A stretch of 64,000 nucleotides of DNA from Alkalihalobacillus sp. CinArs1 (GTDB taxonomy: Bacteria; Bacillota; Bacilli; Bacillales; Guptibacillaceae), in contig NZ_CANDOB010000004.1 in assembly GCF_947387515.1 (NCBI RefSeq), positions 1 to 64,000 of the forward strand, in the 5' to 3' direction. Each line of letters begins with the position of its first letter. Positions within the stretch are counted from its first letter, which is position 1. Under the pieces are notes generated by a model, which saw only the letters and a program-made list of their open reading frames with translations, was not told the origin of the DNA and ran no database searches. The translations under genes and the position numbers were made by a program. Positions 1 through 64,000 of this stretch are shown here, piece after piece.

Positions 1-72
1 AGTGGCTAAACGCGGCGGACTGTAAATCCGCTCCCTCAGGGTTCGGCGGTTCGAATCCGTCCCCCTCCACCA
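1..72 (+). tRNA. tRNA-Tyr (GTA), 5' end cut by window edge
   Basis: The anticodon stem-loop reads GTA in a loop ctGTAaa. A long variable arm, a T-arm ttcgaatcc and an encoded CCA end (70-72) follow. The first bases of the acceptor and D arms lie outside the window. It heads a run of eight tRNAs whose order matches the end of B. subtilis trnD. Confidence 0.95.
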
Positions 73-79
73 TTTTGAT

Positions 80-153
80 AGGGGTATAGTTTAAAGGTAG
101 AACAGAGGTCTCCAAAACCTCCGGTGTGGGTTCGATTCCTACTACCCCTGCCA
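80..153 (+). tRNA. tRNA-Trp (CCA)
   Basis: A 74-nt cloverleaf with acceptor aggggta pairing tacccct, anticodon CCA in loop tctCCAaa, T-loop ttcgatt and encoded CCA. Confidence 0.96.
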
Positions 154-171
154 ATTAAGATTTAAAATAAT

Positions 172-248
172 GGCGATTGTGGCGAAGTGGTTAACGCACC
201 GGATTGTGGTTCCGGCATTCGTGGGTTCGATTCCCATCAGTCGCCCCA
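172..248 (+). tRNA. tRNA-His (GTG)
   Basis: The anticodon is GTG. The acceptor stem carries the extra G-1 at 172 pairing with C73 at 245, the histidine identity element, followed by an encoded CCA. Confidence 0.96.
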
Positions 249-254
249 TTATGT

Positions 255-329
255 TGGGCTATAGCCAAGCGGTAAGGCAACGGATTTTGATTCCGTCATG
301 CGCTGGTTCGAATCCAGCTAGCCCAGCCA
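255..329 (+). tRNA. tRNA-Gln (TTG)
   Basis: A 75-nt cloverleaf with acceptor tgggcta/tagccca, anticodon TTG in loop ttTTGat, T-loop ttcgaat and encoded CCA. Confidence 0.96.
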
Positions 330-337
330 TATTAGTT

Positions 338-412
338 GCGGAAGTAGTTCAGTGGTAGAACACCACCTTGCCAAGGTGGGGGTCGCGGGTTCGAATCCCG
401 TCTTCCGCTCCA
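338..412 (+). tRNA. tRNA-Gly (GCC)
   Basis: Acceptor gcggaag pairs with cttccgc. The anticodon is GCC (ttGCCaa), the T-loop ttcgaat, and CCA is encoded. Confidence 0.96.
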
Positions 413-422
413 TTTTTATAAC

Positions 423-497
423 GGCGGCATAGCCAAGTGGTAAGGCACGGGTCTGCAAAACCCTTACGCCCCGGTTCGAATCCGGGTGCCGCCTCCA
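423..497 (+). tRNA. tRNA-Cys (GCA)
   Basis: Acceptor ggcggca pairs with tgccgcc. The anticodon is GCA (ctGCAaa), and CCA is encoded. Confidence 0.96.
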
Positions 498-523
498 ATC
501 TTCATATTTTTTTAAAAAGTCCT

Positions 524-613
524 GCCGGAGTGGCGGAATTGGCAGACGCACAGGACTTAAAATCCTGCGGAGGGTGTACCTCCGTGCCGGTTCGAGCCCG
601 GCCTCCGGCACCA
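524..613 (+). tRNA. tRNA-Leu (TAA)
   Basis: A 90-nt class II tRNA with a long variable arm (ggagggtgtacctcc). The seven-base anticodon loop cttaaaa gives anticodon TAA. Acceptor gccggag pairs with ctccggc, and CCA is encoded. Confidence 0.95.
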
Positions 614-645
614 TTTACTTTCCGAAATTAAAAAATTGTCTTTAT

Positions 646-730
646 GCCGGTGTGGCGGAATTGGCAGACGCGCACGACTCAAAATCGTGTTCCGTGAGGA
701 GTGTCGGTTCGAACCCGACCACCGGTACCA
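646..730 (+). tRNA. tRNA-Leu (CAA)
   Basis: An 85-nt class II tRNA with loop ctcaaaa giving anticodon CAA, a long variable arm, and encoded CCA. It is the last tRNA before a terminator. The two adjacent Leu tRNAs form the end of the cluster. Confidence 0.95.
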
Positions 731-756
731 GTTACATATTTGATACTTAAACGTCA

Positions 757-786
757 GGATTTCTACAGTGTAGAAGTCTTTTTTTA
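757..786 (+). terminator. Terminator of the tRNA operon
   Basis: A stem of about 9 bp (758-766 with 770-778) is followed by a seven-T run. It lies 27 nt after the last tRNA. Confidence 0.85.
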
Positions 787-896
787 TTGTCTTAAACCTT
801 CGATAGAAACAACCACTTCTTCATAATGTCTCATCTTTCAGTGAAAACTAGAATGTGTGATAGCCGAGATCGACTTCATGAGAAGGAGGAGAGGGT

Positions 897-1526
897 GTGT
901 TGGATTATTCATTGTTATGGAAAGCTGTATTACTCGTTGTTGGAGGAACGTTCATCTTGCGGATTGCAGGACGAAAATCGATTAATCAGATGACGATCGC
1001 TCAGGTCGTTATTATGATTGGAATGGGTTCCTTGATCGTACAGCCGATTGCTGGGGAAAACGTGCTAGTAACGTTGGTAATTGCTTTAGTACTCGTACTT
1101 ACTCTGGTTTTAATCGAACTTGGAGAGCTGAAAGTCGACTGGATCGAAGGATTGGTTTCTGGGCGGTCTAAGATGGTTATTAAGGACGGTACATTGCAAG
1201 AGAAAGAACTAAAAAAGCTGAGGTTAACTGTTGATCAATTAGAAATGAAATTAAGACACTCTCAAATCTCCTCGATCGAAGACGTTCAGGAAGCTACAAT
1301 GGAAGCGAATGGCCAACTGGGTTATACACTAAAGCCTCACATGCAAGCAGCGACAAAAGGCGATGTCGATTCATTACGTCAGGATCTCATGGCGATTCAA
1401 CGGTTATTAGGTAGCAGTTTATCCAATTCAGCGACAACGACAGGCCCAATGAATTCTAAATTGTTTTCTGAAGTTGAGGCATCGATGTCCTCTTCTCCGA
1501 ATGATGAACACAATAACTTACAATGA
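897..1526 (+). CDS. DUF421 (YetF-family) membrane protein
   Basis: A 209-residue protein of the DUF421 / YetF family, which has several paralogues in Bacillus and no settled biochemical role. The first 85 residues hold about three membrane segments, including the family-typical run LRIAGRKSINQMT after the first helix. The rest is soluble, first the DUF421 domain (GRSKMVIKDGTL, then the LEMKLRHSQI region) and then a low-complexity Ser/Thr tail. An AAGGAGGAG site stands just upstream of the GTG at 897, and the next codon TTG (900) could also start. It sits alone between the tRNA terminator and the FrnE-like gene. Confidence 0.85.
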   Translation: MLDYSLLWKAVLLVVGGTFILRIAGRKSINQMTIAQVVIMIGMGSLIVQPIAGENVLVTLVIALVLVLTLVLIELGELKVDWIEGLVSGRSKMVIKDGTLQEKELKKLRLTVDQLEMKLRHSQISSIEDVQEATMEANGQLGYTLKPHMQAATKGDVDSLRQDLMAIQRLLGSSLSNSATTTGPMNSKLFSEVEASMSSSPNDEHNNLQ

Positions 1527-1556
1527 GCGTAACATTATCGCTGTATATGCGAAAAA

Positions 1557-1565
1557 TGGTACACT
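1557..1565 (+). promoter_or_regulatory. Possible extended -10 promoter of the FrnE-like gene
   Basis: TG-G-TACACT at 1557-1565 lies about 36 nt before the ATG at 1601. No good -35 box is visible. Confidence 0.35.
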
Positions 1566-1600
1566 GACTGTAAATCGTTTACTATGAAAGAGTGATAATC

Positions 1601-2299
1601 ATGAAAATAGAAATATGGTCTGATTTTGTATGTCCTTTTTGCTATATAGGAAAAAGACGCTTAGAAACCGCGCTACAATCCTTTCCACAACGTGACGAGG
1701 TTACGGTCGCTTATAGAAGCTTTGAACTTGATCCGAACGCAGAGAAAGCAACTGGAAAAGGCAAAGCTGAGCTTTTAGCGAGTAAGTATAATGTCAGCCT
1801 TGAACAGGCTGAAGGTATGTGTGAGAACATGAGGCAACAAGCAGAAAACGAAGGCTTAACGTTTGATTTTAAGAATATGAAGCCTACTAATTCTTTTGAT
1901 TCTCACCGACTGCTTCAGTTTGCTGCAAAACACGATTTAATGGAAAAGATGGCAGAAAGACTTTTCTATGCCTACTTTACTGAAACGGAAGACATCTCTG
2001 ATCTTGACACGCTTTGTAACCTAGCTGAAGAGGTAGGACTTGATAGGGCAGAAGTGAATGATGTCCTTAGTAGTGAAGAGTTTTCAAAAGAAGTACGCTT
2101 TGATGAGTCTCTTGGCAGCCAATTAGGCATTCAAGGCGTTCCATTCTACGTCTTTAATGAAAAGTATGCTGTTTCAGGGGCCCAGCCTCCAGAGATGTTC
2201 CAACAGGCGTTAAACAAAGCCTGGGAAGAGGATAAGCAGCTTCAGGTAATCACCAGTGAAGGTGACGCTTGTGGTACTGATTCATGTGACATCAAGTAA
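1601..2299 (+). CDS. FrnE-like DsbA-family thiol oxidoreductase
   Basis: A cytosolic thioredoxin-fold protein of the DsbA/FrnE family, expected to catalyse dithiol-disulfide exchange. The active-site CPFC is near residue 12 (SDFVCPFCYIGKRR), and the helical DsbA insertion and the cis-Pro loop (IQGVPFYVF) follow. The C-terminus ends in a second pair spaced CX4C (CGTDSC). In Deinococcus FrnE such a C-terminal CX4C takes part in redox chemistry, so the pair may be functional here (inference). The ATG at 1601 is preferred to the GTG at 1592 because AAAGAGTG lies at normal spacing before it. No signal peptide is visible. The gene ends at a strong bidirectional terminator. Confidence 0.92.
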   Translation: MKIEIWSDFVCPFCYIGKRRLETALQSFPQRDEVTVAYRSFELDPNAEKATGKGKAELLASKYNVSLEQAEGMCENMRQQAENEGLTFDFKNMKPTNSFDSHRLLQFAAKHDLMEKMAERLFYAYFTETEDISDLDTLCNLAEEVGLDRAEVNDVLSSEEFSKEVRFDESLGSQLGIQGVPFYVFNEKYAVSGAQPPEMFQQALNKAWEEDKQLQVITSEGDACGTDSCDIK

Positions 2300-2310
2300 A
2301 CAAATAAAAA

Positions 2311-2343
2311 GGCTCTCTTACAGTTGTAAGAGAGCTTTTTGTT
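2311..2343. terminator. Bidirectional terminator
   Basis: A 12-bp stem GGCTCTCTTACA / TGTAAGAGAGCT has T-runs on both strands. It sits between the convergent genes ending at 2299 (+) and 2342 (-). Confidence 0.9.
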
Positions 2344-2563
2344 ATTCTTCCGTCTTTTCTTCTTTAATCGTCTTGTATGCAGTATCCAGGTTTCGAATTC
2401 TACGAACGATCTCAGAATTTTTGTTAAGATTGTCGTAAATCATAGACGACACAACTGACCGGTAGTAGCTGTTCATCGCTTCTTGCTTTGAGAACACATC
2501 ATCGTTTTTCTTTATGTACTGTCTAAAGTTTTCTTCAAAGAATGGTATTGAAAAAGGTTCCAT
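2342..2563 (-). CDS. Small hypothetical protein (73 aa)
   Basis: I do not recognise this 73-residue protein. It is hydrophilic and helix-prone, with no membrane segment and no Cys. It opens MEPFSIPFFEENFRQY and has a charged tail (KTIKEEKTEE). Reality is supported by a good ribosome site (AAAGGA, 8 nt before the ATG), by ending exactly at a bidirectional terminator, and by low overlap with other reading frames of interest. It could be a regulator or a spore-related small protein; nothing decides this. Confidence 0.6.
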   Translation of the reverse strand: MEPFSIPFFEENFRQYIKKNDDVFSKQEAMNSYYRSVVSSMIYDNLNKNSEIVRRIRNLDTAYKTIKEEKTEE

Positions 2564-2669
2564 ATGCTCATTCCTTTCACATTGGTTTCAGTCACTATCA
2601 TACACTTGTAGATTCTATATTGAAATATTGTAAAGCAAATCTAAAGAAAATTAAAATTACCTATTGTTT

Positions 2670-2678
2670 TGCTATTAT
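2670..2678 (+). promoter_or_regulatory. Extended -10 promoter for a putative small RNA
   Basis: TG-C-TATTAT at 2670-2678 is a near-consensus extended -10. It predicts a start near 2685 in a region with no credible + strand gene. Confidence 0.5.
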
Positions 2679-2684
2679 ACTTTG

Positions 2685-2788
2685 TGTTATTCTAACTACA
2701 TCAGCGAGGTTTGTAGAAAAACCTCGAATTTTCACCATTTACCCAACGCAGTGTTTCGTTATGATTAACGAAGCGTTGCGTTTTTTTA
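2685..2788 (+). ncRNA. Putative orphan small RNA (~105 nt)
   Basis: Between a minus-strand gene starting at 2563 and the end of another at 2807, the + strand has an extended -10 box (2670-2678), a hairpin CGAGGTTT/AAACCTCG (2705-2726), a single-stranded stretch with ACCATTTACCC, and a strong terminator hairpin (2745-2782) with a seven-T run. Neither neighbour can use this terminator, so an independent transcript is the simplest explanation. The frame running through it (2542-2829) has no ribosome site and an atypical composition. No known RNA family was recognised. Confidence 0.5.
2745..2788 (+). terminator. Orphan intrinsic terminator
   Basis: A stem of about 17 bp (AACGCAGTGTTTCGTTA against TAACGAAGCGTTGCGTT, with GU pairs) is followed by seven T on the + strand only. 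Confidence 0.8.
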
Positions 2789-2806
2789 TGTTTGCTCTAC
2801 TATCGT

Positions 2807-3475
2807 TCAGTTTGCTAATCCGTAATTAAAGTCTCCGCCATGAATCTGATTAAACATTTCCCCAGAAGCTTGTAAAAGTTTATTTGCCTCCTCATTAGAG
2901 AGGGAAGGTTGAATATAATATAGCTGTATAGCATTTGTAGTTTCCTCAGTAACAGCAGTACGCTCTGAGTCCACAATCGGACTTCCGAATGGCCCTTTTT
3001 CGTCTAGAGAGACTAGCTTGTTAGTGAAGTTCACTTCTCGACCATTCAATCCTTGATACGTTGTAGACTCATCGCCAAGAAGGATGGTGATCGATCCTTC
3101 TACCTTATCTAGATCATAGATACCGATCGGAATCTTATACTGCAATGAGAGAAGGTTGTTTATATCTGCAGCAGAATGAATCCTAGGAAGGTCAGAACCT
3201 TTCTTAAGCCTTCTTAATAATGCTTCTGACGAAGGGCGATAGCGTGAAGGATCGGTTCCGAGCTTTTTAAATACTGTTCGCCATTCTTTAACTGGTTGAA
3301 AAGATGTGATCTCTGCATCTTCTAGATCCATCATCATAGTTTCAAGGTAGAACTGATATCTTCCGCGCACCATTTGCGGCGAGTTTTCAACCACGATATC
3401 ATGATAAGTGATCCATCCAATCTTAAAGTCAGGAAGTATTTCGGTAATAGATGTTGAGAGAGAAATGTTAGTCAT
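2807..3475 (-). CDS. B3/4 domain protein
   Basis: A 222-residue protein with a B3/B4 domain like that of the phenylalanyl-tRNA synthetase beta subunit (COG3382 type). Free-standing members are common in Bacilli, and a role in tRNA editing or tRNA binding has been suggested but not settled. Family-like stretches are KKLGTDPSRYRPSSEALLRR near residue 70, the IPIGIYDLDK region and a C-terminal LYYIQPSLS segment. The ATG at 3475 is preceded by AAGGAGAA. It is divergent from the ATPase gene at 3556, so the 80 bp between them must hold both promoters. Confidence 0.85.
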   Translation of the reverse strand: MTNISLSTSITEILPDFKIGWITYHDIVVENSPQMVRGRYQFYLETMMMDLEDAEITSFQPVKEWRTVFKKLGTDPSRYRPSSEALLRRLKKGSDLPRIHSAADINNLLSLQYKIPIGIYDLDKVEGSITILLGDESTTYQGLNGREVNFTNKLVSLDEKGPFGSPIVDSERTAVTEETTNAIQLYYIQPSLSNEEANKLLQASGEMFNQIHGGDFNYGLAN

Positions 3476-3555
3476 GTTACCGTTCTCCTTAATGTTTATT
3501 TCCGTTCATTTTATCATAAGCGACTACTAGAAGCTCAAAAGGAGGCTCACCTCAT

Positions 3556-5256
3556 ATGAAGAATTTGATCGATCATTTACAACGTATAGATGGAAAAAGT
3601 TATAAAGCTTATAAAGATATAAGAGGGAGCTATGATTTCGAGAATTACACTCTTTCGATCGATTATGTACAAGGAGATCCATTCGCAAGCCCATCTAGAA
3701 TAAGAGCTATCATTCCTCGTAACAAAGCTAAGGTGAAGACTGAGTGGTTTGATGGTGACCAAAGGCGGATCAGGTTAGAGGATTTTATCGCAAGGAAGGT
3801 AGCGAAGTCCATTTATAAACACAAAGGAAATATCAAGGGTTCCGGTAAGAGTGGTACCTTTATCATTGATGCTCCTAAACAAAAAGTATTAGAACGTACA
3901 GCCGTGTCAGTAACAAAAACCGACATCACGATCTGTTTATCAGTGGGCTTACCAGCACAAGGTAGACGTGTGCTTGGTAGACAAGCCCAGCAAATGTTAA
4001 CGACCTATTTACGAGAGATTCTAAAAGCATCTATTTTTTCTCTAAATGAGGGTGAGGTAATTGAAGCCATTCATTTAGCGGATCAACAAGAAACGATTAG
4101 AATGTTCTTAAAAGATAGAGGGTACGTAGCGTTTATCGCGAACGGTGCCATACTGCCTCGAGAGAGTGGTATTAGCGATCGGCCGTTACAGAATAAAGCT
4201 GTTCCATTCAAGTCTCCGTCTAGCAAAGAAGTCTCGATCTCGATCCCCCATAAAGAAGAACCGATAAAAGGGATGGCGATCGAGAAAGGGATATCCCTCA
4301 TAGTAGGGGGCGGGTATCATGGCAAAAGTACCCTCTTGCATGCACTCGAGCACGGCGTTTATGATCATATTGCAGGTGATGGAAGAGAGTATGTGATCAC
4401 TGATGAACTAGCTATGAAAATTCGATCTGAAGATGGAAGAAAGGTGACAGGGGTAAATATCTCACCGTTTATTGAGAATTTACCTTTTGGGAAAGATACT
4501 CGTTCCTTCACAACAGAAAATGCTAGTGGAAGTACATCTCAGGCAGCTAATATAATAGAAGCAGTTGAGGCAGGCTGTCATGCACTGTTGATCGACGAAG
4601 ATACAAGTGCAACGAATTTTATGATTCGAGATGTTCGGATGCAGCAACTCGTCTCAAAAGACAAAGAGCCGATCACACCTTTTATTGACCGTGTACAACA
4701 ACTATATAACCAACATAGTGTTTCAACAGTACTCGTCATGGGAGGGTCAGGCGATTATTTCGATGTAGCCGATACGGTTATTTTGATGGAGAATTACCTT
4801 CCATATGATGTAACGAATGAGGCTAAAAGGATTTCAGCCGAGTCTACTACAGCTCGAAATAAAGAAGGTGGCGAGCTTTTCGGAGAGGTAGACCGTCGCC
4901 TTCCTCATAAATCTAGTTTAAATAGTCAAAAAGGGAAAAAGGCGAAGGTTTCTGCGAAAGGACTTCACCACATTCTATATGGCAATACTGATATTTCACT
5001 CCTTCAAGTCGAGCAGCTGATCGATCCGAGTCAGACGCGATTAGCTGCGGAAATTCTTCATTTTCTTGAAAGGAAGAACAAACTTGGAGACGTATCCGTG
5101 TCGGAGCTTTTGGATGCAGTTGAAAAACAAATGAATGATGAGGGAATCGGATCATTCTCTATGTTTGCCAATCAACATCCAGGTGATCTCGCTCGTATTA
5201 GAAGAACAGAGTTGGCAGCAGTATTAAATCGACTTAGAACATTGAAGATCGTCTAA
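3556..5256 (+). CDS. ABC-class predicted ATPase (COG3044 type)
   Basis: A 566-residue cytosolic P-loop protein of the 'predicted ATPase of the ABC class' family, whose function is unknown. An N-terminal domain of about 230 residues precedes the Walker A GGGYHGKST (near residue 253). The ABC-like motif region (FTTENASGSTSQA) and a Walker B-like LLIDEDTSATNF follow. It is a single polypeptide with no membrane segment, so it is not a transporter subunit. AAGGAGG stands 10 nt before the ATG. The gene is 35 bp upstream of queG in the same direction and may be co-transcribed. Confidence 0.85.
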   Translation: MKNLIDHLQRIDGKSYKAYKDIRGSYDFENYTLSIDYVQGDPFASPSRIRAIIPRNKAKVKTEWFDGDQRRIRLEDFIARKVAKSIYKHKGNIKGSGKSGTFIIDAPKQKVLERTAVSVTKTDITICLSVGLPAQGRRVLGRQAQQMLTTYLREILKASIFSLNEGEVIEAIHLADQQETIRMFLKDRGYVAFIANGAILPRESGISDRPLQNKAVPFKSPSSKEVSISIPHKEEPIKGMAIEKGISLIVGGGYHGKSTLLHALEHGVYDHIAGDGREYVITDELAMKIRSEDGRKVTGVNISPFIENLPFGKDTRSFTTENASGSTSQAANIIEAVEAGCHALLIDEDTSATNFMIRDVRMQQLVSKDKEPITPFIDRVQQLYNQHSVSTVLVMGGSGDYFDVADTVILMENYLPYDVTNEAKRISAESTTARNKEGGELFGEVDRRLPHKSSLNSQKGKKAKVSAKGLHHILYGNTDISLLQVEQLIDPSQTRLAAEILHFLERKNKLGDVSVSELLDAVEKQMNDEGIGSFSMFANQHPGDLARIRRTELAAVLNRLRTLKIV

Positions 5257-5291
5257 TAACATTAATTTTCATGAAGAAGGGAGGGAGTAAA

Positions 5292-6431
5292 GTGACAAAC
5301 GCCCAGTTAAAGGAAGAGATCGTTGCATACAGTAAATCAATCGGAATCGATAAGATAGGTTTTGCTGCAGCTGATCCTTTCAAATCGCTCAAAGAGCGGT
5401 TGAAGCAACAGCAGCAGTTAGGTTATCAATCAGGGTTTGAAGAACCTGATATTGAGAAACGAACGGAGCCTGAGCTCTTGTTACGTGGCGCGACTACGAT
5501 CGTTTCGATCGCCATTGCATACCCATCAAAAATGAAGGATAGTCCAAGAAGTAAAAGAGGCGAACGGAGAGGTCTATTTTGTAGAGCGTCGTGGGGCGTC
5601 GATTATCATCACGTGTTAAGAGAAAAGCTCTCCCTTCTTGAATCATTTATAAAATCGAAAGTTCCAACTGCTCAAACAAGCTCAATGGTTGATACAGGCG
5701 AATTATCTGATCGAGCAGTAGCCGAACGAGCTGGACTTGGATTTACTGGGAAGAATACGATGCTGATTACGGAAGAGTTCGGTTCTTGGGTCTATCTTGG
5801 TGAGATGATCACAGATGTCTTTATAGAGCCGGATGAACCAGTGGAAGAAGGTTGTGGAGATTGTAATATTTGTGTAGATGCTTGTCCAACTGGAGCACTA
5901 GTTGAAGGTGGTCAGCTAAACGCAAGTAAATGCATTGCTTTCTTAACTCAAACTAAAGGTTTCCTTCCTGATGAGTATCGCTCAAAGTTAGGCAACAGAC
6001 TTTATGGATGTGATACATGTCAGCTGGTGTGTCCCAAAAACAAGGGGATCGACTTTCACCATCATCCTGAACTTGAACCAGATCCAGAAGTGGTGAAACC
6101 AAAGTTGATTCCACTGCTTACGATGAGTAATAGAGAATTTAAAGAGAAGTTTGGAAAAGCGGCTGGTTCATGGCGAGGGAAGAAGCCAATTCAACGAAAC
6201 GCCATTCTTGCTCTAGCGCATTACAAAGACGAAGCAGCGGTGGATACACTGATCGATTTGATGAGAAATGACCCACGACCTGTCATTAGAGGGACATCCG
6301 CTTGGGCCCTCGGAAAGATCGGTGGAAACAAGGCGTATGATGCCCTAATAAATGAGCAAATGAAAGAAAAAGACCAGGAAGCGGCAGATGAGATTGAAAA
6401 AGGGCTGTCTATGCTTCAAAATAAGTCTTAA
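5292..6431 (+). CDS. queG: Epoxyqueuosine reductase QueG
   Basis: A cobalamin- and iron-sulfur-dependent enzyme that reduces epoxyqueuosine to queuosine in the tRNA wobble position (B. subtilis YhbA). The sequence shows the cobalamin domain with the catalytic-Asp region (MVDTGELSDRAVAERAGLG) and two [4Fe-4S] clusters (CGDCNICVDACPTGA and CDTCQLVCPKNKG). A C-terminal HEAT-like repeat (RNAILALAHYKDEAAVDTLI) binds tRNA. I use the GTG at 5292, which has AAGGGAGGGAG at proper spacing. An ATG at 5271 would place that site inside the gene. It starts the same run (queG, ogt-type gene, yhbB, trmL) seen in B. subtilis as yhbA-yhbB-cspR. Confidence 0.95.
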   Translation: MTNAQLKEEIVAYSKSIGIDKIGFAAADPFKSLKERLKQQQQLGYQSGFEEPDIEKRTEPELLLRGATTIVSIAIAYPSKMKDSPRSKRGERRGLFCRASWGVDYHHVLREKLSLLESFIKSKVPTAQTSSMVDTGELSDRAVAERAGLGFTGKNTMLITEEFGSWVYLGEMITDVFIEPDEPVEEGCGDCNICVDACPTGALVEGGQLNASKCIAFLTQTKGFLPDEYRSKLGNRLYGCDTCQLVCPKNKGIDFHHHPELEPDPEVVKPKLIPLLTMSNREFKEKFGKAAGSWRGKKPIQRNAILALAHYKDEAAVDTLIDLMRNDPRPVIRGTSAWALGKIGGNKAYDALINEQMKEKDQEAADEIEKGLSMLQNKS

Positions 6432-6498
6432 TGGTATTGGTCAAATAATATAATGTCTTGTAAGATAATGAAAAATGTTGAATAAAAGAAGGGATAGC

Positions 6499-7038
6499 AT
6501 GGAGAAACAAGTGATCAGTTATGGGGAGTTCCAATCACCGATTGGAACGCTGACATTATTTGCGGGTTCTGAAGGAGTTTACAGACTTGATTTCGGATTT
6601 GCTGAGGATATGCTACCCGCGGCTGAAGCATGGTTTAAGAAAAATCATGTAAAACCAGATTTCGTTATGAATTACGAAATCATCGACCCGATTATTGTTC
6701 AATTAGAAGAGTTTTTTAGCGGAAAAAGAAGGATGTTTGATTTAAAACTGAATTTGATTGGAACACCTTTTCAAAAGAAAGTATGGAATAGTCTTAGTAC
6801 GATTCCATACGGTGAGACCCGCTCATATAAAGACGTTGCTGTTGATATTTCTGCTCCTCGAGCAGTACGTGCGATCGGTTCTGCCAACAACCGGAATCCA
6901 CTTCCGATCATTATTCCTTGTCATCGTGTGATTGGAAGCAATGGTGCTCTTGTTGGATACGGTGGAGGAATGGATAAGAAGGAATACTTGCTGTCACTCG
7001 AACAGCAGACCGCAATTCAAACAGCAGTAACTTCATAA
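6499..7038 (+). CDS. ogt: Methylated-DNA-protein-cysteine methyltransferase
   Basis: A suicide repair enzyme that removes alkyl groups from O6 of guanine and O4 of thymine in DNA. The signature PCHRVIG holds the acceptor cysteine, and an upstream helix-turn-helix (PYGETRSYKDVAVDI, then RAVRAIGSANNRNP) contacts DNA. The length (179 aa) fits the Ogt type without an AdaA domain. The start is set at the ATG at 6499, preceded by AGAAGGGA. The in-frame ATG at 6475 has no ribosome site. The gene ends at its own terminator. The symbol is by family; I cannot tell Ogt from AdaB by context. Confidence 0.9.
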   Translation: MEKQVISYGEFQSPIGTLTLFAGSEGVYRLDFGFAEDMLPAAEAWFKKNHVKPDFVMNYEIIDPIIVQLEEFFSGKRRMFDLKLNLIGTPFQKKVWNSLSTIPYGETRSYKDVAVDISAPRAVRAIGSANNRNPLPIIIPCHRVIGSNGALVGYGGGMDKKEYLLSLEQQTAIQTAVTS

Positions 7039-7046
7039 GTATTATC

Positions 7047-7084
7047 GAGCTCGGAGTTCATAGACGAACTTCCGAGCTTTTTTG
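7047..7084 (+). terminator. Terminator after the methyltransferase
   Basis: AGCTCGGAGTTC pairs with GAACTTCCGAGCT across a short loop, followed by seven T. Confidence 0.9.
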
Positions 7085-7165
7085 TTCTATTCAACGTTTC
7101 ACCCTGCACTAAGTGGTATGTGTAACCATTCACCAACATAAAGTGCGAAGAGGGGGGAACGCAAA

Positions 7166-8059
7166 ATGGGTTGGGAAGAGCAGCTTAAACCCTTTTGGGA
7201 AGAACAAGCGTCATACTTAATGAACGGATCGCTATCCTTTAGAAGCAATGGAAAACGTCCAGCTACGGAAGAAGAAGCTGTTAACAGGTTTATTAAGAAA
7301 TGCAACGCTCGAGAAGCTACAGTTGTGAGAGTACTGAATAAAGGTGTACTCCTCGGCAAAAAGAAGTTATCCAAAACTCGAATCTTTGATTACTATCTTC
7401 ACCAGCAATTTGTGATCAAGCATGGTAAGAAGATGTATCAAGAAGAGCGTTTTGAAAAAAGGCTTGCAGAGTTAATCGATGGAGAGCTAGTCCATGATCG
7501 TTCCGTTGAGCAAGAAGGTGTACACTGTGATAATCCTGTTCGGGCAGGCAGGGGAGATGAAAGGTTGAAGGGATCGTATTATGATCGCTTATCTGCTGTG
7601 AAATATGCTGAAAACTGGTGGGATGATTATAATCCTGCTTATCCAATATTTGATGGAGACTGTACGAACTATGTCTCTCAATGTATCCATGCAGGTAAAG
7701 CACCTATGAGGGGTTATCCTGATCGAACGAGAGGATGGTGGGTGCGGAAAAACAGCTGGAGCTATTCGTGGTCAGTCGCTCATGCATTACGGTGGTATCT
7801 TAGTGGTTCAAAGAGTGGGCTTAAAGCAAGAGAAGTCTATCAGCCTGATGATTTAGTACCGGGCGATGTGATCAGCTATGATTTTACTGGAGATGGGAAC
7901 TGGCAACATACGACGATTGTGGTCGATCAAGATGGAAAAGGGCAGCCGCTTGTAAATGGGCATAATACGAACTGTAGAATGCGTTATTGGGATTATGAAG
8001 ACTCAACGGCATGGACACCGAATATCCAGTATAAATTTTTTCATATTGAAGATGAATAG
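7166..8059 (+). CDS. yhbB: Amidase-domain protein (YhbB-like)
   Basis: A 297-residue protein whose C-terminal half is the 'putative amidase' domain (Amidase_6, a papain/NlpC-like fold). The likely nucleophile is Cys in GDCTNYVSQC (near residue 172), with His in NWQHTTIVVD and the distal NGHNTNC. The domain is usually linked to cell-wall peptide or spore substrates. The N-terminal 150 residues are basic and not recognised, and no signal peptide is visible, so activity inside the mother cell or on a spore structure is possible (inference). The ATG at 7166 has a GGGGGGA-like site. The position between queG and trmL matches B. subtilis yhbB. Confidence 0.85.
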   Translation: MGWEEQLKPFWEEQASYLMNGSLSFRSNGKRPATEEEAVNRFIKKCNAREATVVRVLNKGVLLGKKKLSKTRIFDYYLHQQFVIKHGKKMYQEERFEKRLAELIDGELVHDRSVEQEGVHCDNPVRAGRGDERLKGSYYDRLSAVKYAENWWDDYNPAYPIFDGDCTNYVSQCIHAGKAPMRGYPDRTRGWWVRKNSWSYSWSVAHALRWYLSGSKSGLKAREVYQPDDLVPGDVISYDFTGDGNWQHTTIVVDQDGKGQPLVNGHNTNCRMRYWDYEDSTAWTPNIQYKFFHIEDE

Positions 8060-8085
8060 CATATTCTTTCTCTCCGTGGAAAACA

Positions 8086-8094
8086 TGCTATAAT
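8086..8094 (+). promoter_or_regulatory. Extended -10 promoter of trmL
   Basis: A perfect TG-C-TATAAT at 8086-8094 predicts a start near 8101, 24 nt before the ATG. A weak TTTCT -35 lies 17 nt upstream. Confidence 0.6.
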
Positions 8095-8124
8095 AGATAT
8101 GTTTTGAAGCGGAGGTGAATCATT

Positions 8125-8598
8125 ATGTCTTTAAATATCGTGTTATTTCAGCCAGAAATTCCTGCAAACACTGGGAATATTGCTCGTACATGTGCTGCTA
8201 CGAATACAAGTCTTCATCTTATTCGTCCATTAGGTTTCTCTACAGATGATAAGATGCTAAAACGTGCAGGTCTAGATTACTGGAAATATGCTGACGTTCA
8301 TTATTACGATTCTCTAGAAATATTCTTTAATCAGAATGAAGGCGGAGAATTTTATTATATTACGAAGTATGGTACGAATACTCATACTGACTTCGACTAT
8401 TCGGATGTTAGTAAAGATACGTTCTTTGTTTTTGGAAGAGAAACAAACGGTTTGCCAGATGAGCTGATCGAGAATAATAAGGAGCGCTGTCTACGCTTAC
8501 CTATGACAGAACACGTGCGTGCGCTTAACTTATCGAATACAGCGGCAATCATGGTGTATGAGGCACTTAGACAACAAGGATATCCTAACATGAAATAA
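8125..8598 (+). CDS. trmL: tRNA (cytidine/uridine-34) 2'-O-methyltransferase TrmL
   Basis: A SPOUT-class methyltransferase of 157 residues that methylates the wobble ribose of the two tRNA-Leu isoacceptors using SAM (B. subtilis CspR). The trefoil-knot motifs are clear: PEIPANTGNIARTCAATN at the N-terminus, FGRETNGLPDE near residue 110 and RALNLSNTAAIMVYEALRQ at the end. AGCGGAGGTG precedes the ATG. The substrates, tRNA-Leu(CAA) and (TAA), are encoded at the start of this window. The gene ends in a bidirectional terminator shared with a small gene on the other strand. Confidence 0.95.
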   Translation: MSLNIVLFQPEIPANTGNIARTCAATNTSLHLIRPLGFSTDDKMLKRAGLDYWKYADVHYYDSLEIFFNQNEGGEFYYITKYGTNTHTDFDYSDVSKDTFFVFGRETNGLPDELIENNKERCLRLPMTEHVRALNLSNTAAIMVYEALRQQGYPNMK

Positions 8599-8629
8599 AA
8601 AAGAACGACCGTAACGGTCGTTCTTTTTT
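8598..8629. terminator. Bidirectional terminator (trmL / small membrane peptide)
   Basis: AAAGAACGACCG pairs with CGGTCGTTCTTT, with A/T runs on both sides. The stop codon of the minus-strand peptide gene lies in the T-run. Confidence 0.9.
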
Positions 8630-8732
8630 ATCGACTACCTTTTTTGGTTTTTTGAGGTCGATCATTGTACCCAGCCGTAAAGATGGCTGCTAGAAAAGCA
8701 AGTATTACTACTAAAATACCCAGGAAACTCAT
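8628..8732 (-). CDS. Small membrane peptide (34 aa)
   Basis: An unlisted short gene of 34 residues. It opens MSFLGILVVILAFLAAIF, a single hydrophobic helix of about 17-19 residues, followed by TAGYNDRPQ and a basic tail (KTKKGSR). A strong ribosome site (GAGGAGG, 7 nt before the ATG) precedes it, and it ends in a bidirectional terminator. The positive-outside-helix pattern suggests the tail faces the cytosol. I know of no function. Small single-helix peptides of this kind in Bacilli are often sporulation or membrane-complex accessory proteins (inference). Confidence 0.65.
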   Translation of the reverse strand: MSFLGILVVILAFLAAIFTAGYNDRPQKTKKGSR

Positions 8733-8905
8733 GGTTTCATCCTCCTCAGGTAAAATTATGTCCAAGTCTATCTATGATTATAAACGATGTTGAAGGTGTT
8801 GTGAATGTTTTGAAGGTAATTCGATACTCTTCGGGATGAATGAGTTGGAAAATTTGCCACATTCCTATACGATAGAAGGAGATTATTAAAAGGAGGCTTT
8901 TGTTT

Positions 8906-9211
8906 ATGTATGTTGTTATGAACGAATTGAAAGTACCTGATGAACACAAAGCTGTAATGAAAGAACGCTTTGGAAAAAGTGCAGAAAGCATGAAGAACGT
9001 TGAAGGTTGTCTTGAGTTTCTTTTTCTTGAACAGCCATCTGAAAATGGAAAGCTGATCGTGTTTACGAAATGGGAAGATGAAGATGCCTATCAAAAATGG
9101 ATTCATTCTGACTCATTCAAAAATGCACACAAAGAAAAGCGTGAATCAAAAGAAAAGTCTCCTGCATCTGGAAACGAGCTAAGTGAATTTAATGTTGTTT
9201 ACCACACGTAA
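8906..9211 (+). CDS. IsdG-like heme-degrading monooxygenase (ABM domain)
   Basis: A 101-residue ferredoxin-like protein of the antibiotic-biosynthesis-monooxygenase superfamily. The residues used by IsdG/IsdI to hold and open heme are present at matching positions: Asn6, Trp65 and His75 (in MNELKV, QKWIHSDSF and NAHKEKR). This suggests release of iron from heme, like B. subtilis HmoA/HmoB. The ATG at 9-nt spacing from AGGAGG (8891-8896) is preferred over the TTG at 8900, which is too close. It is a single gene with its own terminator and no iron-uptake genes nearby. Family assignment is firm; heme specificity is inferred from the triad. Confidence 0.85.
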   Translation: MYVVMNELKVPDEHKAVMKERFGKSAESMKNVEGCLEFLFLEQPSENGKLIVFTKWEDEDAYQKWIHSDSFKNAHKEKRESKEKSPASGNELSEFNVVYHT

Positions 9212-9233
9212 AACCGGCTATGCCGGTTTTTTT
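9211..9233 (+). terminator. Terminator after the ABM monooxygenase
   Basis: AAACCGGC / GCCGGTTT with a three-base loop and a T-run. Confidence 0.9.
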
Positions 9234-9295
9234 GTTTGTAGTAGACGTTATGGCTATACAGAAGAACAGCCTTTTTTTACGTAAGAAAGAAAACA

Positions 9296-9324
9296 GAATG
9301 TTATAGGACATCCCCGCATACCAT
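9296..9324 (+). promoter_or_regulatory. Sigma-E promoter candidate of prkA
   Basis: GAATGTT (9296-9302), a 14-bp spacer and CATACCAT (9317-9324) match the sigma-E consensus KMATATT / CATACANT at 6 of 7 and 7 of 8 positions. The predicted start is near 9331, 33 nt before the ATG. prkA is a sigma-E gene in B. subtilis. Confidence 0.65.
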
Positions 9325-9363
9325 GTATTAAATCCGATGAATCAAATTTGGAGGGGGCTCGTA

Positions 9364-11259
9364 ATGGATATCTTACGTAAAATCCAGCAGCATCGAGATG
9401 AAGAGAGGCGGCTGAAGTGGGAAGGAACCTTTGGCGAGTACTTAGAAATTATCAAAGAACGACCTGAAGTAGCGCAGTCAGCTCATTCACGCGTTTATAA
9501 TATGATAAAAGATGCTGGTATTAACGAGGTAGATGGCAAGAAAAGCTACAACTTCTTCGCTGAAGAACTTTATGGTCTTGAGGAAGCAATCGAAAGGTTA
9601 GTCGAAGAATACTTTCACCCAGCTGCAAAGCGATTAGACGTCAGAAAGCGTATCTTATTGCTTATGGGTCCTGTAAGTGGAGGTAAATCCACGCTCGTTA
9701 CCATTTTAAAAAGAGGCTTAGAGAAATATTCACACGAAGATGCAGGAGCGGTTTATGCAATCAAGGGCTGCCCGATGCATGAAGATCCGCTTCACTTAAT
9801 TCCTCACCACATGCGAGAGGAGTTCTACAAAGAATACGGTGTTCGAGTCGAAGGTAGCCTATCGCCATTAAACCTTATGCGTCTCGAACAAGAATACGGT
9901 GGCAGAATCGAAGAAGTTATGATCGAACGAATTTTCTTCAATGAAGACAAACGGACAGGAATTGGAACATTCAGTCCTTCTGATCCGAAGTCACAAGATA
10001 TAGCAGACCTCACTGGTAGCATCGATTTCTCGACGATCGCAGAGTTTGGGTCTGAATCTGATCCAAGAGCATATCGATTCGACGGTGAATTAAACAAAGC
10101 GAACCGAGGTATGATGGAATTCCAAGAGATGCTGAAGTGTGATGAAAAGTTTTTATGGCATTTGCTATCGTTAACACAGGAAGGAAACTTCAAAGCCGGT
10201 CGCTTTGCATTGATATCAGCAGATGAATTAGTAGTAGCTCATACGAACGAAGCGGAGTATCGCTCGTTCATCTCAAATAAAAAGAACGAAGCTCTCCATT
10301 CCCGTATCATCGTGATGCCTGTACCGTACAACTTAAAAGTAAGCCAGGAAGAGCGCATTTACGAGAAAATGATTCGAGAAAGTGATGTTGCTGATGTCCA
10401 CATCGCGCCACATGCACTTCGAGTCGCTGCAATTTTCTCTATCCTCACAAGATTGAAGGATTCAAAGCGTCAGGGAGTAGACCTCGTCAAGAAGATGCGT
10501 TTGTATGACGGGGAAATTGTTGAAGGATTCAATCAGGTAGATGTTGATGAGATGCAGAAAGAGCATTCTGATGAAGGAATGAGTGGTATTGATCCACGTT
10601 ACGTCATCAATCGAATATCTTCTACGATCATCAGAAAAGAAGTACCTTCAATTAATGCACTGGATGTGCTTCGTTCGTTGAAAGACGGCTTGGATCAGCA
10701 CGCTTCCATTTCAAAGGAAGATAAAGAGCGCTATATGAACTTTATCTCGGTTGCTCGAAAAGAGTACGATGAGATTGCTAAGAAAGAAGTTCAAAAAGCA
10801 TTCGTGTATTCTTATGAAGAAAGTGCTAAGACGCTCATGGATAACTACCTTGATAACGTAGAGGCGTACTGTAACAAGAATAAGCTTCGCGACCCTCTTA
10901 CTGGTGAGGAAATGAGTCCAGATGATAAGTTGATGCGTTCCATTGAAGAACAGATCGGTATTTCAGAGAACGCAAAGAAAGCTTTCCGTGAAGAAATCTT
11001 GATCAGAATTTCGGCATACGCAAGAAAAGGAAAGAAATTCGATTACAATTCGCATGAGCGTTTAAGAGAAGCGATTCAAAAGAAATTGTTCGCTGACCTT
11101 AAGGATGTTGTGAAGATCACGACTTCTTCTAAAACGCCGAACGAGAATCAGTTGAAGAAAATTAATGATGTTATCGCTCGATTGATCGATGAGCATGGAT
11201 ACAATTCAATCTCTGCCAATGAACTTCTTCGTTATGTAGGAAGCTTATTGAATCGATAA
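9364..11259 (+). CDS. prkA: PrkA, AAA+/serine protein kinase-like sporulation protein
   Basis: A 631-residue protein, the same length as B. subtilis PrkA, with an AAA+ ATPase core (Walker A GPVSGGKST near residue 106) and a C-terminal PrkA domain. It has been described as a serine kinase and, more recently, as an ATP-dependent protease. It is made early in the mother cell and promotes sporulation. The opening MDILRKIQQHRDEERRLKWEGTF is family-typical, so I start at the ATG at 9364 behind GGAGGGGG rather than at 9337. In many bacteria it is co-encoded with YhbH-like and SpoVR-like proteins; here those are at 12.5 and 21 kb. Confidence 0.96.
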   Translation: MDILRKIQQHRDEERRLKWEGTFGEYLEIIKERPEVAQSAHSRVYNMIKDAGINEVDGKKSYNFFAEELYGLEEAIERLVEEYFHPAAKRLDVRKRILLLMGPVSGGKSTLVTILKRGLEKYSHEDAGAVYAIKGCPMHEDPLHLIPHHMREEFYKEYGVRVEGSLSPLNLMRLEQEYGGRIEEVMIERIFFNEDKRTGIGTFSPSDPKSQDIADLTGSIDFSTIAEFGSESDPRAYRFDGELNKANRGMMEFQEMLKCDEKFLWHLLSLTQEGNFKAGRFALISADELVVAHTNEAEYRSFISNKKNEALHSRIIVMPVPYNLKVSQEERIYEKMIRESDVADVHIAPHALRVAAIFSILTRLKDSKRQGVDLVKKMRLYDGEIVEGFNQVDVDEMQKEHSDEGMSGIDPRYVINRISSTIIRKEVPSINALDVLRSLKDGLDQHASISKEDKERYMNFISVARKEYDEIAKKEVQKAFVYSYEESAKTLMDNYLDNVEAYCNKNKLRDPLTGEEMSPDDKLMRSIEEQIGISENAKKAFREEILIRISAYARKGKKFDYNSHERLREAIQKKLFADLKDVVKITTSSKTPNENQLKKINDVIARLIDEHGYNSISANELLRYVGSLLNR

Positions 11260-11266
11260 CTGGTGA

Positions 11267-11297
11267 AAAAGCATGCCTAACAGGTGTGCTTTTTTTC
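11267..11297 (+). terminator. Terminator of prkA
   Basis: AAGCATGCCT aac AGGTGTGCTT (one GU pair) followed by a T-run. Confidence 0.88.
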
Positions 11298-11417
11298 TTG
11301 AACAGCGTCTAATTTGTAAAAAGTTTGTATATCCTATAGTGAGATTAACCGGGTGCTTGTGCCTTTTTAGTATGAGTGATAGATTATACGTAAAGACGTA
11401 TTGAAGAGAGGTTTGAC

Positions 11418-11975
11418 ATGAAAAAGGAACGCAGTCCGCTTTGGGAATGGCTAAAAGCATTTTCAATAGCCGTTGTCTTGGCGATTGTAATTCGTGAATT
11501 TATCATAACGAACTATGTTGTTCACGGAGAATCCATGATGCCTACCATTCAGGATGGAAATCGGCTGATCATCAATAAAATAGGGTATGAAGTCTCTGAG
11601 CCAGATCGTTTTGATCTCGTCGTGTTTCATGCGAACGAGAATGAAGACTATATCAAAAGAGTGATAGGACTTCCTGGTGATACGCTTGAGTATAAAGATG
11701 ACCAACTTTATATAAATGGCAAGAAGATGAAAGAACCGTATCTAACTCATTTTAAAAGTGAGGTCTTTAATGGGAATTTGACTGAGAACTTTAAACTCGA
11801 AGATAAAACGGAGAAAGCTGTAGTGCCCGAGGGGTACTTGTTCTTAATGGGTGATAATAGACGCCATAGCTATGATAGCAGACATATAGGTCTCGTCCCG
11901 ATCGACCAAGTCGTCGGTGAGGTGAACCTGCGTTACTGGCCGATCGAAGAATTTGATTTCACTTTCAAGAAATGA
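11418..11975 (+). CDS. lepB: Type I signal peptidase
   Basis: A membrane-anchored serine/lysine-dyad peptidase that cleaves signal peptides of Sec and Tat substrates outside the membrane. One N-terminal helix (residues about 12-30) is followed by the catalytic Ser in HGESMMPT and the Lys in YIKRVIGLPGD, then the conserved GDNRRHSYDSRHIGLV box. The 185-residue length and single anchor fit the SipS/T/V group. GAGAGG stands before the ATG. It lies alone, downstream of the prkA terminator and close to a small gene at 12035 that may share its transcript. Confidence 0.94.
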   Translation: MKKERSPLWEWLKAFSIAVVLAIVIREFIITNYVVHGESMMPTIQDGNRLIINKIGYEVSEPDRFDLVVFHANENEDYIKRVIGLPGDTLEYKDDQLYINGKKMKEPYLTHFKSEVFNGNLTENFKLEDKTEKAVVPEGYLFLMGDNRRHSYDSRHIGLVPIDQVVGEVNLRYWPIEEFDFTFKK

Positions 11976-12034
11976 ATTTTCAGGTTCCAAAAAGGTGAAG
12001 CAGGGGTATTCTCTTCTTAAGGAGGTAGTTCATT

Positions 12035-12199
12035 GTGTCAGAACGAAAAGATAAACCTGCAAACAGTTCAATGGCAATGGATGAGAAAGAGATGAAAGAG
12101 CTTGGTAAAGAGATGGAAGAGCTTGAAACCAACCAGGAATTAAAGAAAAATGGGCGACGCCCTGACCCTGTTCAAAACGAAAAAGGTAAGAAAGAGTAA
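12035..12199 (+). CDS. Small charged protein (54 aa), unknown
   Basis: A short gene of 54 residues not recognised. It begins MSERKDKPANSSMAMDEKEM and holds a Lys/Glu-rich heptad-like stretch (MKELGKEMEELETNQELKK), probably a short amphipathic or coiled helix, and a basic Pro-containing tail (GRRPDPVQNEKGKK). AAGGAGGTAG lies just upstream of the GTG start, and a terminator follows 14 nt after the stop, so translation is well supported. There is no membrane segment or Cys. It starts 59 nt after the signal peptidase gene without a terminator between, so co-transcription is possible. Confidence 0.65.
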   Translation: MSERKDKPANSSMAMDEKEMKELGKEMEELETNQELKKNGRRPDPVQNEKGKKE

Positions 12200-12212
12200 A
12201 GCCCATGCTTGG

Positions 12213-12247
12213 AGGCTGTCGAGATGTTCTCGGCAGCCTTCTTTTTG
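12213..12247 (+). terminator. Terminator after the 54-aa gene
   Basis: AGGCTGTCGAGA / TCTCGGCAGCCT stem with CTTTTT. Confidence 0.88.
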
Positions 12248-12530
12248 TAAAAAAAGTGTCTAGGCAGCATGGGCAATTAACGAAAAGAGAATATTCTTAA
12301 TGCATTTCTTATACAATCTATCAATAGTTTTACAATTCGTACGTTCCGAGCTTGATTTGTCAGAATTAATTGTCAATTATCGCTTGTATTTGCATAGGAT
12401 AAAGTATACTACCTTTTAGATTCAGGGAGTCAAAATTAGTATTCCGCTTTTGAACAATCACCATGAGCGATCATCGATCATTGAATAAATATCCGATAGA
12501 AATATTATTTTTTAAGGAGGGGAATATGGC
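12248..12530 (+). promoter_or_regulatory. AT-rich upstream region of yhbH
   Basis: About 280 bp without a gene. It holds a possible promoter (TTGTAT at 12384, TATACT or TACTAC about 15-17 bp later). I could not fit a convincing sigma-E promoter although yhbH is a sporulation gene in B. subtilis. No hairpin with a T-run and no repeat is seen. Confidence 0.35.
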
Positions 12531-13697
12531 ATGAAAGACAGGAACACCAAAAACTTTGTTGTCTCTCAGGAGAATTGGTCCCTCCACCGAAAAGGCTATC
12601 AGGATCAAGTGCGACATTCCGAGAAGGTTCAAGATGCTATCAAAAATAATTTACCAGATCTAATTAGTGAGGAGAACATTATACTATCTAACGGTCGTGA
12701 CGTAATTAAAATACCAATTCGCTCTCTTGATGAATATAAAATTCGGTATAACTATGACAAATCGAAGCATGTTGGCCAGGGTGACGGGGATAGTCAGGTT
12801 GGAGATGTTATCGCCCGTGACGGATCAGGTGAGAAGAAGCCTGGTGGAGGTAAAGGCGAAGGAGCTGGGGATAAACCTGGCGATGATTTTTATGAAGCTG
12901 AAGTCTCATTGATGGAGCTGCAGGAAATTCTCTTTAAAGAACTAGAACTACCTAATTTACGTGAAAAAGAGACAGCTGAAGTTGTGAAGAAGAAAGTTGA
13001 GTTTAATGATATTCGTAAAACTGGCTTGATGGGTAACATCGATAAGAAGCGAACAATTCTTTCTGCTTACAAACGAAATGCAATCGAAGGAAGGCCAGGA
13101 ATAGCACCGATTTATCAAGATGATCTTCGCTTTAAAACGTGGAACGAAGAAATAAAACGAGAATCAAAAGCTGTTGTACTTGCTATGATGGATACGAGTG
13201 GATCAATGGGTAAATGGGAGAAATATATGGCGAGAAGCTTCTTCTTTTGGATGACACGCTTCTTACGTTCGAAATACGAAACTGTGGAGATCGAGTTCAT
13301 TGCTCACCATACCGAAGCGAAAGTCGTCTCTGAGGACGATTTTTTTTCAAAAGGTGAAAGCGGTGGAACCATTTGTTCATCTGCCTATCGTAAAGCTTTA
13401 GAACTGATTGAAGAAAAGTATTCACCAGCTCGCTATAATATCTATCCATTTCATTTCTCAGACGGTGATAACCTTACTTCCGACAATTCACGCTGTGTGA
13501 AGCTTGTGAATCAGATCATGAAAGTATCGAATATGTTTGGGTACGGGGAAGTTAATGCCTACAATCGCCACTCAACATTGATGAGTGCCTATAAGAATAT
13601 CCATGATCCAATGTTTAGACACTATATTTTGAAAGAGAAGAAGGATGTTTACCACGCAATGAAGAGTTTTTTCAAAAAGGAAGAAGTTCATTCGTAA
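12531..13697 (+). CDS. yhbH: YhbH, sporulation protein (UPF0229 / DUF444)
   Basis: A 388-residue protein of the DUF444 family. The N-terminal part ([19 protein letters not shown], then [24 protein letters not shown]) and a Gly-rich linker lead to a von Willebrand A-like domain with a MIDAS-type [15 protein letters not shown] near residue 220. The partner genes prkA and spoVR are in this window, and the E. coli equivalents are yeaH, yeaG and ycgB. The family acts in sporulation and stationary-phase stress, with an unknown mechanism. AAGGAGGGG precedes the ATG. A terminator follows directly. Confidence 0.95.
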
Positions 13698-13698
13698 T

Positions 13699-13727
13699 GG
13701 TTTCCCACCAGGGGAACCATTTTTTTG
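13699..13727 (+). terminator. Terminator of yhbH
   Basis: TGGTTTCCC acca GGGGAACCA followed by seven T. Confidence 0.9.
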
Positions 13728-13793
13728 TTTTGGAAGCATGAAAAGAAAAGGAAGCTTCATACTAAAATCAACAACAAAAATGGAGGATTGCTT

Positions 13794-14645
13794 ATGAAGA
13801 GTGCTTCCTTAGCATTTATTTTCTTCATCCTTATCCTATTTCAACCTTTCATTGCGGTTGCTGATGAAGCTAGCGCAGAGCTTCATTTCATTGATGTCGG
13901 ACAAGCTGACAGTATCCTTGTACTGCAAGCAGGAAAAGCAATGCTCATCGATGCTGGAGATAATAAGGATGGTGACAAAGTTTCGAGTTATTTAAAGAAT
14001 CTTGGTATCAAACGATTAGATTACCTGATCGCGACCCATCCGCACCACGATCATATTGGGGGAATGGATCAAATCGTTAACGACTTCAAAATAGGAAAAG
14101 TGATCATGCCTGATGTATCTTACCCCACTCGTCATTACCGCTCTTTAATGAAGGTGATCAAAAAGAGAGAGATACCGGTTAGTGTTGCTGAGAGCGGAAA
14201 GAAAGCAAGGTTTGGGAAGGGAATCACGCTTCATTTTTTTTCGCCCATCCGACATGCGGAATATGAGGATTTTAATGACTACAGCGCAGTCGTTCAATTA
14301 AGGCATCACAATAATTCATTTTTGCTGATGGGAGACGCTGGTGAACAAGCTGAAAAGGAGATATTAGCAGATGCAAAGAAAAAACTCCCTTCAGATGTGA
14401 TTAAGATCGGTCATCATGGAGCTGATTCTGCTTCAACCAAACCATTTATAAAAGCTGTAGCTCCTCAAGCAGCCGTTATCTCAGTTGGCAAAAACAATCC
14501 TTATCATTATCCAGATAAATCTGTTTTAAAAACGCTTAGTACGATGAAGATCCCCATTTTCAGGACAGACCAACTTGGGACAATTATCGCAAAAAGCGAT
14601 GGGGAAAGGATCGTTTTTCATACGGGTCAAAAAAAGGAAAAATAA
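13794..14645 (+). CDS. Secreted ComEC/Rec2-like metallo-beta-lactamase-fold hydrolase
   Basis: A 283-residue exported hydrolase with the same fold as the C-terminal domain of ComEC. A signal peptide of about 24 residues (hydrophobic core LAFIFFILILFQPFIAVA) is followed by the metal site THPHHDHIGGM, the second His region NDYSAVVQL to GDAG, and KIGHHGAD. Free-standing secreted members are thought to be phosphodiesterases or nucleases that scavenge nucleic acid (inference). The ATG at 13794 has GGAGGA at proper spacing, and the reading frame upstream lacks a start site. No ComEC membrane domain is nearby, so this is not a split comEC. Confidence 0.88.
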   Translation: MKSASLAFIFFILILFQPFIAVADEASAELHFIDVGQADSILVLQAGKAMLIDAGDNKDGDKVSSYLKNLGIKRLDYLIATHPHHDHIGGMDQIVNDFKIGKVIMPDVSYPTRHYRSLMKVIKKREIPVSVAESGKKARFGKGITLHFFSPIRHAEYEDFNDYSAVVQLRHHNNSFLLMGDAGEQAEKEILADAKKKLPSDVIKIGHHGADSASTKPFIKAVAPQAAVISVGKNNPYHYPDKSVLKTLSTMKIPIFRTDQLGTIIAKSDGERIVFHTGQKKEK

Positions 14646-14727
14646 TTTGAGCAAACGAAGCTCAGACTAGTTTGTGTAAGACCTCGTCTTTTGAGTCTTT
14701 ACCATTTATCAACTGGGAGGAATGTTT

Positions 14728-15159
14728 GTGCATAATAATCTGCAAGGCGTCATGTCCAGAAATGTCGTATCTGTTACACCAGAACAATCTGTTCAGGAAG
14801 CAGCCGCATTGATGAGTCAGCATAATATCGGTGCCCTTCCTGTAATGAAGGATGGGCAACTGTGTGGAATCATTACCGATAGAGATATTACGACGCGTTC
14901 GACTGCTAGTGGCGGGGCAGCAACTTCACAGGTTGGACAGTGTATGTCGAACAACTGTGTATCAGCGAACCCTAACATGTCAGCAGATGAAGCAGCAGCA
15001 TTAATGGCACAAAATCAAATCCGTCGACTGCCAGTCGTTGAAAACAACCAGGTAGTCGGAATGGTTTCGCTTGGGGACTTTGCTACGAAAACACCGGATC
15101 AACAGGAAGCTGGCCCAGCTTTATCCAGCATTTCTCAAAACGGTACAACTCGAGCATAA
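14728..15159 (+). CDS. CBS-domain pair protein (YhcV-like)
   Basis: A 143-residue cytosolic protein made of two CBS repeats: GVMSRNVVSVTPEQSVQEAA with GIITDRDITTR, and CMSNNCVSANPNMSADEAA with GMVSLGDFATK. Such Bateman modules bind adenine nucleotides and act as energy sensors, and the partner is unknown. The GTG at 14728 is preferred because GGGAGG lies 7 nt upstream, while the ATG at 14722 is too close. B. subtilis YhcV has the same architecture and a similar place near yhcX and yhxB. The tail after residue 125 is Ser/Gln/Thr-rich and probably flexible. Confidence 0.88.
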   Translation: MHNNLQGVMSRNVVSVTPEQSVQEAAALMSQHNIGALPVMKDGQLCGIITDRDITTRSTASGGAATSQVGQCMSNNCVSANPNMSADEAAALMAQNQIRRLPVVENNQVVGMVSLGDFATKTPDQQEAGPALSSISQNGTTRA

Positions 15160-15165
15160 CGATGT

Positions 15166-15194
15166 GGAGGCTGGCTGATGTCAGCCTCTTCTTA
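15166..15194 (+). terminator. Terminator after the CBS gene
   Basis: GAGGCTG / CAGCCTC hairpin followed by TTCTT. The T-run is imperfect. Confidence 0.6.
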
Positions 15195-15277
15195 TTCTGA
15201 AAATTGTTACCTCTATGATAAAATGAAGATAAAGTCGGGTACATAGTAAGATAGGCAGTTACGTGGAGGTTGATAAG

Positions 15278-16813
15278 ATGTCTGAATTAGATGTTTCTAA
15301 ATTCGAAAAAAAGATGGAACTAAGAGGAATCAGAAAAGAAGATATCGACGAAATACTCGCTTTACAAAATGAGTGTTTTCCAGGTATGGATCCATGGAAG
15401 CGAGAGCACTTAGAAAGTCATCTAGCTGTTTTCCCCGAAGGTCAATTTTGTGTTGAATATGAAGGGAAAATCATCGGTACCTGCTCGAGCTTAATGGTGA
15501 ATTTCGATGAGTATGACGATCAACATACGTGGGATGACATCACGGACGAAGGCTATATTACAAACCATAACCCAGATGGTTATAACTTATATGGAATCGA
15601 GGTAATGGTTCATCCTGAGTATAGACGAATGAAAATTGGTAAACGTCTCTATGATGCCAGAAAAGATTTAGCAAGAGAATTAAATGTAAAGAGTATCATC
15701 ATCGGCGGACGCATTCCTAACTATCATAAGTATGCCGATCAGATGAAACCATCTGAATATGTGGAGGAAGTTAAATTCCAAAACATTTATGATCCTGTCC
15801 TTACATTCCAGCTTATGAATGGATTTAATGTGATGCGGATCAATCCTAACTACTTACCAGATGATAAAGCTTCAAGACGTTATGCCACGCTTATGGAATG
15901 GAATAACGTTGAATACAAAGCGAAGACGAGACGTCATTTCAGATCTTCATTCCCAGTTCGAATTTGTGCGATCCAATACGCGATGAAGAAAATTTCCTCA
16001 TTTGATGAATTTGCTAATCAAGTTGAATATTATGTGGATGTTGCAGCTGATTTCGGATCGGATTTCGCAGTGTTCCCTGAAATTTTCACGACACAGCTCA
16101 TGTCGTTTATGGATGAAGACATTCCTAGTAAAGCTGTGAGACGTTTAACGGACTATACTGAACCATACATCGAACTATTTACAGACCTTGCCGTCAAATA
16201 CAATGTGAACATTATCGGAGGCTCTCACTTCGTTTTAGAAGATGAGAAGATCTATAATATCGCGTATCTTTTCAGAAGAGACGGTACGATTGAGAAGCAA
16301 TATAAAATACATGTGACCCCAAACGAAAGACGTTGGTGGGGGATACACGGTTCAGATGGAATCGAAGTGTTCGATACAGATTGCGGTAAAATCGCAATCC
16401 AAATCTGTTATGATATCGAATTCCCTGAACTTGGTCGTATTGCGACAGACAAGGGCGCAAACATTATCTTCACACCGTTCTGTACGGATGATCGACAAGG
16501 GTACTTAAGAGTACGCTATTGTGCTCAAGCCCGTGCGGTTGAGAACCAAATCTATACCGTTATAGCAGGAACGATCGGAAACCTTTCACAGGTAGAGAAT
16601 ATGGACGTACAGTATGCGCAATCTGGCATCTTTACGCCATCTGATTTTGCGTTTTCAAGAGATGGTATTGTTGGAGAGTGTCACCCTAACATCGAAACGG
16701 TCGTTGTAGGTGATGTCGACCTCGAAATATTAAGAAGACAGCGCCAATCTGGTACTGTTCGTCAATTAAGAGACAGAAGAAAAGACTTATATGAGATTCA
16801 TTACAAGAAGTAA
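15278..16813 (+). CDS. yhcX: YhcX: GNAT acetyltransferase fused to nitrilase-type hydrolase
   Basis: A 511-residue fusion found in Bacillus as YhcX. Residues about 10-200 form a GNAT acetyltransferase domain (LYGIEVMVHPEYRRMKIGKRLY is the acetyl-CoA motif). Residues about 225-500 form a carbon-nitrogen hydrolase with the Glu-Lys-Cys triad in FAVFPEIFT, KQYKIHVTPNE and IAIQICYDIEFPE. The substrate is unknown, but one protein with acyltransferase and amidase chemistry suggests transfer or salvage of an acyl-amide. The ATG at 15278 follows GTGGAGGTTGAT. The upstream GTG lies inside the ribosome site. The gene stands alone with its own terminator. Confidence 0.93.
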   Translation: MSELDVSKFEKKMELRGIRKEDIDEILALQNECFPGMDPWKREHLESHLAVFPEGQFCVEYEGKIIGTCSSLMVNFDEYDDQHTWDDITDEGYITNHNPDGYNLYGIEVMVHPEYRRMKIGKRLYDARKDLARELNVKSIIIGGRIPNYHKYADQMKPSEYVEEVKFQNIYDPVLTFQLMNGFNVMRINPNYLPDDKASRRYATLMEWNNVEYKAKTRRHFRSSFPVRICAIQYAMKKISSFDEFANQVEYYVDVAADFGSDFAVFPEIFTTQLMSFMDEDIPSKAVRRLTDYTEPYIELFTDLAVKYNVNIIGGSHFVLEDEKIYNIAYLFRRDGTIEKQYKIHVTPNERRWWGIHGSDGIEVFDTDCGKIAIQICYDIEFPELGRIATDKGANIIFTPFCTDDRQGYLRVRYCAQARAVENQIYTVIAGTIGNLSQVENMDVQYAQSGIFTPSDFAFSRDGIVGECHPNIETVVVGDVDLEILRRQRQSGTVRQLRDRRKDLYEIHYKK

Positions 16814-16839
16814 GCCTTCCAGGGCTTGCTTCTTTTTTT
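16807..16839 (+). terminator. Terminator of yhcX
   Basis: AAGTAAGCC / GGCTTGCTT stem (the stop codon lies inside it) followed by seven T. Confidence 0.8.
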
Positions 16840-16858
16840 ATTACCTTTCACTTTTTTA

Positions 16859-16887
16859 TTGGAATTCGTTGGAATCCATATTATTAT
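16859..16887 (+). promoter_or_regulatory. Sigma-A promoter candidate of pgcA
   Basis: TTGGAA (16859-16864), a 17-bp spacer and TATTAT (16882-16887). The predicted leader is about 100 nt. Confidence 0.5.
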
Positions 16888-16992
16888 AAACTCTAAGAGC
16901 AGGGTTTTCTTCTATAGAGAGAAGGAATTTTGTTCATTACATAGAAGACAAATATATGCTAAAAGAAGCTAGACACAACACAGGAGGCAGAG

Positions 16993-18729
16993 ATGAACTG
17001 GAAAAACGAATACAAACGATGGAATACAGCAACTGACCTTGATGAGGAGTTAAAACGCGACCTTACGATGCTTGAGGGTGATGAGAAATCACTAGAAGAT
17101 GCATTTTATAAGAACCTTGAGTTTGGTACAGGTGGCATGCGTGGAGAAATTGGTCCTGGTATTAACAGAATGAACACGTACACGGTAAGAAAAGCTTCAG
17201 AAGGCCTTGCTCAATACATATTGAAGAATGGCGAAAGTGCTAAGAAACGAGGAGTAGCGATCGCCTATGATTCTCGTCATAAATCACCAGAGTTTGCGAT
17301 GGAATCTGCAAAAGCATTGGCTAGTCATGGTATCCAAACATACGTATTTGAAGAACTAAGGCCAACACCGGAGCTTTCGTTTGCTGTAAGGAAGCTGAAT
17401 GCTTTCGCGGGAATCGTTATCACAGCTAGTCATAACCCTCCTGAGTATAACGGCTACAAAGTGTATGGTGAAGATGGTGGACAACTGCCTCCTAAAGTAG
17501 CAGAGGAAGTCATCTCATATGTTAACAGTGTAGAAAACGAATTAGCGGTGAACGTTTCTTCAGAAGCTGATTTAAAAAGTCAGGGACTCATCAAAATGAT
17601 CGGTTCTGAAATTGATGATCAATACATTGAACAGTTAAAGACGCTACGCGTGAATGAATCTCTCTTAGAAGAGATGGGAGATCAGCTTAAAATCGTTTTC
17701 ACGCCATTGCATGGAACTGCTAACCATCCTGTTCGTGATGGACTTAAAGCATATGGGTTCAAGCATGTCACTGTCGTTAAAGAACAAGAATTACCAGACC
17801 CGAACTTCTCAACAGTATCATCACCAAACCCTGAAGAACATGCTGCATTTGAACTTGCCATTCAATATGGCGAGAAAGAAGATGCTGATGTTTTACTTGC
17901 AACTGATCCGGATGCAGACCGTGTAGGTGTTGCGGTTAAGAATAAAGAAGGTCAATATGTTGTGCTTACAGGCAATCAGACAGGTGCACTATTATTGGAT
18001 TACATCATTACTCAAAAGAAGGAAAAAGGTGAACTTCCTGAAAACGGTGCTGTGCTGAAAACGATCGTAACTTCTGAAATCGGTAGAGTAATCGCAGAAG
18101 ATAACGGACTTACATCGTATGATACTCTTACAGGTTTTAAGTTTATCGGGGAAAGAATTAAAGAATATGAAACTTCTGGTGAACACACCTTCCTATTTGG
18201 CTATGAAGAAAGCTATGGCTACTTGATCGGAGACTTTGTTCGCGATAAGGATGCGGTTCAAGCATGTTTAGTAGCGGCAGAAGTAGCGGCATACTACAAA
18301 TCAAAAGGGATGACGTTGTATGAAGGATTACTAGAAGTTTTCGAGCAATATGGCTATTATCAAGAAGGCCTAGAATCCCTAACGCTTAAAGGGAAGGAAG
18401 GTGCGGAGAAAATCAATTCACTCCTCACTCAATTCCGTGAAGAGCCACCATCAGAAACTGCAGAATTAAACGTTGCGATTGTAGAAGACTACCAAACGAG
18501 TACACGTACGTATATGAAGGATAACCGTAGTGAAACAATCGATCTACCTAAATCAAACGTATTGAAATACAAGCTTGAAGATGGCTCATGGTTTTGTTTA
18601 CGACCATCAGGCACTGAACCAAAAGTTAAGTTCTATTTTGGAGTAAACAGTACAAGCCTTGAAGACAGCGAAAGAAAACTAGACGCGCTGAGATCTTCCG
18701 TTATGTCAAAAGTTAACGAACGACTATAA
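16993..18729 (+). CDS. pgcA: Alpha-phosphoglucomutase PgcA
   Basis: A 578-residue phosphohexomutase interconverting glucose-6-phosphate and glucose-1-phosphate. Its product feeds UDP-glucose for teichoic acid glucosylation and glycolipid anchor synthesis (B. subtilis PgcA/YhxB). All four active-site loops are present: phosphoserine [15 protein letters not shown], metal-binding DPDADRVG, sugar-binding [11 protein letters not shown] and phosphate-binding [19 protein letters not shown] stands upstream of the ATG. The neighbourhood after yhcX parallels B. subtilis yhxB. It ends in a strong terminator and appears monocistronic. Confidence 0.96.
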
Positions 18730-18733
18730 CAGA

Positions 18734-18767
18734 AAATAACCAGGACGATATTCGTCCTGGTTATTTC
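18734..18767 (+). terminator. Terminator of pgcA
   Basis: AATAACCAGGACGA / TCGTCCTGGTTATT hairpin with a short T-run. Confidence 0.85.
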
Positions 18768-18778
18768 ATGAAAAACAA

Positions 18779-18807
18779 AAGAAAACCGGCTTAAAGGCCG
18801 GTTTTCT
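18779..18807 (-). terminator. Terminator of the 62-aa minus-strand gene
   Basis: AAAACCGGCC / GCCGGTTTT read on the minus strand, followed by CTTTTGTTTTT. Confidence 0.82.
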
Positions 18808-18808
18808 A

Positions 18809-18997
18809 TTATTGATGTAAATGTTGTTTGTTTAATTGTGCCTCGTATTCAGCTTTGTTCATTCGAATGAGCTTAAATACTTTATCTTTCGTCTCATTAT
18901 CCAATTTTTCCAGAATCTTTCCTGCTTTGTATTCATTTGAAGTTACAATTTTTCTGTAAATCTTAGATAATCGTTTATCATCTTCGGATAACTCCAA
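18809..18997 (-). CDS. Small hypothetical protein (62 aa)
   Basis: A 62-residue hydrophilic, helix-rich protein with no recognised domain. It opens MELSEDDKRLSKIYRK and runs through NEYKAGKILEKLDNETKDKVF to a His-containing tail. The start is a TTG with AAAGGAGG about 10 nt upstream. It ends at a minus-strand terminator. The divergent neighbour is the CsoR-family repressor at 19154. No membrane segment or metal motif is visible. Function unknown. Confidence 0.6.
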   Translation of the reverse strand: MELSEDDKRLSKIYRKIVTSNEYKAGKILEKLDNETKDKVFKLIRMNKAEYEAQLNKQHLHQ

Positions 18998-19153
18998 AAG
19001 GTCCTGCCTCCTTTAAATGAAATAACCCTTTTTCCTATCCTTAAATTAAGATTTATTTTACAATATATGAAGAGAAGGCGCAAGTGTTTAATCTTTTATA
19101 AAAAAGTATATGCTTTTAAAATAGATTTAGCCTAATGGAAAGGAGTTCGGAGT

Positions 19154-19414
19154 ATGGAATATACAAATGAGATGAAGAACCGACTTAAACGAGTAGAAGG
19201 ACAAATACGCGGCGTTTTGCGCATGTTGGAGGAAGAAAAAGATTGTAAAGATGTCATTACCCAGCTATCCGCAAGCAGAACAGCGATCGATCGTACAATC
19301 GGGTTAATCGTAGGGTCTAACTTAGAGGAGTGCATTCGAATGCAGCTCGATAAAGGGGAGTCGACTGAAGAAGTTGTAAAAGAAGCAGTGAATCTCCTTG
19401 TTAAGAGTCGTTAA
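19154..19414 (+). CDS. CsoR/RcnR-family repressor, CstR-like cysteine pair
   Basis: An 86-residue all-helical repressor of the CsoR/RcnR (DUF156) family. Cysteines are at positions 31 (KDCKDVITQL) and 60 (NLEECIRMQ), and position 56 is Asn. Copper-sensing CsoR uses Cys-His-Cys. Lack of the His together with C31 and C60 is the arrangement of S. aureus CstR, which senses persulfide and sulfane sulfur. No copper ATPase or CopZ is nearby. The downstream genes encode a membrane protein and a thioredoxin-fold protein, which fits thiol or sulfur stress better than copper (inference). AAAGGAGTT precedes the ATG. I could not see a clear palindromic operator upstream. Confidence 0.88.
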   Translation: MEYTNEMKNRLKRVEGQIRGVLRMLEEEKDCKDVITQLSASRTAIDRTIGLIVGSNLEECIRMQLDKGESTEEVVKEAVNLLVKSR

Positions 19415-19457
19415 GTTTCGTCATTACACTATTCAAAGTACGCTAAGGAGTTAAGTT

Positions 19458-20081
19458 GTGCAAATAGGAAACGTATCAGTACCAGAACATCTCGTTTTGA
19501 TGGGGGCAAGTATAGCCCTCGCACTTTTTAGTATCGCTATTATTCGTAAAATCCTAAGCTTATCATCCAATGCTACCGATCTAGCTTTCGAAACGGTCGT
19601 TACCTTTATTATCGCTTGGAAGGCGAGTCTAATCATAGTGAGTCCGCTGCTGGTTGTTGAGTCTCCTCTATCGCTCTTATATTTTACGGGTGGTGAGACG
19701 GGCTATATTATTGGGCTTTTTATTAGTATGGTCTACCTTCATTGGAAGCTAAAGGGCGATAACCGCAAAAATAATCTATACCTACTTGGATTCGGGTTAC
19801 TGATTGGAACGATAGGCTATGAAGCTTTTCACTTTCCTACTAAGAGCTCGTTGCTCCTCATCGTGCTATTACTATCGATGGTGTTATTGATGGTTTATTG
19901 GAAATCGTACGAATGGCGCTTCCTCGATTTAATGTTGTGGGGCAGTATTCTTATCTTCATCGTGGGTATGATAAGGCAAGATGTGATGTTTCACCTATCA
20001 AAGCAGCAATGGTTGTATCTTTTCGTGGCCGTTTATACTGTTTGGGCACAATATGATGTGTTTAGGAGGAAAGCTAGATGA
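19458..20081 (+). CDS. Multi-pass membrane protein, possibly Lgt-like
   Basis: A 207-residue integral membrane protein with about six or seven helices. The stretch from KASLIIVSP through SPLSLLYFTGGETGYIIGLF resembles the core of prolipoprotein diacylglyceryl transferase (Lgt). The catalytic HGGL motif is replaced by ETGY and key arginines are not evident, so catalysis as Lgt is unlikely. The start is GTG with AAGGAG 8-9 nt upstream. It lies 43 nt after the CstR-like repressor, and its stop overlaps the ATG of the redoxin (ATGA), so the three genes form one operon. A role as membrane partner of the redoxin is inferred from context only. Confidence 0.8.
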   Translation: MQIGNVSVPEHLVLMGASIALALFSIAIIRKILSLSSNATDLAFETVVTFIIAWKASLIIVSPLLVVESPLSLLYFTGGETGYIIGLFISMVYLHWKLKGDNRKNNLYLLGFGLLIGTIGYEAFHFPTKSSLLLIVLLLSMVLLMVYWKSYEWRFLDLMLWGSILIFIVGMIRQDVMFHLSKQQWLYLFVAVYTVWAQYDVFRRKAR

Positions 20082-20635
20082 AGCGTTTGATCCCCGGCAT
20101 TATCGTCGTAGTTAGTTTAGTCATTTATGCGGCAGTATCCTCTTTTACGGATGGTTCCGGAACGTCTCCACAAAGGGATGCTGGTCAACAGGCGTTAGCT
20201 CAAGTTGAGGAAGGTATCCAAAATGGGAACTTTGCACCTGACTTTTCATTAGAGACCCTTTCAGGTGAAAAAACAAATCTATCTGATTATAGAGGTAAAG
20301 TCGTATTCTTGAATTTCTGGGCTACCTGGTGTCCTCCATGTAAGGCTGAAATGCCTCATATGCAAGATTTCTATGAAGAAAATTCTGAGGAAGTAGAAAT
20401 TGTAGCGGTCAACCTCACTTCAAATGATTCCGTTGATTCAGTTGAAGAATTCGTAAAAGAATATGATGTAACGTTCCCCGTTCTTTTAGATGTTGAAGGA
20501 GAACAAGCAGAAAAATTTGCAACAATTACAATTCCAACCACCTATATCATTGACAGAAATGGTATAATTAAACAGAGATTAGTTGGACCAATGAGTAAAG
20601 ACAAAATGGAAGAGCTGGTATCTTCAGTGCAATAG
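20078..20635 (+). CDS. TlpA/ResA-type membrane-anchored thioredoxin-like protein
   Basis: A 185-residue thiol-disulfide oxidoreductase outside the membrane. An uncleaved N-terminal anchor (residues about 5-22) precedes an AhpC/TSA-Redoxin domain with the active site FWATWCPPCKAEMP (Cys near residues 90 and 93) and the cis-Pro loop ITIPTTYIID. ResA/TlpA proteins reduce specific extracytoplasmic disulfides and usually need a CcdA-like electron donor. The membrane protein translated just before it could fill that role, though it has no visible Cys pair. The ATG overlaps the previous stop, with AGGAGG upstream. A hairpin AGCTGGTA/TACCAGCT spans the stop codon. Confidence 0.9.
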   Translation: MKRLIPGIIVVVSLVIYAAVSSFTDGSGTSPQRDAGQQALAQVEEGIQNGNFAPDFSLETLSGEKTNLSDYRGKVVFLNFWATWCPPCKAEMPHMQDFYEENSEEVEIVAVNLTSNDSVDSVEEFVKEYDVTFPVLLDVEGEQAEKFATITIPTTYIIDRNGIIKQRLVGPMSKDKMEELVSSVQ

Positions 20636-20644
20636 GTACCAGCT
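20613..20644 (+). terminator. Possible weak terminator spanning the redoxin stop codon
   Basis: A perfect 8-bp inverted repeat AGCTGGTA / TACCAGCT with a 16-nt loop. No T-run follows, so it may be only an mRNA 3' hairpin. Confidence 0.3.
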
Positions 20645-20723
20645 AATTATTAGGGGTTTCGTTCGCTGAGTCGTTCGTTTTATTGAATGGTCTGGTACTT
20701 GGAATGAAAAAGGAGGGGATCGA

Positions 20724-20915
20724 TTGACGAGTTTTCTTTATGGAATCATATTTTTTATCATGTTAGGGTTCGTTCAGTACAGCTGGTTCTATGAACCTAC
20801 ACATGGACCAGCGATCGAATTTAGCTCGACAAGGTCCTATATCGTTACATCGATCGTTTTAGGCTTACTAGTGGGCTATCTAGTTACATCGGGAATCACT
20901 CAACTGTACAATTGA
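20724..20915 (+). CDS. Small membrane protein (63 aa), two helices
   Basis: A 63-residue protein with two predicted membrane helices (about 4-20 and 38-58) separated by a polar loop ([17 protein letters not shown]). The start is TTG with AAGGAGGGG at 7-nt spacing. An intrinsic terminator follows. Not recognised. It lies between the redoxin operon and spoVR; the terminator separates it from spoVR, so it probably belongs with neither or weakly with the redoxin transcript. Confidence 0.7.
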
Positions 20916-20931
20916 ATGTGGAAGATGGAAA

Positions 20932-20956
20932 GCTGCTGGATTTCCGGCAGTTTTTT
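20932..20956 (+). terminator. Terminator between small membrane gene and spoVR
   Basis: CTGCTGG / CCGGCAG stem (one GU pair) followed by six T. Confidence 0.8.
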
Positions 20957-20993
20957 ATGTTTTTTTCTAAAAACCTCTATTTCCTTGCCTTAA

Positions 20994-21022
20994 TCATGAA
21001 GTGGTTTGTCCTCACATACATA
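20994..21022 (+). promoter_or_regulatory. Possible sigma-E promoter of spoVR
   Basis: TCATGAA (20994-21000), a 14-bp spacer and CATACATA (21015-21022). The -10 is good and the -35 weak. Start predicted near 21029, 24 nt before the ATG. spoVR is a sigma-E gene in B. subtilis. Confidence 0.45.
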
Positions 21023-21052
21023 TTAATAAGCAATATTTTAGGAGGGAAGGAA

Positions 21053-22462
21053 ATGAGTGCTGAGAAAGAGATTTTTTACGCTATCGAAGAGATTACAGAA
21101 ATAGCCAAGGGGTTCGGCCTTGATTTCTATCCAATGCGTTATGAGATCTGCCCGGCAGATATTATTTATACGTTCGGGGCATATGGTATGCCAACAAGGT
21201 TTTCGCACTGGAGTTTCGGGAAACAATTTCACAAAATGAAGCTGCAGTATGATTTAGGATTAAGCAAAATTTATGAACTCGTTATTAATTCAGATCCATG
21301 TTATGCATTTTTGTTAGATACAAATACGTTGATTCAGAATAAGTTGATTATTGCGCACGTCCTTGCACACTGTGATTTCTTTAAAAACAACGTCCGATTT
21401 TCAAACACACGTCGGGATATGGTGGAAAGCATGACTGCGACTGCAGAACGAATTGCGAATTATGAGCATCAGTATGGAAAAGAAGAAGTTGAGAATTTCC
21501 TAGATGCAGTGCTTTCGATACAAGAGCACATCGACCCTTCCATCATGCGTGCGAAGTTAGCTTATGACCTTAGTGAAGATGATGAAGAGGTGAAGGTGGT
21601 AAAAGACGATTCACCTTATAACGATCTATGGTCGTTAGATGGTGACGACACGAAGGACGAGCAGCGTCCGAAACAAAGAAAAAAATTCCCTCCTCAACCT
21701 GAGAAGGACCTCTTATTGTTTATACAGGAATACAGTAAAGAGCTCGAAGATTGGCAGCGTGACATCATGACGATGATGAGAGAAGAGATGCTCTATTTCT
21801 GGCCACAGCTTGAGACAAAGATCATGAATGAAGGATGGGCGAGTTATTGGCATCAGAGAATCTTACGTGAAATGGATTTAACAACTGAAGAATCAATCGA
21901 GTTTGCTTCCTTAAATGCGAATGTTGTTCAACCTTCAAGAACAAGAATAAACCCATACTACTTAGGACTGAAGATTTTTGAAAACATTGAAGAGGTCCAT
22001 GATAACCCTACGGAAGAGATGTTAATGAGAGGAGTAAAGCCTGGTAGTGGGAGAGAGAAGATGTTTGAAGTTCGAGAGGTAGAGGCTGATATCTCGTTCA
22101 TTCGAAATTATTTAACAAAAGATCTTGTTCATAGAGAAGATTTGTACTTATTCCAGAAAAAAGGTAGAGATTATAAAATTGTTGATAAAGAGTGGGAAAT
22201 GATCCGTGATCAGCTCGTAACAATGCGAGTAAACGGAGGCTTTCCATATTTAACAGTAGTTGATGGGGACTACATGAGGGCTGGAGAGATGTACATCAAA
22301 CACTCTTACGAAGATACTGAGCTCGATCTTCAATATTTAGAGCGCGTTCTGCCTTACATTCATCAAGTATGGGGCCGCCCTGTTCATATGGAAACGATGG
22401 TAGAAGAAAAAGAAGTTGTATTCTCATACGATGGAAAGAAGATGCATCGCAGGTATCTGTGA
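21053..22462 (+). CDS. spoVR: SpoVR, spore cortex-related protein
   Basis: A 469-residue member of the SpoVR/YcgB family; B. subtilis SpoVR is about the same size and is needed for normal cortex formation. Conserved features are the N-terminal [22 protein letters not shown] region, the [15 protein letters not shown] motif near residue 105, [13 protein letters not shown] near residue 260 and the [19 protein letters not shown] segment. The ATG at 21053 has GGAGGGAAGG just upstream. An in-frame extension to 20912 has no ribosome site. It functions with PrkA and YhbH. Its stop overlaps the next gene (TGATG), showing translational coupling to a membrane protein. Confidence 0.96.
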
Positions 22463-23052
22463 TGAGCGACATTGCGTTAGGAGCGCCATTCCCGGGCTTC
22501 TGGACTTATGTTCTGTTTGTGGTTTCTGCTGGAGTATTAGGTGGTTTAGGCAATATTCTCCTCTCCGGTGAATTCAGACTGTGGCGTAAAGTAAAAAGCG
22601 AAGGCCAAGGCGTTTATTATAGTATCGGTTCTTTAAAAGAACCTCTAATAGGAGGAATTGGAGCGTTATTAATGACGCTCATGTTTTTTGAGACATATAA
22701 AAACGTAGAAAATCTATTGTATATATCGATTTTGACTGGCTTCGGAAGCAGTGCGTTTTTAAAACGTTACATCGACTCAAAAATCAATGCTATTCAAGAA
22801 CAAAGCACAGCGCTTTTACAAACTGAGAACCTACAGTACTACGATGAGGAAGTTAAAAATACTGGAGATACAGCAGTTAAGGGAGTCATGACGACCAATG
22901 GTCCACTACCCGTTTATTTAACGAAAGATGAAATGCAGAGGTTGATGGATCTACAGTCAAGAGTGGGAGATGCGATCAGTCATAAAGAAGCAAAAGTGTG
23001 TCAATTTGAAATGAAAGCATTGATCAACAAAGGGAAACAAAGGGCATTTTAA
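22462..23052 (+). CDS. Membrane protein coupled to spoVR, unknown
   Basis: A 196-residue protein not recognised as a named family. The N-terminal half holds about three helices (around residues 14-34, 62-80 and 86-104) and the C-terminal half is soluble and charged, with QLMDLQ-like helices and a lysine-rich end. Its ATG overlaps the spoVR TGA in TGATG and has no separate ribosome site of note, so translation depends on spoVR. This predicts a product made at sigma-E time in the mother cell (inference). One terminator follows both genes. Confidence 0.8.
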   Translation: MSDIALGAPFPGFWTYVLFVVSAGVLGGLGNILLSGEFRLWRKVKSEGQGVYYSIGSLKEPLIGGIGALLMTLMFFETYKNVENLLYISILTGFGSSAFLKRYIDSKINAIQEQSTALLQTENLQYYDEEVKNTGDTAVKGVMTTNGPLPVYLTKDEMQRLMDLQSRVGDAISHKEAKVCQFEMKALINKGKQRAF

Positions 23053-23065
23053 TAGCATACTGGAC

Positions 23066-23093
23066 GGGACCGTATCACTACGGTTCTTTTTTG
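23066..23093 (+). terminator. Terminator of the spoVR operon
   Basis: GGACCG / CGGTTC hairpin followed by six T. Confidence 0.75.
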
Positions 23094-23185
23094 TTGTGTG
23101 TAAAATGAACATCCACTATGACAAAATGGGTATAAGAAAGAGAACGAATGAAGATTCTCAATAATGAGGATGATTGTGCCAAACG

Positions 23186-23213
23186 TTGACAGATCATTCA
23201 TTTGGTTTATGAT
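23186..23213 (+). promoter_or_regulatory. Sigma-A promoter of the Ktr subunit
   Basis: A perfect TTGACA (23186-23191), 16-bp spacer and TATGAT (23208-23213). The leader would be only about 20-25 nt, so no room for a riboswitch. Confidence 0.65.
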
Positions 23214-23239
23214 AGGGAATGTAATTATATGAAAAGGCT

Positions 23240-24601
23240 GTGGGTGCTTTGTTAAGATCTCGTTTTAGACGCATACGATTAACATCCGTACAATTAATCG
23301 TTTTGTTTTATTTACTAGCAGTGACTATATCCACAATATTAATAAGTTTGCCCGTCGCTCATCAGCCAGGGAAAGAACTTTCATTCATTGATGCGCTGTT
23401 CACAGCCGTAAGTGCTGTTAGCGTAACCGGTCTTACGGTGGTCACGACTGCTGATACGTTTAGTGTCACAGGTATCATCATCATTGCATTTGTGCTACAA
23501 ATCGGTGGGATCGGTATCATGACGCTTGGGACGTTCGTATGGCTAGTAATGGGTAAGAAGATTGGGTTAAAAGAAAGACAGCTCATCATGACGGATCAAA
23601 ACCAATCGACATTATCTGGACTAGTACAATTGATGAAACAAATATTAGCACTGATTTTTATTATTGAATTAGTTGGAGCCGTCGTGCTAGGAACGTATTA
23701 TCTTCGTTTCTTTGAAACTTGGCAAGAGGCATATCTACAAGGGTTCTTTGCCTCAGTTAGTGCAACGACTAACGGAGGTTTCGATATCACGGGTAAATCA
23801 CTACAGCCCTTTGCTCAAGATTATTTTGTTCAATTTATTCATATCCTTTTGATTATTACAGGAGCGATTGGGTTTCCTGTTTTAATCGAAGTTAAAAATT
23901 TCTTATTTTCTCGGCAGAATACGTATCGTTATAAATTCTCTTTATTTACGAAGCTTACAACGATGACATTTTTTGTTCTAGTTGTGCTAGGAGCCATATT
24001 GATCTGGGCGTTTGAAGCGACAACATTTTTTGCTGATAAGTCATGGCATGAGTCGTTCTTCTATGCGATGTTTCAATCTGTCACGACTCGAAGCGGTGGA
24101 CTATCGACAATGGATGTTAACGAGTTTCAAGAACCTACTCAATTATTGATGTCTGCACTGATGTTTATTGGTGCATCACCAAGTAGTGTAGGGGGCGGTG
24201 TGCGTACGACCACCTTTGCTATCGTGCTTATCGCTATTTATTCTTTCGCAAAGGGTGGAAGCTCGATTAAAGTATTCGGTAGAGAGCTTCACCCAGAAGA
24301 TGTTCATAAGGCCTTTGTCGTATTTGCCGTTGCTGTTATGGTTTGGAGCACGGGAATCATCATGCTTTCATTCTCTGAACCTTATCCGCTCGTGGCGATT
24401 GTCTTTGAGGTTTCATCTGCATTCGGAACTACAGGCCTTTCGATGGGAATCACACCGGGGCTCAGTACCTTCGGAAAGATCGTTACTATCTGTTTGATGT
24501 TTATCGGACGGATCGGGATATTATCCTTCTTGTTCTTAATCAGAGGGACTGTATTACGAGAAAGATATCATTATCCAACTGAACGAGTGATCATTGGTTA
24601 G
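23240..24601 (+). CDS. Ktr-type potassium uptake channel subunit (KtrB/KtrD)
   Basis: A 453-residue Trk/Ktr/HKT-family membrane protein, the ion-conducting subunit of a sodium-dependent potassium uptake system. The four selectivity-filter loops are visible as SAVSVTGLTVV, SATTNGGFDITG, VTTRSGGLSTMD and SAFGTTGLSMG, each with its central Gly. It needs a KtrA/KtrC RCK-domain partner, which is not in the window, as is normal for KtrD (B. subtilis ktrD is also unlinked). The start is uncertain: the GTG at 23240 is very close to AAAAGG, and the TTG at 23249 may be used instead. Confidence 0.93.
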   Translation: MGALLRSRFRRIRLTSVQLIVLFYLLAVTISTILISLPVAHQPGKELSFIDALFTAVSAVSVTGLTVVTTADTFSVTGIIIIAFVLQIGGIGIMTLGTFVWLVMGKKIGLKERQLIMTDQNQSTLSGLVQLMKQILALIFIIELVGAVVLGTYYLRFFETWQEAYLQGFFASVSATTNGGFDITGKSLQPFAQDYFVQFIHILLIITGAIGFPVLIEVKNFLFSRQNTYRYKFSLFTKLTTMTFFVLVVLGAILIWAFEATTFFADKSWHESFFYAMFQSVTTRSGGLSTMDVNEFQEPTQLLMSALMFIGASPSSVGGGVRTTTFAIVLIAIYSFAKGGSSIKVFGRELHPEDVHKAFVVFAVAVMVWSTGIIMLSFSEPYPLVAIVFEVSSAFGTTGLSMGITPGLSTFGKIVTICLMFIGRIGILSFLFLIRGTVLRERYHYPTERVIIG

Positions 24602-24634
24602 GAAGCATGAGGGGAGACCCTCGTGCTTTTTTTG
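24601..24634 (+). terminator. Terminator of the Ktr gene
   Basis: AGCATGAGGG gaga CCCTCGTGCT with seven T. Confidence 0.9.
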
Positions 24635-24660
24635 TTTGGGGAGGATTTGGGGTTGAGAGG

Positions 24661-25132
24661 TTCAATAGTTCTTTGAGAGTTCCTCAAGAGTTTCAATATC
24701 TCCATAATGCTCGTCTTCGTTTTTCAAGATGTCTAGTCAGGGTCTAAACGCCCACCTCCGCTTTTTGTATGTCCAGCTGCGACTCGCAGAAACTGCGATA
24801 TTTCACTCTTTCAACAGAACACAAAAGGCGTGTTCTATTTCAAGAGCTCCAATATCTCCGTTTCTAAACGCTCGTCTCCGCTTTTCGTATGTCCAGCTGC
24901 AGTGACCAGGTCCTCGATCGCTTCACCTTTAGGAATGAACACAAAGATCGTGTTCTTTCCTAAAGGCTCCAGCGCTTGTCGGTCCTAAACGGCTACCTTC
25001 GCTTTTCAAGATGTCCAGCTGCGGTGGGCAGAAACTGCGATATTTCACTCTTTCACCTGAACACAAAAAGCGTGTTCAAGTTCAAGAGTTCCAATATCTC
25101 CGTTTCTAACCGCCCACCTCCGCTTTTCAAGA
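24661..25132. repeat. Tandem array of ~121-bp palindromic elements, locus A
   Basis: Three full head-to-tail units begin with CGCTTTT at 24759, 24879 and 25000, and a fourth boundary is at 25121. The periods are 120, 121 and 121. A deleted 41-bp unit (24718) and a unit remnant (24661-24717) precede them. Each unit starts CGCTTTTC...TGTCCAGCTGC and has a central hairpin GAACAC/GTGTTC. Units 1 and 3 (type A) extend it with GATATT/AATATC and CTCTT/AAGAG. Unit 2 (type B) has CCTTTAGGAA/TTCCTAAAGG at the same place. The array is richer in GC than its surroundings and contains no gene. It fills the interval between the Ktr terminator and the SASP promoter. Confidence 0.9.
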
Positions 25133-25205
25133 AACATTTACCAAAAAAATATAGTATATAAAAAACGAGAAATCACAAACTAGTTGTACAAAGGAGGTGA
25201 TTGAC

Positions 25206-25412
25206 ATGGCTCAACAACAACAAAGCTCAAATCAACTTGTAGTACCTGGTGTAGCTCAAGCTATCGACCAGATGAAGTATGAAATCGCTTCTGAATTTGG
25301 AGTGCAACTTGGTCCAGATTCTACTGCTCGCGCTAACGGATCTGTTGGTGGAGAAATCACTAAGCGTCTAGTTCAGATGGCTGAACAACAACTTGGTGGA
25401 TACCAAAAATAA
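25206..25412 (+). CDS. Alpha/beta-type small acid-soluble spore protein
   Basis: A 68-residue SASP that coats spore DNA and is a germination amino-acid reserve. Family hallmarks are the start [16 protein letters not shown], the germination-protease site around [11 protein letters not shown], the motif [17 protein letters not shown] and the MAEQQLGG end. AAGGAGGTG lies 8 nt before the ATG. Expression should depend on sigma-G in the forespore, but I could not fit a convincing sigma-G promoter: the upstream -35 region would fall in the last repeat boundary of the adjoining array. A terminator follows. Confidence 0.96.
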
Positions 25413-25428
25413 TTGTATACCATGGCTG

Positions 25429-25460
25429 TGAAGGGGTGGACGAGTCCATCCCTTCTTTTG
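25429..25460 (+). terminator. Terminator of the SASP gene
   Basis: GAAGGGGTGGAC / GTCCATCCCTTC stem followed by TTTT. Confidence 0.88.
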
Positions 25461-25490
25461 ATTGCTACATATAGAATGAGGAGTGATCAA

Positions 25491-25745
25491 ATGGCGTTCG
25501 AGTGTCCTCTTTGTAATAGTTATACATCTATCCAGCTTGCTTGTTCAACTTGCGGTAGTGCGCTTTTAGATAAGGGAAGGGAAGCGGATTATTATGATGA
25601 CTATAGTCCGTATGAATCGTTTGAATCAGTGAAGATGACGGACGGGTATGGATTAGATGAAAAGGACCATGAGTGTCCCCATGTTTTATCATGTCCAGAA
25701 TGTAGAACTTCTGTCGTCTATCTAATTGAAGAATGGATGATCTAA
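25491..25745 (+). CDS. Small zinc-ribbon protein (84 aa)
   Basis: An 84-residue protein with three CxxC-type pairs: CPLC (residues 5-8), CSTC (18-21) and CPEC (67-70). The first two probably form one zinc ribbon; a Cys-Pro-His (ECPHVLSC) precedes the third. The middle is acidic and Tyr-rich (READYYDDYSPYESFESV). The ATG at 25491 follows GAGGAGTGAT. I do not recognise the family. Its position right after the SASP suggests, weakly, a spore-stage role. It ends in a bidirectional terminator. Confidence 0.75.
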   Translation: MAFECPLCNSYTSIQLACSTCGSALLDKGREADYYDDYSPYESFESVKMTDGYGLDEKDHECPHVLSCPECRTSVVYLIEEWMI

Positions 25746-25776
25746 AAAGGAGCTGTCGTGATGACAGCTCCTTTTA
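25744..25776. terminator. Bidirectional terminator
   Basis: AAAAGGAGCTGTC gtgat GACAGCTCCTTTT between convergent genes; the stop of the minus-strand permease lies in its edge. Confidence 0.9.
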
Positions 25777-26433
25777 TGAGGATGGGATGTATAGGCGTTT
25801 CTCAAGAAAGCCTTGTATGAGATTGAGCACCGTTGTAAAGAACCAGTAGATGCATGCCGCCGTAAGCATGATCGGTAATACTTCATAACTAGATGCTGCT
25901 ATCTGGTCAGAGTTATAGGTAAGCTCAGATATTGTAATAACAGAGGCAAGAGAAGATGCCTTCACGATGTCGATCAAAGAATTCCACACGGGAGGGATGG
26001 CTCTTCTCCAAGCTTGAGGAATGATGATTTCTCTATAGATCAAGGACTTATTCATTCCAAGTGACATCGCTGCTTCCCATTGTCCTTTTGATAGCGATAG
26101 AATAGCTGCACGCAATGATTCCGATATATAAGCACCGAAGTGTAAAATGAGTCCAGTATACGCTGCTTGCCATGCAGTTAATTGAATGTCGACGGATACG
26201 AGTCCGAAGTACAAAATAAATAGTTGGATTAGCAATGGTGTGCCTCTAAAGAACGATACATATAGTTTAGCAAATCCGATTGCAATCTTTATTTTTGAGA
26301 TTCTAAGAAGTGCGATGATTAACCCGACGATGAGTGCACCGAAAATCGAGAAGAAGCTCAGCAAAAGGGTATTCTTTGCCCCATCTAATAGAAAGGGCAA
26401 AGCGTCCCATAATACGTTAGCTAGTTCACTCAC
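25774..26433 (-). CDS. Amino-acid ABC transporter permease
   Basis: A 219-residue polar amino-acid permease of the HisM/GlnP type, with about five helices and the ATPase-coupling EAA loop (EAAMSLGMNKSLIYREIIIPQAWRRAIPP). Its ATG overlaps the end of the binding-protein gene by 8 nt, so the two are translated together. The pair resembles B. subtilis YckA/YckB (permease and binding protein). As there, no ATPase gene is attached; the downstream end is a terminator. The transporter must borrow an ATPase from elsewhere. Confidence 0.93.
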   Translation of the reverse strand: MSELANVLWDALPFLLDGAKNTLLLSFFSIFGALIVGLIIALLRISKIKIAIGFAKLYVSFFRGTPLLIQLFILYFGLVSVDIQLTAWQAAYTGLILHFGAYISESLRAAILSLSKGQWEAAMSLGMNKSLIYREIIIPQAWRRAIPPVWNSLIDIVKASSLASVITISELTYNSDQIAASSYEVLPIMLTAACIYWFFTTVLNLIQGFLEKRLYIPSS

Positions 26434-27211
26434 TTACGTTCTCTCCGTCAAAATACTTAGCGGATATGTCTGCAAGTGTTCCATCTTCTTTCATTTCTTC
26501 AAGTGCACCATTAATTTTTTCAGCCAAGTCTTCTTTTCCTTTAGGTAATGCAAAGGCCATTTCTGTTTCATTAAACGTCTCGCCTACACCTTTTACATTA
26601 AATTCGGTTTTTGGAAGCTCAGTAAGGATGAACAGACGATCATTCATAGCTGCATCGATTCCACGTTTGTTACTTAGATCAGTTAAAGCTTGATTCGCAC
26701 CTTTGTAAATCTTTGTTTCTGCTCCAGCATCAATTGCTGCTTTTTCATAGTTACTACCCTGGGTTGTTCCAACCGTCTTTCCTTCTAAGTCGTCGATGCT
26801 CTTGATGTCTTCGTTATCGTTATGAACGATGACCTGTCCACCTGAAATGGTATATGGTGTCGTAAAGTCAAATTTCTCTTTACGTTCTTCGGTGATCGTG
26901 ACTTGGTTTGCGACCATATCGATTCGTTCTGTTTCTAGAGAAGAAAGAAGCCCTTTCCACTCGATCGCCTTAAATTCAGCTTCCATGTCGATACGCTTCG
27001 CAACTTCACGAGCTACTTCTACATCATATCCAGTGATCTCATTGTTTTCATCACGGTAGCTGAAAGGTGGGTAAGTCGCTTCAGTACCGATTAATAGTGT
27101 TTCCTTTTCACCACTCTCTTCTGACGTTTCTTTATTCTCACTATTTGCACCGCATGCAGCAAGTACGCCTAGAGTTAATACCAAAACAATTCCTAACCAT
27201 GTCTTTTTCAA
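26426..27211 (-). CDS. Amino-acid ABC transporter substrate-binding lipoprotein
   Basis: A 261-residue extracytoplasmic solute-binding protein of family 3. The signal peptide ends in the lipobox LGVLAAC (Cys near residue 20), and an acidic Ser/Glu linker follows. Ligand-site regions are GTEATYPPFSY, the TITEERKEKFDFTTPY loop and GTTQGSNYEKA. In this family these bind the alpha-carboxyl and amino groups of the amino acid; cystine, glutamine or another polar amino acid is possible, and the specificity is not readable. AAGGAGGAATT precedes the ATG. Confidence 0.93.
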   Translation of the reverse strand: MKKTWLGIVLVLTLGVLAACGANSENKETSEESGEKETLLIGTEATYPPFSYRDENNEITGYDVEVAREVAKRIDMEAEFKAIEWKGLLSSLETERIDMVANQVTITEERKEKFDFTTPYTISGGQVIVHNDNEDIKSIDDLEGKTVGTTQGSNYEKAAIDAGAETKIYKGANQALTDLSNKRGIDAAMNDRLFILTELPKTEFNVKGVGETFNETEMAFALPKGKEDLAEKINGALEEMKEDGTLADISAKYFDGENVSE

Positions 27212-27342
27212 ACTTAATTCCTCCTTAAATCCCTACAAAATTGATATGAATTACAGGTTTTATTTTAGTGAGCATTTGCTCTAAAGTCAATCATGAACCA
27301 TTATTAACTTTAAACCTTAAGTTCATGCAATTTATGGAAAAC

Positions 27343-27371
27343 AAAAAAGCACCCTCAGAGGGGTGCTTTCG
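27343..27371 (-). terminator. Terminator of msmX
   Basis: AAAGCACCCC / GGGTGCTTT read on the minus strand, followed by a T-run (TTTTTTGTTTT). Confidence 0.88.
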
Positions 27372-27379
27372 ATTTTAAA

Positions 27380-28477
27380 TTAATAAATACGCTGTTCTGT
27401 TTCTGTATCGAAGAAATGACATTTATTCATGTTTAGGGCAAGGTCGATGTGTTGACCACTATGAATATCAGAACGAGAATCGACACGTGCGATGAAATCT
27501 TGGTCAGCTACTTTTGAGTAGAGGTAAGTTTCGGCACCCATTAATTCTGCAACATCGATTGCTGCTTTGATCTTTGTATCTTGAGAAGATTCGATGAAAA
27601 CAGGCTCGTCATGAATATCTTCTGGACGGATACCAAGAAGGACTTCCTTATTCGTATAGCCGTTGTCACGTAACGTCTTCATTTTTCCTTCAGGCACTTT
27701 CACTCGAACATCGTTCATCGTGAAGTAGCCGTCTTCTAATTGGCCACGAAGGAAGTTCATTGCCGGAGACCCGATGAATCCACCTACAAAGACGTTATCA
27801 GGAGCATCATATACTTCTTTAGGTGAACCAACTTGTTGAATAACGCCGTCTTTCATAATGACGATTCGAGTTGCCATCGTCATCGCTTCCGTTTGGTCGT
27901 GCGTTACATAAATTGTAGTCGTTTGAAGGCGCTGGTGTAGTTTAGAAATTTCAGCACGCATCTGAACTCGTAACTTTGCATCAAGGTTAGAAAGAGGCTC
28001 ATCCATCAAGAATACTTGAGGATCACGTACGATTGCTCGTCCTAGTGCAACACGCTGACGCTGTCCACCGGAAAGTGCTTTTGGTTTACGATCGAGTAGG
28101 TTCTCAAGCCCAAGAATACGAGCAGCATCCATTACGCGACGCTCGATTTCTTTTTTGTCGAACTTACGAAGTTTTAGACCAAATGCCATATTGTCATATA
28201 CGTTCATATGCGGGTAAAGAGCATAGTTCTGGAAAACCATTGCGATATCTCGATCTTTTGGAGCAACGTCGTTCACGCGTCTATCACCGATAACGAGGTC
28301 TCCATCAGAGATATCTTCAAGTCCTGCGATCATACGTAGTGTTGTTGATTTACCACAACCTGATGGACCAACGAATACGATGAACTCTTTGTCTTGAATA
28401 TCAAGGTTAAAATCTTTTACAGCTTCGAATTTGTTATCATATCTTTTATAAATGTGATTCAACTTAATTTCAGCCAA
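27380..28477 (-). CDS. msmX: MsmX-like sugar ABC transporter ATPase
   Basis: A 365-residue ATPase of the MalK/UgpC/MsmX group, the same length as B. subtilis MsmX, which energises several carbohydrate ABC importers. Visible are Walker [12 protein letters not shown]-loop [18 protein letters not shown], signature [15 protein letters not shown], Walker [17 protein letters not shown] and the H-loop [10 protein letters not shown]-terminal TOBE-type regulatory domain follows. I set the start at the TTG at 28477 (AGGAGG at 7-nt spacing); 28 upstream codons are out of family. It has no sugar permeases nearby and sits next to a yxkF-like regulator, exactly as in B. subtilis. Confidence 0.95.
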
Positions 28478-28601
28478 TGTTATGCCTCCTAGTAAGTGAA
28501 GTGCTTTTGATAGTTCTAAGTGTACGTTATGAAAACGCTGTCGTAAATTGGGAGGCTGCACAAAAATTGATAGCTGTTTTGTGCAAAATGAACGAATGGC
28601 A

Positions 28602-28629
28602 CAAAAAAACTGCGTCGCTTAACGCAGTT
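28602..28629 (-). terminator. Terminator of the yxkF-like gene
   Basis: AACTGCG / CGCAGTT stem, read on minus, followed by seven T. The stop codon lies in the loop. Confidence 0.82.
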
Positions 28630-29503
28630 CGTAAGTAAGAAGAGCCAAGTAAACCATAACGGCTCCTTTGAAGGATTTAACGTCGATCCCGGTTCGTTCT
28701 ATGAATTTATCTACTCGGTATTGCAAGCTGTTTCTATGTACGTAAAGCTGTTTAGAAGCCATGGTGATGTTTAAGTTCGCTTCTAAATAAGCACGAATGC
28801 TTTTCAGTAATTCAGCGTCTTCACTCACAGGTTCAATCAAGGTTTTTATATAGTGAATTGTTTCCTTACTTGCTTCACTAAATAAGATTGCCGGTACAAT
28901 AGCAGGTTGAGTGAACACCAATTGAGATGGTATAAGTTTTATGCCAGAAGTGAACCATCTCTTCTCAGTTTGATACGTATTCAGTAAGTTCGATGGGGTA
29001 GTGTCTTCAATAACCTGCCCAACGAAAAGAGACATCTCGATAAAAAAGTCGGCGGTTAACGCTGCTGCCATTTGTTCCAATTCTTCAACGAGCTGTTCGC
29101 CTTCAGTATTTTCTTGGACCATAAGACCCTCTTTTTCATTTTTAAAAAGAAAAATGACTTCAGTGGAGAATAAACCTATCATCGCTTCTTTAAATTCAGT
29201 AAAGTCGGAGGGAACTTCTTTTAAATGAAAATGAATGTATCTTACTGGTTTCTCGGTTACTGTGGAAACGTCAAGATTCTCATCGAAAAGGACAGATACC
29301 CACTTTTGTTGAACAGGATCTTCCATGTCGCTGTCAACCTCGTGATAAAAGAGGGTGCAAAGAAGCATATGTTCTTCATCTGAGAGGCGTGCTTTTCGAA
29401 CTCCGAAGCGCTCTCCACCAGCTGTTTTGTACCAATAGTATCGTTCAGGTTGTTCAGATGTAACTGCATAATCTTCACCATATAGTTCTGATAAATTGTT
29501 CAT
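28619..29503 (-). CDS. yxkF: PucR/CdaR-type helix-turn-helix protein (YxkF-like)
   Basis: A 294-residue protein whose last 60 residues form the PucR C-terminal winged helix-turn-helix (NLNITMASKQLYVHRNSLQYRVDKFIERTGIDV). The N-terminal 220 residues are not a recognised sensor. B. subtilis YxkF has this size and lies next to msmX, so I use that name. It may control sugar-transport ATPase expression, but the intergenic terminator means msmX has its own promoter. CAGGAGGTT-like site (AAGGAGGTTCAG) precedes the ATG. Confidence 0.85.
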   Translation of the reverse strand: MNNLSELYGEDYAVTSEQPERYYWYKTAGGERFGVRKARLSDEEHMLLCTLFYHEVDSDMEDPVQQKWVSVLFDENLDVSTVTEKPVRYIHFHLKEVPSDFTEFKEAMIGLFSTEVIFLFKNEKEGLMVQENTEGEQLVEELEQMAAALTADFFIEMSLFVGQVIEDTTPSNLLNTYQTEKRWFTSGIKLIPSQLVFTQPAIVPAILFSEASKETIHYIKTLIEPVSEDAELLKSIRAYLEANLNITMASKQLYVHRNSLQYRVDKFIERTGIDVKSFKGAVMVYLALLTYELR

Positions 29504-29533
29504 TTTCTGAACCTCCTTAAGGCCTTCAATAAG

Positions 29534-29562
29534 AAAGAACCCCTGTACATAGCAGAGGTTCT
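29534..29562 (-). terminator. Terminator of the 60-aa gene
   Basis: GAACCTCTG / CAGGGGTTC stem read on minus with TTTCTT after it. Confidence 0.65.
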
Positions 29563-29583
29563 CATTATTATACCATCAAGATA

Positions 29584-29766
29584 CTATCCGTCACATCGAT
29601 GTGGTGGTTCTTGTTCCATGACTGGTATCGCTTCTTCGATTTGGGCTTGTCTATAGCTTTGATGAACAGCTCCACCAGCCATTCCTTCATTCACCATCCG
29701 GTCAATATCCATGTCGAACTTGTCTCGACCCTCGTACTGTGATCCTTCAGTTTGCTTTTTCGGCAT
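29584..29766 (-). CDS. Small hydrophilic protein (60 aa), unknown
   Basis: A 60-residue acidic, Gln/Glu-rich protein with no hydrophobic segment. It opens MPKKQTEGSQYEGRDKF, has a small Gly/Ala patch (GMAGGAV) and ends EPPHRCDG with one Cys. The ATG lies about 11 nt after GGGAG, and that ribosome site is part of a perfect 7-bp inverted repeat (29780-29800). It is next to yheE, in the region of the coat-associated yheC/D cluster. Not recognised; a spore-related role is an inference from place only. Confidence 0.65.
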   Translation of the reverse strand: MPKKQTEGSQYEGRDKFDMDIDRMVNEGMAGGAVHQSYRQAQIEEAIPVMEQEPPHRCDG

Positions 29767-29777
29767 CGCTTTTTCAA

Positions 29778-29800
29778 CTCCCTATAAAGGTTCTATAGGG
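29778..29800 (-). promoter_or_regulatory. Inverted repeat overlapping a ribosome site
   Basis: CCCTATA (29780-29786) and TATAGGG (29794-29800) are perfect complements with a 7-nt loop. On the minus strand the 3' arm supplies three of the five bases of the GGGAG Shine-Dalgarno for the gene starting at 29766. It could act as an RNA hairpin or as a protein operator. Confidence 0.45.
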
Positions 29801-29821
29801 TTAGTATGCGTTGGAAAGAAG

Positions 29822-30046
29822 CTATTTATTAGTTGAGTTTTCATAAACGTGAAAGAGCATCAGTTCATGAATTTGAGATTGTAGTTTCTTTTTATCTTCT
29901 TCTTTAGGTGATGGTTCAAACCAGTCGAATTCTCCGTTGTGAAGGTAGAGTGAACGATAATAAGTCCCTTGATAAAAGAAGGAGATTTCCCATTTCGTCT
30001 TACGAACTTTTGGTCCTATTTGTTTATATTGAAAATGCGATAACAT
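29822..30046 (-). CDS. yheE: YheE-like protein (DUF5342)
   Basis: A 74-residue soluble protein matching the YheE family in length, opening (MLSHFQYKQIGPK) and place directly after the yheC/D genes. It is rich in aromatic residues (WEISFFYQGTYYRSLYLHNGEFDWFEP), which suggests a small beta-barrel-like fold, and the end is a charged helix. No function is known. GGGGGAG lies before the ATG. The 49-bp gap to the last ATP-grasp gene has no terminator, so it is probably the last or next-to-last gene of that operon. Confidence 0.8.
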   Translation of the reverse strand: MLSHFQYKQIGPKVRKTKWEISFFYQGTYYRSLYLHNGEFDWFEPSPKEEDKKKLQSQIHELMLFHVYENSTNK

Positions 30047-30095
30047 CTAAACTCCCCCTATTTGAAAACGCTTTTTTCTATCATACCACATCAAG

Positions 30096-31262
30096 CTAAT
30101 ACGCTGAAAACGTGCGGAACGTAGAAATAAGGGAAGACATCGAAGCTCTGTGGATGGTCGGTTCGTCAAAACGCATAGGTTTGGCATTCACTTCAAAAAT
30201 CCATAGCTGTCCATTATCATCCTTTCCAATATCCATTGAAAGCTCAGCGAAAAACCCTTCTTTCTTAAGAAGTGATGCAGTAGAAATAGCTAACTGGTTG
30301 ATCTTTTCTTCATCCATAGGTTTCGCAATTTTTGTGAAAGACAGGATGCGTCCACCTCTTGGAACGTGGGTTGTTAAACGGCTTTTGTGATTTGCACGTA
30401 TTCCAATTCCAGTCACGGACCAGTCGTCAAAAGGTCTTTGGAGCAAAACTCTGAAATCATATCGATAGCTGCCATGCGTGCAAAGTGAGACAGCTTTTTG
30501 GATTAAATACACTTCTTTAAGGAGTGGTTTCAAATAGGTATTAAGGTCGTTAACCGTTTCAAACAAATGTGTCTTTTCATGGTCACTATATTTGTATGCA
30601 TTCGTGATTTTCTCGAGCTTAAAGATGCCGTGACCTTTACTTCCTGCAGAAGGTTTGCAGTATGCGATTGGGTGTTGTTGTAGGAAAGGTTCTAGTGTGT
30701 CTTTTGTCAGAATTTCTGTAGGTGGCAAATGTGGTTTCAATTCTTCATGGGTTTTTAGAAGCTCGTATAGGTCCGCTTTATTTAAAAAACGCTTGTTGAA
30801 GTATGGAATCTTCTTTTTATCTAAATAATTCAGTATGTTGGTTACTGACATAGAACGTTCTTCATCTCGATTTGGAATTCTGTTATAGACGATGTTCGGA
30901 TAAGGGAACCGATAACCTGTCCATTTTTGTGTTATTTCATCAAAGATATAACCTAGGATATCGTTCTTATAAAAACTGCTAGGAGTGAAAACGAAAGATA
31001 AACCACCTTGTTTGGTGATCTCTTTTTGAATCGAATGGAAGATCGCTGCATTTCCACTAAAGTGGTGGTTTGCATTATCTCCAGCAAGAATACCAACCAA
31101 AGGGCGAATGCCGTTTTTACTTGAGTAGATCTTGATGATCGATTTAGCAAGTTTAGTTGAAGGGGGGAAGAGCGGACGTTGCTCATTCCCCCAATATAAT
31201 GTTTGATACGTACTTCTTTGAGACCATCTTTTCGTTTCATCATCATAATATAGCGTGATCAT
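30096..31262 (-). CDS. YheC/YheD-family ATP-grasp protein, copy 4 (short)
   Basis: A 388-residue ATP-grasp protein of the endospore coat-associated YheC/YheD family. ATP-grasp enzymes join a carboxylate to an amine or thiol through an acylphosphate; the substrates here are unknown. ATP-binding and catalytic motifs look intact: YCKPSAGSKGHGI (near 200), YRYDFRVLLQ, a Gly-rich loop HVPRGGRIL and the metal-binding IFEVNAKPMRF at the end. It has a reduced N-terminal region compared with copies 1 and 3. Its ATG overlaps the stop of copy 3 (ATGA), so the four copies form one translationally coupled operon. Confidence 0.93.
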   Translation of the reverse strand: MITLYYDDETKRWSQRSTYQTLYWGNEQRPLFPPSTKLAKSIIKIYSSKNGIRPLVGILAGDNANHHFSGNAAIFHSIQKEITKQGGLSFVFTPSSFYKNDILGYIFDEITQKWTGYRFPYPNIVYNRIPNRDEERSMSVTNILNYLDKKKIPYFNKRFLNKADLYELLKTHEELKPHLPPTEILTKDTLEPFLQQHPIAYCKPSAGSKGHGIFKLEKITNAYKYSDHEKTHLFETVNDLNTYLKPLLKEVYLIQKAVSLCTHGSYRYDFRVLLQRPFDDWSVTGIGIRANHKSRLTTHVPRGGRILSFTKIAKPMDEEKINQLAISTASLLKKEGFFAELSMDIGKDDNGQLWIFEVNAKPMRFDEPTIHRASMSSLISTFRTFSAY

Positions 31263-32638
31263 CTGTGGTGAACCAGAGCTTTTTCAATTGCAGATTTAGC
31301 AAGGTGTATCGCGTATTCCATCGGAAGAACCCGTGTACTCATTTCTTCTGCCTTCAATCTTTTATGACCAAATATACTTCTTCCTGGCTTTGAATTTGCC
31401 TCAAACAGATAGATCTCATCGTTTTTGGTAATACCGAGGTCGAAACCAAACTCTCCGATGAAACCAGGTATTTTATCATCGAGTGAATGACTAAGTTTTA
31501 ATGCTGCTTCACTCAATGATTTTTCATAATCTTTACTAAAACCGTAATCTGTAACGAGTTCATTTAAGGTTTTTACTGTGCCTTCAGATGACGTGTGAGT
31601 CGTTAAACTGCCTTCTCCAGCAATTTTTGCAGCGATCGCACTAACTTCCCATTTCCCATCCTTGTTCTTATTTGTATGAACACGGTAATCCATTGGCCTC
31701 TGATTAATTTTATGAAGGTCGATTCCTTGTTGAACAATGAATCCATCTAATTTCCCAGAAGGATACTGTTGTTTGATTAATCTTGATAGTGAGCTATAGC
31801 TCCTTAGTCTGTTTTCTTTGCCAGTTCGGAAGCGACAATAGTAATAATTTTCGTTAGCCGGCTTAAGGATTTGCTGGATCCCTAAACCAAGACTACCGTT
31901 AGCTGGCTTAATATAGATCTGTTCATACTCTTCTAGCATCTTTGCGAGGGTTTCTTGTTTTGGATTGAGTATCGTTCCTGGTAAATAGTGACGAACGGCA
32001 TCATCTTCCTGTAATTTCTCAAACACCTTCCATTTATCAAAAAAGCTAGGGTTGAACCACGGGATCAAATACTGAGATTGTAGCTTGTGCCTTGTAGATG
32101 CCACTTGTTCTAGGGATTCTGAGCTTCGATTCGGCAGCCGATCATACACCACGTCAGGAAGCGGGACTTTCACTTGTTTCCAACCCTTTTTGTTATACAT
32201 GAGTCCTTTGATCGACTGATCCTTAAAGTCCACTTGATGCGCACCAAAGACAAAGGCAAAAGCACCGCATTTCCTCGCTGCAGTCATTAGCTTCGCAAAG
32301 TACATGCTTCGTTCACCGATCGGACGCATACTATCTTTTGTAAAGCCAGCTGTGAATACTCCGATAAGAGGACCAATATGAAGAGAGTCTCCATGTTGAA
32401 ATAGGTGAACAGAAGTTTTCTCAGGGATACCGAGTATCTTCCACAAATCTTCAGACATCATATATTCTTCCTTGTTGTCTGGGTGTGGAGACACAGCGCA
32501 AAAAGATGTCCTCGTGCCAAAACAAAGCTTGTTAGGAAAGGAGACCCTTTCAACATACGACTTAAACGTTGAGGGGGGAACATACAAACACCCAGAAGAT
32601 GTGGTGTCTTTTGTTAAAGGACATGGATCTGTCATCAT
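31259..32638 (-). CDS. YheC/YheD-family ATP-grasp protein, copy 3 (long)
   Basis: A 459-residue member with an extra N-terminal domain of about 90 residues that ends at GPLIGVFTAGF, as in copy 1. The ATP-grasp core has YIKPANGSLGLGI, YRVHTNK and LFEANSKPGRSIF. The start is the ATG at 32638 (AAAGGGG 7 nt upstream), which overlaps the TGA of copy 2. The frame open further upstream reads only the other gene's sequence. With copy 4 it repeats the long-short order of copies 1 and 2. B. subtilis YheD forms rings around the forespore, so a coat or mother-cell site is likely (family knowledge). Confidence 0.93.
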   Translation of the reverse strand: MMTDPCPLTKDTTSSGCLYVPPSTFKSYVERVSFPNKLCFGTRTSFCAVSPHPDNKEEYMMSEDLWKILGIPEKTSVHLFQHGDSLHIGPLIGVFTAGFTKDSMRPIGERSMYFAKLMTAARKCGAFAFVFGAHQVDFKDQSIKGLMYNKKGWKQVKVPLPDVVYDRLPNRSSESLEQVASTRHKLQSQYLIPWFNPSFFDKWKVFEKLQEDDAVRHYLPGTILNPKQETLAKMLEEYEQIYIKPANGSLGLGIQQILKPANENYYYCRFRTGKENRLRSYSSLSRLIKQQYPSGKLDGFIVQQGIDLHKINQRPMDYRVHTNKNKDGKWEVSAIAAKIAGEGSLTTHTSSEGTVKTLNELVTDYGFSKDYEKSLSEAALKLSHSLDDKIPGFIGEFGFDLGITKNDEIYLFEANSKPGRSIFGHKRLKAEEMSTRVLPMEYAIHLAKSAIEKALVHHR

Positions 32639-33687
32639 TTGTTTACCCCTTTCTTTTGAGATTGGAGGTATCGACAGTATTGAAAAGGAAGGAGGTGGAG
32701 ATCTTGTTTGTTTTGAAGTATAGAGTGTCCTGGTTTTGAATTGGCTTCTAGAAGCCAAACATGTCCTGTTTGATCAATACCAAAGTCGAGTCCAAGCTCA
32801 AATTTAGGTGGAAAATGCAGCTCTAACAGTCTAGCTGCTCTTAAGGAAAGCTCAGAAATCTTTTCATCTGCTCTTGCTAGAAGGTCTTTACTTAAGCCAA
32901 GGTCAGCGTATGGTTTAATCACTCCGCCACTATGAAGGTTTGAAACGAACGAATGAGGCAATCCAACCCGCGTTCCTCGACCAAGCTCCTTCCATAGATC
33001 CGCTTGTTTTTTCATCACCACTCTTCGGTCAAATGGACGACCATTTTGATCTCGGAGATGAAGCATCTCCTGTGCCATATACTCCTTTTTTGAAAGTAAG
33101 TTCTCAATGAAAGTATGAAAAGACCTTGTTGTATCATAATTATGACGGTGAATGTCTCCTTTATGATTGATTATCAAATGAAAAACGTCATCACGCTGTG
33201 TGATATGGACCAGGCCATTCCCTTGAGATCCAGTAATGGGCTTTAATAACAGTTCCGCTTTCTCATCTAATAAGCTTCGAATGACTTTCATAGCCGTTCG
33301 ATGGTTAAGCTGAAACGTTAGAGGAAGGTGTTCGTTCAAATCACTGTCGTTTTTTAGAACGCTATGAACAGCCCACTTCCCTGGCAAGCCATATCCAAGG
33401 AAAACGGTGTTCGAGTATTGTTTGAGCTCTTTAATGAACGTAAGGGATTGCTCTGTTGGAGCTGTATGGAAGCAACGGTCATAGATAAAATTTGGAACTT
33501 CAAATGTCGCTTTCCTCCATCGATCATGACCATGATCGTAGTGTAATCCTTGAAGGGTCGATCGTAAATGCCCACTTGGTTGAAATCGAAACACCATAAA
33601 ACCACAGGTCGTACCAGCTCTTGCGAGTTCACGCATATACCGCTTCTCATGCCGAAATGAGGTTTGCATGATTCCGAGAGTAGCCAT
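32635..33687 (-). CDS. YheC/YheD-family ATP-grasp protein, copy 2 (short)
   Basis: A 350-residue member, the shortest of the four, with almost no N-terminal domain: it opens MATLGIMQTSFRHEKRYM and goes straight into the core. Motifs present are LLKPITGSQGNGL, FDRRVVMKK, the Gly loop NLHSGGVIKP and LLEANSKPGHSIL. The ATG at 33687 is 13 nt after the stop of copy 1, with GAGAGGTGA upstream, and the stop overlaps the start of copy 3. All catalytic motifs are retained, so it is not a decaying duplicate. Confidence 0.92.
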   Translation of the reverse strand: MATLGIMQTSFRHEKRYMRELARAGTTCGFMVFRFQPSGHLRSTLQGLHYDHGHDRWRKATFEVPNFIYDRCFHTAPTEQSLTFIKELKQYSNTVFLGYGLPGKWAVHSVLKNDSDLNEHLPLTFQLNHRTAMKVIRSLLDEKAELLLKPITGSQGNGLVHITQRDDVFHLIINHKGDIHRHNYDTTRSFHTFIENLLSKKEYMAQEMLHLRDQNGRPFDRRVVMKKQADLWKELGRGTRVGLPHSFVSNLHSGGVIKPYADLGLSKDLLARADEKISELSLRAARLLELHFPPKFELGLDFGIDQTGHVWLLEANSKPGHSILQNKQDLHLLPFQYCRYLQSQKKGVNK

Positions 33688-33700
33688 TTCTTCACCTCTC

Positions 33701-35053
33701 TTAGTTAGAAGTGAACCAATAAACGAATTGAATCAATGCTTTTACAGATGGACGGCAGTTGGTGTTCGAAGGGTGATCAGGGGTTTTTGAAGGCTTTGTG
33801 TTTACCTCGATTATCCATGGATGCCCATCTTTATCTATGCTTAAATCGATACCGAGTTCTCCATACATCCCGTCCGTTTCACCATCGATTACCTTAGAGA
33901 CTTCTAGAGCGAGCTCTGGAAGAATTCGTTTGATTTGTTTTCGGGATACTTTATCAAATTGTGAGAGAACGTCATCTACTGACTTGATGAGTCCACCTCG
34001 AGCAATGTTCGAAACGAATTGATCTTTCGACTGAGATACTCGCGCGACTGTTGAAACAACCCTCCATTTATCACCAGGTCCCTTTAAACATAGAATGCGA
34101 AAGTCAACTGGACAATCTCCTACCTCAAAGAGGGGGATGCCCTGTTGTATCAAATATGGCACCTTTTTGCTTCTCGCTCGTATAGCAGGATAGAGGCCTG
34201 ATAATGTAGGGGAGGTTAGTACCTTGTTTCCGCTAAAACTCGAATAGCCTAGCAAATAACAATCTTGACTCTTACTGATCCGATAAATGTGCCTTCCTTG
34301 ACTACCGTTAATCGGCTTAAGGTAGATGGTGTTGTACTTATTCATCATTTGTTCAACTTTATCGATCGTATCGAGTATGTCTGATTCAGGGAGGTAGGGA
34401 GCGAGCTCCTCATATAAGAGTAGTTTTTCGTGAACATCCCATTTATCTATGAATGCTTCATTAAAATAAGGTATGTTGAGCTCTCGCCATAATTCCTTCA
34501 AGCTCTCTATTTCACTTGAATTCTCTAACCGTCTTGAGTGAATGCGATTATAGATGATGGAAGGTAATGGGAGTGGGGCTTCAATCCATTGGTCAGTTTG
34601 CCATCTCTTCCCGATTACTGAGTTGTTGTCCCACCTTTTTAAAGTGTTAACAAAAAAGAAGATATGGTGTTCTTCGCAGTACTTTGCAATTTCTAAACAA
34701 AAATCAGTATAAGCAGAAAAAGGAGTGTCTTCCTTTCCTTGCGCATTCGTAGTCAGGCAGAATATCGGTCCTAACGTAATCACGCTAGTTTCTTTACAAA
34801 AGGATAGTAGAACACGTAGTTCGTTTTTAGGAATGAAAAGGCGTGACAAGATCTCTTCTGAACAATACACTGCTTGATCAGAGTTTGTTTCATAGCTCTC
34901 CAGGTGAACTGGATATTGAAGAGATCCGCATTTAAAAAATACGTCTGTATTCTCTATGTGCCATCTAGTAGCTAGGTACTCAGGAATAATTAGTCGGTTT
35001 TTACCCGTTTCTTCGAGTAAAGGGTGTAAGATCACTTTATGTGTATGTTTCAT
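33701..35053 (-). CDS. YheC/YheD-family ATP-grasp protein, copy 1 (long)
   Basis: A 450-residue member and the first gene of the four-copy operon. An N-terminal domain of about 100 residues (ending VITLGPIFCLTTN) precedes the ATP-grasp core with YLKPINGSQGRHI, VDFRILCLK, NIARGGLIK and IIEVNTKPSKTPD. One feature differs: the glycine-rich loop reads GRHI where the other copies have GxG, so nucleotide binding may be altered. A sigma-K-like promoter lies 65 nt upstream of the ATG. Length matches B. subtilis YheD (453 aa). Confidence 0.92.
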   Translation of the reverse strand: MKHTHKVILHPLLEETGKNRLIIPEYLATRWHIENTDVFFKCGSLQYPVHLESYETNSDQAVYCSEEILSRLFIPKNELRVLLSFCKETSVITLGPIFCLTTNAQGKEDTPFSAYTDFCLEIAKYCEEHHIFFFVNTLKRWDNNSVIGKRWQTDQWIEAPLPLPSIIYNRIHSRRLENSSEIESLKELWRELNIPYFNEAFIDKWDVHEKLLLYEELAPYLPESDILDTIDKVEQMMNKYNTIYLKPINGSQGRHIYRISKSQDCYLLGYSSFSGNKVLTSPTLSGLYPAIRARSKKVPYLIQQGIPLFEVGDCPVDFRILCLKGPGDKWRVVSTVARVSQSKDQFVSNIARGGLIKSVDDVLSQFDKVSRKQIKRILPELALEVSKVIDGETDGMYGELGIDLSIDKDGHPWIIEVNTKPSKTPDHPSNTNCRPSVKALIQFVYWFTSN

Positions 35054-35101
35054 AGAAACCCTCGTTCAACTATTTTTTTCGATAGATTGCCTTCCTTAAA
35101 C

Positions 35102-35130
35102 TGGATAGGCAATTGCGGATAACGTATACT
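35102..35130 (+). promoter_or_regulatory. Sigma-A promoter candidate of yheB
   Basis: TGGATA (35102-35107), a 17-bp spacer and TATACT (35125-35130), about 53 nt before the yheB ATG. It shares its -10 with the divergent sigma-K-like promoter. Confidence 0.4.
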
Positions 35131-35152
35131 ATGAAGATGGAGTTTTCTTTGT
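35125..35152 (-). promoter_or_regulatory. Sigma-K promoter candidate of the ATP-grasp operon
   Basis: On the minus strand, AC (35152-35151), 17 bp and CATAGTATA (35133-35125) match the sigma-K consensus AC-N16/17-CATANNNTA at every fixed position. Start predicted near 35118. Late mother-cell expression fits a coat-associated protein set. Confidence 0.55.
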
Positions 35153-35182
35153 GAAAACGTGAGATAGAAAGGTTGATTGTTT

Positions 35183-36325
35183 ATGTCGTCCATTATTATT
35201 ACGATTCTATTTATGGTCGTTATCGGAGCGATCATAGGTGGATTTACGAATTCATTAGCGATAAAAATGCTATTCAGACCATATAAACCGCTATATATTG
35301 GGAAGTGGAAAGTTCCGTTTACTCCTGGTCTTATCCCTAAGCGCCGAGATGAATTGGCGGTACAACTCGGTAGAATGGTTGTAGAACATTTATTAACACC
35401 AGAAGGCATTCAGAAGAAAATGCATGATCCTGTTTTTAAGCTAACGATGGTCGAATATGCTCAAAAAGAAGTCATGAAGTATCTTGATAAAGAAGATACG
35501 ATCGAGGAGCTGATTTCAAAAGGTCTCCATATGGAATCACCATCTACTGTGACGAAGGAAAAAGCGAGAGCGTATATAAAAGGAAAGCTTGAAGCGAAGG
35601 TAAACGAATTGAAGGCGCAGGAAGTAGGAGAAGTGCTGCCTGATAGGCTTGTTTCGAAAGTCGATAGTGGCATCGAACCGTTTTCTGATTTGATCCTAAC
35701 GAAAGTCAGTGATTATATCGCTTCGCCAGAAGGTAAAGAAAAATTATCGGTGATGATCGATCTTTATCTTGCAGAACGAGGAACACTAGGAAGCATGATC
35801 AATATGTTCTTTACCAATACGAGGATCGTTGATAAGGTCCAGCCTGAACTTCTTCGTTTGTTAAAACAAAAAGATATTCAACAAGTCATCGTCACGATGC
35901 TTGAAAAAGAGTGGAGTTCGATAAAGGAAAGTAAAGTTGAGACGTTTGAAGATAAGGTGAATCTGAACGATGTCGTACACGATCTTTCTGAAGCGATTGT
36001 AAAGGAGCTTCCCATCGACCAGATCATGGAACTGCCGCTGTCGAAAGCAATCGAACCGTTTAAGGATCGAATCATTGAAGACTTTGTTCCAAGAATCGTA
36101 GATGCAGCTGGAAATTACTTAAGTCACCAATTACAGCCGTTGATGGAACAACTACAGCTTGCTGAAATCGTAAAGAGTCAGGTGGAAGGCTTCTCGGTTG
36201 GACGAATCGAAGAAATGGTTCTGTCAATTTCTAGAAGAGAATTTAAGATGATCACGTACCTTGGGGCTGTTCTTGGAGGATTGATCGGAGTTGTTCAGGG
36301 AATCATTATTACGATTATTGGATGA
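35183..36325 (+). CDS. yheB: YheB, DUF445 membrane protein
   Basis: A 380-residue DUF445-family protein, close in length to B. subtilis YheB (377). One N-terminal helix ([20 protein letters not shown]) and one C-terminal helix ([21 protein letters not shown]) bracket a long amphipathic helical region, so both ends sit in the membrane. The motif ALKMLFRPY-like ([14 protein letters not shown]) and [18 protein letters not shown] are family hallmarks. The ATG at 35183 follows AAAGGTTGAT; a TTG two codons earlier is less likely. It is followed by yheA, as in B. subtilis. Confidence 0.94.
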
Positions 36326-36406
36326 TTTGGTCGGTCTTTGTTATAGTGGGTAGGTACGGGGTTATGAGAGCGAAAATAATCCTTATAATCTAAGGAGGTA
36401 TATATC

Positions 36407-36778
36407 ATGGCTGAAAAAAATCTTTATGATGTAGCTTATGAGCTAGAAAGTGCTATGCGCGAGCATGAGGACTACACAAAACTTAAGGAACTTTACGATC
36501 AAGTAAACCAGGATGAAGTTGCGAAGAAGTTATTCGATAACTTCCGTAACATGCAGATGGAGCTTCAACAGAAGCAAATGACTGGTCAGCAAATCACTGA
36601 AGAGGAAGCGCAAACTGCTCAACAGCAAGTAGAACTTGTTCAACAGCACGAAGTGATTTCCCAGCTTATGCAGCAAGAGCAGCGTATGAGCCAAGTGATT
36701 CAAGACATCAACAAGATCGTTACGAAGCCACTTGAAGACCTTTACGGTAAAGCTGACGAAGACAACGTTCAACAATAA
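36407..36778 (+). CDS. yheA: YheA, YlbF/YmcA-family protein
   Basis: A 123-residue helical protein of the YlbF/YmcA (DUF964) family. It is very rich in Gln and Glu and almost wholly alpha-helical. YlbF and YmcA form, with YaaT, a complex affecting RNase Y and competence or sporulation; YheA is a paralogue without an assigned role. AAGGAGGTATA lies before the ATG. The 81-bp gap to yheB contains no terminator, so the two are probably co-transcribed. A strong terminator follows. Confidence 0.93.
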   Translation: MAEKNLYDVAYELESAMREHEDYTKLKELYDQVNQDEVAKKLFDNFRNMQMELQQKQMTGQQITEEEAQTAQQQVELVQQHEVISQLMQQEQRMSQVIQDINKIVTKPLEDLYGKADEDNVQQ

Positions 36779-36781
36779 GAC

Positions 36782-36820
36782 AAAAAGAACTCCCGCAAAT
36801 CATTGCGGGAGTTCTTTTTA
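36782..36820 (+). terminator. Terminator of yheBA
   Basis: AAAGAACTCCCGCA / TGCGGGAGTTCTTT with a T-run. Confidence 0.92.
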
Positions 36821-36825
36821 TTCGA

Positions 36826-36895
36826 TCATGATAGCTTGCTTATTTGAGTGAAGGTTTACTCACGTCACTCTCATGAAATGAGCAAACTATCATGA
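36826..36895. repeat. 70-bp hairpin element
   Basis: TCATGATAG-c-TTGCT (36826-36840) pairs with AGCAA-a-CTATCATGA (36881-36895), with one mismatch. The loop holds a second small hairpin (AGTGA/TACTC type). It lies between the yheA terminator and the 3' end of the minus-strand gene, with no T-run on either side. Confidence 0.7.
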
Positions 36896-36907
36896 CTCTA
36901 GCTATGT

Positions 36908-37123
36908 TTATGACGCAACGTTTTCAATTACTCCGACTACTTCAAACTGCTTCGGTTGAGTGATGATTCGTTCTTCCAACTCACATTCAGGACACTGAAG
37001 CTCGTGTTTTTCAATCTGAACTTTTCCTCTGAATTCATGATCACACGTCGTACATTTGTATATATGTGGTTGAGTAATCGTACCTACACAATCAAATCTG
37101 ATTCTCTCTTTGCCTTCTGTCAT
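36908..37123 (-). CDS. Small zinc-ribbon protein (71 aa)
   Basis: A 71-residue protein with two CxxC pairs (YKCTTCDHEF and QCPECELEE) forming a single zinc ribbon, probably a nucleic-acid or protein binding module. The start is the ATG at 37123, since AAAGGGG lies 8 nt upstream; longer frames include that site. It ends in a short hydrophobic tail (FEVVGVIENVAS). I cannot name the family with confidence. It is convergent with yheA and divergent from yhaX. Confidence 0.75.
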   Translation of the reverse strand: MTEGKERIRFDCVGTITQPHIYKCTTCDHEFRGKVQIEKHELQCPECELEERIITQPKQFEVVGVIENVAS

Positions 37124-37326
37124 TTCAAATACCCCTTTCATGGTAGTTTTATTGTAATAATTTTGTAATATAAGTGGATTTATAGTAGAAGTTCCCACGA
37201 GAAGAAAAACTTAAACGCTTTTTTCTAAAGAGATTTTCCTAGAGAAAATTTTGTGATAGGACAAATTACACCCTTCATAAAAATAAATGACATAGGGACG
37301 ACTTTCAGGTGAAAAGGGGGGACGAC

Positions 37327-38178
37327 ATGGTATATAAACTATTGGCTTTAGATATTGATGGTACGTTGCTTAGGTCTAATCATAAAATCGACAAGGAAAC
37401 GAAGGAAGCCATTGAGTATGTGAAAGATAAAGGGGTTTATGTCACGCTGATAACTAGTCGAAATTTCGCCTCTGCTAAAAAGATCGCAAAATCCGTTAAG
37501 TTAGATGACTCGATCATAGTGACTCATAGCGGGTCATTTATCGCTCAAAACGTACAAGAGCCGATCTATCAAGAAAGAATCAGTAAAGATGATGTTCGCG
37601 ACATCATTCATATACTCGAAAAGTTTGATTGCCATATTCGTATCATTCATGAACGGTTAGCGGTTGGAAACCGGGTGAATCAGAACCATTACCTGTCAGC
37701 GAAGATGACGCTCGGAATCGGAGATCCGCTTTTCTATCCTGTTAATTTTGTTGAGACGCTTAGTGAGTATTTAGAGAAGAAAGAGCTGTCACCACCTAAG
37801 ATCGATGCGCACTTTTTTAACGAAGATGAACGCGAGGAAGCCAAAAGAATTTTGGAAGACCTCATCCCTACTATTTCAATTGTTCGCTCTACGAAGTGTA
37901 ATTTCGGAATCATTCCTAAAGGTGTCTCTAAAGCGAAGAGCCTTCGTCTTTTAGGAGATCATCTTGGAATCTCTGTTGATAGTATGGTAGTGATAGGTGA
38001 CTCAGATTGCGACAAAGAGATGATTTATCAAGCTGGGCTCGGTGTCGCGATGGGGAATGCTCCTAAAGAAATAAGGAGGTTAGCGGACTGGGTCACACGA
38101 TCGAACGACCAGCAAGGGGTTTCTTACATGGTGAAAGAAGTGTTTAGAAAGCAAATGCGCCTTCAACTTAAAAGGTAG
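37327..38178 (+). CDS. yhaX: HAD-family Cof-type phosphatase YhaX
   Basis: A 283-residue HAD hydrolase with a C2 cap (Cof type). The nucleophile motif LDIDGTLLRSNH is at the N-terminus, motif II Thr is in LITSRN, and motif III/IV is GDSDCDKEMIYQAGLGVAMGNA. These enzymes dephosphorylate sugar phosphates or cofactors such as FMN, PLP or pyrophosphates; B. subtilis YhaX is sporulation-controlled. The ATG at 37327 lies behind AAAAGGGGGG; the GTG at 37309 would include it. A terminator follows 23 nt after the stop. Confidence 0.9.
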   Translation: MVYKLLALDIDGTLLRSNHKIDKETKEAIEYVKDKGVYVTLITSRNFASAKKIAKSVKLDDSIIVTHSGSFIAQNVQEPIYQERISKDDVRDIIHILEKFDCHIRIIHERLAVGNRVNQNHYLSAKMTLGIGDPLFYPVNFVETLSEYLEKKELSPPKIDAHFFNEDEREEAKRILEDLIPTISIVRSTKCNFGIIPKGVSKAKSLRLLGDHLGISVDSMVVIGDSDCDKEMIYQAGLGVAMGNAPKEIRRLADWVTRSNDQQGVSYMVKEVFRKQMRLQLKR

Positions 38179-38203
38179 TTTTTCAACACTTATTGGCAAA
38201 AAT

Positions 38204-38246
38204 AAGCGCTGTTTCCTCAATTTCGAGGAGATAAGCGCTTTTTTTA
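38204..38246 (+). terminator. Terminator of yhaX
   Basis: AGCGCT ... CCTC / GAGG ... AGCGCT in a two-part stem followed by seven T. Confidence 0.85.
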
Positions 38247-38282
38247 TGAGACTTTTGACGCATTTTCGCAAAATGAAAAGGC

Positions 38283-38312
38283 TTTCAAAGAAAAATATCT
38301 AATAAGTATAAT
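38283..38312 (+). promoter_or_regulatory. Sigma-A promoter candidate of the aldehyde dehydrogenase
   Basis: TTTCAA (38283-38288), an 18-bp spacer and a perfect TATAAT (38307-38312), about 33 nt before the ATG. Confidence 0.5.
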
Positions 38313-38345
38313 GTTTGATAATTTTGAAATTATGGAGGGTTATTA

Positions 38346-39827
38346 ATGGAAAAAATTCTCGACATGAATCCTAAGGTAGCTGAATTCTTGAAAGGTAAGA
38401 AACAACTTTATATCAATGGTCAGTTTAAGGATTCGTTATCAGGAAGAACTTTCGACACGCTCAACCCCTCAACAGGTGAAGTGCTTGCAACAGTAAGTGA
38501 AGGAGTAAAAGAAGATATTGATGAAGCGGTAATGGCGGCTAGAAAGGCATTCGATAGCGGCCCTTGGTCTAAAATGTCAGCTTCAAAGAGAAGCAGAATA
38601 ATTTATAAGCTAGCTGATCTTATGGAAGAAAACAAAGAAGAGCTAGCGATGATTGATACGCTTGATAACGGTAAGCCGATCCGTGAAACGAAAAATGCAG
38701 ACGTGCCTCTAGCGATTGAGCATTTCCGCTACTACGCTGGATGGGCAACAAAAATTATGGGACAAACGATTCCAGTAAACGGTCCTTTCTTCAACTACAC
38801 GCGTCATGAAGCTCTTGGCGTTGTTGGACAGATCATTCCTTGGAACTTCCCGTTACTAATGGCTGCGTGGAAACTTGGTGCTGCTCTTGCAACAGGTTGT
38901 ACAGTTGTTCTTAAGCCAGCTGAGCAAACGCCTCTATCTGTGCTCTATCTTGCAGAGCTAATGGAAGAAGCAGGCTTCCCAGAAGGGGTTGTCAACATCG
39001 TTCCTGGTTACGGAGAAACAGCAGGAGATGCACTTGTAAAGCATCCTGACGTTGATAAGATCGCATTCACTGGCTCAACTGAAGTAGGTAAGTATATTAT
39101 GAACCAGGCGTCAAACGACCTTAAGAGAGTAACTCTTGAGCTTGGTGGTAAGTCACCTAATATCATTCTGCCAGACGCAGACATGACAAAAGCGATTCCT
39201 GGAGCACTAAGCGGTATTATGTTTAACCAGGGACAGGTTTGCTGTGCAGGTTCTAGACTCTTTATTCAAAAGAAAGCATATGACAATGTGATGGCTGACC
39301 TCGTTAGCCACAGCCAGAAGATTAAGCAAGGTTCAGGTCTTGATCCGTCTACTGAAATGGGACCTCTTGTTTCAGATGAGCAGCATAAAAAAGTTCTTGA
39401 GTATATCTCAAAAGGTCAAGATGAAGGTGCCGAGCTTCTTACTGGTGGACAAGTTCCTTATGAGAACGGCTACTATGTTCAACCGACGATCTTCTCAGAT
39501 GTTGATGATAAGATGACGATCGCAAAAGAAGAAATCTTTGGGCCAGTTGTAGCAGCTATGCCGTTTGAGGACTTAGATGAAGTTGTGGAGCGTGCAAACA
39601 ACTCTAACTATGGTCTTGCAGCTGGACTATGGACTGAGAACTTGAAGTCTGCTCACTACGTAGCGAATCGCATTAAAGCAGGTACAGTTTGGGTGAACTG
39701 CTACAATGCATTCGATGCTGCATCTCCATTCGGAGGATACAAGCAGTCTGGTATCGGAAGAGAAATGGGCTCTTACGCGTTGGATAACTATACTGAAGTT
39801 AAGAGCGTGTGGATCAACCTTAAATAA
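38346..39827 (+). CDS. NAD(P)-dependent aldehyde dehydrogenase (DhaS-like)
   Basis: A 493-residue aldehyde dehydrogenase of the class 1/2 type, oxidising aldehydes to acids with NAD(P). The general base is in LELGGKSPNIILPD, the catalytic Cys in MFNQGQVCCAGSRL, the nucleotide loop in FTGSTEVGKYI and the oxyanion Asn in PWNFPL. Closest in feel to B. subtilis DhaS and AldA/YcbD enzymes; specificity is not readable. ATGGAGGG-type site stands before the ATG. It has its own promoter and terminator and is a monocistronic unit. It is absent from the collinear B. subtilis yha order, so it was probably inserted here. Confidence 0.93.
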   Translation: MEKILDMNPKVAEFLKGKKQLYINGQFKDSLSGRTFDTLNPSTGEVLATVSEGVKEDIDEAVMAARKAFDSGPWSKMSASKRSRIIYKLADLMEENKEELAMIDTLDNGKPIRETKNADVPLAIEHFRYYAGWATKIMGQTIPVNGPFFNYTRHEALGVVGQIIPWNFPLLMAAWKLGAALATGCTVVLKPAEQTPLSVLYLAELMEEAGFPEGVVNIVPGYGETAGDALVKHPDVDKIAFTGSTEVGKYIMNQASNDLKRVTLELGGKSPNIILPDADMTKAIPGALSGIMFNQGQVCCAGSRLFIQKKAYDNVMADLVSHSQKIKQGSGLDPSTEMGPLVSDEQHKKVLEYISKGQDEGAELLTGGQVPYENGYYVQPTIFSDVDDKMTIAKEEIFGPVVAAMPFEDLDEVVERANNSNYGLAAGLWTENLKSAHYVANRIKAGTVWVNCYNAFDAASPFGGYKQSGIGREMGSYALDNYTEVKSVWINLK

Positions 39828-39838
39828 GTTTAATAACA

Positions 39839-39872
39839 AAAACGCTAGTCCGAATTGGACTAGCGTTTTTTT
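39839..39872 (+). terminator. Terminator of the aldehyde dehydrogenase
   Basis: AACGCTAGTCC / GGACTAGCGTT with seven T. Confidence 0.93.
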
Positions 39873-39898
39873 GATTTTGATCATTTTAAAAGATTCGA

Positions 39899-40223
39899 GA
39901 GGCTGTTGGGACTGATGCGTCCGCAGAAACTGCGAGATTTCACTCTTTCCGTTTCTAAACGCTCGCCTTCGCTTTTCATTGTCTAGCTCCAGTGGGCTAA
40001 ATCCTCCGGCTGTTTCGCCCCCTCGGTTGAGACCAAAATCGTCTCATCCTCACGGGCTCCAACATCCTACGGATTTAAAACGCGCCCACTTCCGCTTTTC
40101 GAATGTCCAGCTGCAGTGGGCAGGCCCTCGATCGCTTCACCTTTTCGATTGAACACAAAGAGCGTGTTCATTCGAAAAGGTTCCAGCGCTTGTCGGGCCT
40201 AAGCGCCCACTTCCGCTTTTCAT
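39899..40223. repeat. Tandem array of ~121-bp palindromic elements, locus B
   Basis: Two full units start with CGCTTTTC at 39970 and 40093, with a third boundary at 40214 (periods 123 and 121). A shortened type A unit (39899-39969) comes first, which keeps GCAGAAACTGCGA and CGTTTCTAAACGC but lacks the central hairpin. The last unit is type B and is very similar to unit 2 of locus A (CCTCGATCGCTTCACCTTT, CCAGCGCTTGTCGG). The first unit has GAGAC/GTCTC in place of GAACAC/GTGTTC, so pairing is kept while sequence changes. The last boundary provides the TCA that encodes the stop codon of the minus-strand gene at 40220. Confidence 0.9.
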
Positions 40224-40405
40224 CTTTGCAATACAATCAATTTACCGGTTGAGGAAACGACTCTTGCGGGTTTGGATTCGAAGCCTTTTTCGTTTAGGAT
40301 TTCTTGGCCTATTTTTTTTGCGTCTTTGTCGTTTTGGGCTTCGAAGCTGTCGTCTAGGATGGTGGTTCCGTCTTTTTCAAATGCTGTGATAATGTACTTT
40401 TCCAT
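40220..40405 (-). CDS. yhzD: YhzD-like small protein (61 aa)
   Basis: A 61-residue soluble protein that fits the YhzD family by length, opening (MEKYIITAFEKDGTTILDDSF) and place in the yha cluster. It looks like a small alpha/beta fold; no function is known. AGGAGGGACA lies before the ATG. Its stop codon TGA is formed by the edge of the adjoining repeat array, so the array reaches the last codon of this gene. The residues just before the stop (KLIVLQR) read as part of the normal fold, so little or nothing has been lost. Confidence 0.7.
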   Translation of the reverse strand: MEKYIITAFEKDGTTILDDSFEAQNDKDAKKIGQEILNEKGFESKPARVVSSTGKLIVLQR

Positions 40406-40552
40406 GTGTTGTCCCTCCTACTAGTTATAGTTATTATTCTACCGATTCGATTTGGTATTGTCACTTTTTTCAGAAAAAACGAATCTTTTAAGAGTGAGAA
40501 ACGTTATAGTAGTATGAGTGGATAATCGATTTTCGAAATAGGGGGGAAGTAG

Positions 40553-41449
40553 ATGCTTCGTTTAGAGAATGTAACGAAGAAGTTTGGTTCGTTTACAGCA
40601 GTCGATGGGTTGAATTTATCGATTCCAGAAAATGAAGTGTTCGGGTTGCTCGGGGGAAACGGAGCGGGTAAAACGACAACGTTTCGAATGTTGCTGCGTT
40701 TGATCGATCAAACGGATGGAATGATTTCATGGAAGAATAATGACATATCATACAATAAAAGTCATCTTATCGGATATCTACCTGAGGAAAGAGGACTTTA
40801 TCCAAAGATGAAGGTTAGAGAGCAATTGATTTACCTTGGGAAGCTTAGGGGGATGAAGAAAGAAGAGATTGAGATCGAAATAAAAAATTGGCTCGAACGT
40901 TTTGGTGTGCCAGAAAATGCGAATAAAAAAGTCGAGGACTTATCGAAGGGGAATCAGCAGAAAATACAGTTCATAGCGGCAGTAATCCATAAACCAGAAT
41001 TGCTTATTCTTGATGAGCCTTTCAGTGGTCTTGATCCTGTTAATGTAGAGTTACTAAAAGACGCTGTTCTCGACCTAAAGGAGAAGGGAACGACGATTCT
41101 GTTCTCAAGTCATCGAATGGAGCATGTTGAAGAATTATGTGAGCACTTGTGTATTTTACATAAAGGGAAACCAGTGGTGAATGGCAATTTAAAAGAGATC
41201 AAGCAATCGTATGGTAAGAAAAACCTTCTTGTGAACGTTGATTTTGATCTCGCTTTTCTTAAAAACATACCAGGTGTCCTTCGGATAAAGAGCGGGGTCA
41301 ATCAATCGATCATACAGATTGAAAATGAAGCTGTTTCACAAGAAGTACTAACTGAATTGATGAAGAACGGTTTTGTTAGACATTTTGCGTTAGAAGAACC
41401 TTCTCTGAATGATATCTTTATTGAGAAAGTAGGTGCTTCGTATGAATAA
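40553..41449 (+). CDS. yhaQ: YhaQ, ABC exporter ATPase
   Basis: A 298-residue ABC ATPase of the NatA/DrrA group, same length as B. subtilis YhaQ. Motifs are Walker A GGNGAGKTTT, signature LSKGNQQKIQFIAAV, Walker B LLILDEPFSGLDPVN and an H-loop FSSHRMEH. The C-terminal domain of about 80 residues is typical of exporters of this group. It overlaps the permease yhaP by 8 nt. The substrate is unknown; NatAB relatives export sodium or drugs. Confidence 0.94.
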   Translation: MLRLENVTKKFGSFTAVDGLNLSIPENEVFGLLGGNGAGKTTTFRMLLRLIDQTDGMISWKNNDISYNKSHLIGYLPEERGLYPKMKVREQLIYLGKLRGMKKEEIEIEIKNWLERFGVPENANKKVEDLSKGNQQKIQFIAAVIHKPELLILDEPFSGLDPVNVELLKDAVLDLKEKGTTILFSSHRMEHVEELCEHLCILHKGKPVVNGNLKEIKQSYGKKNLLVNVDFDLAFLKNIPGVLRIKSGVNQSIIQIENEAVSQEVLTELMKNGFVRHFALEEPSLNDIFIEKVGASYE

Positions 41450-42695
41450 GCTATTCATCGTGTTGTTTCAAACCTACTTTAACCGATTAAAATCCAAACC
41501 GTTCATTATTACGACATTAGTAACGATACTCTTTATTTTCTTAATCACAAATCTTCCAAGCATTATGGATTCGTTCGATAAAGATGAAGCTGACCGTGTA
41601 GGCGTAATGAGCTCAGAGTCTTATTATTCTCTTTTAGACCAACAGCTCTCTCTGATGGAGTCCAATATCGAGATTATGCCCTACGAAGGAAGTGAGGAAG
41701 AAGCACAAGAAGCAATAGATTCAGGTGAGATCGATAGTTACCTTGTTTTAGAAAGTACAGAGGACGGGAATCCTCAAGGAGTTTATAAGGCTGAAACAGT
41801 AGCGGAGCAAAAAACCCCGCAAATTCTGCAGTCTGCCCTTCAACAAATAAAGAGCTCGATCGCAGCAGAACAAGCGGGGGTCACCCAGGAGCAACTGCTT
41901 AAGATCGATCAACCAGTAATGTTTGAAAAGATAGCACTTGAAAAAGGAGCCAAAACCGAAGATGAACTGAATCAAGCAAGAGTATTTGTATACATCCTCT
42001 TGTTTGTGATCTACTTCTCTGTCATCTTTTATGGAAACATGGTTGCGGTAGAAGTAGCAGCAGAAAAATCTTCTAGAGTGATGGAAATTCTTATTTCGAG
42101 CGTATCTCCTGTTAAACAAATGTTTGGAAAAATACTAGGGGTAGCGCTATTAGGATTAACTCAGTATGCTGTCATCATTTTGTGTGGTTATTTATTCCTG
42201 AAGTTCAAGGATGATGACTTTACAACAAGTGGGTTTATGTCGTTTCTCGACTTTAGCAATCTATCAGCGTCACTTGTTATCTATGCCGTACTTTTTTTCG
42301 TATTAGGTTACTTGCTTTATGCAACGATCCTTGCCATGGTTGGATCTCTCGTAAGTCGGGCTGAAGAAGTTCAACAAGTCATTCTGCCTGTGCAATTCTT
42401 AATTATCATTGCGTTCTTCATCGCAATGTTTGGGTTATCGACACCATCTGCACCAATCATTACAGTGACATCGTACATCCCATTCTTTACGCCTGTCGTG
42501 ATGTTCTTACGAATAGGTATGCTTTCTGTACCGTTTTGGGAAATCGCACTTAGTCTTGTTCTCTTAGTGGGAACGACGGTGTTCTTTGCAATCCTCGGTG
42601 CAAAAGTTTATAGAGGTGGCGTACTGATGTATGGAAAATCATCATCTATTAAAGACATTGGAAAAGCACTTAAATTATCTAAGAAAGATAATTGA
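41442..42695 (+). CDS. yhaP: YhaP, ABC exporter permease
   Basis: A 417-residue NatB-like permease (ABC-2 type). The first helix (residues about 20-40) is followed by a large extracellular domain of about 150 residues, then five or six helices from about residue 175. The amphipathic motif VAAEKSSRVMEILISSVSP before helix 3 is the ABC-2 coupling region. The ATG at 41442 overlaps the yhaQ stop region; the GTG at 41433 is less likely because the site GTAGGTG is just before the ATG. Same pair order as B. subtilis. Confidence 0.93.
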   Translation: MNKLFIVLFQTYFNRLKSKPFIITTLVTILFIFLITNLPSIMDSFDKDEADRVGVMSSESYYSLLDQQLSLMESNIEIMPYEGSEEEAQEAIDSGEIDSYLVLESTEDGNPQGVYKAETVAEQKTPQILQSALQQIKSSIAAEQAGVTQEQLLKIDQPVMFEKIALEKGAKTEDELNQARVFVYILLFVIYFSVIFYGNMVAVEVAAEKSSRVMEILISSVSPVKQMFGKILGVALLGLTQYAVIILCGYLFLKFKDDDFTTSGFMSFLDFSNLSASLVIYAVLFFVLGYLLYATILAMVGSLVSRAEEVQQVILPVQFLIIIAFFIAMFGLSTPSAPIITVTSYIPFFTPVVMFLRIGMLSVPFWEIALSLVLLVGTTVFFAILGAKVYRGGVLMYGKSSSIKDIGKALKLSKKDN

Positions 42696-42700
42696 TGTTT

Positions 42701-42733
42701 GCCCGTTCAAGTACTTCTTGAACGGGTTTTTTT
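42701..42733 (+). terminator. Terminator of yhaQP
   Basis: CCCGTTCAAG tactt CTTGAACGGG with seven T. Confidence 0.93.
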
Positions 42734-42773
42734 ATGAAGAAACATACAATGCGAACGTGCGCTCTACCTAATG

Positions 42774-42782
42774 TGGTAAAAT
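42774..42782 (+). promoter_or_regulatory. Extended -10 promoter of the yhaON transcript
   Basis: TG-G-TAAAAT at 42774-42782, 35 nt before the yhaO ATG. The -35 is poor. Confidence 0.45.
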
Positions 42783-42816
42783 TAAAGGTAGATAGCAATA
42801 GAAAGGGTGGTAAGCA

Positions 42817-44061
42817 ATGAAAGAAATTTCATTCCTGCACTGTGCGGATCTCCACTTAGACAGACCCTTTTCTGGAGCACAAAGCTTGCCTCCAGATATA
42901 CATAACTTTGTTAAGGATAGTGCACATCGATCGTTACATAAACTGATCGATGTAGCTTTAGAGAACAGCGTTGATTTTGTTTTGTTTGCAGGAGATCTTT
43001 TCGATAGCAGTTATCGAAGCCTGCACTCTCAGATGGTTTTGTACCGTGAACTTCAACGTCTAGATAAAGCAGGAATTCGTAGCTTTCTTTCTCATGGAAA
43101 TCATGACGCTCTCGATGGGGAGTGGAACGCGATCGATTGGCCTAAGAGCAGCTATTTTTTCGGACCGGAAGTAGAGTCTGTTCCTTTCTATCGAGGAAAT
43201 GAGAAGCTTGCTGATATTCATGGGTTTAGTTATCCTCGTCGGCATGTTAGTGAAAATATGTCCACTTATTTTGAACGAATGGATGATGAAAGTTATCAGA
43301 TCGGAATGCTGCACGGAAACGTGGAAGGAAACACGGACCATGCGTCTTATGCCCCTTTTACTTTAAGCGATTTAATCGATAAAAACTTTGATTATTGGGC
43401 GCTCGGTCATATTCATGTTCGAACGATTTTAGTAGAAAATCCACCGATCGTATACCCAGGAAATATACAAGGTGCTCATCGAAAAGAAGTTGGGGAAAAA
43501 GGGTGTTATATCGTATCGATGGACGAAGGGAACATTACGACAACCTTTCACTCTACTTCTGATGTGACATGGCAGAAGGAAACCATCGATCTATCAAAGA
43601 TCGAAACGATTCAGGATCTTCTTCGGATTTGTGAGGAACGCCTTCATGATGAGACGTACAGTTCTGGTGGCCACTTAGTCGAGTTTGAATTCATTGGAAT
43701 CAGCACTCTTCATCATCACTTATTACAAGATGACGTACTTGATGATTTATTGCAGGCTCTTCAAATTGGAAAAGAAGGAGAGCTTGATGGATTCGTATGG
43801 CCTTATAAGCTTTCACTTCATTCTCAGCCATCCTGGGATAGAAATGAGCTTAGAAAGCAGGATGGATTTTTACAAGATTTACTTCACGTTTCAGACTCGT
43901 ACAGCACTGAGGATGTAACAGAAAGCATCGCTCCTCTCTATCATCACAGAAGAGCAAAAAAAGCGTTTCCTCCCATCGAAGATCAAAGTACAGTCGTGGA
44001 AGAGGCTGAAGAATTGCTGCTCTCATATCTAGTAGATGATAAAGGGGGGCGGTCATCATGA
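42817..44061 (+). CDS. yhaO: YhaO, SbcD/Mre11-like metallophosphoesterase
   Basis: A 414-residue calcineurin-type phosphoesterase resembling SbcD/Mre11, probably a nuclease. The metal-binding motifs are in order: CADLHLDRPF, FAGDLFDSS, SHGNHDALD, MLHGNVEG and ALGHIHVR. The C-terminal 130 residues would bind the YhaN ATPase. The stop overlaps the yhaN start (ATGA), so the two subunits are made in equal amounts. Role in DNA end processing or repair is inferred by analogy with SbcCD. Confidence 0.93.
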   Translation: MKEISFLHCADLHLDRPFSGAQSLPPDIHNFVKDSAHRSLHKLIDVALENSVDFVLFAGDLFDSSYRSLHSQMVLYRELQRLDKAGIRSFLSHGNHDALDGEWNAIDWPKSSYFFGPEVESVPFYRGNEKLADIHGFSYPRRHVSENMSTYFERMDDESYQIGMLHGNVEGNTDHASYAPFTLSDLIDKNFDYWALGHIHVRTILVENPPIVYPGNIQGAHRKEVGEKGCYIVSMDEGNITTTFHSTSDVTWQKETIDLSKIETIQDLLRICEERLHDETYSSGGHLVEFEFIGISTLHHHLLQDDVLDDLLQALQIGKEGELDGFVWPYKLSLHSQPSWDRNELRKQDGFLQDLLHVSDSYSTEDVTESIAPLYHHRRAKKAFPPIEDQSTVVEEAEELLLSYLVDDKGGRSS

Positions 44062-46796
44062 AACTGATCGGGTGGCATATTTATGGATTTGGCAAATTTG
44101 AGGACTACAAAGTTTCCACCTTATCAGATCAGCTCCAGACGATATATGGAGAAAATGAAGCTGGTAAGTCGACTTTAATCGCTTTTATAGAGAATGTTTT
44201 ATTTGGTTTTTCTAGTAGAAAAGAAGAGAGCTATTTTGTGAAAAAGTATTCTCGCACTGGTGGGTGTTTGTACTTTGAACTCGATGGAAGCCCAATAACG
44301 ATCGAGCGTACGAGAGGCAAAGCATCTGGAGATGTCATGATTCATTACTTCGACGGCACAATAGGTAGTGAAGAGGACCTTGCTCGATTGTTGAAAGGGA
44401 TGGATCGAAAAACATTTAGACAGCTTTTCTTTTGTAATCTGAACACGTTACATGATCATACTGATCATAGTGAAGAGAGCTGGAACAGCATCCTTTATGA
44501 AGCAGGGATGACAGGGGGCGCATCTCTACTTACGATCGAGAAAGAATTGGAGAAGCGTCAGAGTGAACTGTTCAAGCCTAATGGAAGAAAGCCTCTTATC
44601 AATGCAAAGCTCGAGGAATGGGAAAACACTAAGAAAAGTGTTTATGAACTAGAGAAGCGAAATCGTACGTATAACGAGACGGTAGATAAGATCGAAGCAC
44701 TGAAGAAAAGAATCGAAGAAAATAAGGTAGTGTTGATCTCTTATCAAAAGAAACGCCGAGAGTTAGATTATGAAAAGACAATCTTGCCTTTAGTAAAAGA
44801 ACAAACAAAGTTACATAGGCAGCTAGAGTCTCTTCCTTCACATACTCCATTTCCGGAAGATGGGCTTTCACAACTAGATAAATGGAAAGAGAGAGTCGTC
44901 ATTACTTCCGGTGAGATCGAACAAGTTCAAACCGAGCAGGCAGAGGTTGAGAAAGAGATCACAACTCAGGAACTTCAAGGTCGTCATGATCTCCTTCATC
45001 ATGTGAGCCAGTTGAATGAGCAATTGGTTGTATACCGAACGAAACAAGACGAGAAGAAGCGATTAGAAAAGGAAAAATGGGAGAGAGACAATAAGCTTCA
45101 TTCGAGTTTGAAAGAAGTAGAGCTATCAGAACATCAAATAATTAAGATGGTCACGTCGTTTAGTGCGAAAGAAGAGCTAAAAGCACTCGTTCAGCGTTAT
45201 CAGCGGTCTGATCAACAGTATGATTATTTGAACGACTCACTATTATCTGCACGTGAAGAACTTGAAAGGGAGGAAGGTGAGTACGAAAGGCTACTCGCTC
45301 GAAGAAAGGGTGACCGTCCCAAAGAGCATTCAACAAAAAAATCAACATATCGATCTTCAAATGTCATGCTCTTCATTTCATTAATACTTTTCCTCGGAAT
45401 CGGTATTATTGAAAACTGGTTTTTAGCAATCGGTGCAGCAGTGATTGTAATAGTTGGGGCCATAGTCATGAGGTTGACCGGTGAGAAAAGTGATGAAGAA
45501 CATGCAGAACAGCGCGAACTGAGAAGGCGTTCAGAGAGTGTGAAAGAGCAGGTCGAGCGGTTGAATAGGACGTATACGAAAGCCGCAGAAAAAGTAGATC
45601 AATGGGAGCTAGAAAGGTTCCAGTTGGATGAAGCGTTTGAAAAATGGAAAGCAGACTATTCCTTCCATATTGAACTATCACCAGAACTGATGAGCGAGTT
45701 AGTTGAAAAGGTTGCCGTCATCAAGCAGATGAAACAAGACGCTAAGGTTATTGAGAGGCAAATTGAGGAACTTGACTATGAGATGCGGGTAGTTGAAGAT
45801 GGAATTAAGAAAAAATGTGAAGAAGTCGAGGTCCAATTTCACGACGTAGAGACAGCCATTCAGCAACTCTTGTTAGTAGCAGACAAGCAAAGGGAGACCA
45901 TGCAGCACATTGAAAAACTGCATGATAAGCTATCAAGCCTTAAGCAAAAAGAAAAAAATGAACAAGCAAAGCTTCGTTCATATAACAAGCAGATCGATCA
46001 ATTATTCGTCGAAGCTGAAGTGAATACAGAAGAAGAATTTCGCGTTAAGGGTAATGCGCAAAAAGAAGCGAGGGAACTGTTGAGTCAAAAAGTAATTGTT
46101 GATTCACAACTGGACGGAGCTGAAGATGCCGGTATAAACCATTCCTCAGTTGAAGAGATTGAAGAAGAAAAGGCTGGGATTGAGAAAGAGGAAGGTGTCT
46201 TGATGAAAGAACAACAAAAGCTTTATCAAGATATTGCAACGCATCAGGAACAGCTTCGTACACTTACAGAAGATGGAACGTTAGAAGATCTTCTTTTAAA
46301 AAGTCAGCAAAAGGAAGACGAGCTTCATTCATTAGGGAGAAAGTGGGCAGTGTTTAAAGTCGCCTCAGAGCTTTTACAAAAAGCGAAAGCGAAGTATCAA
46401 GAAGAACGCCTACCAGCTGTGCTACACCATGCTGAGCGCTATTTTTCAGCGATAACGGATGGAAGGTACACTGCGATTCATGCTCCTAAAGACAAGAATG
46501 GTTTTCAAATTCGTCATAGAGATGGTACGGTCTATCTTCCTTCGCAATTAAGCAGAGGGACAGCGGAACAGCTCTATCTTTGTATACGGCTTGCCCTTGT
46601 TTCAGTCACTTCGATAAAATTACCAGTAATATTAGATGATATCTTCGTGAATTTCGATGAAAAGCGCACCGAAGTGGCGAAAGGTTTTATAAAAGAATTT
46701 TCAAAAGAACAGCAAGTGTTGATGCTAACTTGCCATCAAACGACTTTAGATAGCATCGATGATCATGTTATAAAGCTCGAGCGTGTTTTCCATTAG
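44058..46796 (+). CDS. yhaN: YhaN, SbcC/Rad50-like ATPase with membrane segment
   Basis: A 912-residue ATPase; B. subtilis YhaN has 963. Walker A GENEAGKST is near residue 33 and the C-terminal half-site carries QLSRGTAEQLYLCIRLAL and LPVILDDIFVNFDEKR (signature and Walker B). Between them are two long coiled coils. In the middle, residues about 433-475 hold two membrane helices (MLFISLILFLGIGII and LAIGAAVIVIVGAIV) where Rad50 has its zinc hook. So the coiled-coil tip is membrane-inserted, a feature of this family that Rad50 lacks. Paired with YhaO. Confidence 0.93.
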   Translation: MKLIGWHIYGFGKFEDYKVSTLSDQLQTIYGENEAGKSTLIAFIENVLFGFSSRKEESYFVKKYSRTGGCLYFELDGSPITIERTRGKASGDVMIHYFDGTIGSEEDLARLLKGMDRKTFRQLFFCNLNTLHDHTDHSEESWNSILYEAGMTGGASLLTIEKELEKRQSELFKPNGRKPLINAKLEEWENTKKSVYELEKRNRTYNETVDKIEALKKRIEENKVVLISYQKKRRELDYEKTILPLVKEQTKLHRQLESLPSHTPFPEDGLSQLDKWKERVVITSGEIEQVQTEQAEVEKEITTQELQGRHDLLHHVSQLNEQLVVYRTKQDEKKRLEKEKWERDNKLHSSLKEVELSEHQIIKMVTSFSAKEELKALVQRYQRSDQQYDYLNDSLLSAREELEREEGEYERLLARRKGDRPKEHSTKKSTYRSSNVMLFISLILFLGIGIIENWFLAIGAAVIVIVGAIVMRLTGEKSDEEHAEQRELRRRSESVKEQVERLNRTYTKAAEKVDQWELERFQLDEAFEKWKADYSFHIELSPELMSELVEKVAVIKQMKQDAKVIERQIEELDYEMRVVEDGIKKKCEEVEVQFHDVETAIQQLLLVADKQRETMQHIEKLHDKLSSLKQKEKNEQAKLRSYNKQIDQLFVEAEVNTEEEFRVKGNAQKEARELLSQKVIVDSQLDGAEDAGINHSSVEEIEEEKAGIEKEEGVLMKEQQKLYQDIATHQEQLRTLTEDGTLEDLLLKSQQKEDELHSLGRKWAVFKVASELLQKAKAKYQEERLPAVLHHAERYFSAITDGRYTAIHAPKDKNGFQIRHRDGTVYLPSQLSRGTAEQLYLCIRLALVSVTSIKLPVILDDIFVNFDEKRTEVAKGFIKEFSKEQQVLMLTCHQTTLDSIDDHVIKLERVFH

Positions 46797-46825
46797 GAAG
46801 GTATTTTAAAATGAGGTGATTGGAT

Positions 46826-47491
46826 TTGGAAGAAACCTATAAGATCAATCTAGTAGAAGATGAAGAAAACCTTGTCCAAATTTTGAAAACGTATATGGAA
46901 AAAGAGGGATTTGAAGTTAAGACATTTTTGAGTGGTGAAGATGCGATGGACAACATCCACGATTCGTGTCACCTTTGGATTCTCGATATCATGCTTCCTG
47001 GAATAGATGGGTATGAGTTACTTAAGAAGATTAAAGCGGAGAAGGATGTTCCGGTCATCTTTATTTCGGCTAGAGATGAAGATCTCGATCGAATTGTAGG
47101 GCTTGAACTTGGAAGCGATGACTACATCGCTAAACCCTTCATGCCACGAGAGTTGATTATCAGAGCAAAAAAGCTATTGAATCGAGTCTATCAGCAAGCA
47201 TCCCAAAAGAAATACGAAGTATCCGAATATCAAGTAGATCCAATTACTCGCAAAGTTACAGATCGAGGAGAACCGATCGAACTAACGACGAAAGAAATGG
47301 ATTTAATTTTATATTTAGTAGAGCACGTGAATCAAACGTTATCTAGAGAACAAATTCTAACTCATGTTTGGGGAGAAGATTATTTCGGTTCAGATCGAGC
47401 GGTGGATGATGTGATTAGACGTGTTCGGAAGAAAATGCCTCGCATGAATCTAGAGACTTCTTACGGGCTTGGTTACCGGTTGATCACATGA
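46826..47491 (+). CDS. cssR: CssR-like response regulator
   Basis: A 221-residue OmpR-family regulator. The phospho-acceptor is Asp54 (HLWILDIMLPG), with ISARD and KPF at the usual places, and the C-terminal winged helix has SREQILTHVWGEDYFGSDRAVDDVIRRVRKKMP. These stretches closely resemble B. subtilis CssR, which activates htrA and htrB when misfolded secreted proteins build up. The start is the TTG at 46826, 6 nt after GAGGTGAT. It lies 30 nt after yhaN and before yhaM, whereas B. subtilis cssRS is elsewhere beside htrB. It overlaps the kinase gene by 4 nt. Confidence 0.88.
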   Translation: MEETYKINLVEDEENLVQILKTYMEKEGFEVKTFLSGEDAMDNIHDSCHLWILDIMLPGIDGYELLKKIKAEKDVPVIFISARDEDLDRIVGLELGSDDYIAKPFMPRELIIRAKKLLNRVYQQASQKKYEVSEYQVDPITRKVTDRGEPIELTTKEMDLILYLVEHVNQTLSREQILTHVWGEDYFGSDRAVDDVIRRVRKKMPRMNLETSYGLGYRLIT

Positions 47492-48858
47492 ATTTGCTTC
47501 GCGTGAATTTAACGAAACGTATATGGCTGTCGTTTATGATACTCGTTCTACTCGTGGGTGTCGTCATTGCGGTTATTTATCCTTTGTCGATCAAAGGAAC
47601 ACTTACTGAAGAAACGTATCAGATTATTGAATCTGAACAGCAGCGGTATACGTTCCCTGACCGGGACGCCCCTCTCCCTCCTGAGACAGATCAAGATTTC
47701 ATCGAACGAAGGGATGCCTCTCGCTCTGTAGGACACACGCTCATTACTAGATTATATAGAGGGCCACTACAAGGAGACCCAATTCCTGATGCCGTAATCG
47801 TTGAAATGCGTAAAAACGCTCTTGAACAAGAGACGCCAAAAGCGAGATATGAACTTACGTACAATAATCAGGCGTCCCTTTTTTACGTGATCTCAAAAGT
47901 TCAAGTTAATAGTCAGGAAGCATACTTCATCTCCTATATGTGGGATACGTATCGTAATCAGATGATCGAGCGTTTATGGTGGAGACTCATCATCATATTG
48001 GCGTTCGCTATGGTTCTAAGTTTACTCCCTGCGATGTGGATCGCGCGATACTTAAGAAGACCACTAACTGTACTAGGAGAAAGATTTGATCAAATCGCAA
48101 ACCGAAATTGGAAAGAGCCTTTCGTCTGGGAAGGCGATGAAGAGTTCCAAAAGCTATCGAATCAATTCGAATCGATGAGACAAAACTTGATGCGGTATGA
48201 CAAAACTCAAAAGACGTTTATCCAACATGCGTCACATGAGTTAAAAACGCCGATTATGGTTATAAAAAGCTACGCGCAGTCCATTAAAGACGGCGTGATG
48301 CCCGATTCGATGGAGAATACAATGGACGTTATATTGAACGAATCTGACCGGATGGAGCAGAGAGTGAAATCGATGCTCACCTATATAAAACTAGATTCGA
48401 TCGATGAGCCTGAAGGCAGATATGAAACGTTTCGTTTTGGAGGGCTTGCTGAAGAAATTAGGGAACGTTTCATGTATCAACGAGACGATGTAGAGATTTC
48501 GATAACTGGGGAAGACGTCCTGTTAACGGCTGTTCAAGAGCAGATGCTGACTGCGCTCGATAACCTTGTTCAGAACGCCCTTCGATATGCAAAGAGTGAC
48601 ATACAAATCGAAGCGAGAGAAGATGAAAAAAAGACGGTTATCAGCGTCAGTAACAACGGTGAACCGATCTCGTTTAAATCTGGAGAAAAAGAAAGACTGT
48701 TTGAACCATTCCAAAAGGGTGACAAAGGACAGTTTGGCATCGGCCTAGCAATCGTGAAGAAGGTAGCAGAACGTCATCAGGGGTATGCAAAAGTAGAAAA
48801 TGAAGAGGACGGTGTAACCTTCTCTATCGTCATACCAAAAAAAGTGAACATCGATTGA
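47488..48858 (+). CDS. cssS: CssS-like sensor histidine kinase
   Basis: A 456-residue membrane kinase with an N-terminal helix (residues about 12-34), an extracytoplasmic sensor of about 125 residues, a second helix (about 164-186), HAMP linker (RYLRRPLTVLGERFDQI), the phospho-His in ASHELKTPIMVIKSYAQSIKDG (near residue 250) and an ATP domain with NLVQNALRYA and GQFGIGLAIVKKVAERH. The dimerisation helix and HATPase closely resemble CssS. The sensor domain is not conserved enough to judge from memory. ATGA overlap with cssR shows translational coupling. Function: sensing secretion stress, fitting prsA 3 kb downstream. Confidence 0.87.
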   Translation: MNLLRVNLTKRIWLSFMILVLLVGVVIAVIYPLSIKGTLTEETYQIIESEQQRYTFPDRDAPLPPETDQDFIERRDASRSVGHTLITRLYRGPLQGDPIPDAVIVEMRKNALEQETPKARYELTYNNQASLFYVISKVQVNSQEAYFISYMWDTYRNQMIERLWWRLIIILAFAMVLSLLPAMWIARYLRRPLTVLGERFDQIANRNWKEPFVWEGDEEFQKLSNQFESMRQNLMRYDKTQKTFIQHASHELKTPIMVIKSYAQSIKDGVMPDSMENTMDVILNESDRMEQRVKSMLTYIKLDSIDEPEGRYETFRFGGLAEEIRERFMYQRDDVEISITGEDVLLTAVQEQMLTALDNLVQNALRYAKSDIQIEAREDEKKTVISVSNNGEPISFKSGEKERLFEPFQKGDKGQFGIGLAIVKKVAERHQGYAKVENEEDGVTFSIVIPKKVNID

Positions 48859-48889
48859 AACTAAATTGAATCGAACCAGTTGGTTGCTA

Positions 48890-48898
48890 TGCTATACT
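48890..48898 (+). promoter_or_regulatory. Extended -10 promoter of yhaM
   Basis: TG-C-TATACT at 48890-48898, start predicted near 48905 and 25 nt before the yhaM ATG. This gives yhaM its own transcript despite the upstream cssRS. Confidence 0.5.
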
Positions 48899-48930
48899 AA
48901 GAAAATAGATGTTGACACGGAGGTGGAAAG

Positions 48931-49908
48931 ATGAAGGAATCAAAAGGAATCGGGCACTATAAAGTAGGAGAACCGGTCGATCAGTATGTGCTGATCAAAT
49001 CATCATTAAAAGGAGTAGCAAGTAATGGGAAGCCATTTCTTACGCTAATTCTCCAAGATAAAACGGGTGATATCGAAGCGAAATTATGGGACGCTTCTCC
49101 AGAAGATGAAGAGAGCTTTGATGCTCAACAAATCATTAAAGTCACTGGGGATGTGAACAGCTATAGAGGTAGAAACCAGCTTAGAATTAAAACCATTCGT
49201 CTAGCCACTGAAATGGATCAAGTAAAAGTTGGGGATTTTGTTGAATCGGCTCCACTCGAAGTAAATGATATTATGGAAAAAATCACTCAATATATATTTG
49301 AAATGCGTAACCCTCGCATTCAACGAATAACGCGTCATCTCGTAAAAAAACACCAAAATGATTTTCTAACTTTTCCTGCTGCGACAAAAAACCATCATGA
49401 ATTTGTTTCAGGGTTATCGTACCATGTCGTTTCGATGTTAGACCTCGCTAAGTCACTTGCGACTCTCTATCCGTCCCTTGATACGGATCTATTGTATGGA
49501 GGCATCATCTTGCATGATCTTGGGAAAGTCGTCGAGCTATCAGGTTCTGTAGCAGCGAGCTACACGAAGGAAGGTAAGCTACTCGGACACATTTCAATCA
49601 TGGTGAACGAGATCGGACAAGCCGCAAAAGAACTAGAAATCGATGGAGAAGAAGTGACGCTTCTTCAACATATGATTCTTAGCCATCACGGAAAGGCAGA
49701 GTGGGGCAGTCCGAAGCCTCCTATGATTCGAGAAGCAGAAATGCTTCATATGATCGATAACATCGATGCAAAGATGAACATGCTCGACCGTGCGTTAGAT
49801 AAAGTCGAGCCAGGCGAATTCACAGATCGTGTGTTTGCACTTGATAATCGTTCATTCTATAAACCGAATACTCCGGCAACAGTCCAAAAGGAAACAGCCA
49901 AATCATAA
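48931..49908 (+). CDS. yhaM: YhaM 3'-5' exoribonuclease
   Basis: A 325-residue exonuclease that degrades RNA and single-stranded DNA from the 3' end (B. subtilis YhaM, 314 aa). An N-terminal OB-fold (residues about 15-95, [19 protein letters not shown]) is followed by an HD phosphohydrolase domain with [15 protein letters not shown] and [13 protein letters not shown] as metal-binding residues, and [24 protein letters not shown] precedes the ATG. In B. subtilis it follows yhaN directly; here cssRS is inserted between. Confidence 0.96.
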
Positions 49909-49919
49909 TGTTGTAGATC

Positions 49920-49954
49920 GATAGAGAAACGCTAAGGAGCGTTTCTCTATTTTA
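49920..49954 (+). terminator. Terminator of yhaM
   Basis: ATAGAGAAACGCT aagg AGCGTTTCTCTAT with TTTT. Confidence 0.9.
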
Positions 49955-50001
49955 CTGTGAGCAAGTCTAATCATTTGTATGGATGTATGGAGGAAAAGAA
50001 G

Positions 50002-51276
50002 ATGAAATTAAGAGATTGGGATCGAAATTTAAAAATTCGTCTGTTTGGTGAAGGGATGATCAACGTTCTGTTCTGGATGTTCTTCCCCTTTATGGCGATC
50101 TATTTTTCTGATTCATTTGGGAAAGGGATGGCAGGACTACTTCTTGTGCTTTCTCAAGTATTTGGTGTCCTAGCAAATCTCGTAGGAGGCTATTGTGCAG
50201 ATAAGTATGGTCGTAAACGAATGATGGTAATCGCCGCGTACGGACAAGGGATAACGTTCCTACTCTTTGCTTATGCAAATTCTCCTTGGCTCGATTCCCC
50301 TATGCTAACTTTCATCAGTTTCTCTATACTTGGCATTTTCGGCGCACTCTATTGGCCTGCTAGTCATGCGATGGTAGCTGACGTTGTGGATGAAAAGGAT
50401 CGAAATACGGTGTTCGCCGTTTTCTATACTGCATTGAATATATCCGTTGTAGTGGGACCAATACTCGGCGGAATTTTCTTCTTCCAGTATCGATTCGGAC
50501 TATTGCTCACGGCTGCGATCGTGAGCTTCGGGATTGCTGTGGTGATTAGTACATTCATTCGAGAAACGGCTCCAGAGCAAATGGATAAAAAGCTCGTGAA
50601 AGATTCATCTACTAAGTGGTATGGGTTTATGAAAGAGCAGTTGCGAGACTATAAGGTTATCGTTCAGGACAGAGTGTTTCTACTCTTCATTCTGGCAGGA
50701 ATTTTCGTTGCGCAGACATTTATGCAACTTGATCTCTTGATCGCGGTCTACCTTAGTGAGTCTGTACCAGAACAATCTGTACTCTTCAATATTCAAGCAG
50801 ATGGGAAGCAAATCTTCGGATGGCTCATTGCTGAAAACGGCTTACTAGTTGCGCTATTAACTGTCTATATGACTACAAGAATGAATCACTTCAAAGAGAA
50901 AACGGTGTTCATTGCTTCTTGCTTTATTTATACGTTTAGTATGCTTGTGTTTGGATTTACCACCCACGTATGGGTGCTTGTTTTTGCGATGTTCCTGTTT
51001 ACGATGGCGGAGCTTATGGTTGTCGGCATTCAGGAAGGGTTTGTTTCAAGGTTAGCGCCAGAACATATGAGAGGGCAATACTTTGCAGCAGCTAGTCTCC
51101 GGTTTACGATCGGTAGAACGATTGCCCCACTAGCCATCCCATTAACTGCTCTAGTAGGGTTTACGTGGACATTCTCTATCATCGGTTTATTAGCTATTAT
51201 CGCAGCACTATTGTATTACGTGATGTTTCGATTAAGAGAGGCAAAGGAAGAAGTGGTCCATCAAAGCGTTCTATGA
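50002..51276 (+). CDS. Major facilitator superfamily transporter
   Basis: A 424-residue 12-helix drug:H+ antiporter-type MFS protein. The loop 2-3 signature GGYCADKYGRKRMM is canonical, and the motif C-like ISVVVGPILGG lies in helix 5. Closest in type to YttB-like or MdtH-like exporters; the substrate is unknown. The ATG at 50002 is preferred, with GGAGGA 7 nt before it. It is not part of the B. subtilis yhaM-yhaL order, so it is probably a later insertion. Confidence 0.88.
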   Translation: MKLRDWDRNLKIRLFGEGMINVLFWMFFPFMAIYFSDSFGKGMAGLLLVLSQVFGVLANLVGGYCADKYGRKRMMVIAAYGQGITFLLFAYANSPWLDSPMLTFISFSILGIFGALYWPASHAMVADVVDEKDRNTVFAVFYTALNISVVVGPILGGIFFFQYRFGLLLTAAIVSFGIAVVISTFIRETAPEQMDKKLVKDSSTKWYGFMKEQLRDYKVIVQDRVFLLFILAGIFVAQTFMQLDLLIAVYLSESVPEQSVLFNIQADGKQIFGWLIAENGLLVALLTVYMTTRMNHFKEKTVFIASCFIYTFSMLVFGFTTHVWVLVFAMFLFTMAELMVVGIQEGFVSRLAPEHMRGQYFAAASLRFTIGRTIAPLAIPLTALVGFTWTFSIIGLLAIIAALLYYVMFRLREAKEEVVHQSVL

Positions 51277-51368
51277 TGAAACAATGGTATATTCCTTTCT
51301 ATTCATTCATAAAGTGTAGTAATCTGAAGAGCTTGTACTTAGAAGTGAATGAAGGGGAGGGGCAAAAG

Positions 51369-51650
51369 GTGAGAAAAGGAATTCTTGTCATACTTGGTGT
51401 CTTATTTATTATTAGTATTCTACAGCTTACAGAGATCTTTTCTGCGGTTACAGCGTTTGCTTCAGGTTTACCTTGGTGGGTTTATTTCGTTTTAGCAGGG
51501 ATCATCTACAGCGGGTATAAATCAATGACATTAACTGTCGAAGATCGAAAAGTCGACCAGATCCACATTGAAGAGGAAGGAAAGGTATATGTGAAGCGGA
51601 TGGAAGATGAGAGGGAGAGAAGAAAAAAAGCTCGTGTGAGCGGACAATGA
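51369..51650 (+). CDS. yhaL: Sporulation protein YhaL
   Basis: A 93-residue protein with a short N-terminal helix (GILVILGVLFIISILQ), a second helix around residues 35-50 and a charged tail with the family-like KVYVKRMEDERERRK. It lies between yhaM and prsA as in B. subtilis, where YhaL (70 aa) is a sporulation protein without an assigned mechanism. GTG start at 51369 with AAGGGGAGGGG upstream. It is longer than YhaL by an extra N-terminal helix. No separate promoter is evident. Confidence 0.78.
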   Translation: MRKGILVILGVLFIISILQLTEIFSAVTAFASGLPWWVYFVLAGIIYSGYKSMTLTVEDRKVDQIHIEEEGKVYVKRMEDERERRKKARVSGQ

Positions 51651-51655
51651 ACAAA

Positions 51656-51691
51656 TAAAGCCGAGAGGGAGCGTTCCCTCTCGGCTTTTAT
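51656..51691. terminator. Bidirectional terminator (yhaL / prsA)
   Basis: AAAGCCGAGAGGGA / TCCCTCTCGGCTTT between convergent genes. Confidence 0.93.
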
Positions 51692-51692
51692 G

Positions 51693-52589
51693 CTATTCAG
51701 CACTTTCTTCATTTGCTTCTGGCTCTTGCTCTTTTTCTTTAAAAAGATCTTTAAACTGATCGTCTTTAACTTTGATATCAGATTCTTTAATCAGTTCGTC
51801 GATTACAGTTGGAACGTCTTTTGCGTTCTGCTGTAGATATTGCTCTTTAACTTCATCTTTAGACTCTTCAAAAGGTTTGACTGTTTTGCTTTTTAGCTTG
51901 ATGATGTGATAGCCAAACTGTGATTGAACGATGTCACTGACTTCTCCTTCTTTAAGAGCGAATGCAGCTTCTTCGAATTCTGCAACCATGTCACCCTTCT
52001 TAAAGATTCCAAGATCACCGCCATTTTGGGCAGATCCATCTTTAGAATACTCTTTCGCAAGTTCTGCGAAGTCTCCACCGTCATTTAACTTTTCTTTCAC
52101 TTCTTTTGCTGTTTCTTCATCGTCAACTAGAATATGACTTGCTTCTAGCTCTGTGAATAGATTTTGATTTTCTTCATAGAACGTTTTAAGCTTCTCATCA
52201 GATACATCTACGCCTTCAGTAGCTGCTTTTTGAGCAAGAAGTTGTTTACGTACATCAACTTTAAACTGATCTAAATCCTTATAGCCATTAGCTTGTAGTG
52301 CTTGCTCTAACTGCTCATCGGATTCGAAATTTTCCTTAATCTTATCAAGCTCAGCTTGAACTTCTTTATCTGAAACATCATATTTATCTTCAAGGATTTT
52401 TGTTTGAACAAGGTCGCTAAGTACAGTTTCACCAGCCTGATCTTTCATAGCCTGATAAAATTCTTCTTTCGTTATGTTACCGGCATTTGTTTCTACTACT
52501 ACTTCTGAATCATCACCTGAATCATTGCTGCATGCTGATATAGCAAGCATTGTGATGAAAGCAGTGAGTATAATGAACGTTTTTTTCAT
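51693..52589 (-). CDS. prsA: PrsA, extracytoplasmic foldase lipoprotein
   Basis: A 298-residue lipoprotein that helps secreted proteins fold after translocation. The signal peptide ends in the lipobox LAISAC (Cys at about residue 20), and the parvulin peptidyl-prolyl isomerase domain lies at about 130-225 (ASHILVDDEETAKEVKEKL, FAELAKEYSKDGSAQNGGDLG, SQFGYHIIKLKSK). Flanking helical chaperone domains and an acidic C-terminus (EKEQEPEANEESAE) complete it. AGGAG lies 10 nt before the ATG at 52589; a TTG one codon earlier is also possible. A CssRS system 4 kb away may control it, but no shared site is visible. Confidence 0.97.
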   Translation of the reverse strand: MKKTFIILTAFITMLAISACSNDSGDDSEVVVETNAGNITKEEFYQAMKDQAGETVLSDLVQTKILEDKYDVSDKEVQAELDKIKENFESDEQLEQALQANGYKDLDQFKVDVRKQLLAQKAATEGVDVSDEKLKTFYEENQNLFTELEASHILVDDEETAKEVKEKLNDGGDFAELAKEYSKDGSAQNGGDLGIFKKGDMVAEFEEAAFALKEGEVSDIVQSQFGYHIIKLKSKTVKPFEESKDEVKEQYLQQNAKDVPTVIDELIKESDIKVKDDQFKDLFKEKEQEPEANEESAE

Positions 52590-52612
52590 CAAGCATACAC
52601 TCCTAAGCGTTA

Positions 52613-52624
52613 GTTAAATTTAAC
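52613..52624. promoter_or_regulatory. 12-bp perfect palindrome in the prsA leader
   Basis: GTTAAATTTAAC, 24 nt before the prsA start. It could be a repressor site or an mRNA feature. Confidence 0.3.
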
Positions 52625-52644
52625 ATTTTTGTGTCACAATTAAT

Positions 52645-52653
52645 ACTATAGCA
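52645..52653 (-). promoter_or_regulatory. Extended -10 promoter of prsA
   Basis: TG-C-TATAGT on the minus strand. An inverted repeat ACAATT ... AATTGT (52636-52661) brackets it. Confidence 0.5.
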
Positions 52654-52732
52654 CAAATTGTACGATGAAGTTAAATTGCGTGAGAAATATGAGAGAATTT
52701 ACATATTACAATGAAAGCGAAATCATTCAGTA

Positions 52733-52761
52733 TAATAAAAAAGATAGGGCATAAGCCCCAT
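52733..52761 (-). terminator. Terminator of the 62-aa membrane protein gene
   Basis: GGGC ttat GCCC core (extended by GAT/ATC) followed, on the minus strand, by TTTTTTA. Confidence 0.55.
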
Positions 52762-52774
52762 CAAATTTGCTTTA

Positions 52775-52963
52775 TTATGTGAAGAGAATTTCAACATAGG
52801 ATGAAATAAGCAGAATAGTGATCAAAACATTGATCGTTCGAAAGACGTTAGGCTGCTTTTCCTCTGGAATATTCTTCTTCGTGCACAATGCATTTGTCAT
52901 TGAGTTAAATGCAAGCAAGATCATTGTAGCGAACAGGATGAAAATCAACCCTATAATTGTCAT
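52775..52963 (-). CDS. Small membrane protein (62 aa)
   Basis: A 62-residue protein with two membrane helices (MTIIGLIFILFATMILLAF and TINVLITILLISSYVEILF) and a charged loop TKKNIPEEKQPN. The GGGAGG site is 7 nt before the ATG. It resembles no family I can name. It is co-directional with prsA but is separated from it by a terminator and the prsA promoter. Function unknown. Confidence 0.7.
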   Translation of the reverse strand: MTIIGLIFILFATMILLAFNSMTNALCTKKNIPEEKQPNVFRTINVLITILLISSYVEILFT

Positions 52964-53078
52964 TTGAAAACCTCCCAGAGTCCAATTCGATAATGCGAAG
53001 AAATGTATAACAGTATTTCCTTAAGCTGTCTATTCGTAGTATGATGAAAAAGATTCGTCCCACAAGGAGATGGTTAGA

Positions 53079-53675
53079 ATGTTAAAGAACAAATGGCGGA
53101 CCGCTTTTATTGCACTTGCTTCTGTAGTCTTGATCGTAATAGTGGTTTTAATTGGGTCCTATCACTATTATTTCCCTGAAAGCGAGTTTGCTAGAATCCC
53201 AGATCAGACTTCAGAAGAAGAGTCCTTTGAAACGACTTTTTCTATTCAGATGAAGAAAGACCAACTAAATGAAATCATCAATAACGAGCTAGAAAAGTAT
53301 AGTGAAAAGCAAGAAAATCTTGGGTACAGTGTGAACCTAAATGAGCTTGCAACTTTTCAAGGCTATCTTACGATTTTTGATCGGAAAGTCGATTTCTTTC
53401 TTAAATTTGAACCTCAAGTCCAACCAAATGGCGATCTCTTATTAAAAGAAAAGGCTTTTCAAATTGGAATTCTTGAGCTGCCGAGTGACAAAGTACTTTC
53501 GTTTATAAAAAAACAGGCATCGTTACCGCCTGAAATTACGATTGATGCCGACGAAGGAACAATCTATATGGCTGTTAGCGATCTAGAGTTAAAGAATGGT
53601 ATGAAATTAAGAGCTCAATCATTTGATCTACCGAATGATCAAATTATTTTTGATGCTTACTATCCAATTAACTAG
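53079..53675 (+). CDS. YpmS-like membrane-anchored protein (DUF2140)
   Basis: A 198-residue protein with one N-terminal membrane helix (TAFIALASVVLIVIVVLIG) and an extracytoplasmic domain of about 165 residues matching the YpmS/DUF2140 family (repeats with 'TFSIQMKKDQLNEIINNELEK' and ILELPSDKVLSFIKKQASLPPEI). The function is unknown; the fold may be lipid-binding. AAGGAGAT lies 8 nt before the ATG at 53079; the ATG at 53070 sits inside that site. Confidence 0.85.
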   Translation: MLKNKWRTAFIALASVVLIVIVVLIGSYHYYFPESEFARIPDQTSEEESFETTFSIQMKKDQLNEIINNELEKYSEKQENLGYSVNLNELATFQGYLTIFDRKVDFFLKFEPQVQPNGDLLLKEKAFQIGILELPSDKVLSFIKKQASLPPEITIDADEGTIYMAVSDLELKNGMKLRAQSFDLPNDQIIFDAYYPIN

Positions 53676-53748
53676 ATCTGTGCTCTATTGTTATTATGAA
53701 GGAAGTCTTATAAGAATTCAATACTGCCGGCTTTTTGCTAGATGTAAA

Positions 53749-53787
53749 AGAACAGAGCGCTTAACGAGAGCGCTCTGTTTAATTTCT
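53749..53787. terminator. Terminator between the YpmS-like gene and the DUF3267 gene
   Basis: AACAGAGCGCT / AGCGCTCTGTT with a CTTTT run on the minus strand and TTTAATTT on the plus strand. Confidence 0.75.
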
Positions 53788-53797
53788 AATATGAGAA

Positions 53798-54343
53798 TCA
53801 AGATGCTCTCTTGATCAAAATGTGAAACCCTTCGCTTCGATCTTCTACAAAAGCATGTCTTGGAGCTTTTATTACTTGTGAAGCATAGAGAAAATCGCTA
53901 AAGCTAAAACCGAGATTGATAGCAGCGAGTATTGAGAAAAACGATACATATTGAGGCATCGCGATCGAACATGCAGTCGCACCAGCTGTGATAATAACGG
54001 CTGGGCTTAAAGAAGCGATCAAATAAAGATTACGAGAAATCGGATTACATGTTTCGCAATGCATCTTCGGAACGATTGCTAACCCCTTTTCTAATCGCAT
54101 CGTCGCCTTCATCCCAGCAAATGTTAAAGGAAGCCAGTGTAGAAGCTTATGAATAGGGAAAAGAATTGCCAACGACCCTAGAAAAGGAAGAATCGGCACA
54201 ATCGCGTGTTCTGTATTAGGATAGAACATACTGAACGTAAGGTAAAAAGCAATGAAGTAGAGTAGTGTTAATAGAGTAGAGAAAATCGTAAGTCGGTGTA
54301 CTCCGAATTCGCGATTTAAATAGATTGATTTCCAGCAATTCAT
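53798..54343 (-). CDS. DUF3267-type membrane protein
   Basis: A 181-residue protein with about four helices. The second has LAILFPIHKLLHWLP, where two His are spaced H-x4-H. In DUF3267 relatives this position often reads HExxH and has been compared with membrane metalloproteases. Here the HExxH Glu is Lys, so a zinc protease site is doubtful. The CETCNPISRNLYLIASLSPAVI region is family-like. The ATG at 54343 follows AGGTGAT; the upstream GTG at 54352 is part of that site. It is divergent from yhaI. Confidence 0.72.
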   Translation of the reverse strand: MNCWKSIYLNREFGVHRLTIFSTLLTLLYFIAFYLTFSMFYPNTEHAIVPILPFLGSLAILFPIHKLLHWLPLTFAGMKATMRLEKGLAIVPKMHCETCNPISRNLYLIASLSPAVIITAGATACSIAMPQYVSFFSILAAINLGFSFSDFLYASQVIKAPRHAFVEDRSEGFHILIKRAS

Positions 54344-54504
54344 AAGGATCACCTGCTTCCGTCTAAGATGTTAATTATGTTGAATACTCGTATACTGTAC
54401 AGCGATTTTCTGAAGAAATCAATACGTTTTTTAGAATTGAAATATGTCAAAAAATTTTAGACAAAATACTCGTTTTTTCGCATTGGTTTGAATTGGAAAA
54501 GACG

Positions 54505-54533
54505 TTTTCATTCCTACCCCAGTCCGTTAAAAT
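54505..54533 (+). promoter_or_regulatory. Sigma-A promoter candidate of yhaI
   Basis: TTTTCA (54505-54510), a 17-bp spacer and TAAAAT (54528-54533), 40 nt before the ATG. Confidence 0.4.
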
Positions 54534-54572
54534 ATAAGTACAATTGATCGCAGAGTGAGGAGTTATTTTTGA

Positions 54573-54920
54573 ATGGAATCTATTGAAGCACGACTAGACA
54601 AAATAGAGTATCATAATCGTTTACTTGCTAGGATGTACGAAGAGGAAGGAAAGTATCCTTTCTATACTCTTGTAATCGAGCATGGCCTTACGGAAGAAGA
54701 AGTGAAGGGCGTTTTTTCGCTTTGTGAAGAAATCCAACAAAAAATGCATGAGCAGATGGAAGAGGGGCTTCTTAGCCGAACTTCGTTGCTCACACATTTT
54801 GTCGGAATGTTAGATATGAAATTAAAACCGATCCCTACGATAAAAGCGATACAGACTCAAGAAGAGAAGTATGAAAACTTAATGACTGAACTTCTCTCAG
54901 CGTCTCCAAACTATCAATAA
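54573..54920 (+). CDS. yhaI: YhaI (DUF1878)
   Basis: A 115-residue helical cytosolic protein of the DUF1878 family (B. subtilis YhaI, 113 aa). It opens with a charged amphipathic helix ([23 protein letters not shown]) and has a helix-loop [22 protein letters not shown]. The function is unknown. The ATG at 54573 is preceded by GAGGAGTT. Its last 7 nt overlap the 3' end of hpr on the other strand, so transcripts of the two genes are antisense at the ends; no terminator separates them. Confidence 0.9.
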
Positions 54921-55477
54921 ATCTTTTCTTCATTTACGAATTTCTCTTCTTCGGAGAATTCTTCTTCTAACTTCGTAAATGATTTCTGGAATATTTCCAA
55001 GAAGTCATCACCATAAAGGCCTTTTATTACGCTCATCATTTCATTGAATTCCGGAAACTTACCATACAGGTCTCTTAGTGGCATCGATGCTTTTAGAACA
55101 CTATCTCTGTTTGGGGAGTAATGTTTCCAAGTTTGTTTCAGGAGTCTCTCTCCTTCATCTGTTAGCTGTACATATGTATTCCGTTTGTCATTCTCTTTTT
55201 TGGAGAAGGTAAGAAGGGAACGTGATTCAAGCTTTTTCGAGAAGTTAAAAGCTGTTGAGACATGCATGACACCGAACTTGGCGATATCGGAAATCGAAGA
55301 GCCATCAAGGTGATATGCGATCGATAAGATATGGTGCTCATTAATATTTAAATCAAAGGGTTTTAACCATTCCTGCCAATCTCGTTCAACCGATTTCCAA
55401 AGCGCCTTGCTTAATTGACCGATTCGGTGGCTGAAAATCATAGCTTCTTGGATAGATATACCCTGACTATCTTTCAT
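54914..55477 (-). CDS. hpr: Hpr/ScoC, MarR-family repressor of exoprotease genes
   Basis: A 187-residue MarR-family winged-helix protein. It represses alkaline and neutral protease and sporulation genes in B. subtilis. The HTH includes [32 protein letters not shown], and the wing [21 protein letters not shown], and the N-terminal [20 protein letters not shown] is family-typical. The start is the ATG at 55477 (AAGGAGG at 7 nt). In B. subtilis it also lies next to yhaI and yhaH. It ends inside yhaI without a terminator. Confidence 0.93.
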
Positions 55478-55542
55478 ATTTGCCTCCTTAACAATTCCCA
55501 ACCTTATTGGGAAATCTATATTAGAATACTGTTCTCACGTTG

Positions 55543-55573
55543 TAAAAAAACCGGCTATTTTGGAGCCGGTTTG
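55543..55573 (-). terminator. Terminator of yhaH
   Basis: AACCGGCT / AGCCGGTT hairpin read on minus followed by seven T. Confidence 0.85.
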
Positions 55574-55923
55574 TTAACTTCACTTTTAACTGTTTCGATA
55601 GACTGCTGCATTTCTTCAATGTCTTCCTTCAGACGAGTAAGGTTCGGTTCAATATCTTCTTGGAATGAAGAGATCGAACGTTTTAAGTCTGAAGTAACTT
55701 CGATTATGATTTGTTTCCCTTCAGAAGAAAGCTGCTTGACTTGGGTTGTTAGTTCATTTAAATCTTCCTTCAATCTTGTAAAGCTTTCCTTTATCTCATC
55801 ACTTTTATTCTTAGCGTCAGTAATCATTTCCTTCCCTGACTTCGGGGTCGTCAATAGAACTGAAGCGGCGGAAATCACTCCACCTAATAAAAATCCTGTC
55901 GCTAGCGCTTTTGTTTTTCCCAT
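55555..55923 (-). CDS. yhaH: YtxH-domain protein YhaH
   Basis: A 122-residue protein with an N-terminal YtxH domain (GKTKALATGFLLGGVISAASVLLTTPKSGKE: a short Gly/Ala-rich helix and the Pro-Lys-Ser-Gly-Lys motif), then a long charged coiled-coil (residues about 30-115). YtxH proteins are general-stress or membrane-associated proteins. GGAAAGGATG stands about 10 nt before the ATG at 55923. It ends just after its own terminator stem begins (the last codons lie in the stem). Confidence 0.88.
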   Translation of the reverse strand: MGKTKALATGFLLGGVISAASVLLTTPKSGKEMITDAKNKSDEIKESFTRLKEDLNELTTQVKQLSSEGKQIIIEVTSDLKRSISSFQEDIEPNLTRLKEDIEEMQQSIETVKSEVNKPAPK

Positions 55924-56085
55924 GATGCTTTCATCCTTTCCTGACAATCCTCTGCTTCTATGACTGTAGTTCTCCAAACACTCTTGAATTCCTTCTTTTT
56001 TTATCACTCTCATCACGGTCATCAAATGATTCAAGTGTACATATATCTTTTAGTAAGACACGAAGGGTAGATAGGAGGCATAAGT

Positions 56086-56283
56086 ATGGCTGGGTTTATC
56101 TTTGCTCTTATTACAGTAGGATGTCTACTATTATTGGCAACTGTGAATCGCTTGTTGATGGTTCGAAAATATTCGTTTTATACGGAACAAATAATACAAA
56201 AGAAACGAAACGCATTTCTGTTTGGGACGTTCGCAATCTTTTTTCTCCTACTAGGTGTTTCGATGGCATTTTTAGTTTTATAG
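56086..56283 (+). CDS. Small membrane protein (65 aa)
   Basis: A 65-residue protein with two helices (AGFIFALITVGCLLLLATVNRLL and NAFLFGTFAIFFLLLGVSMAFLVL) joined by a basic loop (VRKYSFYTEQIIQKKR). TAGGAGG lies 8 nt before the ATG. Not recognised. No terminator follows before the YkvA-type gene. Confidence 0.72.
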   Translation: MAGFIFALITVGCLLLLATVNRLLMVRKYSFYTEQIIQKKRNAFLFGTFAIFFLLLGVSMAFLVL

Positions 56284-56396
56284 TAGGCCCTTCTTTATTT
56301 TTCCCATATAACGTGATTGACAAACCCAATGGGATAGGTTAGAAATACGCTCATTTGAGGTATCCTATAGATAGAAGGACGCAAAGGAGCGTGTGT

Positions 56397-56798
56397 ATGA
56401 TGAATAGAATGGTGAAAAGTGTATTTAAGAGGATGACAAAAAAAGCTGTTAGTGTTGTGAAGGACAAAGATCGTTTAAATGAAGTTTCCCTCGAATCTCT
56501 GAAGAAAGGTGCTCTTTATAAAGGAAGAAAGGGCATGAGCGATATGTGGGTCGATGTTAAAACTTTCTCAAGGTTGGTACAAGAAGTGAGGAAAGGGGAG
56601 TATAAAGATATTTCTCGAAAATCCGTGGTCATGATCGTAGGCGGGCTATTGTATTTCATAAGTCCAATCGACGCTGTCCCGGATTTGCTTGCAGGGGTAG
56701 GCCTTTTAGATGATGTTGCAGTCATCGGGTTTGTAGCTAGTCAACTGAGACAAGAACTAGAGAAGTTTCGTGAATGGGAAACGGGAGTGAAAATTTAA
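56397..56798 (+). CDS. YkvA-family protein (DUF1232)
   Basis: A 133-residue protein of the DUF1232 family. The hallmark is the hydrophobic stretch GGLLYFISPIDAVPDLLAGVGLLDDVAVIGFVASQL near residue 80-115. N-terminal 70 residues are basic and helical. Function unknown. The ATG at 56397 follows AAAGGAG; the earlier in-frame ATG at 56355 has none. Confidence 0.88.
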   Translation: MMNRMVKSVFKRMTKKAVSVVKDKDRLNEVSLESLKKGALYKGRKGMSDMWVDVKTFSRLVQEVRKGEYKDISRKSVVMIVGGLLYFISPIDAVPDLLAGVGLLDDVAVIGFVASQLRQELEKFREWETGVKI

Positions 56799-56837
56799 TG
56801 AATAGATGGAGAGGGAGACGGATCGTCCCCTCTTTTC

Positions 56838-57074
56838 TTATGGTCTCGAATAGCGATTCCAAAAACGCAATATCCAGGAGAATGGGAAGGGGAGGCGGTA
56901 TCCGGCTTTTTCTAATTGTCTTAAAAGATTGATGAACGCGCCACCTATGCGTCTATTCTGTTTTAATTTTTCTTCATCCCCTCTAACAGTAATGCGATAT
57001 CCGTTAGAGAGGCCTTCTATTTTTACTTCTGAATCCCCAACTTTTTCAGTCGTTTCTTTCATAACGTCGCTCAT
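56838..57074 (-). CDS. Small protein coupled to a UbiB-type kinase
   Basis: A 78-residue protein of unknown family. Residues 15-35 look like a beta hairpin (DSEVKIEGLSNGYRITV) and the second half is basic and amphipathic (EKLKQNRRIGGAFINLLRQ, then PFPFSWILRFWNRYSRP). Its ATG overlaps the TGA of the kinase (ATGA). The basic/aromatic C-terminus could bind the membrane surface beside the kinase (inference). Confidence 0.75.
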   Translation of the reverse strand: MSDVMKETTEKVGDSEVKIEGLSNGYRITVRGDEEKLKQNRRIGGAFINLLRQLEKAGYRLPFPFSWILRFWNRYSRP

Positions 57075-58750
57075 TTAGGACCCTCCTTTTTTAACCAGAC
57101 ACGTTTCTCTAATGTACTCGTTATGATGATAAGAAATAAACTCATCCCACCGGTGATTGAGCTTGCAAGCTGTAGATTATCAAGTTCAAGTGAAAAACTT
57201 ACAAATAGGGCGATTAAAGAAATGAGCAACGCGATAAAGCTATAATGCTTGTTCCAAAGCATACTTTTAGATTGAAATTCTCTTCGTTTAACTGATTCTT
57301 CCCATGTCCGGTGCTGATTTAACTCTTCAGAAAGTCGATCGAGAGGATTCTCTATCGAGGTTAGTTTTCCGTATAGCTTTCGAATCATTCTCGAAGGGTC
57401 GTATCGTTCATCAGAAGCTTCTTCTCGGTTGATCCACTCTTGAACGATAGGCTTTCCTTCTTCGATAAGATCGATCTTAGGGTCGAGTGTATAAAGGATG
57501 CCAATGATCGTTGAGATGGCGCGACCAAGGAAAGCAAATTCACTAGGAAGTTGGATGGGCTGCTTGTTCACAAGAGTCTGGACTTCTCGTAAGACTTGTT
57601 CTGCAGTATCCTCATCGATCATCGTTAAATCTTGTTCGATAAATAAGGTCACGAGGGTTTTGATCGCTTTCTCAATTTGTTTCTTGTCAGAGTCAGGAAG
57701 GAGAAAGCGTAGCTCATCAAGCGCTTCGGTTACGTCGTCATACTGACTCAGAACAACGCCGGTAATCAATTTTCGAATGCTAAGGGCATCGCGTGATTCA
57801 ATAAATCCAACCATACCAAAATCGATAAATACGATAGTGCCGTCCTGCTGAATAAGGATATTACCGGAGTGAGGATCAGCATGAAACTGACCTTCTTGTA
57901 ATAACTGCTCGAGAAATCCCTTTAGAAGTTTTCTAGCTAACTCCTTTCGATCGATGCCTTGCTCTTCTATATAAGAGATGTTCGTGACCCGAGCGCCTTC
58001 CATCCATTCCATCACGAGGACTTTTTTTGTTGACCATTCTGAGATGTAGTGAGGGATGCGATAATCTAGACTTTCTTTATATCGCTCCTGAAAATTAAGA
58101 CCATTTTTTAATTCCTTGTTAAAGTCGAGCTCATCTTCGATCACGTTTCGAATCTCATCATACAGCTTAGGAAGATCGAGCTGTTTACTGTATGACGTAA
58201 AGGTATCGATCATCCAGAAGACGATTTGAAGTGCTTTGAAGTCCGCTCTAATAATCTTACGTATATTGGGTCTTCTAATTTTGATAGCGACTTCTTCACC
58301 GCTTATTAAGTTTGCACGATACACTTGTCCGATAGAAGCTGAAGCGACTGGCCGTTCAGATATGTCCTTAATGACATCTTGGTAAGTAGAAGACCATTCT
58401 TCTTCTAAAATACGCTTTGCTTTGTTCCATGAAAAAGAAGGTACGCGATCCACAAGGTCTTCAATTTCCTCAAGAAAAACCTTAGGTAAAATATCAGCCC
58501 TCGTAGAAAGGAACTGACCGAGCTTTACGAGCAACCCCTCGAGTCGAATTGCTTTTTTCTTATATTCTTTTGCCTGCTTTTTTAAGAGCTTTTGCCAGCG
58601 TTCCTGATTCCAGGAATGTTTGCTTCTTCTACGAAACGTCTCGAGTTGAATGAAGAATTTAACGGACATAAAGACGATGACAACGATGCGATATAGAGAG
58701 TTAAACTTCAATTTTTTCACCTGATTCTTTAAACGTATAATGGTTAACAT
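57071..58750 (-). CDS. AarF/UbiB (ABC1)-family atypical kinase
   Basis: A 559-residue ABC1/ADCK/UbiB protein. Motifs in order: KLGQFLSTRADILP (KxGQ), VASASIGQVYRANLISGEEVAIKIRRP (Ala-rich loop and catalytic Lys), EDELDFNKELKNG, QFHADPHSGNILIQ and IDFGMVGFIE. At the C-terminus two membrane helices anchor it (HYSFIALLISLIALFVSFSLEL and ASSITGGMSLFLIIITSTL). Homologues act in isoprenoid quinone biosynthesis or lipid-related ATPase steps. In B. subtilis this locus has no such gene, so it is an insertion between yhaH and trpP. Confidence 0.9.
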   Translation of the reverse strand: MLTIIRLKNQVKKLKFNSLYRIVVIVFMSVKFFIQLETFRRRSKHSWNQERWQKLLKKQAKEYKKKAIRLEGLLVKLGQFLSTRADILPKVFLEEIEDLVDRVPSFSWNKAKRILEEEWSSTYQDVIKDISERPVASASIGQVYRANLISGEEVAIKIRRPNIRKIIRADFKALQIVFWMIDTFTSYSKQLDLPKLYDEIRNVIEDELDFNKELKNGLNFQERYKESLDYRIPHYISEWSTKKVLVMEWMEGARVTNISYIEEQGIDRKELARKLLKGFLEQLLQEGQFHADPHSGNILIQQDGTIVFIDFGMVGFIESRDALSIRKLITGVVLSQYDDVTEALDELRFLLPDSDKKQIEKAIKTLVTLFIEQDLTMIDEDTAEQVLREVQTLVNKQPIQLPSEFAFLGRAISTIIGILYTLDPKIDLIEEGKPIVQEWINREEASDERYDPSRMIRKLYGKLTSIENPLDRLSEELNQHRTWEESVKRREFQSKSMLWNKHYSFIALLISLIALFVSFSLELDNLQLASSITGGMSLFLIIITSTLEKRVWLKKEGPK

Positions 58751-58825
58751 AGCCTATTTACCCAAATTAGAAACAATTTAATAGTAAATTGGTGCACATA
58801 GAAGGGAGGAGTGTGTTACAAAGGC

Positions 58826-58863
58826 AAAAAAAATAGGCTGTCGAGAAAGCTCTCGACAGCCTG
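58826..58863 (-). terminator. Terminator of trpP
   Basis: AGGCTGTCGAGA / TCTCGACAGCCT, read on minus, followed by ATTTTTTTT. Confidence 0.92.
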
Positions 58864-58876
58864 CCGTTCGATCTAT

Positions 58877-59392
58877 TTAAAAGGCAAATGTTGTACGTTT
58901 TAAAATGGATTGTACGACTGGGTATATGAATACCATAGCGATCGTATTCACGACAGCCGTTGGGATGACAACTGTTAGGAATAGTCCTGTAAAAGCTGCG
59001 CCCCCAGGAAGTCCAGCGAAGACAAGCGCTGCACCTAAGAAGATCGCTCCACTAATCATCGTTCCGATTGCAGTTAATGCACCAGCTGTAACGAGTGAGT
59101 TGAATCGTCGGACAAGCAAGTAGAGTCCGAAGAATACAAAAGCTGTGATCGGTTTATCAATTACGTTGGCTAGTTGTCCACCAGGGAATGTCGTTGTTGC
59201 TGCTGAAATTACGCCAGTGGCCAAACCGAGCACTAGAACGCTTCTACGGTCTGGGAATAACAGGATTCCAAGGAACATCATTGTGAGCAGCATATCGTTC
59301 TTCATTCCAGAAATAAGTCCTGGAATTACTGCGTGTAGAATCGTCCCAATTCCAAGTAGTAAAGCCATCAATACCAAATTTTTTGTTTTCAT
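58877..59392 (-). CDS. trpP: Tryptophan transporter TrpP
   Basis: A 171-residue membrane protein with about five helices matching the TrpP (YhaG) family. The first helix begins MKTKNLVLMALLLGIGTILHAVIPG and contains conserved His and Pro; RSVLVLGLATGVISAATTTFPGGQ and the FAGLPGGAAFTGLF segment are family-typical. In B. subtilis its translation is blocked by the tryptophan-activated protein TRAP binding a row of GAG/UAG triplets over the ribosome site. A matching GAG row is present here (59393-59462). It lies downstream of serC on the same strand but should have its own promoter. Confidence 0.92.
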   Translation of the reverse strand: MKTKNLVLMALLLGIGTILHAVIPGLISGMKNDMLLTMMFLGILLFPDRRSVLVLGLATGVISAATTTFPGGQLANVIDKPITAFVFFGLYLLVRRFNSLVTAGALTAIGTMISGAIFLGAALVFAGLPGGAAFTGLFLTVVIPTAVVNTIAMVFIYPVVQSILKRTTFAF

Positions 59393-59462
59393 AAAGAAAC
59401 TCTCCTCTTCTCATCTCATTTCCGTCTCTTAGACGGTGGCTCTCTCCAGAAGTGCACTCGTT
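59393..59462 (-). promoter_or_regulatory. TRAP-like (GAG)n leader of trpP
   Basis: The trpP leader on the minus strand has eight GAG triplets within 70 nt. Four lie in the last 30 nt (GAG-at-GAG-aa-GAG-GAG) and overlap the ribosome site. A short hairpin CCGTCT/AGACGG (59422-59436) interrupts the row. Such NAG rows at 2-3 nt spacing are the TRAP target. The spacing is irregular in the upstream part, and no T-box element was found. Confidence 0.55.
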
Positions 59463-59518
59463 GCCTCCTGCGAAAGAACTAGTTTAATAGTAACAAACGA
59501 TTTGTCTCTTGAAAAGTA

Positions 59519-60607
59519 TTAAATATTATGCTTTTGATGGAACGTGTTCATGAAGTCGCATAGTGCTTTGACAGATTCGAGTGGAACTGCATTGTAGATG
59601 GAAGCGCGACACCCTCCGATCGAACGGTGCCCCTTCAGTCCTACAAAACCTTCGTCTTCTGCTTCTTTAAGGAATAATTCTTCTAGTTCTTTCTCACGTA
59701 ATGTAAAGGTGACGTTCATGCTAGAGCGGCTTTGTTTATCTGCGATGCCATTATAAAATCCGTTGCTCTCATCGATCGTTTTATAGAGAAGACTTGCTTT
59801 TTCTTTATTCCATTTTTCGATCGCTTCAATGCCTCCATATTTCTTTGTCCATTTTAAAACGAGTGATAGCATGTAAATGGAAAATGACGGAGGTGTGTTG
59901 TAGAGTGAACTCTTTTCAACATGAGTCCTGTAATCTAGCATTGTAGGCAAGTTCTTAGGTGCGTTTTTTAGTAGATCCTTCTTCAAAATAACTACCGTAA
60001 CACCAGCAGGTCCAAGGTTCTTTTGTGCGCCAGCATAGATCAATCCAAATTGTTCGATCGGAATAGCACGGCTCAAGATGTCACTAGACATATCTGCAAT
60101 AAATGTCTTGTCTGGTTCGTTAGGGAATTCTTTCCACTGAGTACCATGTATCGTATTGTTGGATGTTAGGTGTACGTATGCATCATTATCCCTGTAGGTT
60201 AATTCGTCAGGAGTGGGGATACGGCTGAAATTTGTTTGTTCTCCATTTGCTCCTATGAACGTATCACCTACTTTTTGTGCTTCTTTCAAGGCTTTTTGTG
60301 ACCAGCTTCCTGTAAGAAAATAATTTCCCTGTTGTCCTTCTTGTAAAAAGTTCATAGGGACCATTGAGAACTGCAAGCTAGCTCCACCTTGTAGGAAGAG
60401 AACTTCATAATCGTCTGGAATATTGAGAAGCTCACGCAATAGGTTAACTGCTCCTTCATGTATCGCTTTGTATTCCTTGCTACGATGACTGAATTCCATG
60501 ACTGACATACCAAATTGTTGATAGCTGATCAGTTCAGATTGCGCTTGGTCTAGTACTTCAAGAGGTAATGCAGAAGGACCGGCATTAAAATTAAAACGTC
60601 TATTCAA
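59519..60607 (-). CDS. serC: Phosphoserine aminotransferase SerC
   Basis: A 362-residue class V, PLP-dependent aminotransferase that converts 3-phosphohydroxypyruvate to phosphoserine in serine synthesis. N-terminal NFNAGPSALPLEVL, phosphate-binding LQGGASLQFSMVPMN, the PLP-Lys region GLIYAGAQKNLGPAGV (Lys near residue 197) and the C-terminal LKGHRSIGGCRASIYNA are canonical. TTG start with AAAGGAG about 9 nt upstream. It is in the same position as B. subtilis serC, between the trpP and hit genes. Confidence 0.96.
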   Translation of the reverse strand: MNRRFNFNAGPSALPLEVLDQAQSELISYQQFGMSVMEFSHRSKEYKAIHEGAVNLLRELLNIPDDYEVLFLQGGASLQFSMVPMNFLQEGQQGNYFLTGSWSQKALKEAQKVGDTFIGANGEQTNFSRIPTPDELTYRDNDAYVHLTSNNTIHGTQWKEFPNEPDKTFIADMSSDILSRAIPIEQFGLIYAGAQKNLGPAGVTVVILKKDLLKNAPKNLPTMLDYRTHVEKSSLYNTPPSFSIYMLSLVLKWTKKYGGIEAIEKWNKEKASLLYKTIDESNGFYNGIADKQSRSSMNVTFTLREKELEELFLKEAEDEGFVGLKGHRSIGGCRASIYNAVPLESVKALCDFMNTFHQKHNI

Positions 60608-60728
60608 CAGAAGACACTCCTTTAATGTAGTAATGCGATAACCTATTTTGTTTGTAATTATCCTATCATTATCGAAACCTTATCGCTATATTTTTTCTGA
60701 ATCTTATAAAAGATTTCGCTTTAACTTT

Positions 60729-60756
60729 TTGATAACTTGCATTGTTTTGCTATCCT
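60729..60756 (+). promoter_or_regulatory. Sigma-A promoter of the GGCT-like gene
   Basis: TTGATA (60729-60734), 16 bp and an extended -10 TG-C-TATCCT (60748-60756). Start near 60763. Confidence 0.5.
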
Positions 60757-60790
60757 AATAGGAACGAATGAAAAAGGAGTGAACCATAAC

Positions 60791-61678
60791 ATGTACCGAG
60801 AAAATAAACCAATTCATATCGGACCATACGACCATCCAGATATTTATCCAGGACCCAGGCCATCTTCTTCGTTCGTTTATCATAACGGAAAAGCTCATAG
60901 AATTGATGAACAGCAAAATGTCCCAATCGAAGAACAAGTTGTTCAATACTCTATGGGGGAAGAAGTAACGGGAACACTATCTTTTTCCTCACCAACAAAG
61001 TTGACAGTTAATGAATTGCTGAAGAGTGAAGGGCTTACTTCCATTGAAGATCGGATTCCTTTACTGGCATATGGTTCTAACGTTTGTTTGGCGCAATTAA
61101 AATATAAATTCAGCCTTAATCCAGATTTAAACGACTTTATCTTGTTTTTCCGTGCAAACATCGTAGATACCGATGTCGTTGCAGGATCGTTTCTAGCACC
61201 ATATGGAGCACTTCCGGCAGTAATCGCCCCGGTTACAGGTGCTAAAACAGAGGTTTGGGTTACCTTTGTTGAGCGTGAACAACTCGAGCTATTGAACCGT
61301 ACAGAAGGCAGCTATGTTCTTAGGGAGCACCAAGGCGAAAAGCTTATGCTAACGACAGGTGAGCGATTTGAACGGGTATATGCTTACTATTATCCTCATG
61401 CATTGTTAAGAGAGGGTTCAATGGTACGGTTTATGGATATCCCGGGGCAATCGCCTTTGCCATCCATGTGGCAGGCTGACTTGTTGAATGAACTGAAAGG
61501 ACTGATGGGATATGAGGGGCATAGGGAGGAGTTCATACATGAACTTCGTTGGAACTCGATCCTTCAGTCAAAAGTATCTACACTCCTGGCTGGCATGGAG
61601 GAGAAGTTCGACCATTCAGATTGGGTAGAGCCAACAGGGTTTCACACGTTGAAGGAAATGAAAAGGTCATGTAAATAA
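60791..61678 (+). CDS. Gamma-glutamylcyclotransferase-like protein
   Basis: A 295-residue protein. Residues 85-215 show the cyclotransferase fold features: the substrate loop LAYGSNVCLAQLKYKF (YGSN) and, about 100 residues later, LLNRTEGSYVLRE, where the Glu of TEG aligns with the catalytic Glu of human GGCT (inference from motif spacing). The N-terminus is Pro/Tyr-rich (HIGPYDHPDIYPGPRPSSSF), like coat-surface or adaptor tails. The C-terminal 80 residues are helical with no known domain. GGCTs cleave gamma-glutamyl amides to pyroglutamate. AAAGGAGTG precedes the ATG at 60791. No operon partner. Confidence 0.72.
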   Translation: MYRENKPIHIGPYDHPDIYPGPRPSSSFVYHNGKAHRIDEQQNVPIEEQVVQYSMGEEVTGTLSFSSPTKLTVNELLKSEGLTSIEDRIPLLAYGSNVCLAQLKYKFSLNPDLNDFILFFRANIVDTDVVAGSFLAPYGALPAVIAPVTGAKTEVWVTFVEREQLELLNRTEGSYVLREHQGEKLMLTTGERFERVYAYYYPHALLREGSMVRFMDIPGQSPLPSMWQADLLNELKGLMGYEGHREEFIHELRWNSILQSKVSTLLAGMEEKFDHSDWVEPTGFHTLKEMKRSCK

Positions 61679-61706
61679 AAAAGGAGGCGTTTGCCTCCTT
61701 TTTTGT
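61676..61706. terminator. Bidirectional terminator
   Basis: AAAAAAGGAGGC / GCCTCCTTTTTT between the GGCT-like gene and hit. Confidence 0.92.
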
Positions 61707-61707
61707 A

Positions 61708-62139
61708 TTACTTAAATTGTGAGCGAATTCCTTCTGCAAGCTTCTGTAGCTTCTCGGCATCGTATTCACTTTCGTGTGTTTTCCAGACAGCGCCGAATCC
61801 ATCGCCTTTCCCATAGCGTGGAATAAGGTGAAGGTGATAGTGAAACACAGATTGTCCAGCAATCGCTTCATTGTTATTTAATATATTCATACCTTCAGGT
61901 GCAAAATTTGCTTTTAATGCATTTGCAATTTCAGGAACAGCTTCAAAGAGCTTTGATGCTGTATCAGAATCTAACTCATAAATGTTTTGCTTATGTTTCT
62001 TTGGAATGACTAGTGTGTGCCCCTCCGTTACCTGGGTGAGGTCTAGAAAAGCTAAAACATCTTCTGATTCATAAACTTTAGCTGATGGAATATCGCCATT
62101 AATGATTTTACAAAAAATACAGTCAGGAGAATGACTCAT
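61708..62139 (-). CDS. hit: HIT-family hydrolase Hit
   Basis: A 143-residue histidine-triad nucleotide hydrolase of the HINT type. CIFCKIINGDIPSAKVYES opens with a zinc-type CxxC pair and the catalytic triad is in SVFHYHLHLIPRY. The family hydrolyses AMP-lysine or similar nucleoside phosphoramidates. GGAAAGG-type site precedes the ATG. In B. subtilis hit lies next to ecsA in the opposite direction, as here. Confidence 0.96.
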   Translation of the reverse strand: MSHSPDCIFCKIINGDIPSAKVYESEDVLAFLDLTQVTEGHTLVIPKKHKQNIYELDSDTASKLFEAVPEIANALKANFAPEGMNILNNNEAIAGQSVFHYHLHLIPRYGKGDGFGAVWKTHESEYDAEKLQKLAEGIRSQFK

Positions 62140-62206
62140 TACGATCTTCCTTTCATCATTTTTGTTTATCGTACCATATTTTTCATGTTTATTGAAAAAT
62201 CAAATA

Positions 62207-62232
62207 AGGCTCTGCCGGGGGTGCAGAGCCAT
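62207..62232. other. Strong hairpin upstream of hit
   Basis: GGCTCTGC / GCAGAGCC with a C/G-rich loop. On the minus strand it is followed by a T-rich but interrupted run (TTATTTGATTTTTC), pointing toward hit. It might be an attenuator-like or orphan element. Confidence 0.45.
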
Positions 62233-62392
62233 GAGCGTAACTAGTTTCAGGGAAGACGTCACACTCCGTACTAGGTTGCTCGGAAATAGAACAAACTATT
62301 CAACTGTTTTGCGAATATTCTTATGAAAATCTGGATTCCTTCGTTTAATCAAGATATGATGTGTACAGATTTATAAAATGGAGGAGAGACAA

Positions 62393-62863
62393 ATGAAGTT
62401 TCGTTTTCTAGCAATAGTAGGGATTCTTATCGTTTCCGTTATGACGGGGTGCAATAATAATGAAAGTCATATCCAAGAACATTTAAGTAATGGAGATATA
62501 CGGGAAACAACAGCATCTAACGAACTCCCTACATTCCTTGAAGATAAACACGATACAGTACAGGCAATCTATTCAAAAGTAGAGTCGGAGGAAGATTTAT
62601 TACAACACATACCATGTTATTGCGGTTGTGGAGACACGGCAGGTCACATGAATAATTACGACTGCTTTGTACATGACAAAACAGCTGAACGTACTACTTG
62701 GGATGACCATGGTACGAAGTGCGGCGTTTGTCTTGACATCGCTGTGAAAGCCATTGAAATGAAAGAAAATGGAAAGTCGGTTAAAGACATTCGAGCGTTC
62801 ATCGATGAGACGTATAAGGTTGGTTATGGCAAACCAACTCCGACGCCGCTACCAGAAGCGTAG
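62393..62863 (+). CDS. PCYCGC-motif lipoprotein
   Basis: A 156-residue lipoprotein. The signal peptide ends at MTGC (Cys near residue 19). The motif HIPCYCGCGDTAGH followed by NNYDCFVHD and KCGVCLDIA marks the PCYCGC family (Pfam 'PCYCGC motif-containing'); seven cysteines in 60 residues suggest metal binding. Family members often lie beside copper or cytochrome oxidase assembly genes, not the case here. The ATG at 62393 lies 7 nt after GGAGGAGA. It is between hit and ecsA, where B. subtilis has no gene. Confidence 0.88.
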   Translation: MKFRFLAIVGILIVSVMTGCNNNESHIQEHLSNGDIRETTASNELPTFLEDKHDTVQAIYSKVESEEDLLQHIPCYCGCGDTAGHMNNYDCFVHDKTAERTTWDDHGTKCGVCLDIAVKAIEMKENGKSVKDIRAFIDETYKVGYGKPTPTPLPEA

Positions 62864-62927
62864 TCGTTTCACCGAGGTAATCAAAGTTTGTTAAAATGGA
62901 GTCAAATACAGAAATGAGAGGGTCATT

Positions 62928-63668
62928 ATGTCGAATTCGATCTTAGAAGTGAACAATTTAACTGGTGGATACCAGGCAAATAAACCTGTTTTGCATGATC
63001 TTTCTTTAAATGTGAATGCGAATGAGATCGTAGGATTGATCGGTTTGAACGGAGCAGGAAAAAGTACCACTATTAAGCATGTTCTTGGTCTGCTTGATCC
63101 TATGAAAGGAAACATCCGTGTTGCAGGTAATACTTTCAGTGAAAACAAAGATAAGTACCGAAAACAATTTTCCTACATACCTGAAACACCTTTATTGTAC
63201 GATGAATTGACGCTTTGGGAGCATTTACAATTGACTGCTCTTGCGTACGACTTGGAAGAGGGTTGGGAACAAAGGGCAGATGGTCTTTTGAAAGAGTTTC
63301 GAATGACGAATATGAAAAGCTGGTTTCCGGGTCACTTTTCAAAAGGGATGAGGCAGAAGGTTATGATCATGTGTGCTTTCCTTGTTCAACCTTCTCTCTA
63401 TATTGTCGATGAACCGTTTGTCGGACTCGATCCGATCGGCATCCAGTCTTTCTTGGATATGATGGTCCAAGTGAAAGAGAAGGGTGCTGGCGTATTGATG
63501 TCTACTCATATTCTTTCTACAGCTGAACGATACTGTGATCGCTTCATCATCCTACATGATGGTGTCATTGTTATGTCAGGAACAATGGCGGAGCTTCAGA
63601 AACAAATCGGGCGTAAGGACGCTACATTGGATGACATCTATATCGAAGCGACCAGGAGCGAGAAATGA
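62928..63668 (+). CDS. ecsA: EcsA, ABC transporter ATPase
   Basis: A 246-residue ABC ATPase; B. subtilis EcsA is similar in size. Walker A GLNGAGKSTT, signature FSKGMRQKVMIMCAFL, Walker B YIVDEPFVGLDPIG and H-loop MSTHIL. EcsAB supports intramembrane proteolysis by RasP and thereby secretion and competence. The stop overlaps the ecsB start (ATGA). Confidence 0.96.
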   Translation: MSNSILEVNNLTGGYQANKPVLHDLSLNVNANEIVGLIGLNGAGKSTTIKHVLGLLDPMKGNIRVAGNTFSENKDKYRKQFSYIPETPLLYDELTLWEHLQLTALAYDLEEGWEQRADGLLKEFRMTNMKSWFPGHFSKGMRQKVMIMCAFLVQPSLYIVDEPFVGLDPIGIQSFLDMMVQVKEKGAGVLMSTHILSTAERYCDRFIILHDGVIVMSGTMAELQKQIGRKDATLDDIYIEATRSEK

Positions 63669-64000
63669 TGCAGTTCGAGACCCTGTGGAAGGAAAGAGCG
63701 GGTGCCTTTTGGAAGATTGCGCTTCGTTACTTCCGGTTAATCGGTAATAGCAGCTTTCTATTTACGCTCGTCCTGACCCTTATCTTTGGCGCATATTATT
63801 ATAGTGAATTACTCAAGGTACTGCCCGAAGCGTTTCCAGGCATTGCTGTTATCACGATCATCGCTTCTTTTGTAATCGTAAGGTCCCCTCTAAGGTTCTT
63901 TCTATCAGAAGCTGATCTTGTATTCTTATTACCTGCAGAAAGAAATCTAAAAGACTATTTTAACCGATCACTACTCTATAGCTTTATGCTTCAGGCGTTC
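63665..64000 (+). CDS. ecsB: EcsB, ABC transporter membrane subunit (5' part)
   Basis: The first 112 codons of the membrane subunit of Ecs, open to the window end. It begins MMQFETLWKERAGAFW and has a hydrophobic segment (SFLFTLVLTLIFGAYYY) and another beginning (PGIAVITIIASFVIVRSPLRFF). The residues after it (SEADLVFLLPAERNL) are typical of EcsB. The ATG at 63665 overlaps the ecsA stop; the ATG at 63668 could serve too. Confidence 0.93.
   Translation, partial: MMQFETLWKERAGAFWKIALRYFRLIGNSSFLFTLVLTLIFGAYYYSELLKVLPEAFPGIAVITIIASFVIVRSPLRFFLSEADLVFLLPAERNLKDYFNRSLLYSFMLQAF

Follow-up and report, generated by a model that had tools for sequence, protein, structure and literature searches.

A hairpin-forming DNA repeat in short tandem arrays of the Bacillales: DNA-like pairing, polar arrays and turnover of whole units

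The window, a stretch of 64,000 nucleotides from Alkalihalobacillus sp. CinArs1, carries at a site here called locus B a short tandem array of hairpin-forming units that recurs in the same genome, in its genus and in many genomes of the order Bacillales. The units share one covarying architecture and pair in a DNA-like manner, their arrays are polar with a flush 3' junction at stop codons, and whole units turn over between close genomes. We interpret the unit as a non-autonomous, hairpin-forming mobile DNA repeat of the Bacillales, kept in short tandem arrays and folding into a rod on which some factor may act, an interpretation whose chances we judge to be about even. Taken together, the results support a DNA hairpin repeat that is mobile or was so until recently, with recombination among its units in place.

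Results

Layout and folding of locus B

The array (39922-40221) comprises a truncated leader and two full units (Table 1), whose ends recur at 39959, 40082 and 40203 and so give the spacings of 123 and 121 nt described in a first-pass annotation of this DNA. No unit sequence was recognisable by eye at 39899-39921. The upstream frame is, to judge from its sequence, putatively aldehyde dehydrogenase-like. Sequence comparison confirmed that the first full unit carries GAGAC/GTCTC where the second has GAACAC/GTGTTC. The outer stems of locus B and locus A were likewise said to differ in bases while keeping their pairing, which they do, although the locus B arm reads CCTTTTCGAT and not CCTTTTCGAA; at locus B the outer and inner stems are separated by a T-T mismatch. 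Folded as DNA, unit 2 reached -32.9 kcal/mol compared to a shuffled mean of -14.9 (z -7.0; none of 200 shuffles as good), while the fold of unit 1 was weaker (-19.3 compared to -10.8; z -3.5; 1 of 200 shuffles as good). The leader had been described as lacking exactly the central hairpin. Alignment by eye with the first A-type unit of locus A instead places a 46-nt gap that spares 8 nt of the left arm of the hairpin and removes the right arm together with 12 nt past it, and slippage is a possible origin of this deletion. Rfam covariance models run over 39500-40500 gave ten matches at E values up to 10, none of them at the gathering score. The plasmid and phage collections contained no match to the element, which says little because near records may be left out of those collections.

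Table 1. Features of loci B and A, with positions in the window
Feature	Position	Strand	Basis
Upstream ORF, 493 aa	38346..39827	+	ORF listing
Intrinsic-terminator-like hairpin between upstream gene and array	39838..39870	+	consensus match only; also inverted repeat I1
Locus B leader, 5'-truncated unit, A type, 46-nt internal deletion	39922..39977	+	by eye
Locus B full unit 1, C type, GAGAC/GTCTC hairpin	39980..40100	+	model score 87.3 bits
Locus B full unit 2, B type, GAACAC/GTGTTC hairpin	40104..40221	+	model score 135.7 bits
Convergent 61-aa reading frame; stop codon 40220-40222 overlaps array 3' end	40220..40405	-	ORF listing
Locus A leader stub, short	24725..24765	+	sequence comparison
Locus A unit, A type	24770..24885	+	unit extraction, model match
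Locus A unit, B type	24890..25006	+	unit extraction, model match
Locus A unit, A type, ends upstream of putative alpha/beta SASP-like gene	25012..25127	+	model match

Copies in the genome, the genus and the order

Locus B had been presented as a second array of the same element; the repeat is real, but the locus is not merely a second copy, as about 18 arrays are present in the genome. The locus B sequence gave 46 blast matches in its own genome and its last unit 50 at E values up to 1, which resolve unit by unit into about 18 arrays (19 clusters in a profile search of those loci). After removal of two false units from the 45 extracted, 43 units of 111-129 nt with inner types A, B and C remained, and 41 of these were aligned, leaving out L050_2, which has no outer stem, and L041_6, with 12 extra nt in its loop. 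In this latter unit (L041:3114-3242), 12 nt of loop and inner arm are duplicated in tandem within the loop (AAAAATCGTGTT).

The covariance model built from the 41 units (117 positions, 38 pairs) was run with at most 150 candidates scored per genome. It matched 45 times in the own genome, 54-101 times in every one of 13 congeners and twice in the single genome from a different genus of the same family. At the order level, the element was detected at E values up to 1e-6 in 208 of 299 genomes and 80 of 116 genera, with per-genome counts being lower bounds at a maximum of 12 scored candidates per genome; 38 element-bearing genomes reached this maximum, each of their 12 scored candidates being an element. 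Scanning named genomes with a sequence pattern returned at least 118 stretches, including ones from Rossellomorea, Neobacillus, Metabacillus, Shouchella, Planococcus, Lysinibacillus and Sporosarcina. Genomes of the genus carry tens of copies each, and 208 of the 299 genomes sampled across the order have the element, yet its locus B unit fits no model of Rfam 15.

The genus from which the window comes is probably Pseudalkalibacillus, since a P. hwajinpoensis contig matches it at 75-77% DNA identity in three blocks, each 1.1-1.8 kb long. Locus A (24725-25127) lies upstream of a putative alpha/beta SASP-like gene; it corresponds to site Y below, where all five congeners examined have an array with a different set of units. 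In the congener G011, single units were also seen in 23S-5S rRNA spacers (L287-L291), antisense to the rRNA and just past the 3' end of the 23S gene, with the rRNA recognised by eye in the five copies shown and the same 3-kb region found by blast at L292 and L293.

Structure and covariation

As a single DNA strand, the unit can fold into an elongated rod in which four helices are joined by conserved internal loops and capped by a 7-nt end loop. The whole unit is one interrupted palindrome, with just 3 bp pairing at its extremities. Next to the hairpin, the internal loop has an unpaired TC on one side and TCC on the other, both invariant in the 41 units. The structure tested for covariation was the fold of unit 2 with three doubtful pairs removed, and it tends to beat slid versions of itself for unit 2's sake because it was taken from that fold. 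In the 41 own-genome units, 91.0% of 1547 pair cells were paired and 308 were double-changed, with 28 of the 38 pairs altered on both sides. The covariation score of 0.491 was reached by none of 500 column shuffles (0.181), and sliding the partners gave no more than 0.142. Among the named genera (145 distinct rows from the best 150 of 189 matches), 90.0% of 5428 cells were paired, 1551 were double-changed and the score rose to 0.653, compared to 0.168 shuffled and at most 0.127 slid; these rows were fitted to the model and lean towards its structure, whereas sequence alone guided the alignment of the 41 units. The number of further pair types was unremarkable, being reached by 73 of 500 shuffles for the 41 units and 178 of 500 for the named genera. 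The first-pass annotation had proposed selection on a folded strand and a covariation check across many units, and the check, made here with shuffles and slid partners, agrees with this proposal, as covariation stands far above both controls. An outer stem (P1) common to the units of one array appeared likely by eye, but was equalled in 224 of 2000 permutations and was dropped.

Pairing at the level of DNA or RNA

Whether the folded strand is DNA or RNA had been left open, and the mismatches favour DNA. On an RNA strand kept for its fold, G-U would be tolerated, which predicts many more G-T than C-A cells, with the opposite imbalance when transcription uses the other strand. We counted wobble pairs in 144 distinct genus-level units (from the best 150 of 182), type by type, over pairs that are at least 80% Watson-Crick within their type. 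Of 4874 cells, 16 were G-T, 38 were C-A and 68 held some other mismatch, beside 649 double changes. A looser count on the same basis (from the best 150 of 182) gave 27 G-T and 154 C-A among 5457 cells, a C-A surplus that probably includes fixed A-type mismatches. For the named genera (from the best 150 of 189), the G-U types summed to 46 of 5428 cells. T-box leaders of the same genus served as a control (25 of the 30 loci returned, picked by length class as sets of 14 and 11) and gave 88 G-T and 7 C-A of 806 cells in one set, and 63 and 11 of 540 in the second. The G-T share is thus 0.3-0.8% of cells in the element (genus and named sets) compared to about 11% in T-boxes, a contrast that is somewhat flattering in size, although clear in direction, because the T-box structures came from RNAalifold, which accepts G-U. 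With G-T nearly absent and in no excess over C-A, DNA is favoured over RNA. The pairing is kept as Watson-Crick on both strands, either as a DNA hairpin or with one arm copied from the other. Such a wobble-pair test is a simple way to separate DNA-level from RNA-level structure in repeats.

Array polarity and gene ends

In the own genome, the first unit is incomplete in 16 of 19 arrays, being truncated in 10 and a stub in 6, and 17 of 19 have a clean 3' end. In the congeners, leaving out two duplicates and one edge array, 39 of 45 begin with a partial unit or stub and 44 of 45 end cleanly. The named loci, eight of whose arrays were left out as edge arrays, were unused for polarity because they were fetched by a pattern spanning the unit junction.

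A simple ORF finder placed a stop codon facing the 3' end in 26 of the 52 arrays of the own genome and G011, and 20 of these 26 stop codons lie -4 to +5 nt from the unit end (the others at -21 in one case and at 46-614 in five); the cases are partly non-independent, some sites being the same gene in both genomes (by eye), and a solitary fragment (L049, + strand) is counted among the 26. At locus B, the 61-aa frame, with its stop codon overlapping the end of the array, escaped the finder. On the 5' side, a stop codon faces the array in 33 cases, none closer than 32 nt. Among the named genera, with 23 of 98 arrays skipped, 29 of 40 3'-facing stop codons fall at -9 to +6 nt, while none of 48 5'-facing ones lies within 10 nt. 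Because the model can miss a short 5' stub and thereby overstate the distance, 5' distances were re-measured to the stub, which left 0 of 33 (own genome and G011) and 0 of 52 (named, unfiltered) within 10 nt of a stop codon, and 0 of 33 and 4 of 52 when 15 nt more stub was allowed. Read on the mRNA strand, the junction consists of the stop codon, 0-5 nt and then GAAAAGCGGAAG or close variants. This stop-codon rule poses a sharp question, namely whether it reflects insertion choice or selection.

Arrays lie upstream of a same-direction frame in 26 of 52 cases in the own genome and G011 and in 34 of 75 in the named genera, a few of these being misassigned, and several start-codon-facing arrays stop shortly before extended -10-like promoters (by eye). 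At L046:4757, a neighbouring reading frame enters the array by about 21 nt, so that the array end may there have become coding sequence. At L049:3177-3225, a unit fragment is oriented against the L049 array, the two copies standing head to head, and 1 nt separates the 3' end of the fragment from the stop codon of the neighbour. In G011, whose origin was placed near 2.67 Mb by GC skew, 24 arrays run with the fork and 7 against it (sorted by hand, with the seven copies in rRNA spacers and a site close to the terminus left out), a bias not used as evidence because it was not separated from gene direction.

Turnover of units between close genomes

In the blocks around array sites X and Y, the congeners G008 and G009 are 94-97% identical to G011. 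At site Y, inspection by eye showed one unit more in G011 than in G008 with otherwise matching junctions, and in G009 the leader and the last unit differ. At site X, the unit sets differ among all three genomes (by eye), and that of G009 includes a chimeric unit (L252:5625-5739) whose 5' and 3' halves come from different G011-like units joined at the loop. The pairing between the two halves of this unit is broken (by eye), and recombination at the loop therefore seems to create broken units. Two further congeners at 84-88% identity to G011 (G013 and G014) have other unit sets and orders (by eye). Sites X and Y carry arrays in all five species compared, suggesting that insertion at new sites is rare or old. 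Such fast turnover of units beside conserved genes is a natural assay for the moving or repair of structured DNA.

Locus B is occupied in six species (G000, which is the own genome, G002, G003, G004, G012 and, with a truncated copy, G007), and the occupied forms share the same 3' junction with differing 5' ends. By eye, no unit was present at this site in G005, G006, G008, G009, G010, G011, G013 and G014. No clear target-site duplication was apparent by eye between occupied and unoccupied forms, whose flanks have diverged, and the empty sites could equally be explained by loss.

Search for mobilising machinery

A RAYT-like transposase had been suggested as a possible actor on the units, and the search for one did not support this. 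The own genome has two Y1 transposase matches, and the 8-kb loci around them contain no significant unit (best E 0.38). Instead, by eye, the two Y1 genes (L055:3050-4550 and L056:3200-4150) adjoin short palindromes of their own, of the GGGACAGG / CCTGTCCC and GGTGACAGGCACC / GAGTGAGGTGC types, which look like separate REP families. Across the 299 genomes, element and Y1 occur together in 166 and both lack a match in 38, and 53 have Y1 without the element; the remaining 42, out of 208 with the element, have no Y1 match. This association is weakly positive (odds ratio 2.8, p = 0.0002, kinship not corrected) and leaves some room for a Y1 role. Among the 38 genomes whose 12 scored candidates were without exception elements, seven gave no Y1 match, one of them (G167) being only 80% complete. 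RAYT was rejected as the mover on the grounds that no significant unit lies beside the two Y1 genes of the own genome, the REP tag is lacking and 42 of the 208 element-bearing genomes gave no Y1 match. Copying by a resident reverse transcriptase was rejected as well, the own genome being without an RVT_1 match. RVT_1 gave no match in 8 of 14 element-bearing genomes examined, the own genome and G011 included, and five of these eight (G027, G057, G094, G120 and G199) also had no Y1 match. Neither thus seems to be needed for persistence of the element, and a past or distant source of Y1 or reverse transcriptase is possible.

Discussion

What the first-pass annotation had observed is largely real, and its interpretation is partly supported. 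Under the mobile-repeat interpretation, the single-stranded rod would be the target on which some factor acts, presumably an enzyme that, working in trans, cuts or recombines the rod. Founding insertions may be copied from the 3' end and halt at random within an earlier unit, and later gain, loss and exchange of units may proceed by recombination between units. Pairing would then persist because only hairpin-forming units spread. A bolder version, which we hold tentatively and regard as doubtful, is that the arrays represent an order-wide new class of mobile single-stranded-DNA hairpin cassettes served by a novel enzyme, with copying from a fixed 3' end at stop codons or promoter edges, ending inside a unit on the 5' side, and cassette-like swapping of units. 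Against any mobile-element reading stands the failure to find a mobilising gene among the Y1 and RVT_1 matches sought.

The strongest rival is a use to the host at gene ends, in which the hairpins would be boundary elements that help at gene ends or promoters through protection of mRNA 3' ends, insulation, or supercoil or cruciform sites. The stop codons set within a few nucleotides of array 3' ends (20 of 26, and 29 of 40 in named genera) fit such a role, as do the several other arrays ending just before extended -10-like promoters. However, about half of the arrays lie upstream of a same-direction frame, the number of units varies between close species and eight congeners do without a unit at locus B, so that we consider host use unlikely as the explanation, while noting that it is compatible with the mobile-element reading. 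An alternative explanation is that template switching perfects the palindromes and ordinary recombination then keeps the units alike, with neither selection on structure nor a dedicated enzyme. This would account for double changes without G-T intermediates and for the recombinant unit of G009 at site X, but perfecting would erase both the unpaired TC and TCC that are invariant at fixed places in 41 units and the rod that is conserved across genera, and we rate this explanation as quite unlikely.

A structured RNA, whether an sRNA or a cis element, would be consistent with the extended fold and with the copies in the 23S-5S spacer. We regard it as highly improbable in view of the scarcity of G-T pairs relative to T-boxes, their lack of excess over C-A and the absence of an Rfam model at gathering score over locus B. 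Movement as a REP/REPIN-type repeat by the RAYT-like Y1 transposases of the genome, suggested by a high-copy intergenic hairpin in a genome with two Y1 matches and by the weak co-occurrence of the two, is very unlikely given units without a GTAG/CGTC tag, Y1 loci without a significant unit and element-rich genomes without a Y1 match.

REP, REPIN and BIME elements lie close to gene ends. The element resembles them as high-copy intergenic hairpin DNA without coding capacity. It differs from REP with RAYT in having no unit beside the two Y1 genes of its own genome, and from REP/REPIN in that a GTAG or CGTC tag occurs in the first 14 nt of none of 144 distinct units (from the best 150 of 182); for the tag complements in the final 14 nt of these same units, the counts are 5 of 144 for CTAC and 0 of 144 for GACG. 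Its length of about 117 nt, with four stacked helices in tandem head-to-tail order, also sets it apart from the REP palindrome, which the available text of PMC3733652 puts at 20-40 bp. No named family was found for the repeat, Rfam, REP tag and nearby RAYT all being negative. The literature searched, with subscription journals mostly outside it, held no description of the unit, nor did the accessible parts of PMC2267715, PMC3733652, PMC4666352, PMC6542083 and PMC2864571, and a text search for six unit strings returned only publications unrelated by title.

Among repeats of similar size, bcr1-bcr18 are described in the accessible part of PMC6542083 as 100-400 bp repeats of the Bacillus cereus group, the first of which is said there to have mobile features and to be restricted to that group, with BCR mobility tied to a TTTAT motif. 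The element is like them a repeat of a similar size class in a Bacillus group but occurs in 80 of 116 genera, a distinction drawn from the descriptions alone. MITEs, given as 70-300 bp in the available text of PMC3733652, are likewise non-coding and include the element in their size range, but in the element only 3 bp pair at the ends instead of terminal inverted repeats of 15-30 bp in the usual sense, and no clear target duplication was seen by eye at locus B, where the flanks have diverged. Bacillaceae-1 RNA (RF01690, 67 positions) is similarly a hairpin repeat of Bacillaceae and is found inside some of these arrays, but it differs in sequence and size and sits nested, on the other strand, within units. 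Across the 64 kb of 8 named loci, the gathering score is passed by two RF01690 matches, both in insertions inside long units. Matches inside units, on the opposite strand and next to the inner helix, were seen at L156:6302-6367 and 6060-6127 and at L177:4965-5027 and 5142-5204, those in L177 being below the gathering score, and Bacillaceae-1 may itself be a mobile hairpin.
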